DNA of 28,225 nucleotides from a virus, in the IMG/VR virus record IMGVR_UViG_3300025072_000032, positions 1 to 28,225 of that record. One strand, written 5' to 3'. A model generated the notes under the pieces. It was given only the letters and a program-made list of their open reading frames with translations. It ran no database searches and had not been told where the DNA came from. Position numbers and translations under genes: made by a program. Positions 1-28,225 of this stretch are shown piece by piece; the stretch's first letter is position 1, and every line of letters starts with the position of its first letter.

Positions 1-1362
1 AGCCAGATTATCGCCCACGCTGGTGCCGGATACAGCAGCTTCCCAAGCAGGAATTGATCCTGCTCCCGTGCTTGTCAGAACGTGTCCATCAGTAGAAGCT
101 GCCAACTTCTCCAGAAAACCACTGGCATCACGATAGTAAATATCACCTGTTGCATCAGATCCCAATGTCATCGTGCAAGAACCGTCGATCACACCAGACC
201 AAGTACCGGTGGTGATGGTGCCTACAGACGCCAGAGAAGTTGCCGTGGTAATGGAGTTCTGAGTAGCAGTAGAAATGGTCCCTGCGAGTGTCGCTCCTGT
301 AACGGCCCCGTCACTCGTAATGGCTCCATTGGCCTGTATGACGCCAGCAGTGGAGATTGTAACTCCCGTGTCCCCATAGCCGCCGCCAAACGTACCTCCT
401 GCCGTACAAACCAGAGATGCAAGTGTAGCTTCCCCCGTAGTTGCTAATGTAGAACTGGTAGATATGGCACCTGTGATTGTCAGTATCGAACCATCACTCG
501 ACAGATACTCTCCACCACGGTCATAGAAATAGAGCTTGTCAACAACCTTCATATCTCCATCTAGTACATCAAGCGCAGTCTGCCCATCAGTTCCAGTGAT
601 CTGGAGTACTTCTTCAGAAGCATCCCATGTCAGATTATCGCCTGAAGTTGCAGAATGAAAAACTACATCATGGCCTGTGCCATCAGCGCCTACAGTGACA
701 GCGCCTAGGGCTGTGAATGTGGTAGAGGTCAGGGCTGCCGTGGCAAGTGTGCCGCCTGCAATGGTCAGCGTATTGGCAGAATGCGTAGCTGTAACGTCAC
801 CCGAGTCGAAGTTGATCACTGCTCCAGAGTCAAGGAACAAATCGCTGAAATTCAGTGCTGACGTACCCAAGCTGATGTCATCGGTCGTCGTGGGAACAAA
901 CGCCCCGTCAGTGATCTGCACCTGAGACACTGCTGATCCTGCCCCAGCGGCAACGTAGATGTCTACCCTGCCTACCTCTGCACCAGCCGTAGCTGTGGTC
1001 ATAACGAAGTCAAGGAAGGCAAGGTCAGAGACGCCCCCTCCTGCGTCGTCAGCATGAACGCCGAACCTCACACCATCATTAGCCGCAGGCGTCCCAGAGG
1101 CCGGATTTAGGCCCATTTTGAGGCCTACAAGAACACCTTGCCCCGCAGTCCCGATATTCTCCAGGGTCTTCAGACCGGTGATCGTCTGAGATGTAGACTT
1201 GCCGACAATCCCATCAGTCCCCGTGAGATCAACATTGGCTTCATCAATGTTGGTCGCCTCAAGGAACGACATGATGTTGTTGATGTGATCTCTAATAGGC
1301 TCAGCGTCGAGCGGATCACCGGGGTCAGGTAGGCTTTTAGCCGGTCTGGTTACAGTTGCCAT
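1..1362 (-). CDS. Tail-fibre-like virion protein, 3' end outside window
   Basis: The reading frame starts with ATG at 1362, directly after the TAA stop of the preceding gene, and stays open for 454 codons to the left edge, so the C-terminus is missing. The N-terminus reads MATVTRPAKSLPDPGDPLDA. The rest is low in charge and rich in Gly, Thr, Ser, Ala and Val, with repeated beta-type phrases such as TITTGTWSGVIDG, GDIYYRDASGFLEKLA and DGHVLTSTGAGSIPAWEA. These phrases are typical of phage tail-fibre and appendage proteins from environmental tailed phages. The phrase GDNLTWDASEEVLQI occurs mid-protein and GDNLA recurs at the window edge, suggesting a repeated module. It is the last gene visible in the leftward virion operon, a usual place for receptor-binding proteins. 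The fibre role is inference from composition, motifs and position; no enzymatic motif is seen. Confidence 0.75.
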   Translation of the reverse strand, partial: MATVTRPAKSLPDPGDPLDAEPIRDHINNIMSFLEATNIDEANVDLTGTDGIVGKSTSQTITGLKTLENIGTAGQGVLVGLKMGLNPASGTPAANDGVRFGVHADDAGGGVSDLAFLDFVMTTATAGAEVGRVDIYVAAGAGSAVSQVQITDGAFVPTTTDDISLGTSALNFSDLFLDSGAVINFDSGDVTATHSANTLTIAGGTLATAALTSTTFTALGAVTVGADGTGHDVVFHSATSGDNLTWDASEEVLQITGTDGQTALDVLDGDMKVVDKLYFYDRGGEYLSSDGSILTITGAISTSSTLATTGEATLASLVCTAGGTFGGGYGDTGVTISTAGVIQANGAITSDGAVTGATLAGTISTATQNSITTATSLASVGTITTGTWSGVIDGSCTMTLGSDATGDIYYRDASGFLEKLAASTDGHVLTSTGAGSIPAWEAAVSGTSVGDNLA

Positions 1363-2898
1363 TTAGGGCTCCACCAATTCGTATTCAACTTGATATCCCA
1401 CGAGAGTCGCAGGAGTGTTACTCTCCCACTCTGGAGCGATTGACTCTGCATGACGATTGACGTAGAAACGATCCTCTTCGATCCCTCCTGAGTTCCACCC
1501 AGAGGCCGAAGACCAGTTATTAGCTGTATCCCAGATGTTTGTGGACATCGTGATTGTCCTCAGCCTGGGAGACAGCCTTCCTTGATCCCTGGCTAGGGAT
1601 AGGCTGATACTAGCCTGACTAGCCCTCTTTCTGGTCAGCGTCCTGAAGTAGACAATGTTCTTAGTGCGGCCTGGAAGGCCCAGGTCATTGGCCACCATCT
1701 TCACACGCCAAGCAAACCCAACGTCGTTATCCTCAGTCAGCGAGGAGATGTTGCCAGTGAACAACTTGCCGCCATTAGAGCCAAACCAATCCCGCTCATC
1801 ATCGGCAATCTCAATGGACTGAGCATAACCCATAACATCCGTGGGCTCATCGAACCACGTATCTCCCGTTTCCCAGTCGAAGACTAAGATTCGATCATGG
1901 CCTGAGGAATTGTCCTGCCCAGACATCAGGACTCTGATCTGATGATCACGCTCGCGCACGAAGGCCTGCGCGTATTTCAGCCTATCGCGCTGGAGTGTGT
2001 TCCACTCATTCATGATGTCCAAGGTGACGATCTTGACGTTCATGTCAGGGGTGACCACGAATGCGCCCTCGCGGGCGACTCCGAAGACAAACTCTGGACG
2101 AGCAATAAAGGAGTTCTTGGCGACGGGCGAGAAGCCGCGCCTGGGCTCCCCAGGAGCATACTCGATATAGCCCTGGTTGTATTCGATACGGCCAGGATAC
2201 AGACCGTCAGACTTGAAGACCAGCACCTGACCAAAGTTATCCACCCCGCCTATGATCGGGGTGCCATCTTCGTAAACCTCAAACCTGTTGCCATCAGCCC
2301 AGGTAGTCAGATCAGCAACGAAGGTCTTTGTGTTAATCCCCGACCAGCGAATGCGGGTGGGATGCTTAGTCCCGCTCTCTGTGGTAGAAAGGGCTATCAA
2401 AAGCCCCTTATGCTCTAGGATGTCATCACACTTAGTCCACGGCATCCCCGTCAGGTCTGTCGTGTTGCTACCAAGGCTACCATCCCACGTCCTGACTTGA
2501 TCTACTCCATTGGTCATGATCAAGGAATTTTTCAAGAAAGCGAAGCGGAAGCGGTCGTCAGCGCCTCCAGTGAAGTTTGACCCCGTGACATCCGTGCGAG
2601 TCGTGCCGTCGTCTACATAAGCAAAGTGGGGGGTGACGACGCAGTTCCTTGTCGTCCCATCCTTGAATGTCCCCTGCCACAATCCAGCAACAGGCTCACT
2701 ATGAAGCAAAGTGATAGGGTTGTATAGCTCATAGCCATACCGAGAGTCAGCAGAGCCAAACTCGCCCAGGTTGACATTCGTCAGCACCTCGCAGTTGTTG
2801 GCCGTTAGACGTGGATCGGGATAGCGCCAGCGTGATTTCTGGCCTTCAATCCGGTAGACCGGCGAGGTCTGCAGGGTGCTGCTTACATGTGCTGGCAC
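1363..2898 (-). CDS. Virion protein, probable beta-rich tail/head-completion protein (511 aa)
   Basis: GTG start at 2898, preceded by GGAGG; the stop touches the ATG of the next gene. The protein has many short Trp/Asp/Gly-rich strands (VAGLWQGTFKDGTT, VDQVRTWDGSLG, HDRILVFDWETGDTWFDEP, DERDWFGSNGGKLFTGN) spaced like blades of a beta-propeller. Phage tail hub, stopper and packaged-DNA-stabilisation proteins commonly look like this. It lies between a putative adaptor and a tail-fibre-like gene, which fits a tail-tube, nozzle or completion role. No signal peptide, membrane segment or catalytic motif is evident. Virion membership is likely from context; the exact part (stabilisation protein, nozzle or tail hub) is inference. 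Confidence 0.6.
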   Translation of the reverse strand: MPAHVSSTLQTSPVYRIEGQKSRWRYPDPRLTANNCEVLTNVNLGEFGSADSRYGYELYNPITLLHSEPVAGLWQGTFKDGTTRNCVVTPHFAYVDDGTTRTDVTGSNFTGGADDRFRFAFLKNSLIMTNGVDQVRTWDGSLGSNTTDLTGMPWTKCDDILEHKGLLIALSTTESGTKHPTRIRWSGINTKTFVADLTTWADGNRFEVYEDGTPIIGGVDNFGQVLVFKSDGLYPGRIEYNQGYIEYAPGEPRRGFSPVAKNSFIARPEFVFGVAREGAFVVTPDMNVKIVTLDIMNEWNTLQRDRLKYAQAFVRERDHQIRVLMSGQDNSSGHDRILVFDWETGDTWFDEPTDVMGYAQSIEIADDERDWFGSNGGKLFTGNISSLTEDNDVGFAWRVKMVANDLGLPGRTKNIVYFRTLTRKRASQASISLSLARDQGRLSPRLRTITMSTNIWDTANNWSSASGWNSGGIEEDRFYVNRHAESIAPEWESNTPATLVGYQVEYELVEP

Positions 2899-2917
2899 GT
2901 CCCTGTGCCTCCATGGC

Positions 2918-3901
2918 TCATATAAAGTCGATGCCCTTGATCAAAGGCCTTGCAGGCTGTTGGATCTGGGTGGACACATCCGCGAACACCCGAATCCTAT
3001 TCGGCTCAACCTGCTGACCTGACGAAAATCGAACGAGTCCATTCTCAAAATCACGCCGAAGACGATCAGCCAGAGATGTCTTTCCAACGAGCGGTAGCAT
3101 CTCCGCAGCAGCCCCCCACACAAGAAGGTTATGGAAGTTCTCGTCAATCTCAGGCCAGTCCTCATCATCAACTAGCTCCGGTTTCCTCATGATGGCCCTG
3201 ATCGTATAGGTCAAGGCTGCATCAGGAATGGGATGGAACTCGATCCACTGATAGTCAGGTGAATCCCACCAAACTGGGATCGTGGCAAATGTCGTCCCTG
3301 ACGTATTGCCCTTGAGCGTCAGATACCCGCTCCAACTAGCCCCACTAGCCGCCAGCTTCACCACCCGCTCAAGGCCATCAGCCTTGAAAGTGATGGGTGA
3401 TGTAGCCTGGGCAGCCGTGGTGCCATTCAACTGAATGGTTTCTGAAACCAGCACATCAGATGCGTTGTATCCTGTCACTCTGACGTTGAAATTGGTCCCT
3501 GTGTCAGAGGTAGACGAAGACTCAATCTTCACCTGTTCTGCCGTGGAAATCTGCGTCTGAACTCCCAATGTGCCGAAGTTGTAGATCCGAGTGGGAGTGC
3601 CAGTCTCCGCTGTCCCTGGATAGCTGGTGTCATAATCCAAGGCACTGATGCTGAAGATGCGCCTATCGTTGGTGCCATCGTCAACATTCAGCACCGTCTT
3701 CACGTATAGCGGCAGGCCATACTTAGAGGTAGACGCAGACGTGGTTAGCGAAAACTCCCGCCGCTCATGGTCTGCATCCACCGCATCAAGAAGACGACGA
3801 TAGACTCTATTGATGGCCGCTTTAGCCATCGTGGATTCATCGCCACTAGTATCCCCACCAAAGAGATTGAGAAGGTCTACTTGTAGCTCGGTGAATGTCA
3901 C
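2918..3901 (-). CDS. Putative head-tail adaptor-like virion protein (327 aa)
   Basis: GTG start at 3901 overlaps the TGA of the upstream gene by 4 bp (GTGA), indicating translational coupling. The N-terminal 50 residues (MTFTELQVDLLNLFGGD, then AINRVYRRLLDAVDADHERREF) are helical and resemble the start of phage adaptor proteins that ring the portal. The middle (about 100-210) is a Thr/Ser-rich beta domain that may be inserted. The C-terminal third returns to a helical segment (WPEIDENFHNLLVWGAAAEM, then SLADRLRRDFENGLVRF), the pattern seen in SU10-type adaptors, where a long helical bundle is interrupted by a beta part. Its place between virion genes supports this. The family assignment is from pattern recognition only. 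Confidence 0.55.
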   Translation of the reverse strand: MTFTELQVDLLNLFGGDTSGDESTMAKAAINRVYRRLLDAVDADHERREFSLTTSASTSKYGLPLYVKTVLNVDDGTNDRRIFSISALDYDTSYPGTAETGTPTRIYNFGTLGVQTQISTAEQVKIESSSTSDTGTNFNVRVTGYNASDVLVSETIQLNGTTAAQATSPITFKADGLERVVKLAASGASWSGYLTLKGNTSGTTFATIPVWWDSPDYQWIEFHPIPDAALTYTIRAIMRKPELVDDEDWPEIDENFHNLLVWGAAAEMLPLVGKTSLADRLRRDFENGLVRFSSGQQVEPNRIRVFADVSTQIQQPARPLIKGIDFI

Positions 3902-4587
3902 TTCTTGCCTCGTCCTCTAGGCTTGCCCCCAGGGGAATCCAGGGCTTCTTGGACAGCGGCACCTACGGACGATCCGTCTGTGTCTCCCCCTCTATCGGAA
4001 TCCCCATCATCCCCTGGGGAATCATCCTGATTGATCTCTGCAAGGTCTGCCATAGCCCGAAGCTGGTCAGGGTTGAGGCTATCGAGGCTAGGTGCAGCAT
4101 TGGCCCCAGGGAGGCTGCCTACGGCGTTCTGGAAGGCCGCAGCGATGGACTCATACATGTCCTTCTCACCGTCGAGCTTCCGCTGCTCAGCGTGCTGGAT
4201 CAACTTGGTGTTACGCTCAGGACCATCGGTCTTTTTGATCCACGCCACGCGGAAGTCATAGGCTACAAATCGAGGGATGGACTCGCCTCCCACTTGTTCG
4301 CGCATATCAGCCGACTCAGAGGTAAGCACGTCACCGCTGGTAGTAATACCCACCTCACCACGAGGACTGCCATGAAGGCGGATGATGCACCCATCGTCCT
4401 CAGAGAGGCCTATGTGTTCCTGGGCTGTGACTTCATCTATCCACAGGTCGCCATGGATGGTGTCGCTGATCTCGGGGTTGTGTGACTCATACTTGGAGAA
4501 GATCACGCGCTGGGTCTGCTCTGGTGTCAGTGGAAGATTGCCGAGTTCGGCAGCGCCCACGTCCACATTGTCGAAAATCACAGTCAT
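3898..4587 (-). CDS. Hypothetical virion-operon protein with acidic low-complexity tail (229 aa)
   Basis: The ATG at 4587 abuts the TAG of the upstream gene (TAGATG), so the two are probably coupled. The first 150 residues look globular (mixed Asp/Glu/Ile/Val strands, then a helix EQRKLDGEKDMYESIAAAFQNA). After about residue 165 the chain becomes Asn/Asp/Gly/Ser-rich (DDSPGDDGDSDRGGDTDG) and ends with a short basic stretch, GKPRGRGKK. An acidic disordered segment followed by a basic tail is common in phage assembly accessory proteins, but I do not recognise a family. Its place just upstream of the adaptor-like gene points to head-tail joining or tail assembly; function unknown. Confidence 0.7.
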   Translation of the reverse strand: MTVIFDNVDVGAAELGNLPLTPEQTQRVIFSKYESHNPEISDTIHGDLWIDEVTAQEHIGLSEDDGCIIRLHGSPRGEVGITTSGDVLTSESADMREQVGGESIPRFVAYDFRVAWIKKTDGPERNTKLIQHAEQRKLDGEKDMYESIAAAFQNAVGSLPGANAAPSLDSLNPDQLRAMADLAEINQDDSPGDDGDSDRGGDTDGSSVGAAVQEALDSPGGKPRGRGKK

Positions 4588-4779
4588 CTACTTGCCTCCC
4601 TTAAAGACCACGCTCTCTTTACCCATGGCCATGATGATTACGTGAATGCCCCCTTCGGGCTCCTTCTTCTTAGGGCAGCGACGGCGCATGCCGTCCTTCA
4701 CCCCCTTCTGCATCCTAGGGGGCTTTTGAGCCCCCATGTCCAAAATAATATTCGGTGGTATGTCAGGGGCAAATGGCAT
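4588..4779 (-). CDS. Small basic hypothetical protein (63 aa)
   Basis: ATG at 4779 overlaps the stop of the 43-residue gene upstream (TAATG) and the TAG abuts the next start, so the frame fits exactly into the operon. The product is rich in Lys, Arg and Pro (GMRRRCPKKKEPEGG) and has no clear domain. Exact abutment on both sides is the best evidence that it is translated. Function unknown. Confidence 0.6.
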   Translation of the reverse strand: MPFAPDIPPNIILDMGAQKPPRMQKGVKDGMRRRCPKKKEPEGGIHVIIMAMGKESVVFKGGK

Positions 4780-4910
4780 TAGAAGGCCCTGTTCGTTCCT
4801 GTGTAGTAAATGATATCGAATCCTGCTGATACATCAGTTGGATTGCGGCCAAACTTGCTGGTGTATTTAAATCCCCTCTGGTAGACCAGAGACCCATCCA
4901 GAATGCCCAT
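4779..4910 (-). CDS. FGRNP mini-protein (43 aa)
   Basis: A short frame between two recognised genes. It starts at an ATG overlapping the TGA of the upstream gene (TGATG) and ends at a TAA overlapping the next ATG (TAATG). The product begins MGILDGSLVYQRGFKYTSKF and continues GRNPTDVSAGFDIIYYTG. The phrase SKFGRNP followed by an aromatic D-I-x-Y/W segment resembles the N-terminal segment of much larger virion proteins of marine phages (for example FGRNPDVDT...EDIW). Here it stands alone as a complete small gene. It could be a free N-terminal strand module, a minor virion protein or the remnant of a larger gene. Coupling on both sides favours real expression. Confidence 0.6.
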   Translation of the reverse strand: MGILDGSLVYQRGFKYTSKFGRNPTDVSAGFDIIYYTGTNRAF

Positions 4911-5215
4911 CAGGCCTGACTGTATACCAGGGTCACAGACCCGCCCGTTGTGGTGATATCCAAGTGAGCCCCACCAGGGAAGAACAAGCCATTCGGCCCC
5001 AGGTTCACTGTAATGGTGTCGTTGATCGGGGCAATGATATCCAGCATAGCCGTTCCAGAACCATCTGAACCATTGGTGATGTCGGCCAAGGTGGTTGCAG
5101 ATCCCCCCTTAACAATCACCGCAAAGGCAATTAGAGCGGTTGCAGAAGTGCCAAAGACCCCATCGGTTGTCCGAATTGAAGATGTGTGAACACTGCCAAG
5201 TCCAGGGACTGCCAT
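4910..5215 (-). CDS. Small hypothetical virion-like protein (101 aa)
   Basis: ATG at 5215 is preceded by AAGGAGTAGGAC, a strong ribosome binding site. The sequence is Gly/Thr/Ser/Ala-rich and beta-type (TSATALIAFAVIVKGGSATT, DTITVNLGPNGLFFPGGAHLDITTTGGSVTLVYS), with almost no Lys or Arg after the first 40 residues. This composition matches small head-decoration, head-fibre or tail-spike accessory proteins of environmental phages. No family is recognised. The neighbouring genes are all leftward and closely packed. Confidence 0.6.
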   Translation of the reverse strand: MAVPGLGSVHTSSIRTTDGVFGTSATALIAFAVIVKGGSATTLADITNGSDGSGTAMLDIIAPINDTITVNLGPNGLFFPGGAHLDITTTGGSVTLVYSQA

Positions 5216-5218
5216 GTC

Positions 5219-5482
5219 CTACTCCTTTTGAAGGACGATCTCCATGCCGTCCGATCTCATGTTTGCTGCTTCCCAGTCAAGCTGACGCTCTTTAATATCA
5301 ACCGCATCGTCGCACATCATGATGCCGTATTTCTCAGCCCATGCCTGTCGGTAGGGCTCTGCCTTGCTGGGCAGCTTGTTGATGCGGGTCCAGACGTTGC
5401 CATCACACTCAGGACATCGAATCCCACCAGAACACTCAATGTCGAATCCTTCCTTGCATGTCCTGCACATAAAGAGCTTCAT
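5219..5482 (-). CDS. Zinc-ribbon protein (87 aa)
   Basis: ATG at 5482 overlaps the stop of the methyltransferase gene by 4 bp. The N-terminus carries two Cys pairs, C6-x2-C9 and C23-x2-C26 (MCRTCK and RCPECDG), with another Cys at 17, consistent with a zinc ribbon similar to rubredoxin-like or FmdB-like knuckles. The C-terminal half is a charged helix (KAEPYRQAWAEKYGIMM, DAVDIKERQLDWEAANM). Coupling to the methyltransferase suggests a related step or shared regulation, but the role is unknown. Confidence 0.65.
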   Translation of the reverse strand: MKLFMCRTCKEGFDIECSGGIRCPECDGNVWTRINKLPSKAEPYRQAWAEKYGIMMCDDAVDIKERQLDWEAANMRSDGMEIVLQKE

Positions 5483-6309
5483 CTGTTATCCATCTGGATA
5501 ATTACTGTGCCAGTCTGGGTCGGGAGATTCACACAGGGGTAGTCTACGTACGACTTGAAGAACTCTCGTAGCTCACTCCAATGATCGTCCCTTGTGTTGT
5601 CTATGACCACCGTGCATTGCTCTGCTCGATGTGCGTCCACATAAGACAACTCTTCATCAATGCCAGCAGCAGTGTGATCTCCATCTAAGAAAGCAAATTC
5701 AATGCCCTTCAGGCTGCCCAGGGGCTCCATCATGAAACACTCAGGCGTCTTGCCTACTATGGATGTCACAAACGGCACCAAGTCCTCTGTGATGGCTCCT
5801 GTGGAACATATCTCATGATCAACCATATCAATCGTGTAGATCATCCCAGCAGGCCCATGCCCAGTGACTGCTTTCAATCCTTCGGCCATAGCCCTGGCTG
5901 ATCTGCCTCTATTCGTGCCAGTCTCCAAGATCACCTCTGGCTGCAAAGCCTCAACCATGCCCTTCAGCATACTGGCGTAGCCTTCATCTATCCCCCAGAA
6001 CGACCACTCGCCAGACAGAATAGCTGGAAATACTGGGTTGACCCTGAATACCTTATCTGTTCTATCCCCGTGGACCATTGAAGACATTTTGACTTCAAAT
6101 GGCTTGCCTTCGGCAAGTGGCCGCTCTGTGTTGATGCTTGTAGTCAACTTTCTAGAGAGGATTTCTGATGGCTGCAAGGCCTCAACCATGCCCTTCATCA
6201 ACTCCTTCTCTTCATCGGTCCACGCATGGCGACTGCCATTATTGCCAAGCTGGACCCTCTCCTCGGAATCCCTGGCCAGCATCTCGTCAGACAAGGCTTG
6301 AGGCTGCAT
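5479..6309 (-). CDS. Class I SAM-dependent methyltransferase-like protein (276 aa)
   Basis: The C-terminal 165 residues form a Rossmann-like methyltransferase. Motif I is VILETGTNRGRSARAMAEGL (127-146), the acidic end of strand 2 is IYTIDMVDHE (158-167), and FAFLDGDHT (205-213) plus TVVIDNTRDD (233-242) match the Methyltransf_24/cephalosporin-hydroxylase-like group, which often acts on sugars. The first 110 residues are unusual: KGMVEALQP occurs at 39-47 and again at 116-124, encoded by nearly identical DNA, so the N-terminal part seems to contain a duplicated start of the domain. The gene overlaps the glycosyltransferase upstream by 23 bp. Together they may build and methylate a glycan on the virion or host surface. 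Substrate unknown. A start further inside (M10) is possible. Confidence 0.75.
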   Translation of the reverse strand: MQPQALSDEMLARDSEERVQLGNNGSRHAWTDEEKELMKGMVEALQPSEILSRKLTTSINTERPLAEGKPFEVKMSSMVHGDRTDKVFRVNPVFPAILSGEWSFWGIDEGYASMLKGMVEALQPEVILETGTNRGRSARAMAEGLKAVTGHGPAGMIYTIDMVDHEICSTGAITEDLVPFVTSIVGKTPECFMMEPLGSLKGIEFAFLDGDHTAAGIDEELSYVDAHRAEQCTVVIDNTRDDHWSELREFFKSYVDYPCVNLPTQTGTVIIQMDNR

Positions 6310-7192
6310 CGCGCTTCATCGCATAATGGTTCCGCTTGTCGGTGTCCCCAGGGATCACAGACAGATATGGACGCTTGTCAGCAGGCGTCTTTTCCAACTG
6401 CGCCTTGGCATGTTCCCGCCACTGTCTAGTGACAACCGGCGTGAAGCCCATGTGATCTGTGAACACGTCAGTGTCACACCAGATCTTGATTCCTTTACGC
6501 TTCGCCCTGTAGCACCAGTACATGTCCTCCGTGCCCGACTTGGGCATGACGAAATAGGGCAGGCCATCTGCATCCTCCTCGGCAAACGAACGATTGCCCT
6601 TGGGCGGCGACCCTAGGTATTGCTTGGCCAGCATGGCGTCTTCATCACTCAGCTTACCGAAAGCATCGTGGAGTTCCTGGGGGACGGTGATCTCATCAGT
6701 CCCCTGACCCTGGTGAAGCAGGGCAGAGACTTTGATCAGCATACAGTGTGTCCCGCCTCCATCCACCTCGATCAGCCCCTGGTCCATGTCCTCGATATCC
6801 AGATTCTCATAAGACTCGTGGTTGTGGAAATCTCCCACTGTTGACTTCAACACCCCGATCTCGTGAGGCATCTTCCTCATGCAGTAGGGGGCAATTACTA
6901 CTTCCTTGTCGTGCTGCAAAAACCTGGGCAGGATCTCAGGGTCCATGACTGCATCGTCATCAAGCCAGAGGATGTGCGTGAACTCTCCTGCCACTGCCAC
7001 TTGGCACATCTGTGATCGCGCAAAATGCACAAACGATCTGCCGACGATGGTCCAGTTAAAGTCGATGCCCCACTTCGTCCAGCTATTAGAGCAATCAACG
7101 TGATTCGCATGAACCGTGGCATGGAACTGGTTCATGTAGTTCGGCGTAGCTATCAGAACCTTGATGTCATCCGACAGATCATATGCAGCCAT
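6287..7192 (-). CDS. GT-A-type glycosyltransferase-like protein (301 aa)
   Basis: ATG at 7192 is preceded by AAAGGA. The N-terminus KVLIATPNYMNQFHA is the first strand of a nucleotide-sugar-binding fold. HILWLDDDAVMDPEIL (73-88) contains the DxD-type metal and sugar-nucleotide site (LDDDAVM), after which PRFLQHDKEVVIAPYCMRK fits the next helix and strand. The C-terminal part has MYWCYRAKRKGIKIWCDTDV, a region that in GT2-like enzymes carries the ED/aromatic acceptor site (here EDMYWCYRA). It is the first gene after the intrinsic terminator that closes the capsid block. Phage glycosyltransferases modify DNA, virion proteins or host receptors; here the paired methyltransferase and virion context favour a protein or surface glycan. 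The acceptor is unknown. Confidence 0.8.
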   Translation of the reverse strand: MAAYDLSDDIKVLIATPNYMNQFHATVHANHVDCSNSWTKWGIDFNWTIVGRSFVHFARSQMCQVAVAGEFTHILWLDDDAVMDPEILPRFLQHDKEVVIAPYCMRKMPHEIGVLKSTVGDFHNHESYENLDIEDMDQGLIEVDGGGTHCMLIKVSALLHQGQGTDEITVPQELHDAFGKLSDEDAMLAKQYLGSPPKGNRSFAEEDADGLPYFVMPKSGTEDMYWCYRAKRKGIKIWCDTDVFTDHMGFTPVVTRQWREHAKAQLEKTPADKRPYLSVIPGDTDKRNHYAMKRDAASSLV

Positions 7193-7209
7193 GGTTTCCT
7201 TTCGGGAGA

Positions 7210-7246
7210 TAAAAGGCGGCGAGGGGCTACGTTGGCCCCCCGCCTC
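7210..7246 (-). terminator. Rho-independent terminator after the capsid block
   Basis: On the leftward strand the sequence GGCGGGGGGC, a loop CAACGTA, then GCCCCTCGCCGCC forms a GC-rich hairpin followed by TTTTAT. It lies in the 58-bp gap after the 150-residue virion gene and before the glycosyltransferase. It should end or attenuate transcripts carrying the highly expressed scaffold and capsid genes, giving lower expression of the enzyme and tail genes beyond. Confidence 0.85.
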
Positions 7247-7250
7247 CGGT

Positions 7251-7703
7251 CTAGAGTAGGTTCAACTGCACACGGGCCTGCGTAGCATTCACGTTCTCCA
7301 GGCAGAAGCCCAGAGCCGCAGCAGCATAAGCAGCCGTGGTGGTGGTTGTCAAGATGTCAGCGGTAACGACACCAGTAGGCGCAACGCCCGCGCTCGTAGC
7401 CACAGCCAAACGGCCAGTATGAAGAGCAGCAGACGCACGGACAGTCGCGGGTCCATAAACCTGGATGCGACCATGTTCAGACGTGGCGATGGTCGTTTCA
7501 ACAACACCGGCAACTGGAGCAGCGATCCCGGTAGTAGCATTCACGGCGACATCGACCGTCTCGACCAGCATACCCTGATCAGCATCGGTTGTAGTGATGG
7601 AAAACTCCACCACCTCACCGGGGATCAGCACGGCATCCTGATTGTTCTCGACCACGATAAAAGCTGTCTCAGCTTCTTCGCGGTTAGCGGTCATAAACTG
7701 CAT
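7251..7703 (-). CDS. Small virion-like protein, possible head decoration protein (150 aa)
   Basis: ATG at 7703 follows a GGAGGAA-type site. The protein is Ala/Thr/Val-rich and low in Lys (GEVVEFSITTTDADQGMLVETVDVAV, TAYAAAALGFCLENVNATQARVQLNLL). It has an all-beta look, with a C-terminal VQLNLL. Similar Ala/Thr/Val-rich proteins follow the capsid gene in many tailed phages and act as head decoration or fibre proteins. It is the last gene before the terminator, so it shares the capsid transcript. Decoration is inference; the family is not recognised. Confidence 0.65.
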   Translation of the reverse strand: MQFMTANREEAETAFIVVENNQDAVLIPGEVVEFSITTTDADQGMLVETVDVAVNATTGIAAPVAGVVETTIATSEHGRIQVYGPATVRASAALHTGRLAVATSAGVAPTGVVTADILTTTTTAAYAAAALGFCLENVNATQARVQLNLL

Positions 7704-7725
7704 TGATTCCTCCTTGAATCATCTG

Positions 7726-8022
7726 CTACGAAATGAACGTAGCAGTCCACGAAAAAGTATCTGGAGCCCCAGCGTTAGCATCAATCCACACTGATCCGTT
7801 GTCCGCAGTGGACCCATCACTAGTGTTGATGTTTACCTGGGGCACAGCGACATCGAGGTCATCTTGGTTTCCCGTGATGGCGAAATTAATGATGTACCCG
7901 TTTGGAAAAATGTCAGCCTGTGCCCCACTGGTGCTGGCTTCAATCGTCCCAGAAATCTGGGTGGCATTCCCCAAGGAAACCCTGGAGGTTGCGTCAATAG
8001 TGAAATCTCCCGCAGCCATCAA
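7726..8022 (-). CDS. Small beta-rich virion-like protein (98 aa)
   Basis: ATG at 8022 is preceded by GAGGAGGCC. The sequence FTIDATSRVSLGNATQISGTIEAST through VWIDANAGAPDTFSWTATFIS is rich in Thr, Ser, Asn and Asp with alternating hydrophobics, typical of an immunoglobulin-like or jelly-roll virion accessory domain. It lies 12 bp after the major capsid gene and should be strongly co-expressed with it. No specific family is recognised; a head-decoration role is plausible. Confidence 0.6.
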   Translation of the reverse strand: MMAAGDFTIDATSRVSLGNATQISGTIEASTSGAQADIFPNGYIINFAITGNQDDLDVAVPQVNINTSDGSTADNGSVWIDANAGAPDTFSWTATFIS

Positions 8023-8034
8023 AGGCCTCCTCTA

Positions 8035-9024
8035 TCAAGTAATGCCGGTGAGCTTGCCCATTTTACGACGGTTGTCTGTCGCAAGGTTGCCCTGGAAGAA
8101 AATCTGCGTCACCAGTGCATCCTGATTGATGGGCTTCTGGAAGCCGCCCTCAGCCATAGCGAAGTTCGCATCGCTGTGGACGAAGAAGAAGAGGTGCTTG
8201 CTGTTGTACATCTGAAGCTCACCGCTGGTGCAGTAAGCGTCCCACTCAACAGGCACGCCCTTGAAGATCAGCTTCTCAACGCCGGAATCGGCACCACCAC
8301 TAGGATTGGGACCATAACGGACCTGCGGGAAGATCAGCGCCTCAAGGGCCTCGTGGACCGTCTGAGTCGTGACCATGAAGTCAGGCGAAGAACTCGCCCC
8401 GCCCTTGCCCTGCTTACAGGAGTTGTAAACAGTCCGCATGTCAGGCAGGAGATTGACCGCAGCCGCACCAACAGACGTAGCGACCTGATTCTGCCACTGC
8501 GTGTTGGCCGTTGCCACCGAGGCGTAAGCCGTGGTGCCAGGAGTCGTCTCAAGCATGGCCGCGAAGCCAGTAAGCTGCTTGCTCCCAGTGCCAGTGCCAT
8601 CGGAGAAAACTCCAGTGGCAATGATGTCAGCCAGAGACATAGCGGCCTGACCCATCTTCTCCTGCTGGAGGCTCGTCAGACGCGACGGGCCCTTGTTGCT
8701 ACGCAGTTCCCTACCATGGACAGAAACCGAGGCCGACGCCTGCTTCCAGCTATAAAAAGCCGCCGTCATGCCAGCCTGGGCCGTGGTGTCCAGGGACTCG
8801 TAATCAGAATACCACTTCGCAGTGGTGTTCTTGCCGTGCATAATGCCGACACGCATACGCTCACCACCTTCAACTACCTTGACGCGGCCAGACCCTCTCA
8901 GCCACTGCAAGACAACGTCGTTATCAAAAACGTTGTCCTGAAGCGCCCCCGAGTTCAGCACCCTCTTCAAGGTGGTCGTCAGCAGTGGAGCATATGTGAG
9001 TGTCAGACTGGTTTCACCAGCCAT
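8035..9024 (-). CDS. Major capsid protein (329 aa)
   Basis: ATG at 9024 has a good TAGGAG site. The sequence LTLTYAPLLTTTLKRVLNSGALQDNVFDNDVVLQWLRGSG resembles the N-terminal segment of HK97-fold capsid proteins of environmental phages that lack a fused protease. KVVEGGERMRVGIMHGKNTTAKWYSDYESLD (about 50-80) looks like the E-loop and following strand, and DFMVTTQTVHEALEAL (about 215-230) with LIFKGVPVEWDAYC fits the P- and A-domain core that is usually best conserved. Its size and position directly after scaffold agree. It is probably the most abundant virion protein. The assignment rests on family resemblance and order, not a search. Confidence 0.85.
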   Translation of the reverse strand: MAGETSLTLTYAPLLTTTLKRVLNSGALQDNVFDNDVVLQWLRGSGRVKVVEGGERMRVGIMHGKNTTAKWYSDYESLDTTAQAGMTAAFYSWKQASASVSVHGRELRSNKGPSRLTSLQQEKMGQAAMSLADIIATGVFSDGTGTGSKQLTGFAAMLETTPGTTAYASVATANTQWQNQVATSVGAAAVNLLPDMRTVYNSCKQGKGGASSSPDFMVTTQTVHEALEALIFPQVRYGPNPSGGADSGVEKLIFKGVPVEWDAYCTSGELQMYNSKHLFFFVHSDANFAMAEGGFQKPINQDALVTQIFFQGNLATDNRRKMGKLTGIT

Positions 9025-9033
9025 GACTTACTC

Positions 9034-10023
9034 CTACTTGGTTAGTTCGGGCAATTCCCGGTAGGATGCGGCCACCGCACGCGCTATAGTGTCCGTGAGA
9101 GGTTCACCCTTACGATAGATCCCGTTATCTCTGGTTTTTCCAGTGCTACGGGGTCTATTCTCGGTGGTTGCCTGACGCGAAGCACGGTTCTTGTCGATTC
9201 TGCCCTGTTCAGTCTGCTGAGTTTCAGCTTCCTGTCCACGAGCAGTATCCAGAAGAGTCTCCCAGTTGGCCAGGACATACAAGTCTGTGGCCGACAGGCC
9301 GCGCTGAGGGTCATAGATTCGGTCAAAGACCTCACTAGTCCGCTGCTGCGCGTCTTCTGCAAACAAGAATTTACCATCAGCATCCCTAGCCCCAAACTTC
9401 TCCCCCCATACCTCGATGCCCTTATTCACATCAGCATCGACAAAGGCCTTTGAGTCAGCTTCGACTTTTTCGGCCTCCAGTTGATCCCGTCTCACCATGC
9501 CCTGCGCCTCTGCTTGTTGATCAAACAGACGCTGGAACAGTTCACGCTGATCAGGGGTCATCTTGTTGATGGGATCATTTGGATCTGGTGCTGCTTCTGG
9601 CTCCTCAGGTTCGTGGCGCTGGCGTTCGGTGAAAGCTCCTTCAAGTTCCGCTATGCGCTCACGCATCTCTGCTTGTGCGTCTCGGTAATCCTCACGGGTT
9701 TGGTTATAGCCGCGCTGTAGGCCGCGAATCACTTCCGCGTGTTCATGCCCGAGTTGATTTTCAACATCTTGGAGCAATACGTCGATTCCAGGCTTCTTAC
9801 CCTCATCAGAGTTTTGGGCCGACTCGCCTTGTGGCGACGTACCCTCACCGTCCGGTTGGGAATCCTGGGGGGAAGGCTCCTGTTCCTCCCCTAATGTCCT
9901 CTGCATGGTTTCAATGGCGTCAGTATGCTCCTGGGTCTCCTGGGCGATAATGTCGCGCATGGCTTCACTAACGTCTTGGATATCAGTCGCATCGTCATCA
10001 ACCTGTGAGGGAACAAGATTCAT
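9034..10023 (-). CDS. Capsid scaffolding protein (329 aa)
   Basis: The protein is highly charged, rich in Glu, Gln, Asp and Arg, with long predicted coiled-coil helices (HAEVIRGLQRGYNQTREDYR through MRERIAELEGAFTERQRHEP, about 95-140). A Pro/Gln/Ser-rich disordered N-terminal region (SPQDSQPDGEGTSPQGESAQ) and a basic C-terminal region follow the usual scaffold layout, where the C-terminus binds the capsid shell. It lies 9 bp upstream of the capsid gene, the classical order. Start ATG at 10023 has AAGGAGTTG upstream. A protease fusion is not visible. Scaffold is inferred from composition and order and is well supported. Confidence 0.85.
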   Translation of the reverse strand: MNLVPSQVDDDATDIQDVSEAMRDIIAQETQEHTDAIETMQRTLGEEQEPSPQDSQPDGEGTSPQGESAQNSDEGKKPGIDVLLQDVENQLGHEHAEVIRGLQRGYNQTREDYRDAQAEMRERIAELEGAFTERQRHEPEEPEAAPDPNDPINKMTPDQRELFQRLFDQQAEAQGMVRRDQLEAEKVEADSKAFVDADVNKGIEVWGEKFGARDADGKFLFAEDAQQRTSEVFDRIYDPQRGLSATDLYVLANWETLLDTARGQEAETQQTEQGRIDKNRASRQATTENRPRSTGKTRDNGIYRKGEPLTDTIARAVAASYRELPELTK

Positions 10024-10096
10024 CCTGCAACTCCTTTGTTAGAAGCGCCCCGTCCCAGTCATCCCTGACCGCGTAGGCACTCCATGTGCAACGGGA

Positions 10097-10264
10097 CTAC
10101 AGACTCGTTATTACCTGGGCCAAGGTGTCACGAAGTTTCTTCACTGCCTTTTCGGTCAGGACGATGGACTGGACTCCGTCCAGATCCGTGGTCTTGCCAG
10201 TAAGACCTTCGTGAACTTCAATCAATGCCTGCTGGTTCTTGGTCGGCTTCTTGGCTTTGGCCAT
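10097..10264 (-). CDS. Small basic hypothetical protein (55 aa)
   Basis: A short frame whose ATG at 10264 overlaps the TAA of the FmdB-like gene (TAATG). It starts MAKAKKPTKNQQALIEVHEG and ends KLRDTLAQVITSL. Basic N-terminus, then a helix; no family recognised. It lies between the FmdB-like gene and scaffold. Coupling and an uninterrupted frame with phage-like codon use support it. The remaining 73 bp to the scaffold start (10024-10096) show no gene. Confidence 0.6.
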   Translation of the reverse strand: MAKAKKPTKNQQALIEVHEGLTGKTTDLDGVQSIVLTEKAVKKLRDTLAQVITSL

Positions 10265-10704
10265 TATGCGTCTCTCATTTTAGCAGGGACCCAATCGCCC
10301 CCGGCGTTCTGGACTGTGACATCACTTTCCTTGAAGCTGGCCGCTTCGCGACCTTCCTTCTGCTGCTGATCAAAGGACCGGCCCCTAGGCTTCGTGGGCT
10401 TGACTGAACTAGGTGCATTCTTATCCCAGTTCCTCGCCCCGCCTACGGGATCACCTGTCTCTTGCAGGTTGAGGGCCTTGAGAACCTGCTTCTTCTCCCG
10501 CCTGCCGTTGATATCCATGTCCAGGGACTCATCGTAGTAGGCTTCAAACGGCTGGAATCCCATCGCAGCAGACACGGGAAATTCACGTACTGTTTCGCCG
10601 CCGCATATAATACAAGTTGGAGGTGGCTTCTCAAGGTCTTTTAAGGGGATGTTTAGTTCTTTTATCTCCCCACAGTCCTTGCATGTAGTGTCGTATAGTG
10701 GCAC
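10264..10704 (-). CDS. FmdB-type zinc-ribbon protein (146 aa)
   Basis: MPLYDTTCKDCGEIKELNIP followed by CIICGGETVREFP is the FmdB-family zinc ribbon, with Cys at 8, 11, 31 and 34 and the typical MPLYDY-like start. The remaining 100 residues are a charged, probably disordered tail (NGRREKKQVLKALNLQ, PTKPRGRSFDQQQKEGREA). FmdB-domain proteins were first described as putative regulators and are frequent between portal and scaffold or capsid genes in tailed phages, where their role is unknown. It could act as a regulator of late genes or as an assembly factor. Confidence 0.85.
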   Translation of the reverse strand: MPLYDTTCKDCGEIKELNIPLKDLEKPPPTCIICGGETVREFPVSAAMGFQPFEAYYDESLDMDINGRREKKQVLKALNLQETGDPVGGARNWDKNAPSSVKPTKPRGRSFDQQQKEGREAASFKESDVTVQNAGGDWVPAKMRDA

Positions 10705-10718
10705 TATTGCTGGGGCTC

Positions 10719-11999
10719 CTAGAATTGTTTAGTGGGACGGAATGAGCGAGCAGGACTAATTGGTGGCCGCCCCTGCCCTAGAAATTGCAGGAGAGCAGTC
10801 TTCATGCCCTCGGGCATAAAATTTAGCAGGGATTCTGCTTCTGAAAGTTCCTGCTTGGACGGCTCCTTATTGATCTGGTCAATGGATTCCTGTGTCCTAC
10901 CCCCAGATCGTCCACCTGGGGCCGCGTCAGCGGCTGCCTGATTAAATGCTCCCGTGGGCCTAATGCTGCTCCCCTCTCGTCGGAAGAGATTTCCCTGGAC
11001 TGCCTGCTCTGCGCTTCTAGCGGCAGCCTGTTGTGGAGCAACGGCCCTGGCAATCGCGTCATTGCCGAATGACTGCGGCGGTCTTGCGGGAGGAGTTGCG
11101 GACGCAGTATTGCCAGAAGGAGGCAACTGAAGACCGCCTACCTCACTCTGTATCTGCGAGAAGGCGCTGTTAGGATTGGGCATAAGAGGATCTCTACCCT
11201 GAAGCCTGGATGCCTGCTGAAGGCCCAGTCTCTGGCGATCCGTTACCTCTGGTCGCTCATCTAAGTCAGACTGGGGGCCAAATCGGTCAACAGCCGAGGG
11301 ACCACGGGGCGGGAGGGCTGGAGCCGTGGGCTCATTCGCTCCCAATTTTGGGGCATCTGTGGGCGTGGGAGGAGGAGGGCGCCTGATCCTCGCTATGGCA
11401 TCCTCGTGAGTCAGCCCGCCTACTCGCTCTGGAGGAGCGATGCGCCCACCTCTGCGCTCTGGAGGAGTGATGCGCTGTTGATCTTCTATGCCATATGGAT
11501 CCACCTTGTCTGTCAGGTGAGGAGTCTGCGGCTTCTCGCTCTCGTCGAGGCTGCGGAGATAGGACTTGGCCCGATTCCCTTCACCAAGACGTTCGCCGCC
11601 TGTGGACGTTCTCCCGGCTCGTCCTGTGACGCCGCCCGCCGTAGGGCTTTTTACGCCAAGCTCATCCCGCTTGTCCATGATGTCTTCGGCTTCAGCCTCG
11701 GGAAATCCAGCCCCAAGCAAGGCCTTGAGCTTGTCTTCTTTTTCTCTGGCCCTAACAGAAGCAGCGGCTTCAGACTGCTCAGCAAAGCCAAATCTGCCGC
11801 CGCCTGAGCTTCTGGGCTTCGTTGGCTCTGTGGCTTTTGTCGGCTCCGTAGAAGTAAGGGCATCCTCCTCTCTCTTCTTTTTTTCCTCTTCTCTTTTCTT
11901 TTTTTCACGCCTGTTTTGTAGATTGCGAGCAAGAGCGCCAACGCCAGCACTCGCCCCGCCCAAGGCTCCAATAAGAAAAGCGTCCTTTTTAGATGCCAT
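10719..11999 (-). CDS. Pro/Arg/Gln-rich hypothetical protein downstream of portal (426 aa)
   Basis: ATG at 11999 overlaps the TAA of portal (TAATG). The N-terminus FLIGALGGASAGVGALARNL is a short Gly/Ala-rich hydrophobic helix followed by a very basic/acidic stretch (NRREKKKREEEKKKREED). The rest is low-complexity, rich in Pro, Arg, Gly, Ser and Gln, ending in a more ordered segment (LSEAESLLNFMPEGMKTALLQFLGQGRPP). Such proteins next to portal are often minor head or internal virion (ejection) proteins, and the hydrophobic N-terminal helix would fit membrane contact during ejection. This is inference; no family is recognised. Confidence 0.65.
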   Translation of the reverse strand: MASKKDAFLIGALGGASAGVGALARNLQNRREKKKREEEKKKREEDALTSTEPTKATEPTKPRSSGGGRFGFAEQSEAAASVRAREKEDKLKALLGAGFPEAEAEDIMDKRDELGVKSPTAGGVTGRAGRTSTGGERLGEGNRAKSYLRSLDESEKPQTPHLTDKVDPYGIEDQQRITPPERRGGRIAPPERVGGLTHEDAIARIRRPPPPTPTDAPKLGANEPTAPALPPRGPSAVDRFGPQSDLDERPEVTDRQRLGLQQASRLQGRDPLMPNPNSAFSQIQSEVGGLQLPPSGNTASATPPARPPQSFGNDAIARAVAPQQAAARSAEQAVQGNLFRREGSSIRPTGAFNQAAADAAPGGRSGGRTQESIDQINKEPSKQELSEAESLLNFMPEGMKTALLQFLGQGRPPISPARSFRPTKQF

Positions 12000-14077
12000 T
12001 ATACCGTCTCCGACGATGCCGCTTCGTTGGACGGGGAAGAAGCCGCCCTATTGAATTGTCTAGGTAGTGCTGGACCAATCTGGTTCTCTGCCTCAACCTC
12101 CTGCGGGGGGCCATCAAGAGTCGGACCTCCCGTAGGAACCTGACCTGGGGTGCCCTCCAGTAGGCCTGAAATGGCCTGTTGTACTAGTGGATCTAGGCCT
12201 TCCTGGCCCTGCTGCTCTTGGATCATGGGCAGGATCTCCTCAGGAGACTGCTCCCCATACCCGCGTGTAAGTAGACGCTCGGCAATCTTGGCCAGATTTA
12301 CCGGCTGACCATACTGCTGCTGGAAGATGCCGTTGAGTCCTGCGAAGAGATTGAGCAAGTCTAGGTGGTTCTTGCGCTCCAAGGCTAGATTTGCCTGATG
12401 AGACGAGACATCAATCTTGAACCTATACTCGCCTTTAGAGACGCTATCTGACACATTTACCCACTCTTCAGCCTTGGGATTGATCAAGAACAACCGCTCA
12501 GGACGGAACTGGGTAGTCATCTGCCAGAACTTACGGGCAGTGTTGATCTGGAAGTCCGCTAGGAGGCTCCCTCGCCGTGCTTCACGGGCTGAAGTCCTCC
12601 GCTCGTGGATAGATGCCTCCGTGGCTGTGTCCTGCTGAGGGACCGCAACGGGCTGTGGTGTGCCCGCTGATCTATCGAAGAACTGCTGGATAAGAGAAAG
12701 CATCTCCCCCTTCTCGGAGGAGATTCGCCCGAAATCTACTGCCTGCATGGGTGAGCCCGAAGACTTAGACATCCCCCTGATGGGGAACATGGTCATATCT
12801 GGGGCCTGAAGCATGTTATCCACAATGTCCTCTTCCAGAATATCTGAGTCATACATGATGATATTCTTGGACTTGCGGATCACATGCAGGTAGGAATCGA
12901 GGATCTCGTTAGCCAGCCCCTGGATGCTGTCGGCACCGGCCATAGCCAGCCCAGGCTTAGTGGCCCAGGAGGAGACTGTATTCTGGAAGTTGAGGACTTC
13001 GACGGGGTAGTTCTCTATAGTAGTAAAAGGCCATTCCTCATCCTCTCTGAGGAACTCATCGTGGCCCATGGCCATGACCCAGAGCATATCCCGACGACCA
13101 TCGTCAAATGGGAAGTCCTTGGCCCAGATCTCCCACAACTCGACCATGCCAAAATCGTCCTCCATGTCTTCACCGGAGAGGCCAGAAGGGGCATCGTCAG
13201 GGCGAGTAGAGGCCTCTAGGCCATCGAGGTTCTTGTAGTTGGGGTTGGCCTTTACGTCATCAAGGCGGCGGTGGGATCGAAAGGCAATCCACTGAGCGTC
13301 GTTGATCCCATCCTGGGCCAGGGGGTCGATCAGGAAGTCATCAGGCGGCCAGCGTACTCCAAAGGGAGCCTCCCATTGGATCGAGCTATTACGATCAGGG
13401 TCTGCCCGATCTTGAAACCGCTTATGCAACTTGATGTGGGAGTCGAGGACTGCGGCTACTGCGGGGTCTAGCTCTGGATCTTGCTGGGCAATGACGTGGG
13501 CTTCGATGTGGGCCACATGGTCGTGTTCTTCCATGACCCTCTGGGGCTGCCCTGTCATAAGGAATAGGGTTTCTGACTCTACATCGTCTGCAAAGTCATG
13601 GTCATCCCCGCCCTGTAGCTGGTGAATCACATCACCCACCCGCTGTTCCACGTCAGTCGTCCAGCCCAGTTTCTTCACTCCCCATGGGGTCAGAAATGCG
13701 TCGAGCAGCACCCGCTCATCTTGGCGGCGCTGCCCTGTTTCCTGATACCAGTAGTTGGAGACTGAAGAGACGACGGGGGCTCCATCAGTAGAGTCTTTAC
13801 TCTGTGCGCTGACGGAGAAACTAGGATTCCTCTCTAGGAGGTTAGCGATAGACTGATCAACCCACCCAAATACCAAGGAAGTCTTCACCCTAGATAGGTG
13901 ATCCTTGACATTCGACTGGTCTTGTGCGTGTTCCTCGCGCTCTGAAGATGGATCGTTCTGATACTGCTTGATCAGAACGTCAGCAGCTTCAAAGTGGGGC
14001 CTAACTCGGTCGGTAGCGAATCGAATCTGGCGTTGCCAGTAAGCAATCCGCTCCTCTTGGGTCTTACCTATGCTCAA
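11999..14077 (-). CDS. Portal protein (692 aa)
   Basis: The frame starts at TTG (14077) with AAGGAAGG upstream; no in-frame ATG lies near, so a TTG start is the best reading, an uncommon choice for a structural gene. The N-terminus (EERIAYWQRQIRFATDRVRP, later VKTSLVFGWVDQSIANLLERNPSFSV) matches portals of environmental phages, where a helical start leads to an R/K-T-x-V-F motif and a hydrophobic segment ending in RNP. Length suits a P22-like or podoviral portal (about 650-750). The middle has PDMTMFPIRGM and FGRISSEKGEMLSLIQQFFDRSAGTP, the stem and crown regions. It follows terminase, as expected. It forms the DNA-entry ring at one capsid vertex. Confidence 0.85.
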   Translation of the reverse strand: MSIGKTQEERIAYWQRQIRFATDRVRPHFEAADVLIKQYQNDPSSEREEHAQDQSNVKDHLSRVKTSLVFGWVDQSIANLLERNPSFSVSAQSKDSTDGAPVVSSVSNYWYQETGQRRQDERVLLDAFLTPWGVKKLGWTTDVEQRVGDVIHQLQGGDDHDFADDVESETLFLMTGQPQRVMEEHDHVAHIEAHVIAQQDPELDPAVAAVLDSHIKLHKRFQDRADPDRNSSIQWEAPFGVRWPPDDFLIDPLAQDGINDAQWIAFRSHRRLDDVKANPNYKNLDGLEASTRPDDAPSGLSGEDMEDDFGMVELWEIWAKDFPFDDGRRDMLWVMAMGHDEFLREDEEWPFTTIENYPVEVLNFQNTVSSWATKPGLAMAGADSIQGLANEILDSYLHVIRKSKNIIMYDSDILEEDIVDNMLQAPDMTMFPIRGMSKSSGSPMQAVDFGRISSEKGEMLSLIQQFFDRSAGTPQPVAVPQQDTATEASIHERRTSAREARRGSLLADFQINTARKFWQMTTQFRPERLFLINPKAEEWVNVSDSVSKGEYRFKIDVSSHQANLALERKNHLDLLNLFAGLNGIFQQQYGQPVNLAKIAERLLTRGYGEQSPEEILPMIQEQQGQEGLDPLVQQAISGLLEGTPGQVPTGGPTLDGPPQEVEAENQIGPALPRQFNRAASSPSNEAASSETV

Positions 14078-14111
14078 GGTGCGCCTTCCTTGGCGAATAA
14101 ATACTCTTGAG

Positions 14112-14141
14112 AAGATAATGCTTATTAATCTAGGAAGTCAA
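14112..14141 (-). promoter_or_regulatory. Candidate sigma70-like promoter before portal
   Basis: On the leftward strand TTGACT (14141-14136) and TATCTT (14117-14112) are separated by 18 bp, matching 5/6 and 4/6 of the consensus. They lie in a 65-bp AT-rich gap between terminase and portal, in a genome of clearly higher GC. This would let portal and capsid genes be expressed above terminase level. No other promoter of this quality is seen inside the operon. Confidence 0.45.
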
Positions 14142-14142
14142 G

Positions 14143-15759
14143 TTATAATTTCCCCTCCTGGGCCAGCTTATCCCAGTTGATTGAGTTGGGAGCTACTACA
14201 ATAGACTCTCTCGACCCCCCGTTCCTTTTGATCCTACGGTGTAGTTTGATGGATTCACCAAACGTAGTAGGTTCCATCTCTAAGACGCTCTCCTCCAAGG
14301 GTGTAAGACTCTTCCCTGGCTGGATATCGTCCATCATCATGCCGAACATGGACAATGCGTCGATCTGATCGTCGTTTTTACCAGCAGGGAAGCGGGTTAG
14401 CTCATAAAGGAAGGCATCTAGCCAGGGTGCTGACTCTGGAAGGAGGACTTTCCCCATCGAAGCCCTGGCTTGAATTGACCTAGCTCTGATTGTCTTATCG
14501 TGAGTCTCGGAATACTCCTCAACCCGACAGTAGGCCTTCCTCTCGGCCAGTCTTTTCTTCATGAATGGACCCACTGACCGCTGAATTTGTCCCTTTGCCA
14601 ACCCCCATTGGAGGGGTTTCCACTTGTTGATCAGGTCTGCCATGACGTCAATCCAGACATCAGGGTCAGTCCTCTCTCTCCATACATCTAGAATATATAT
14701 TTGATCTTCTGGGTCTACTCCGATGATCAAATGGACCGTATAATCCCCTGCATCAGCAGTTACGGCGAAGTCTGAAGCACCATATACGGCGAAATGAGTG
14801 GATCTCCGTTGCCCTCTGTCAGAGAGAGAGTCCATCGCCCGCTCTGCTTTGAACTTCTGAATGGCATCCATGGGGTCATATCGAGGAAACCAGCCGTGCT
14901 TGAAGTAGGCTCCCTCCTCCTCCATGGGTCTTTGCTGGTAGAGTGCTGACCATTCACGGGGTCCTACGGTCCTGCGGATCTGCTCTAGCGTCTCCTTTGG
15001 GTACCAAGCTGGCCAGAGAGCCTCACCCTCCTCCCTTCCTAGGGGGTCGTCAGGGTATGCTAGGGCCGCTAGGTCAATCAATTCCCACTTATCGCCACCA
15101 TTGTCCTGTTCTAGGAGGAGCCTGCCGGCAAGGTCGTCGTCATGCCATCGCGTTTGCAGGAGAATGATACTGGCCCCTGGCATCAAGCGCGTGTAAAGAA
15201 CAGAGCGGTACCAGTTCCATACTCTGTCTCGCTCCAACTTGGAGTCGGCTTCGGCTCGACCCTTCAAGGGGTCATCAATGACGGCAAGATGGGCACCACG
15301 TCCCGTGAGTGAACCGCCCACTCCTGCTGCTTTGTAGGCCCCTCCTAGGCCCGTAGACCACCTGTCAGCGGCCTTGCTGTCTGCGGCTAGCTTCACCGTA
15401 GGGAAGAGGCGCTTGAACTCATCAGACTGGACACACCCCCTGACCATCCTGCCAAAATCAGCAGCGAAATCATCCTGATATGTGGCACAGATGATCTGGC
15501 GAGTAGGCCACTTCCCTATATACCACGCGGGCAGGCGAACCGAAACGATCTCCGATTTGCCGTGCCTGGGTGGGATTGTGATAATGAGCCGCTGATCATC
15601 CTTAGATGCGGCCCTAGCAACAGCCTCGATCACCATGGAATGATGAGGCCCAGCCTCGTATTGAGGCATGGTGTAGCGCACGAACTCCTCTAGATCCGCC
15701 CTGGCCATCTTCCTGGCGAGGAGTTCTTGGGCTGCCTGCTGTTGGCTGACCTTGCTCAT
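14143..15759 (-). CDS. terL: Terminase large subunit (538 aa)
   Basis: Packaging ATPase and nuclease. The ATPase domain has the Walker A variant IPPRHGKSE (62-70), the Walker B strand LAVIDDP (158-164) and the coupling motif LLQTRWHDDD (200-209), all diagnostic of phage TerL. The C-terminal nuclease domain (about 325-480) contains YGASDFAVTADAGDY with the first acidic metal ligands, IIGVDPEDQIYILDVWRE, and the late acidic motif GKNDDQIDAL. ATG at 15759 overlaps the stop of the upstream small gene by 4 bp. Its length fits the family. It docks on portal to translocate and cut DNA. Confidence 0.96.
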   Translation of the reverse strand: MSKVSQQQAAQELLARKMARADLEEFVRYTMPQYEAGPHHSMVIEAVARAASKDDQRLIITIPPRHGKSEIVSVRLPAWYIGKWPTRQIICATYQDDFAADFGRMVRGCVQSDEFKRLFPTVKLAADSKAADRWSTGLGGAYKAAGVGGSLTGRGAHLAVIDDPLKGRAEADSKLERDRVWNWYRSVLYTRLMPGASIILLQTRWHDDDLAGRLLLEQDNGGDKWELIDLAALAYPDDPLGREEGEALWPAWYPKETLEQIRRTVGPREWSALYQQRPMEEEGAYFKHGWFPRYDPMDAIQKFKAERAMDSLSDRGQRRSTHFAVYGASDFAVTADAGDYTVHLIIGVDPEDQIYILDVWRERTDPDVWIDVMADLINKWKPLQWGLAKGQIQRSVGPFMKKRLAERKAYCRVEEYSETHDKTIRARSIQARASMGKVLLPESAPWLDAFLYELTRFPAGKNDDQIDALSMFGMMMDDIQPGKSLTPLEESVLEMEPTTFGESIKLHRRIKRNGGSRESIVVAPNSINWDKLAQEGKL

Positions 15760-16157
15760 TTGACCCCGAGTAGCTCCTTAGCCTTACCAAGAAATCTACC
15801 AGAAGCGCCTATCGCCTTGGCGAATTGCTCCTGTGCTTGCAGCGCCTGTTGGCCAAATGGGTCCTGAATAAGCTGCTGGTGAAACTCGTGTTTAGCCTGG
15901 GCAGTCTTCTGCTTCATTATGTCGTTGATCTGCACGGGCACAGCCGCATTCTTCCACTGGTTGAACATCTGGCTCATCTGATTGCGCTCATAGGCGGAAC
16001 CCGCAGTCTCCTCGCTCAGGAGGGCCTTCTCGGCCTCCAGGGCCTGCCGCTGCTTAGAGATGCAGGATTCCATCTTGACCCAGACCTCATCGAACTCACC
16101 CTCATCCTCCAGGGTGACGGTGTCATCCCCGATGGTACACTCCCTAGTCACCTTCAT
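15756..16157 (-). CDS. Helical hypothetical protein between TerS and TerL (133 aa)
   Basis: Chosen start is ATG at 16157 (MKVTRECTIGDDTVTLEDEG), giving a 14-bp overlap with the upstream gene and an AAGG site. A longer frame from 16325 (189 aa) would overlap the upstream Cys-cluster gene by 182 bp and is less likely. The N-terminal 30 residues look beta-type and acidic; from residue 35 to the end the protein is mostly helix (SKQRQALEAEKALLSEE, TAQAKHEFHQQLIQDPFGQQ, ALQAQEQFAKAIGASGRFLG). The 4-bp ATGA overlap with TerL suggests coupled translation. A packaging accessory role is plausible from position; no family is recognised. Confidence 0.7.
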   Translation of the reverse strand: MKVTRECTIGDDTVTLEDEGEFDEVWVKMESCISKQRQALEAEKALLSEETAGSAYERNQMSQMFNQWKNAAVPVQINDIMKQKTAQAKHEFHQQLIQDPFGQQALQAQEQFAKAIGASGRFLGKAKELLGVK

Positions 16158-16437
16158 CCAGCATTGCCCTTTCCGCCTGAAGCGCCTCAGCATTGTGGAA
16201 ACACCACGCCCTTTTAGCGGCGTCCATCTTGCACCCTCCTGTACATTCAGTGTTTCCATCAGCACATCTACCGCAGAGGTATCCTCTGATCGTCTCCTTG
16301 TATTTCCAATATTTAGGCTCGCCAAAGCCCCTCAACCAGTTGTTTCCAGGCTCCTCCACCTTGGAATTGTCTTGCACTGCCGATTTAAGAGTCTCGGTAA
16401 ATAGTGCGCTGAAGGTATTTGCTGGCTGCGTGGCCAA
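16144..16437 (-). CDS. Cys-cluster (zinc-finger-like) protein (97 aa)
   Basis: ATG at 16437 follows the TerS stop by 1 bp. Residues 53-81 hold a dense cluster, C55-x2-C58-x6-C65-x3-C69, then C79 and H81 (YLCGRCADGNTECTGGCK, AWCFHN), suggesting one or two bound zinc ions. The C-terminus (NAEALQAERAMLDEG) is helical. It sits between the terminase subunits, so a DNA-packaging or regulatory role is possible. No named family is recognised. Confidence 0.65.
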   Translation of the reverse strand: MATQPANTFSALFTETLKSAVQDNSKVEEPGNNWLRGFGEPKYWKYKETIRGYLCGRCADGNTECTGGCKMDAAKRAWCFHNAEALQAERAMLDEGD

Positions 16438-16438
16438 A

Positions 16439-16843
16439 CTATTCTCCTAGTAGGTTCTCTAGTTCTTGGTCTGTCATCTCTGTAGCATGACGATGCTCCA
16501 CGGTCACCTTGCTGGCGTGCGCTTGCTTCTCCGACCATCTAGAACCCCTACGTCGGCTCAGGATGTACCTCCGATCCTCGCCCTTCTCCAGGGCCGCTTC
16601 ATACTGCCTCTCCTCTAGGTCATCGAGGAGTTCATTCTCCACATCGGCCCAGGCTTGCGCGAACTCTTCTGATATCTTCCTCTGCTTATAAAGAGAGGCT
16701 TTATCTACGCGGGCCAGCTTAGCCGCTGCTGTGACATTCAGATTCCTCTTCCTGAGGGCCACGATGAAGGCCTCCTGCTTTTCCGGTGAGACGCGATTCT
16801 CGATCTTGTCAAACGGACTCAGTGAGCTTCCTTGCTCAGCCAT
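16439..16843 (-). CDS. terS: Terminase small subunit-like protein (134 aa)
   Basis: ATG at 16843 has a strong AGAGGAGGAG site. Residues 35-57 (NVTAAAKLARVDKASLYKQR) are a helix-turn-helix of the kind found at the N-terminus of TerS, and EFAQAWADVENELLDDLEERQYEAALEKGE, split by a short turn, resembles the helical oligomerisation segment of the phage TerS families that read AWxxAxE...LExEAxRRA. The following DRRYILSRRRGSRW fits too. The C-terminal tail (MTDQELENLLGE) is acidic, as in TerS tails that touch TerL. TerS recognises the packaging site. Position two genes before TerL supports the call. Confidence 0.85.
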   Translation of the reverse strand: MAEQGSSLSPFDKIENRVSPEKQEAFIVALRKRNLNVTAAAKLARVDKASLYKQRKISEEFAQAWADVENELLDDLEERQYEAALEKGEDRRYILSRRRGSRWSEKQAHASKVTVEHRHATEMTDQELENLLGE

Positions 16844-16947
16844 GAATGAACTCCTCCTCTACAAAAGGCGTCACAGAAATCACAGTAATAGGGCATCCTC
16901 CACTCCATCCTGGCCCCACAGACACACTCTATTCCTGGCTTTTCCAT
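16819..16947 (-). CDS. Mini Cys-rich protein overlapping TerS start (42 aa)
   Basis: ATG at 16947 is preceded by GGAAGGGACC. The product MEKPGIECVCGARMEWRMPY then YCDFCDAFCRGGVHSW has C8, C10, C22, C25 and C29, spaced like a short zinc knuckle. It overlaps the end of the upstream zinc-ribbon gene by 19 bp and the TerS start by 25 bp, typical of compressed phage operons. Size makes it uncertain, but the gap it fills is otherwise empty and the Cys pattern is not random-looking. Confidence 0.5.
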   Translation of the reverse strand: MEKPGIECVCGARMEWRMPYYCDFCDAFCRGGVHSWLSKEAH

Positions 16948-17183
16948 CCCGGTCCCTTCCAGGGCAGCTTGACCATCTTCTTAGCCATTAGATCCATCTC
17001 CTGCATCCTTGTCTGGATAATACCCACCGCAGCCATGAGGGGCTCCATATCCTTCGTCTGAGGGCGTATCTCCACAGTCCTCTCCATTTCCCCACAAGCA
17101 CACACCCTACGGCGTACCACCCTGTCATCGAGGCTCCACGTAGCCTTCACCCTCATCTTCCTACCACATTCCAGGCAGTTCAT
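16929..17183 (-). CDS. Zinc-ribbon protein, first gene of the late operon (84 aa)
   Basis: MNCLECGRKMRVKATWSLDD followed by RVVRRRVCACGEMERTVEIR is a four-Cys ribbon (C3, C6, C28, C30) much like the N-terminal ribbon of NrdR or the Ogr/Delta class of phage late activators, where VRRRxxC is also found. The C-terminal part is a helix (MAAVGIIQTRMQEMDLMAKKMVKL) with several Met. It is the promoter-proximal gene and a CCCTATAGGG palindrome lies between the promoter and its start, so it may be a late-gene regulator controlling itself. The regulatory role is inference. Confidence 0.7.
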   Translation of the reverse strand: MNCLECGRKMRVKATWSLDDRVVRRRVCACGEMERTVEIRPQTKDMEPLMAAVGIIQTRMQEMDLMAKKMVKLPWKGPGWKSQE

Positions 17184-17184
17184 C

Positions 17185-17278
17185 CCCTATAGGGCTCCCA
17201 ATGCTACATATGAGTATACAACCCGCAGTCACTTTTCTAAATAGGGGGTTATATGCTACCCCTAGCCCTATAATAGGG
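17185..17278. promoter_or_regulatory. CCCTAT/ATAGGG palindromes, candidate operators
   Basis: CCCTATAGGG (17185-17194) is a perfect 10-bp palindrome just before the first late gene and overlaps its ribosome binding region. CCCTATAATAGGG (17266-17278) is the same palindrome with a 3-bp centre. Between them TAGGGG (17242-17247) and CCCCTA (17259-17264) form a further inverted pair next to the -35 region of the candidate late promoter. Further CCCCTAT half-sites lie at 17331 and 17350. The arrangement suggests binding sites for a dimeric regulator. Confidence 0.5.
17213..17241 (-). promoter_or_regulatory. Candidate late-operon promoter
   Basis: Leftward TTTAGA (17241-17236) and TATACT (17218-17213) are 17 bp apart, matching 4/6 and 5/6 of the sigma70 consensus. 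Transcription would start near 17206, about 23 bp before the first late gene. Flanking palindromes fit a regulated promoter. It is the best leftward match found in the hub. Confidence 0.5.
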
Positions 17279-17324
17279 GGCGTAACCCCAGAAATCAAGC
17301 CCTAAATGGAACCATAAAGCAGTG

Positions 17325-17408
17325 TGGGACCCCTATTTCAAGATGGGACCCCTATAATGTGGCGCAAAGTAAGAGAGGGGCATCACAATAAAAAAAAATG
17401 GGACCCAT
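17325..17408 (+). repeat. TGGGACCCCTAT direct repeats with a perfect TATAAT
   Basis: TGGGACCCCTAT occurs at 17325-17336 and 17344-17355 (19 bp apart); ATGGGACCCAT at 17398-17408 is a third, partial copy. The second copy runs into TATAAT (17353-17358). No -35 hexamer is visible at normal spacing, so this may be an activator-dependent rightward promoter or an operator. If it is a promoter, a transcript from here would run through the structured RNA region. Confidence 0.45.
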
Positions 17409-17430
17409 CGGGGGGTCGCTTCCCCGGTGG
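17390..17430 (-). terminator. Possible leftward terminator
   Basis: Read leftward, CGGGG and CCCCG (17426-17409) form a 5-bp stem, ATGGGTCCCAT follows, then nine T residues (17398-17390). The T tract is the longest in the hub. It would stop leftward transcripts coming from the structured RNA region before they reach the late promoter. The stem next to the T tract is short, so strength is uncertain. Confidence 0.4.
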
Positions 17431-17438
17431 CCCAACGT

Positions 17439-17517
17439 GCGCGGATCAACGCGCCTAAAGGGTCGGCCCTCCCTCGTTAGGGGCCAGGCTCACCCTGAGG
17501 GGAGAACAGACTGGCCC
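17439..17517 (+). other. Hairpin series upstream of the structured RNA
   Basis: GCGCG (17439-17443) pairs with CGCGC (17450-17454) around a GATCAA loop, and GGGCCAG (17481-17487) pairs perfectly with CTGGCCC (17511-17517). There is no coding signal here. These may belong to the 5' part of the large RNA or to a separate leader. Confidence 0.4.
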
Positions 17518-17531
17518 TTCTTAGAGGGAAG

Positions 17532-17638
17532 GTTGGCCTTATATAACAGAACACGGTGAAGGAGTCATAAAGGGATAGTTAGGCTCCTTACAGGTGAACG
17601 GGCAGAGTGAGGCTTATAGAGGGAAGGTGAGGCTTATA
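17532..17638. repeat. Degenerate GTGAGGCTTATA repeats
   Basis: GTGAGGCTTATA is exact at 17607-17618 and 17627-17638 (20-bp period). Related copies are GTTGGCCTTATA at 17532-17543 and GTTAGGCT at 17578-17585. Neighbouring words also recur: GAGGGAAGGT (17524 and 17619) and ACAGGTGA. The pattern suggests spaced protein-binding sites such as iterons or operators. No initiator gene lies next to them in the window. Confidence 0.55.
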
Positions 17639-17728
17639 CAGGTGATGATAAGCACCCCCCGAAAAGCCCTGCGCTCTTAGAGGGAGGGCGGTAGTCGGCA
17701 TATACCTATTATAGGCAAAAAAGCCCCC

Positions 17729-17769
17729 TCAGGAATCTCCCTCAGGAATCTCAGGAATCTCAGGAATCT
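17729..17769. repeat. TCAGGAATC tandem repeat
   Basis: TCAGGAATCT occurs at 17729, 17742, 17751 and 17760, the last three in a perfect 9-bp tandem. Just before it lies the palindrome CCTATTATAGG (17705-17715), related to the late-promoter palindromes. Just after it CAGATTT (17781-17787) and AAATCTG (17797-17803) form a hairpin whose loop contains CCTCC, complementary to GGAGG at 17772-17776. Confidence 0.65.
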
Positions 17770-17849
17770 ACGGAGGCGCTCAGATTTCCTCCTCAAAAAT
17801 CTGATACTGCCATTATTGCCGATGTAGTTGTAAACATTGGACTTACGAC

Positions 17850-18477
17850 AGATTCGGGTGATTCCGGTCAGGTGGGGCCGGAATGTCGGCAAAATCTCAA
17901 GTCGGTGTGGCGGAAGGGTTTAGCTCTTGTGGCACGGGTCTTGCGTAGTGTCTTGCCGAAGTCGAACACCACAACATAACCCACTCGCCACAAGGAGCGA
18001 GGACAGCACCACCCGAAACAATCGCTAAGGAGCGCGGGCCGCTTGGAACCGGGTCTGCCCATAGGTAGGAAACAACCTTCGTAGCCTAGGCAGCGGCCTA
18101 GGGGCAACAGCGCAAGCGGACAGTCCTTCCGGCGACATAACGCAGGAAACACTCAAACCACCTCAGTCTTAGTACGACCTTTGTCTCTGATTGCGAGATT
18201 CCCTTTCCCGGCACATCGGGTTGGGGAGGACGGGAGCTTAGGCGCTAGCAAGAGGACGCTAGGGGCCAGTTGGCCGCGATAGCAAGCGGAACACGGTGGG
18301 GAGGGAACCAAGGGAACAGAGACAAGCGGACGGGTAACTGATAAAAGCCTAACTCGTTAGCGGGTCACTCTAGATAGCTAGACTGACATTACCGACTAAC
18401 ACCGCACCCGAGGAGGTAAAAGTCAAACGTTGTCCGTCAAGGTATTAGGGTGACACCGCCAAGCGGGTCACCCTTTT
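17850..18477 (+). ncRNA. Large structured non-coding RNA (candidate giant phage RNA)
   Basis: No plausible gene is present, but many perfect complementary segments are. TTCGGGTG (17853-17860) pairs with 18010-18017 and encloses the hairpin ATTCCGG/CCGGAAT (17861-17884) and an 11-bp stem GCTC-TTGTGGC (17923-17933) with 17987-17998, one G bulged. CCGCTTG (18039-18045) pairs with CAAGCGG (18113-18119), enclosing TGCC/GGCA and the hairpin CCTAGGC-AGCG-GCCTAGG (18085-18102). TTGTCTCTG (18181-18189) and TTCCCTT (18199-18205) pair with the contiguous 18310-18325, enclosing CCCG/CGGG, CTAGC/GCTAG and GGCC/GGCC hairpins. GGTAA (18333-18337) pairs with 18389-18393 around CTAA-CTCG-TTAG and a 9-bp hairpin at 18364-18387. 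Possible pseudoknots: TCGGCAA 17886 with 17953, and CGGAAGG 17911 with 18125. A-rich unpaired segments on this strand and the 3' terminator give the sense. Size and phage setting resemble GOLLD and ROOL RNAs; class membership is untested. The 5' end could lie further left (to about 17400). Confidence 0.75.
18447..18477 (+). terminator. Rho-independent terminator of the structured RNA
   Basis: GGGTGAC (18448-18454) pairs with GTCACCC (18467-18473), and CCGC/GCGG continue the stem around a CAA loop with a single bulged A, giving 11 base pairs. TTTT follows (18474-18477). It marks the 3' end of the rightward large RNA and separates it from the early operon. Confidence 0.9.
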
Positions 18478-18541
18478 CGCATATAACATCTACGGCTGAG
18501 GTGTGCCGAAGCAAGGAAGGAGGTAAGCAGTGAGATTGCAC

Positions 18542-18704
18542 CCGATAGGGCTATCACTATCGGCTAGTGTTTTGGTAAGTGGCGAGTGAGTGAACAATCG
18601 TGCGGTGTATGGACAGGGGGCTACGAAACGGGTGGCCCCCTGTCTCTGTGATACACGACCTGTCAAGTCAGGTGGCCAGAGTTCTAGGTCGGCGTCGTTC
18701 ACTC
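18542..18704 (+). ncRNA. Structured leader RNA of the early operon
   Basis: CCGATAG (18542-18548) pairs with CTATCGG (18557-18563). A second domain is closed by GAGTGAAC (18588-18595) with GTTCACTC (18697-18704). Inside it GTGTAT (18605-18610) pairs with ATACAC (18651-18656), continuing into a perfect 10-bp stem GACAGGGGGC (18612-18621) with 18635-18644, and ACCTG (18658-18662) pairs with CAGGT (18669-18673). The closing stem ends 18 bp before the first early start codon, directly before the GAGAGAGAGAGC ribosome binding region. This could be a cis-acting leader (riboswitch-like, protein-binding or stability element) or a separate small RNA. No known riboswitch class is recognised. Confidence 0.65.
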
Positions 18705-18722
18705 TGAGAGAGAGAGCATACC

Positions 18723-19010
18723 ATGAGCAAGATCAAGGTTCCGAGCCAGGAGTCCGAGTACTACGCAACGCTTGACCAAGCTGCCTTCTACGAGGACGAC
18801 GACGACGACACGGTCTACGTGTCGAATGACGAGTCCGACCTCTACGACCGAGGAGACGAGTCTGACTTGTTGGGCTTCGTGACGACCCCGGTCCCCGCCT
18901 CCTCCATCAGCCAGTGGCAGGACGAGGAATACGCACGGCTCAACGGGCGACCCGACGAGGGTCTCGGCTTCTCCGAGGTGGTCGAGGGCAACCCGAGGCT
19001 GGAGGACTAG
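18723..19010 (+). CDS. Strongly acidic early protein (95 aa)
   Basis: ATG at 18723 with a GAGAGAGAGAG site. It is the first gene after the structured leader. Asp and Glu make up about a quarter of residues, including DDDDD at 25-29 and NDESDLYDRGDESDLLG, with only about six Lys/Arg, giving a net charge near -19. No domain is recognised. Strongly acidic first early products in phages are sometimes DNA mimics or inhibitors of host nucleic-acid enzymes (T7 Ocr is the known example), but there is no sequence match to claim that here. The TAG directly abuts the next ATG. Confidence 0.75.
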   Translation: MSKIKVPSQESEYYATLDQAAFYEDDDDDTVYVSNDESDLYDRGDESDLLGFVTTPVPASSISQWQDEEYARLNGRPDEGLGFSEVVEGNPRLED

Positions 19011-19241
19011 ATGCCTCTCCTGCCAGGGCTACGTCACGCCAGGAAACCCAAGACCGAGGATTACAAGGGTTACACCCTGACCCTCAGAGCTAACGGCAAC
19101 TACGATATCACCCTGGGCAAAAAGCCCAAGGGCTACAACGTCCCACCTCGCAAGATCCCGAGCCGGATATCCGTCCTGCTCAGCAGTGGCACCAAGTCCC
19201 TCGTTTCCGAGGAACTCACCCGTATGGCCTCTTTGGCCTAA
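19011..19241 (+). CDS. Small basic hypothetical protein (76 aa)
   Basis: ATG abuts the preceding TAG and has GGAGGACTAG as its site, so it is coupled to the acidic gene. The product is basic (LRHARKPKTEDYKGYTLTLR, KKPKGYNVPPRKIPSRI) and may have a small beta domain (YTLTLRANGNYDITLGKKP). A basic protein translated together with a very acidic one could be its partner, but this is speculation. No family recognised. Confidence 0.7.
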   Translation: MPLLPGLRHARKPKTEDYKGYTLTLRANGNYDITLGKKPKGYNVPPRKIPSRISVLLSSGTKSLVSEELTRMASLA

Positions 19242-19252
19242 GGAGCGACACC

Positions 19253-19438
19253 ATGCAGAGCCCCAAGATCACCGTCAGCGGTACCACCCTGACCATCAAG
19301 ATCGAACTCGCAGGACCCCGGCAGGAGTCCAAGTCAGGTAAGTCCAACCTGATCTCCAGCTACAGCGAGAAGCTCAGTAACGGGACCGTCGTGGCTGGCA
19401 ACGTGTTCGTCCCGATCCCCAAGGCAGAGCGGAAGTAA
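19253..19438 (+). CDS. Small hypothetical protein (61 aa)
   Basis: ATG at 19253 with AAGGAGCGACACC upstream. The sequence KITVSGTTLTIKIELAGPR then SKSGKSNLISSYSEKL resembles short conserved phage proteins of unknown role that combine a beta hairpin with a Ser/Lys-rich loop. Moderately basic, no Cys and no membrane segment. Early-operon member. Confidence 0.65.
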   Translation: MQSPKITVSGTTLTIKIELAGPRQESKSGKSNLISSYSEKLSNGTVVAGNVFVPIPKAERK

Positions 19439-19447
19439 GCGGATGGG

Positions 19448-19503
19448 TGGGGGCAGCGACCCCCATTAACGCGCTGTTAGTAAGAGCCCGTCCAAAGTCG
19501 GGC
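19448..19503 (+). other. Two hairpins between early genes
   Basis: TGGGGG (19448-19453) pairs with CCCCCA (19460-19465) around CAGCGA, and GCCCG (19486-19490) pairs with CGGGC (19499-19503). They fill the 82-bp gap before the next gene. No T tract follows, so they are more likely stability, processing or attenuation elements than terminators. Confidence 0.5.
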
Positions 19504-19520
19504 CAACCAAGGAGAGCATC

Positions 19521-19766
19521 ATGATCATAGCCTTGCTACACGACGGTGTAACCGTCGATATCTACGACTCCGTCGACAAAGCACAAGCTGCGGCTGACGG
19601 TATGCGCGAAGACTCCCCAGGAGCATTCTCTTGGCGAGAGGCTACCCCGCGAGAGGTCCAGCACTACGGACAGTCTGCGGCTCAGGCCGAGGCTGATTAT
19701 AAGGAGCAGGAAGCGATATATGCAGCCTACATGTCCACCATGTGCGGCAACAACGGCGAGTTCTAG
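19521..19766 (+). CDS. Small acidic hypothetical protein (81 aa)
   Basis: ATG at 19521 with AAGGAGAGC upstream. MIIALLHDGVTVDIYDSVDK is a strand-helix start, followed by charged helices (AQAAADGMREDSPGAFSWRE, QAEADYKEQEAIYAAYMSTM). No family recognised. The ribosome binding site AAGGAGAGnnATATG-like is shared by several early genes here. Confidence 0.65.
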   Translation: MIIALLHDGVTVDIYDSVDKAQAAADGMREDSPGAFSWREATPREVQHYGQSAAQAEADYKEQEAIYAAYMSTMCGNNGEF

Positions 19767-19793
19767 AGCAGTCCCCCTTTAAAGGAGAGAGCT

Positions 19794-20225
19794 ATGAACA
19801 AGATCCTGCAAGACCTCCGTAACCTGTGCGACAGCCTGTTCACCAAGGTGGACAACCTGACGGCTGACAACGACGCCCTGAAGTCCGAGTTGGAGATGAC
19901 CAAGGCCAACTACAAGAGGGAGATGGAGTTCTCAACCGAGTTGTGCGCTGACCTGAAGCTCACCGTGAAACAGCGGGATGAGGCTCTGGGTGACAACAAC
20001 ACGGTGAAGTGGCAGAGGGATACCTTGGCTGGCCTGTTCACCGACGCCGAGGTGAAGGACCGCATCCTGGGCCAGTATCCCGACAAGAAGATCCAGGCCA
20101 TCAAGGCATGGCGGGGCTACACGGGGAAGGGGCTGAAGGAGGCGAAGGCTGACGTTGACCAGTGGTACGAGAGCTACACCAACGATTTGGGTATGCACTG
20201 CCACCGAGTGAAGTATGCCTTCTAA
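19794..20225 (+). CDS. Coiled-coil protein with L7/L12 C-terminal-like motif (143 aa)
   Basis: ATG at 19794 with AAAGGAGAGAGCT. Residues 1-70 form a coiled coil (LRNLCDSLFTKVDNLTADND, LKSELEMTKANYKREMEFST). Residues 98-123 (KKIQAIKAWRGYTGKGLKEA and onward to KADVDQ) match the signature of the ribosomal protein L7/L12 C-terminal domain (KVAVIKAVR-TGLGLKEAKDLVE), including the helix-turn-GLKEAK segment that binds translation factors. The first helix of the domain is recognisable, the last part is divergent. A phage protein of this type could mimic the ribosomal stalk and recruit translation GTPases, or only reuse the fold. Function is inference; the motif is seen directly. Confidence 0.75.
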   Translation: MNKILQDLRNLCDSLFTKVDNLTADNDALKSELEMTKANYKREMEFSTELCADLKLTVKQRDEALGDNNTVKWQRDTLAGLFTDAEVKDRILGQYPDKKIQAIKAWRGYTGKGLKEAKADVDQWYESYTNDLGMHCHRVKYAF

Positions 20226-20227
20226 CA

Positions 20228-20245
20228 ACTGGCTGCGTAGCCAGT
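20228..20245 (+). other. Intercistronic hairpin before ribosome binding site
   Basis: ACTGGCT pairs with AGCCAGT around GCGT, 7 perfect base pairs. It follows a stop codon and ends 2 bp before AAAGGAGAG of the next gene. A related sequence (CTGGC, CACGTA loop, GCCAG) occurs at 27789-27804, again between two genes. It may affect translation or RNA processing. Confidence 0.5.
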
Positions 20246-20260
20246 AAAGGAGAGAACCTG

Positions 20261-20440
20261 ATGGGCTTCCACCTGAGTGAAAAGCCAGCCAAGATACGGG
20301 GCATGGAGCCACCACTCTACACCAAGGAGCATGGCTGGATCTACTACTGCCCTAGTGAGGGCGAGTATTACGACAGCACCACCGATCTATTCGTAGAGGT
20401 GAGGATCAACCCGATAGAGGAGGCGCTATGCTCGACATGA
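20261..20440 (+). CDS. Small hypothetical protein (59 aa)
   Basis: The ATG at 20261 has an ideal AAAGGAGAG site; a longer frame from 20162 would run back across the hairpin and the L7/L12-like gene and is rejected. The sequence MGFHLSEKPAKIRGMEPPLY, KEHGWIYYCPSEGEYYDSTT, DLFVEVRINPIEEALCST has an aromatic-rich centre. No family recognised. Its end overlaps the next small membrane gene by 13 bp. Confidence 0.65.
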   Translation: MGFHLSEKPAKIRGMEPPLYTKEHGWIYYCPSEGEYYDSTTDLFVEVRINPIEEALCST

Positions 20441-20574
20441 TGGGGATTGAAACCACAGGGGACATGGTGTTCATCGGCATCAGTGTCCTCTGCATCATGG
20501 TACTGGCAGTGAAAGCCTGTGTGGACAAGCCACGCAGGGGCCGGTCCAACTATGGGCCAATGTTCAAGCGATAA
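20428..20574 (+). CDS. Single-pass small membrane protein (48 aa)
   Basis: ATG at 20428 has AGAGGAGGCGCT upstream. Residues 13-32 (MVFIGISVLCIMVLAVKACV) are one clear transmembrane helix, preceded by an acidic N-terminus (MLDMMGIETTGD) and followed by a basic tail (KPRRGRSNYGPMFKR), so the C-terminus should be cytoplasmic. In phages such peptides include holins, superinfection-exclusion factors and membrane anchors; nothing here picks one, and the early-type position argues against lysis. Confidence 0.65.
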   Translation: MLDMMGIETTGDMVFIGISVLCIMVLAVKACVDKPRRGRSNYGPMFKR

Positions 20575-20584
20575 GGAGAGAGAT

Positions 20585-21016
20585 ATGCCCAAGCTCAACG
20601 CATCATCCCGCAAGCGGTTGGCTGACATCGTTCGTGACACGTTGGTCGAAGCACGCCAAGCTCACCACTGCCGGCAGAGCAACGAAGAGGAGAAGGCCCG
20701 CAAGGTCAAGAAGGTAGACCCAGTGGCATTGAAGAAAGCAGCGGATGCCCTGAGGGCTCAGCTTAATCGGTTCAACGAGCGGTTTGACTGCGACTACTCC
20801 CTTCACACAGCCAAAGGCTGGCGAGGGTCCCACAGCTACGACAGCAAGGAGCAGAAAGCGATAGAGGCAGCAGCCCTCAAGGCAATGGGCAAGTTCGCCG
20901 CCTTCCCCTTCGATACCGTCGATTACATGCTTAAAGTGGAGACAGCAGAGGACACAGCGCAGGTCGAAGCGATGGTTGCTGAGATCAGAGAGTGGGCCCG
21001 TAAGGTGAAGGGATGA
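20585..21016 (+). CDS. Basic helical hypothetical protein (143 aa)
   Basis: ATG at 20585 with AAGGAGAGAGAT; a longer frame from 20519 lacks a site and overlaps the membrane gene. The N-terminal half is highly charged helix (MPKLNASSRKRLADIVRDTL, EEEKARKVKKVDPVALKKAA), followed by WRGSHSYDSKEQKAIEAAAL and a C-terminal helix (QVEAMVAEIREWARKVKG). No catalytic motif. A nucleic-acid or host-protein binding role is possible. The stop overlaps the next ATG by 4 bp. Confidence 0.65.
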   Translation: MPKLNASSRKRLADIVRDTLVEARQAHHCRQSNEEEKARKVKKVDPVALKKAADALRAQLNRFNERFDCDYSLHTAKGWRGSHSYDSKEQKAIEAAALKAMGKFAAFPFDTVDYMLKVETAEDTAQVEAMVAEIREWARKVKG

Positions 21017-21291
21017 GCCACTTCTACGCCAGTATCCAGGGCAATAAAGGTGAGGCCACCCGCTGTGGCACCAAGGGCAGTGGGATACAGTCCCACATCA
21101 GAGGGTGGGACAGTGGGGTGCAGGTAGGCGCACTCCATGGAGAGAAGGGCGACAGGTTCATCATCTGCATCACAGATGGAAGCAATGGCACCCGATCCCA
21201 CTATGTAGGGGATGTGACCATTGAAGATGGTTGTGTAGTGTTCACCCACAATGACCCTCAGTGTGCCCTCTTACGAAAGGACAACGGATGA
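21013..21291 (+). CDS. Conserved phage hypothetical protein, MSHFYxxIQGN family (92 aa)
   Basis: The start MSHFYASIQGNKGEATRCGT and KGSGIQSHIRGWDSGVQVGA belong to a small protein family I recognise from actinobacteriophages and other environmental phages, where it is found among early genes and has no known function. The layout is a beta-strand start, a Gly-rich TGTKxSGI loop and a His/Trp pair (HIRGW). It is coupled to both neighbours by 4-bp overlaps. Confidence 0.75.
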   Translation: MSHFYASIQGNKGEATRCGTKGSGIQSHIRGWDSGVQVGALHGEKGDRFIICITDGSNGTRSHYVGDVTIEDGCVVFTHNDPQCALLRKDNG

Positions 21292-21632
21292 AGTTCATCT
21301 GCTTCAACACCCAACAGGTTTACATGATGGGCGATGTGGAGACGACGGTGACGTATGAAACCCAGGGGATGACAAGGAAGGGTGAAACCTACACCATCGG
21401 CACATTCAACACAGAAGCAGAGGCCAGAGAGATGACCGCTGCCCTCTACGCTCCCCTTATCCAGCTTCGCAAGGTGCTGGGGGTAGTCGAGGAACTGAAA
21501 GAAGGAGGGGTGATGATGACTGACCCTCAGATGTGCGACCAAGAGGACAACCTCTACGAGATGGAGTATGGTGCCCTGTGGGCTGCCTACAAGGAGGCAA
21601 TGGAGGTGATAAGTGACACCCGAGAAGGTTGA
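21288..21632 (+). CDS. Hypothetical early protein (114 aa)
   Basis: ATG at 21288 overlaps the preceding TGA by 4 bp; the longer start at 21261 lies inside the previous gene. The protein starts MKFICFNTQQVYMMGDVETT with beta strands, has EAEAREMTAALYAPLIQLRK as a helix, and ends in an acidic helical part (QEDNLYEMEYGALWAAYKEA). No family recognised. Confidence 0.65.
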   Translation: MKFICFNTQQVYMMGDVETTVTYETQGMTRKGETYTIGTFNTEAEAREMTAALYAPLIQLRKVLGVVEELKEGGVMMTDPQMCDQEDNLYEMEYGALWAAYKEAMEVISDTREG

Positions 21633-21855
21633 ACAAGCCCTGATGTGGGACAGCTTCGATGTCTGGTGGAGGGTGGCCAACGAATCCAGTGAGGCACAGT
21701 GGAACATCACCCTTCTGGACGCTGGATGTGACCCTGAGTTGTGGGTCCACCACTACGAGGCAATGGACAACCCCACCAAGGTGGTGCAGGAGTGGGGTGA
21801 GGATAGAGAATTACTCCCAAGGGACGACCCATTCTGGGGCATTGATACAGTTTAA
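21613..21855 (+). CDS. Small acidic Trp-rich hypothetical protein (80 aa)
   Basis: The GTG start at 21613 has GGAGGTGAT immediately upstream, a near-perfect Shine-Dalgarno that decides the start; it overlaps the preceding gene by 20 bp. The sequence MWDSFDVWWRVANESSEAQW is Trp-rich, and the C-terminus is acidic (EWGEDRELLPRDDPFWGIDT). No family recognised. Confidence 0.65.
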   Translation: MTPEKVEQALMWDSFDVWWRVANESSEAQWNITLLDAGCDPELWVHHYEAMDNPTKVVQEWGEDRELLPRDDPFWGIDTV

Positions 21856-21884
21856 GGCCTAGCCAATCGAGAGGGGCGGATACG

Positions 21885-22082
21885 ATGATAGTTGAGTTCT
21901 TCAGGCGCAGTGTCTACGGACAGGAGGTGATCTACCCCACAGGGCAGTGTGAAGAGGCAGTGAAGGCACTACGCAGAGGGTGTAAGACCATCACAAGTGA
22001 GGACCTACGGTCCCTTAGTAAGCTGGGACTGGAGATCAGGGAGGTAAACGACCCCCGAAGGGTAGAGGTAGCACTGTCATGA
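21885..22082 (+). CDS. Small hypothetical protein (65 aa)
   Basis: ATG at 21885 with GAGAGGGGCGG upstream. The sequence MIVEFFRRSVYGQEVIYPTG followed by QCEEAVKALRRGCKTITSED and LRSLSKLGLEIREV suggests a compact alpha/beta fold. The end overlaps the next ATG by 4 bp. No known function. Confidence 0.6.
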   Translation: MIVEFFRRSVYGQEVIYPTGQCEEAVKALRRGCKTITSEDLRSLSKLGLEIREVNDPRRVEVALS

Positions 22083-22366
22083 GCTACTCAGACAGAGGAG
22101 ACTGGCAGATAGCACTGATAAGGGACACAGTGTGCGACCACCAGCTAGAACATGGCAGAGGGATAGCAATCGCAGAGATATACGAACGGCAACCACACAG
22201 TGACAAGAAGGGGTATTGGAGATACCTCAGGGAGAACGCGGTTGAGTCTCACCTCCCCCGTATGGTGGGCAGGGAGGATGTCACCATCATCAAGCAGCCT
22301 GACCTGATCGTGCCAAGTGAGGAGATGCTGGCCTTTCATATAGAGGAGGCACTGAAGAGATCATGA
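22079..22366 (+). CDS. Hypothetical protein, possible winged-helix (95 aa)
   Basis: It is coupled to both neighbours by 4-bp ATGA overlaps. RGIAIAEIYERQPHSDKKGYWRYLRENAVESHLPRMV (split here only by loops) looks like a helix, a loop and a recognition-type helix, and VTIIKQPDLIVPSEE like a beta wing. DNA binding is thus conceivable but weakly supported. Confidence 0.6.
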   Translation: MSYSDRGDWQIALIRDTVCDHQLEHGRGIAIAEIYERQPHSDKKGYWRYLRENAVESHLPRMVGREDVTIIKQPDLIVPSEEMLAFHIEEALKRS

Positions 22367-22653
22367 AAGATGACTGGATGAGGGGCATCCCATATATGAA
22401 AGACATCTGTGATGCAGCCTGTGATATCTACCTGAGGACAGGCAAGCCAGTGTCTACCCTGGACATCATGATAGCAACAGACCTGCACCCCGGCACCATC
22501 CTGAACATTGCCCACCAAGCAGGGCTGACTGCTCTCCCTGATGAGAGCAAGGAGGGTCAGTCTCCCACCCTGATAGGTGAACACTTCAACAGGATGTATA
22601 AGGTGAGGCAGCGCACCCTTGAACGCTACATAGAGAGAGGATTGACGGAATGA
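22363..22653 (+). CDS. Hypothetical protein, possible helix-turn-helix (96 aa)
   Basis: ATG at 22363 overlaps the preceding TGA. The segment KPVSTLDIMIATDLHPGTILNIAHQAGLTAL has the helix spacing of a helix-turn-helix, followed by a charged C-terminal helix (FNRMYKVRQRTLERYIERGL). It is similar in size and arrangement to the gene just upstream, and both may be small DNA-binding proteins. No family recognised. Confidence 0.6.
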   Translation: MKDDWMRGIPYMKDICDAACDIYLRTGKPVSTLDIMIATDLHPGTILNIAHQAGLTALPDESKEGQSPTLIGEHFNRMYKVRQRTLERYIERGLTE

Positions 22654-23786
22654 CAGAGCAAGTGAGAGTTCCAGCCTGCAACGTGAAGATGGTTGAGGAG
22701 AGCATCGCCAAGCTGAACAAGCGGGCCGAGAAGTATGACATCGACAGCCGACTGGAGTTGGTCGAGGTGTCACGAGATTGGGAGCAGGTAGCCGCTGCCC
22801 TCGCTGGTGAGCCAGTAGGGCAGGTAGAGATGGTGAACCTGACCCTGAGTGGTGAGCCCCCTCAGATAGAGGGGTATCGCTGCCTCGCTACCCTGGAAGT
22901 GATAGAGGGGGACTGCTACGTCCACCCTCTGACTAGTGCCGAGGTGCCAGCCCGATACCGACAGGCTGAGACGGCAAAGGACTGTGAACACTGCAACTTC
23001 ACGAGAAATAGGAACGAAACCTTCCTCCTAGAGAAGGACAGCAAGCTGATACAGGTAGGGTCTACCTGCCTTGAGGACTTCACCGGGACAGACAAGGCCA
23101 AGCTGTTCGCTCAGTGGGCCAGGATCATGACCAAGGTGAGGGAGACAATCAAGCTGGCGCAGATCGTCACCTCTGCTCAGAGAGGTGAGCAGGAACGGAT
23201 GAGGGGGCCCGACATGGCAACCTTCCTCGCTCGTTGCTGCCGTGCGGTGAAGATGGAGGGTGCATACCGAGCCAAGTCACACAGTAGATGCACTGCTGAC
23301 GTGGCATGGCAGAGGGTTATAACAAGCAAGGAAGACTCAAGGAAGATGAACGAGGTGTTGAACTGGGTGCGCTTTGACTTGGGCGCCAAGGCTGACGATG
23401 AACTCAATGACTACCAGCATAATCTGGTAGCTGCTTGCCGACATGCTTTTGTAAACCCGAGGCTGAAGTATGTAGTAGCTTCTGCTGTAACGTCTTACAA
23501 CCAAGCACAAGAGATGGCAGACTATACTCCAGGGTTCATTGGTGAGGTGGGCAAGCAGTATGCCCTCGCCGGTAAGGTGGTCGGCACCTTCTTCTTTAGA
23601 GGGAAGAAGCAGGTAGTCAAGTTCAAGTCTAGGTCAGGGAAGGCAATGGTATACTTCGCCGGTCAGACCAGCGTGTTCACGGTGGGCAAAGAGTATACAC
23701 TCAAGGCCACAATAGGTAAGCATGAGACGTTCCGAGGAGTAGACACCACCACCATCCAGAGGATTGACCAAGTAGAGGAGGTATGA
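22650..23786 (+). CDS. Cys-motif protein with putative C-terminal OB-like domain (378 aa)
   Basis: ATG overlaps the preceding TGA by 4 bp. C112-x2-C115-x3-R-x-R-x2-TF (DCEHCNFTRNRNETFLL) followed by LIQVGSTCLEDFTG (C140) is a signature I recognise from large hypothetical proteins of plasmids, conjugative elements and phages, probably a treble-clef-like zinc site. The centre is helical. The last 75 residues (VVGTFFFRGKKQVVKFKSRS, KAMVYFAGQTSVFTVGKEYT, IGKHETFRGVDTTTIQRI) read as a small beta-barrel like an OB fold. Binding of nucleic acid is therefore plausible. It is the largest early protein before the AAA+ gene. Function unknown. Confidence 0.7.
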   Translation: MTEQVRVPACNVKMVEESIAKLNKRAEKYDIDSRLELVEVSRDWEQVAAALAGEPVGQVEMVNLTLSGEPPQIEGYRCLATLEVIEGDCYVHPLTSAEVPARYRQAETAKDCEHCNFTRNRNETFLLEKDSKLIQVGSTCLEDFTGTDKAKLFAQWARIMTKVRETIKLAQIVTSAQRGEQERMRGPDMATFLARCCRAVKMEGAYRAKSHSRCTADVAWQRVITSKEDSRKMNEVLNWVRFDLGAKADDELNDYQHNLVAACRHAFVNPRLKYVVASAVTSYNQAQEMADYTPGFIGEVGKQYALAGKVVGTFFFRGKKQVVKFKSRSGKAMVYFAGQTSVFTVGKEYTLKATIGKHETFRGVDTTTIQRIDQVEEV

Positions 23787-24133
23787 GACGGGGCGGTAAG
23801 CTGAACATCATCAAGATCAGGGAGCGTAGATACTTCATCACGCTCCAGGGTCGAGCGTATTACATCCAAGGTAAGAGCTTCTGGTATATATGGGAGGTGT
23901 TAGATGCCGTGCAGACAGGGGCCGTGACCAATAAGAGATGGAACAGAACAAAAGATCGTTACGATGTAACATATGAGAGGACGATGCCCCCCTTCTATAA
24001 GGGTGACGCATACTTTGGTCAGCCGGGACACAACTCATGGTCATACACGGCGAGGTGCAAGAGCTTGGCCCAGTGTAAGGAGTGGCTGTTGACGAGAGAA
24101 GCAATCGCAATAGAGAAGGCAATGACCTCATAG
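23783..24133 (+). CDS. Basic aromatic-rich hypothetical protein (116 aa)
   Basis: ATG overlaps the preceding TGA by 4 bp. It is very basic and aromatic (MRRGGKLNIIKIRERRYFIT, YYIQGKSFWYIWEVL, GHNSWSYTARCKSLAQCKEW) with beta-type alternation, possibly a small nucleic-acid-binding domain. The C-terminus (LLTREAIAIEKAMTS) is helical. No family recognised. Confidence 0.6.
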   Translation: MRRGGKLNIIKIRERRYFITLQGRAYYIQGKSFWYIWEVLDAVQTGAVTNKRWNRTKDRYDVTYERTMPPFYKGDAYFGQPGHNSWSYTARCKSLAQCKEWLLTREAIAIEKAMTS

Positions 24134-24146
24134 CAAGGAGAACGAA

Positions 24147-25253
24147 GTGGAAGCACTAAGCATCGCAATTCAGGCACAGGTTCCGGCGCTAGTAGAGGGT
24201 GACCCTGGGGTGGGCAAGACATCGTGGATGTATGCCTTCGCCAAGGCAGTCGGTCGCCATATGGAGGTGGTGATTGCCTCCATTCGTGAGCCGTCTGACT
24301 TCGGTGGACTGCCCGTGTTGGGCAACGGTGAGCCACCCCGTGTGAACCTCGCCCCTCCAGGGTGGGCACAGAGGCTGGCCGAGATGGAGAATGGCATCCT
24401 CTTCATAGATGAGATCAAGACAGCGGCACCGGCTACTCAGGCTGCCCTCCTCAGGGTAACACAGGAGATGGTGGTCGGTGACCTCGACCTGAGTAACACA
24501 GGGCTGTCGGTGGTGGCTGCATGTAACTCCTCAGAGCAGTCGGCTGGAGGGTGGGAGTTGGCACCGCCGATGGCGAACAGGTTCTGCCACCTGTCATGGG
24601 CCGCTGACCCACTGAAGTGGGTGGATGGTATCGTCAACGGCTTCCAGATGGAAGCACCGAAGATCCTGCCTGATGACTGGGAGGATGCTATCCCTGATGC
24701 ACGAGCCAAGGTAGCAGCGTTCATTCGGACTCGCCCTGAGTTGTTCGTCAACGTCCCAGAGAGTGAGGCTCAGGCCGGTGGAGCGTGGCCCTCAGGTAGA
24801 ACATGGGACATGGGAGCGAGGCTGATCGCAGCGGGGGAGAGCGTCAACGCCGATGAGACAGTGACCAACCAGTTGATGATCGGCTGCGTCGGGACTGGCG
24901 CAGGGATGGAGTGCCTCACCTACCTAGAGAACCTCGACCTTCCTGACCCCGAGGAAGTTCTCGCCAAGGCTGACAAGTTCAAGCTGCCGCAACGAGGTGA
25001 CCATCAGTTCGCAGTCCTCTCCAGTGTGGTCAATGCAGTGCTTCGCGACCTCACTGAGGATAGATGGATGGCAGGATGGACAGTGATCGACAAGACCTGT
25101 CAGCAGGGAGCGGCTGACATCGCAGCGGGGGCTGGTCGGAACCTGATGCAGCGGGGTCGAGACGCGAACGCTAACCTGCCGACACCGGCTGCTCAGTTGC
25201 AGCACTTGGTGCCGATCCTCCAAGAGGCAGGTATGCTGCCGAGAGCTAAGTGA
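24147..25253 (+). CDS. MoxR-type AAA+ ATPase (368 aa)
   Basis: GTG start at 24147 with CAAGGAGAACGAA upstream. Walker A is EGDPGVGKTS (17-26), Walker B is ILFIDEI (84-90), sensor 1 is VVAACNSSEQ (122-131, Asn127), and PPMANRF (140-146) contains the arginine-finger position. DFGGLPVLGN after strand 2 and the short N-terminus are typical of the MoxR/RavA branch, which acts as a chaperone with VWA-domain partners. The C-terminal 200 residues are helical. The VWA/HExxH gene lies two genes downstream and is its likely partner. Target in the infected cell unknown. Confidence 0.9.
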   Translation: MEALSIAIQAQVPALVEGDPGVGKTSWMYAFAKAVGRHMEVVIASIREPSDFGGLPVLGNGEPPRVNLAPPGWAQRLAEMENGILFIDEIKTAAPATQAALLRVTQEMVVGDLDLSNTGLSVVAACNSSEQSAGGWELAPPMANRFCHLSWAADPLKWVDGIVNGFQMEAPKILPDDWEDAIPDARAKVAAFIRTRPELFVNVPESEAQAGGAWPSGRTWDMGARLIAAGESVNADETVTNQLMIGCVGTGAGMECLTYLENLDLPDPEEVLAKADKFKLPQRGDHQFAVLSSVVNAVLRDLTEDRWMAGWTVIDKTCQQGAADIAAGAGRNLMQRGRDANANLPTPAAQLQHLVPILQEAGMLPRAK

Positions 25254-25471
25254 ATGACATGACGACGGATGAGGAGGATGACACCAGGGTGAAGATGCTC
25301 AACGAAACTGAGCCTGAATTAGTGGATCAGTTGGTTGAGATGCTGTTCAGTGAAGGCGCAGGTAGAGAGAGAGCAAGGGAAAACGTCAACCGTCTATGGG
25401 AGAGAATAGAGAATGAGGTATTCAAGTCAGCATATCAACTCAAGCAGCAGAGTTCTGGTGAAGGTGGGTGA
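25250..25471 (+). CDS. Small acidic protein between ATPase and VWA genes (73 aa)
   Basis: The GTG at 25250 overlaps the TGA of the ATPase gene (GTGA); an ATG at 25259 is a possible alternative start. The protein is acidic and helical (DEEDDTRVKMLNETEPELVD, GRERARENVNRLWERIENEV). It may be an adaptor of the ATPase-VWA system, judged only from its place. No family recognised. Confidence 0.6.
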   Translation: MNDMTTDEEDDTRVKMLNETEPELVDQLVEMLFSEGAGRERARENVNRLWERIENEVFKSAYQLKQQSSGEGG

Positions 25472-25898
25472 CACGGAGACATACCGAAGGGACAAGGGAG
25501 AGTATGTCACGATCCACTCCAACAAGATCTACATCATCAACATGATGCCCTACATCAAGGGGTATAGTCCTCAAGGGTGCGTCGTTTGGTATGGCACCAT
25601 GGGCAAGAAGTTGAGGACTCACACCTACTACGACAAGACAGTGTATGAGATGGTTGATCTCAAGGCCGAGCGTGGAGAGCGAGGCAGGGAACAGAAGTAT
25701 GAAGAGGTGAGCCGCGCCTACAACAAGACGTTCGATTGCCCTGGGTGTGAGGGCCCTGTCTACCAGCTTAGGCACAGGATCAATGAGCATGTCCACGTAT
25801 GTATAGACTGTGGGCAGCACATCGACAGTCGGGATCAGTTCGCCTTGGCAATCGCTGAGGCAGCAAGCAACCCCAAACCAGAGCGGAGGACATGGTAA
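25413..25898 (+). CDS. Zinc-ribbon protein (161 aa; start uncertain)
   Basis: The C-terminal 55 residues contain C109-x2-C112 (FDCPGCEGPVYQ) and C130-x2-C133 (HVCIDCGQHID), a zinc ribbon with 17 residues between the Cys pairs. The N-terminal part is beta-rich (GEYVTIHSNKIYIINMMPYI). ATG at 25413 would overlap the upstream gene by 59 bp; GTG at 25458 or 25464 would overlap by 14 or 8 bp and is equally likely. It precedes the VWA gene without a gap. Function unknown. Confidence 0.65.
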   Translation: MRYSSQHINSSSRVLVKVGDTETYRRDKGEYVTIHSNKIYIINMMPYIKGYSPQGCVVWYGTMGKKLRTHTYYDKTVYEMVDLKAERGERGREQKYEEVSRAYNKTFDCPGCEGPVYQLRHRINEHVHVCIDCGQHIDSRDQFALAIAEAASNPKPERRTW

Positions 25899-27158
25899 AT
25901 GGCACTGTCTGATCGTATGCAGGCTGCACGGCTCAAGGCTACGAAGGATCGTCCTTACCTAGCTACTGCACTATGGTCGATGATCCCCGTGGAATCGAAG
26001 GACATGCCGTTCCCGATGGGAGTGGACAGGCATTGGAGACTCTACTACAATCCTGAGTTGATGCACGAGTGGGAGACGCCGACGATGGCCGGGGTCCTGT
26101 ATCATGAGGTATACCACCTACTCAGGGATCACGCTGACAGGGCAGAGGCTATGCACATTGGCCCTGCCAACCACATGGCATGGAACGTAGCTGCTGACGC
26201 AGAGATCAACGATGATCTACTGGGTGAGAGTCTGCCCCTACCTAAGGATTGTGTCACCCCCACCAAGCTGAAGATGCCCGACAACAAGCTGGCTGAGTGG
26301 TATTACAGACAGTTCCCCTCCAAGAACGGAGGAGGAGGGGATGGTGACCCCAGTCAGGGAGGTGGGCAGGCAGGAGAGGGGCTGCCGAAAGAAGGCGAAG
26401 AGTCACCGACCAATGGAGCGGGTGGCTCATGTGCAGATGGACAGACCAAGGAGTGGGAGCAGGGTGAGCCCACCAAGGACGCCCCAGGAACAGGTAAGGG
26501 TAGGCATGATCTGCTCAAGCGCAAGACAGCCGAGGCTATTCGGGAACACGTCAAGAGTCAAGGCTCTGTCCCCGGCCACTGGGAACGGTGGGCCGATGAG
26601 GTGGCCAACCCCAAGGTGCCATGGCAGAAAGAGTTGAGCGCCGACGTTAGGAACGCGGTAGCTTACCAGAAGGGGATGGTTGACTACACCTATCGTAAGC
26701 CGAGCCGTAGGCAGAGCGCCTTCCCTCGCATCATCCAGCCCTCCATGGTGGCACCGATACCGAGGCTGGCTGTGGTGATAGACACATCAGGATCTATGGG
26801 CACTCGTAGGTCAGGCATGGCACTGGGTGAGGTCAAGGGTATCCTGAAGTCGATGGGATGCGGTGAGGCTATGCCGGTCCTGGCCTGTGATGCTGAGGTG
26901 CATGGGGCACAGAAGGTATTCAAGGTGGATCAAGTGAAGCTGACTGGAGGAGGAGGGACAGACATGGGCATTGGTATGAGGGCTGCCGCAGAGTTGAACC
27001 CCCGCCCTGAGATTGTCATCTGTCTCACGGATATGCTGACCCCGTGGCCAGAAGAGAAGCCACCCTATCGGTTCATAGTGGTGGGGTTGGGTGCTGAAGA
27101 GGATGCTCACTGGGCCCCGCCAGCATATGCCAAGACGATCTACGTTCCCGATGAGTAG
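25899..27158 (+). CDS. Metallopeptidase-like/VWA protein (419 aa)
   Basis: The N-terminal domain carries VLYHEVYHLLRDHADR with H69-E70-x2-H73, an intact HExxH zinc motif, then WNVAADAEINDDLL (95-108), the usual third-ligand region of the COG3864 / DUF2201 predicted metallopeptidases. A Gly/Glu-rich linker (about 142-200) leads to a VWA domain with the MIDAS motif VVIDTSGSMG (292-301), GGGTDMG (351-357) and LTDML (377-381). This two-domain layout is known to occur beside MoxR ATPases, as it does here. The pair probably forms a chaperone or remodelling complex. Whether peptidase activity is real is unknown; the motif residues are intact. Confidence 0.88.
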   Translation: MALSDRMQAARLKATKDRPYLATALWSMIPVESKDMPFPMGVDRHWRLYYNPELMHEWETPTMAGVLYHEVYHLLRDHADRAEAMHIGPANHMAWNVAADAEINDDLLGESLPLPKDCVTPTKLKMPDNKLAEWYYRQFPSKNGGGGDGDPSQGGGQAGEGLPKEGEESPTNGAGGSCADGQTKEWEQGEPTKDAPGTGKGRHDLLKRKTAEAIREHVKSQGSVPGHWERWADEVANPKVPWQKELSADVRNAVAYQKGMVDYTYRKPSRRQSAFPRIIQPSMVAPIPRLAVVIDTSGSMGTRRSGMALGEVKGILKSMGCGEAMPVLACDAEVHGAQKVFKVDQVKLTGGGGTDMGIGMRAAAELNPRPEIVICLTDMLTPWPEEKPPYRFIVVGLGAEEDAHWAPPAYAKTIYVPDE

Positions 27159-27642
27159 CGGGCAGTGGGATGAAAGGCTCCAAGTTAGGTGCCCCCTCTG
27201 TCGCGGGATATACACCAAGCGGGGGCTGAAGAATCACCAGCGCGGGAGGGTCTGCAAAGATGGGCAGACTCTCCTGCGCCTCAAATCTCAAGGGTGGATT
27301 GAGGGACCCTTCGCCGGCGAGGAGGGCAGGACAGCAGTGGTTGCTTTCATGGCAGTGTGGAACATCCTCCATAACCACAAGATGATTAAGCACGTTCTTG
27401 ATCCATGGCAGAAGAAGAAGATCGTGCTTATAAAGCCATGGACTTTAGAGCTAACCTTGGCTCTGATAGACAGGGGGTATGAGCAAGGAAAAGACTACAG
27501 CGTGGATGGAAAGTATATCATTGACTCCACCCTCTTGAAGGACATCTCCCCGCTCCAATCCAAGATGCAATACTTGATGGAGCAGGGGTATGACGACGAG
27601 GAAGTTCAGTCACTACTAATCGAAAGGGCACTAACCAAATGA
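27151..27642 (+). CDS. C2HC zinc-finger protein (163 aa)
   Basis: ATG at 27151 lies in the last codons of the VWA gene (8-bp overlap); the longer frame from 27091 is rejected. RCPLCRGIYTKRGLKNHQRG places C14, C17, H29 and C35, a C2HC zinc finger with a basic helix. The rest is alpha/beta with a central strand-helix (KIVLIKPWTLELTLALIDRG) and a C-terminal acidic helix. Nucleic-acid binding is likely from the finger; precise role unknown. Confidence 0.7.
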   Translation: MSSGQWDERLQVRCPLCRGIYTKRGLKNHQRGRVCKDGQTLLRLKSQGWIEGPFAGEEGRTAVVAFMAVWNILHNHKMIKHVLDPWQKKKIVLIKPWTLELTLALIDRGYEQGKDYSVDGKYIIDSTLLKDISPLQSKMQYLMEQGYDDEEVQSLLIERALTK

Positions 27643-27800
27643 GCAAGCGCACAGTAAGATGGAAGAGAGTTATCAGGCAGGCAGGCGGGAACCTGGGGAG
27701 TGTCCTCCCTCAAGGGGCCAAGGGTAAGATCAGCAAGGTAACGTGCTGCTTACCTATGAAGCCCGAGACTCTGGAGCGGGTCAGAAAGCTGGCCACGTAG
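27639..27800 (+). CDS. Small basic protein (53 aa)
   Basis: ATG overlaps the preceding TGA by 4 bp. The product MSKRTVRWKRVIRQAGGNLG then PQGAKGKISKVTCCLPMKPE and LERVRKLAT is strongly basic. It may bind nucleic acid. No family recognised. Its 3' end lies in the CTGGC/GCCAG hairpin (27789-27804). Confidence 0.6.
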   Translation: MSKRTVRWKRVIRQAGGNLGSVLPQGAKGKISKVTCCLPMKPETLERVRKLAT

Positions 27801-27803
27801 CCA

Positions 27804-28079
27804 GTGTTCTCCATACATCCCAACTCAGGGTTCGTCATTACCTTTGCCAATGAGTGGTCGGTGTCTGTCCGGTTTGGCTATGGCAACTACTGTGACAACA
27901 AGGATGCCAGCACCTACACAACACCCATGGACGAACAACTAGACTGCCCCAATGCAGAGATAGCAGTCATCAATCCCGATGGGGATCTGGTAGAGTGGGA
28001 CGACTGGGGTGACACAGTGAAGGGATGGATGAAACCTAACGAGGTGATGGACGTGATGTGTCAGGTTCAGGTGTTGTAA
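27804..28079 (+). CDS. Conserved phage hypothetical protein, NSGFxITFANxWSVSVRFGxGNYCDN family (91 aa)
   Basis: GTG at 27804, 3 bp after the previous stop. The start MFSIHPNSGFVITFANEWSV and VRFGYGNYCDNKDAS match a small protein family I recognise from many phages and from bacterial mobile elements, of unknown function, with the constant SVxFGxGNYCDN phrase and a later INPDGDLVEWDDWGDTVKGW that resembles its Trp/Asp-rich end. The start site has no strong Shine-Dalgarno and may rely on coupling. Confidence 0.7.
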   Translation: MFSIHPNSGFVITFANEWSVSVRFGYGNYCDNKDASTYTTPMDEQLDCPNAEIAVINPDGDLVEWDDWGDTVKGWMKPNEVMDVMCQVQVL

Positions 28080-28225
28080 TGGGAGCTATTTATCGGCGTA
28101 AGCTAAAGTCCTGTAAGATGTGTAAGCTCAATAAGATGGGCTGGGCACCAGCAAGAACAGATAAAGAAACCAACAAACTGAACAACATGAGGAGAGAGGA
28201 GGAGGAGACATGCGATCAGACCAGA
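28079..28225 (+). CDS. Small basic CxxC protein, 3' end outside window
   Basis: ATG overlaps the preceding TAA (TAATG). Forty-nine codons are open to the edge: MGAIYRRKLKSCKMCKLNKM, then TNKLNNMRREEEETCDQTR. CKMC suggests a zinc or metal site and the N-terminus is basic. Too short to classify. Confidence 0.5.
   Translation, partial: MGAIYRRKLKSCKMCKLNKMGWAPARTDKETNKLNNMRREEEETCDQTR
28210..28225 (+). CDS. Probable start of the next gene
   Basis: ATG at 28210 is preceded by GAGGAGGAGGAGAC, a very strong ribosome binding site, and is in a different frame from the gene at 28079. Only five codons (MRSDQ) are visible. Confidence 0.4.

Follow-up and report, generated by a model that had tools for sequence, protein, structure and literature searches.

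A large, structured and probably rightward non-coding RNA with a probable attenuator layout in the divergent hub of an uncultured phage

Large structured RNAs of phages are few, and most are without known function. Does the interval between two oppositely directed gene blocks of an uncultured phage encode such an RNA, and what might that RNA do? Here we analyse this interval in IMG/VR record IMGVR_UViG_3300025072_000032, a partial record whose positions 1 to 28,225 make up the window, that is, the whole 28,225-nucleotide stretch under study. The leftward block, which begins at about 17,183, includes the terminase, portal and capsid genes; a rightward set, mostly of genes without known identity, starts at 18,723 with a gene (18723-19010, + strand) for a 95-aa protein of no known family. 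The roughly 1.5 kb between the two blocks (17190-18722) are referred to as the hub, and the structured region sits immediately upstream of the rightward genes. A preliminary description of 17850-18477 had proposed a giant structured RNA free of credible genes, completed by a strong terminator and perhaps a member of GOLLD or ROOL or a new class.

A gene-free hub with two different halves

The claim that 17850-18477 holds no credible gene is borne out. Across the hub, a home-made coding-potential model gave no coding signal except for one doubtful 44-codon ORF (17324-17458), and it detected nothing in 17459-18722; the longest ORF, 94 aa on the minus strand (17868-18152), has no Pfam match. A protein encoded in the region was rejected, this model giving no coding signal there.

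The upstream half (17190-17849, assigned to neither strand) was characterized by repeat search, helix counts and skew. Direct repeats lie within 17519-17774, where TCTTAGAGGGAAGG occurs three times and CTCAGGAAT in tandem. Perfect inverted repeats are in excess in 17190-17850, yet helices containing G-U pairs are enriched on neither strand, and base skews switch at about 17.3 kb. We infer that the repeats of 17190-17849 are probably DNA-level control elements (promoters or operators), with TCTTAGAGGGAAGG and CTCAGGAAT as possible operators or origin elements. A consensus scan found no convincing sigma-70 promoter upstream of the RNA. Two near-identical contigs of the same virus (L002 and L004) both stop inside the hub, at window positions 17389 and 17485, which suggests hard assembly or strain variation there; these ends precede the start of the RNA.

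Together with the divergent gene blocks and the skew switch, the inverted repeats without G-U bias would also fit a control or replication region acting entirely as DNA, in which such repeats serve for protein binding or as structures of an origin and no functional RNA is made. The downstream half bears directly on this alternative.

Helix excess, strand and domains of the RNA

Within 17850-18477, perfect 7-bp helices spanning up to 200 nt number 11 against 4.3 expected (2 of 300 dinucleotide-preserving shuffles), and the corresponding z of 3.1 ranks second among 44 windows of equal size. When the region is stretched past the terminator to about 18650-18722, the signal rises: 17850-18722 contains six perfect helices of at least 9 bp against 1.0 expected (0 of 120 shuffles), with helix z of 4.8, 3.0 and 5.5 at 7, 8 and 9 bp. 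The whole hub holds 14 such helices against 3.4 expected (again 0 of 120), nearly all of them distinct sequences and not one repeated site, and its z values are 5.1, 5.2 and 6.0 at 7, 8 and 9 bp, whereas none of 17 control windows of equal length exceeds 2.9. These helix tests, like the G-U tests that follow, were picked after inspection of the data, and their p-values are therefore optimistic.

Helices containing G-U pairs carry information on strand. On the + strand of 17850-18722, 28 such helices of 9 bp were counted where 12.6 are expected, and 16 of 10 bp where 5.7 are expected (0 of 200 shuffles each), and on the minus strand they are not enriched; in 13 control windows, both strands included, z stays at or below 3.0. 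The core up to the terminator (17846-18477) shows the excess on the + strand only (13 against 5.9; 4 of 200). This bias favours a rightward RNA starting at about 17.85 kb. The large RNA of a related phage (L062, discussed below) also has a strong helix excess, but there the G-U enrichment appears on both strands, and the strand call for the hub is for that reason suggestive.

The one-sided enrichment of G-U pairs, which are meaningless for DNA, argues against a purely DNA-level region, tempered as it is by the two-stranded result in L062. The near absence of repetition among the long helices and the terminator at the end of the region point the same way, and we consider that alternative unlikely.

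We rejected the MFE z-score as proof of structure: it is about -3.8 for the hub RNA, coding windows score alike and reach -4.1, and both strands behave similarly. This lack of distinction from some coding windows, and the want of a homologue among the collections searched, would be expected if the interval were untranslated filler or the remains of a decayed gene, structured only by chance. The helix counts, matched in none of 120 and none of 200 shuffles, the duplicated terminator arm and the complementarity across the terminator (both described below) make such an origin very unlikely.

Of the proposed giant RNA, then, its being large, structured, non-coding and probably rightward stands on the helix excess and the G-U bias, and its end needs revision, since 18477 is too short for a signal that continues to about 18650-18722. 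We conclude that the non-coding RNA is real, has an unusual amount of structure, probably runs rightward and, at about 800 nt, exceeds the region first given.

All the pairs quoted in the preliminary description of 17850-18477 were found in the sequence, and they organize the RNA core (17846-18477, + strand) into three predicted domains. Domain 1 (17853-18017) is closed by TTCGGGTG/CACCCGAA (17853-17860/18010-18017, 8 of 8 pairs) and contains the internal stem CTTGTGGC/GCCACAAG (17926/17987, 8 of 8, with three further pairs across a bulge). Domain 2 (18039-18119) is closed by CCGCTTG/CAAGCGG (18039-18045/18113-18119), all seven pairs being present. In Domain 3 (18181-18325), whose closing stem TTGTCTCTG/CAGAGACAA has a predicted pairing probability of 0.97-0.98, 18181-18189 matches 18317-18325 at nine of nine positions and 18199-18205 matches 18310-18316 at seven of seven. 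The hub holds four copies of the heptamer CAAGCGG (at 18113, 18283, 18323 and 18460); some 7-mer reached four copies in 18 of 1000 shuffles.

Some of these stems have competitors. The closing stem of Domain 1 (17853/18010) competes with 18405-18411 through the pairing 17854/18405, and 18181/18317 is rivalled by 18316/18641, 18316-18324 being also a partner of 18181-18189. The region contains many GGA motifs in a strand that is purine-rich anyway; a CsrA-type sponge was considered.

A terminator, its duplicated arm and pairing beyond it

An intrinsic terminator is present at 18448-18477 (+ strand) as GGGTGAC-a-CCGC-caa-GCGG-GTCACCC-TTTT, a hairpin of 11 bp with one bulge and a CAA loop (-20.3 kcal/mol). 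Its tail has four T only, and hence it was not listed by the consensus scan. The terminator of the preliminary description is thus there, but its role as a simple 3' end of the RNA is doubtful, because one arm is duplicated and long-range complementarity continues past it.

The 3' arm, AGCGGGTCACCCT, recurs 103 nt upstream (18359-18371) with 12 of 13 positions identical, a result obtained in 2 of 2000 shuffles. Among 151 terminator-like sites in the compared loci, five have a comparable upstream arm copy, four of these in two other contigs, so that by this measure chance lies nearer 3%. The near-copy at 18360-18371 (+ strand) is a putative antiterminator strand, predicted to form a 12-bp helix, interrupted by one bulge, with 18447-18459 (-18.6 kcal/mol). 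This pairing is the unconstrained MFE fold of an RNA ending at 18459 or 18462, and for the 18462 end it is the same whether the fold begins at 17840 or 18330. Once complete, the terminator beats the antiterminator by 4-6 kcal/mol, and the full thermodynamic fold assigns them probabilities of 1.0 and 0; any switching must therefore be kinetic or ligand-driven. A putative anti-antiterminator hairpin, GTCAcTCTAGatagCTAGAcTGAC (18364-18387, + strand, -9.8 kcal/mol, inner stem probability 0.99 in the full fold), uses the same strand as the candidate antiterminator. As expected of an attenuator, terminator and antiterminator are mutually exclusive in prediction (18448-18473 against 18360-18371/18447-18459), and the terminator region probably has an attenuator layout and acts as a switch.

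Beyond the terminator, the segment 18488-18656 (+ strand) is complementary to the upstream RNA in five places and closes with a long hairpin (18605-18656). Perfect complements of 9-10 bp between 18478-18722 and the upstream RNA number four against 0.38 expected, with 0 of 1000 shuffles. The five pairings are 17982-17991/18579-18588, 18078-18086/18619-18627, 18316-18324/18641-18649, 18399-18407/18600-18608 and 18156-18172/18488-18506, and several are mutually exclusive with local stems. Such pairings could refold a read-through RNA, or could join the leader in trans to a released RNA of 630 nt.

Our best reading, to which we give a probability of about one half, is that the RNA is a leader of the attenuator type for the rightward operon, about 800 nt long and possibly also the source of a released RNA of about 630 nt. 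The model joins computed features (gene absence, helix excess, + strand bias, the duplicated arm and cross-terminator complementarity) with inferred ones (that the region is transcribed, that transcription terminates, the switch with its trigger, and any role in trans). A + strand leader, from about 17846 to 18656, would head the rightward, probably early, operon, and its extensive folding would decide whether RNA polymerase passes the terminator. During synthesis, 18360-18371 would pair with the 5' arm of the terminator and act as antiterminator; formation of the hairpin at 18364-18387, or refolding when the 3' arm emerges, would allow the terminator to form and the shorter RNA to be released. 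In a read-through RNA, 18488-18649 may pair with the five upstream stretches, either in cis or with released copies in trans, so that the leader refolds ahead of the gene at 18723. If the RNA is such a leader, a large structured phage RNA gains a directly testable job, that of deciding early gene expression.

There are phage precedents for this logic, offered here as analogies and not as relatives: terminated leaders with pairing in cis or in trans. In Gifsy-1, the short terminated IsrK RNA activates its read-through form (PMC4825925), and in P4, CI RNA pairs with seqA and seqC and causes termination (PMC4825925). Like the IsrK leader, the hub RNA is predicted to combine a phage leader and a terminator with short and read-through forms that can pair, alternative structures controlling a phage operon (PMC4825925 for IsrK); unlike IsrK, a small prophage RNA, it is several times longer, has no sequence relation to it and has no regulated protein identified. 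With the P4 leader it would share control of early genes through RNA pairing and premature termination, with several complementary segments per leader (PMC4825925 for P4). The CI RNA, however, belongs to a temperate satellite and is a small antisense RNA made by processing, whereas the complementarity in the hub extends over five segment pairs and no lysogeny genes are known.

The main rival to the attenuator leader is a stand-alone ornate RNA of a new class, similar in kind to GOLLD and ROOL, that ends at 18477, is stable, perhaps assembles into a multimeric particle and exerts no control over downstream genes. About 630 nt of highly structured RNA in a phage setting, with a terminator at its end, is what this rival would predict, and related phages do have another large RNA with compensatory changes in an early operon. 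It leaves the duplicated terminator arm and the complementarity beyond the terminator unexplained, and it finds neither a tRNA island nearby in the window nor an Rfam match. We regard it as possible, though not probable.

Known families, related phages and ribozymes

Membership of GOLLD or ROOL, raised in the preliminary description, finds no support in our searches. With cmscan and Rfam, only a Twister-P5 ribozyme passed the gathering cut-off in the whole window, without GOLLD or ROOL, and at E<10 nothing like GOLLD, ROOL or a phage antisense RNA appeared on either strand of 17180-18730; ARAGORN found no tRNA in the window, which is a partial record. These and other Rfam families are rejected for the hub RNA. 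ROOL and GOLLD both form homo-oligomeric nanocages, and GOLLD expression rises during lysis (PMC12286853). The hub RNA resembles ROOL in being phage-encoded, structured and about 600 nt long (PMC12286853 for ROOL), and differs in having no covariance-model match, no tRNA island in the window and an apparent attenuator at its 3' end. With GOLLD it shares the character of a giant phage RNA, but it gives no covariance-model match even though the 3' region of GOLLD is universally conserved (PMC12286853). GOLLD often lies near tRNA islands, a common and not obligatory association, whereas the window has no tRNA.

Searches for closer relatives were likewise negative. No match to the hub was found by blastn among phage and plasmid records, no DNA homologue in six bacterial genomes, and no relative in IMG/VR and GTDB contig scans with the hub as a pseudo-protein, which detect near-identical DNA only. 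A motif scan of contigs gave no hub relative, its sole new pattern match (in L088) falling in coding sequence, and when the compared loci were searched with a covariance model built from 18150-18338 alone, only that segment and noise came back. Routes through early genes (the proteins at 18723, 22650 and 24147) led to one AAA relative at 43%; the gap near it was rejected as a homologous hub, being coding.

Among terminase relatives, large early-region gaps are common. Three contigs carry a separate large non-coding RNA family on the minus strand between two early genes (L062 2040-1341, L072 4810-3988 and L081 1335-705), with an nhmmer E of about 1e-16 between L062 and L081. In two of its domains, 8 and 6 pairs have changes on both sides, where shuffles give 2.6 and 2.1 (0 of 500 and 1 of 500), really only two lineages being compared. 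The L081 RNA starts with a type II hammerhead, the family is otherwise without Rfam match, and it looks like a new RNA class.

Could the hub RNA be a diverged member of this family? Both are large structured non-coding RNAs of the early region in phages with related terminases, and a GGTTTAGCTCTT-GTGGC stretch is common to the hub, L062 and L072. The same stretch is missing from L081, and a scan of the collection for it gave only L062 with its kin and one coding match. Covariance models of the family's two best conserved domains (R1 and R2) found no hub match in a search of all loci; with filters off, their best matches inside 17850-18722 reach at most 4.6 bits, within noise, and nhmmer and stricter alignment show nothing. 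The hub RNA also differs in position, since theirs is flanked by early genes on both sides and, in L081, has a hammerhead at its 5' end. On these sequence comparisons, membership is scarcely credible. Early z values of 2-2.8 for homology of the hub to the L062/L081 RNA or to a long gap in L018 vanished with stricter scoring, and we rejected both, the former also by covariance models. This L018 gap (about 1880-560, minus strand) exceeds 1.3 kb, has no convincing genes and ends at a Twister-P5, in a position equivalent to the hub; its helix excess is only modest.

The Twister-P5 self-cleaving ribozyme of the window lies between rightward genes (19439-19502, + strand; 41.5 bits in Rfam, gathering 37.6), on the same strand as the hub RNA and about 0.7 kb past the hub. 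Related phages also carry Twister-P5, on the other strand from their terminase: L018, L035 (two copies), L037 (four) and L041. These relatives suggest that the group habitually has large RNAs without kinship to one another, some of them beside self-cleaving ribozymes, which would make the group a good place to seek new RNA classes. The hub RNA may itself represent a new class, at once an early-operon attenuator and the source of a large trans-pairing RNA, and one of several unrelated large RNAs kept with self-cleaving ribozymes in the group's early region; taken as a whole, this proposal is speculative and rather doubtful.

A contig with a related terminase, L006, carries a Betaproteobacteria-1 sRNA (Rfam RF02932) at 191-310 (+ strand). 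Within the rightward operon of the window, a MoxR-like AAA ATPase (24147-25253, + strand) is encoded close to a DUF2201 metallopeptidase/VWA-like protein (25899-27158, + strand), a chaperone-like pair unusual for a phage of this size. The protein encoded at 19794-20225 (+ strand) has a short match, exceeding the Pfam cut-off, to the C-terminal domain of ribosomal protein L7/L12.
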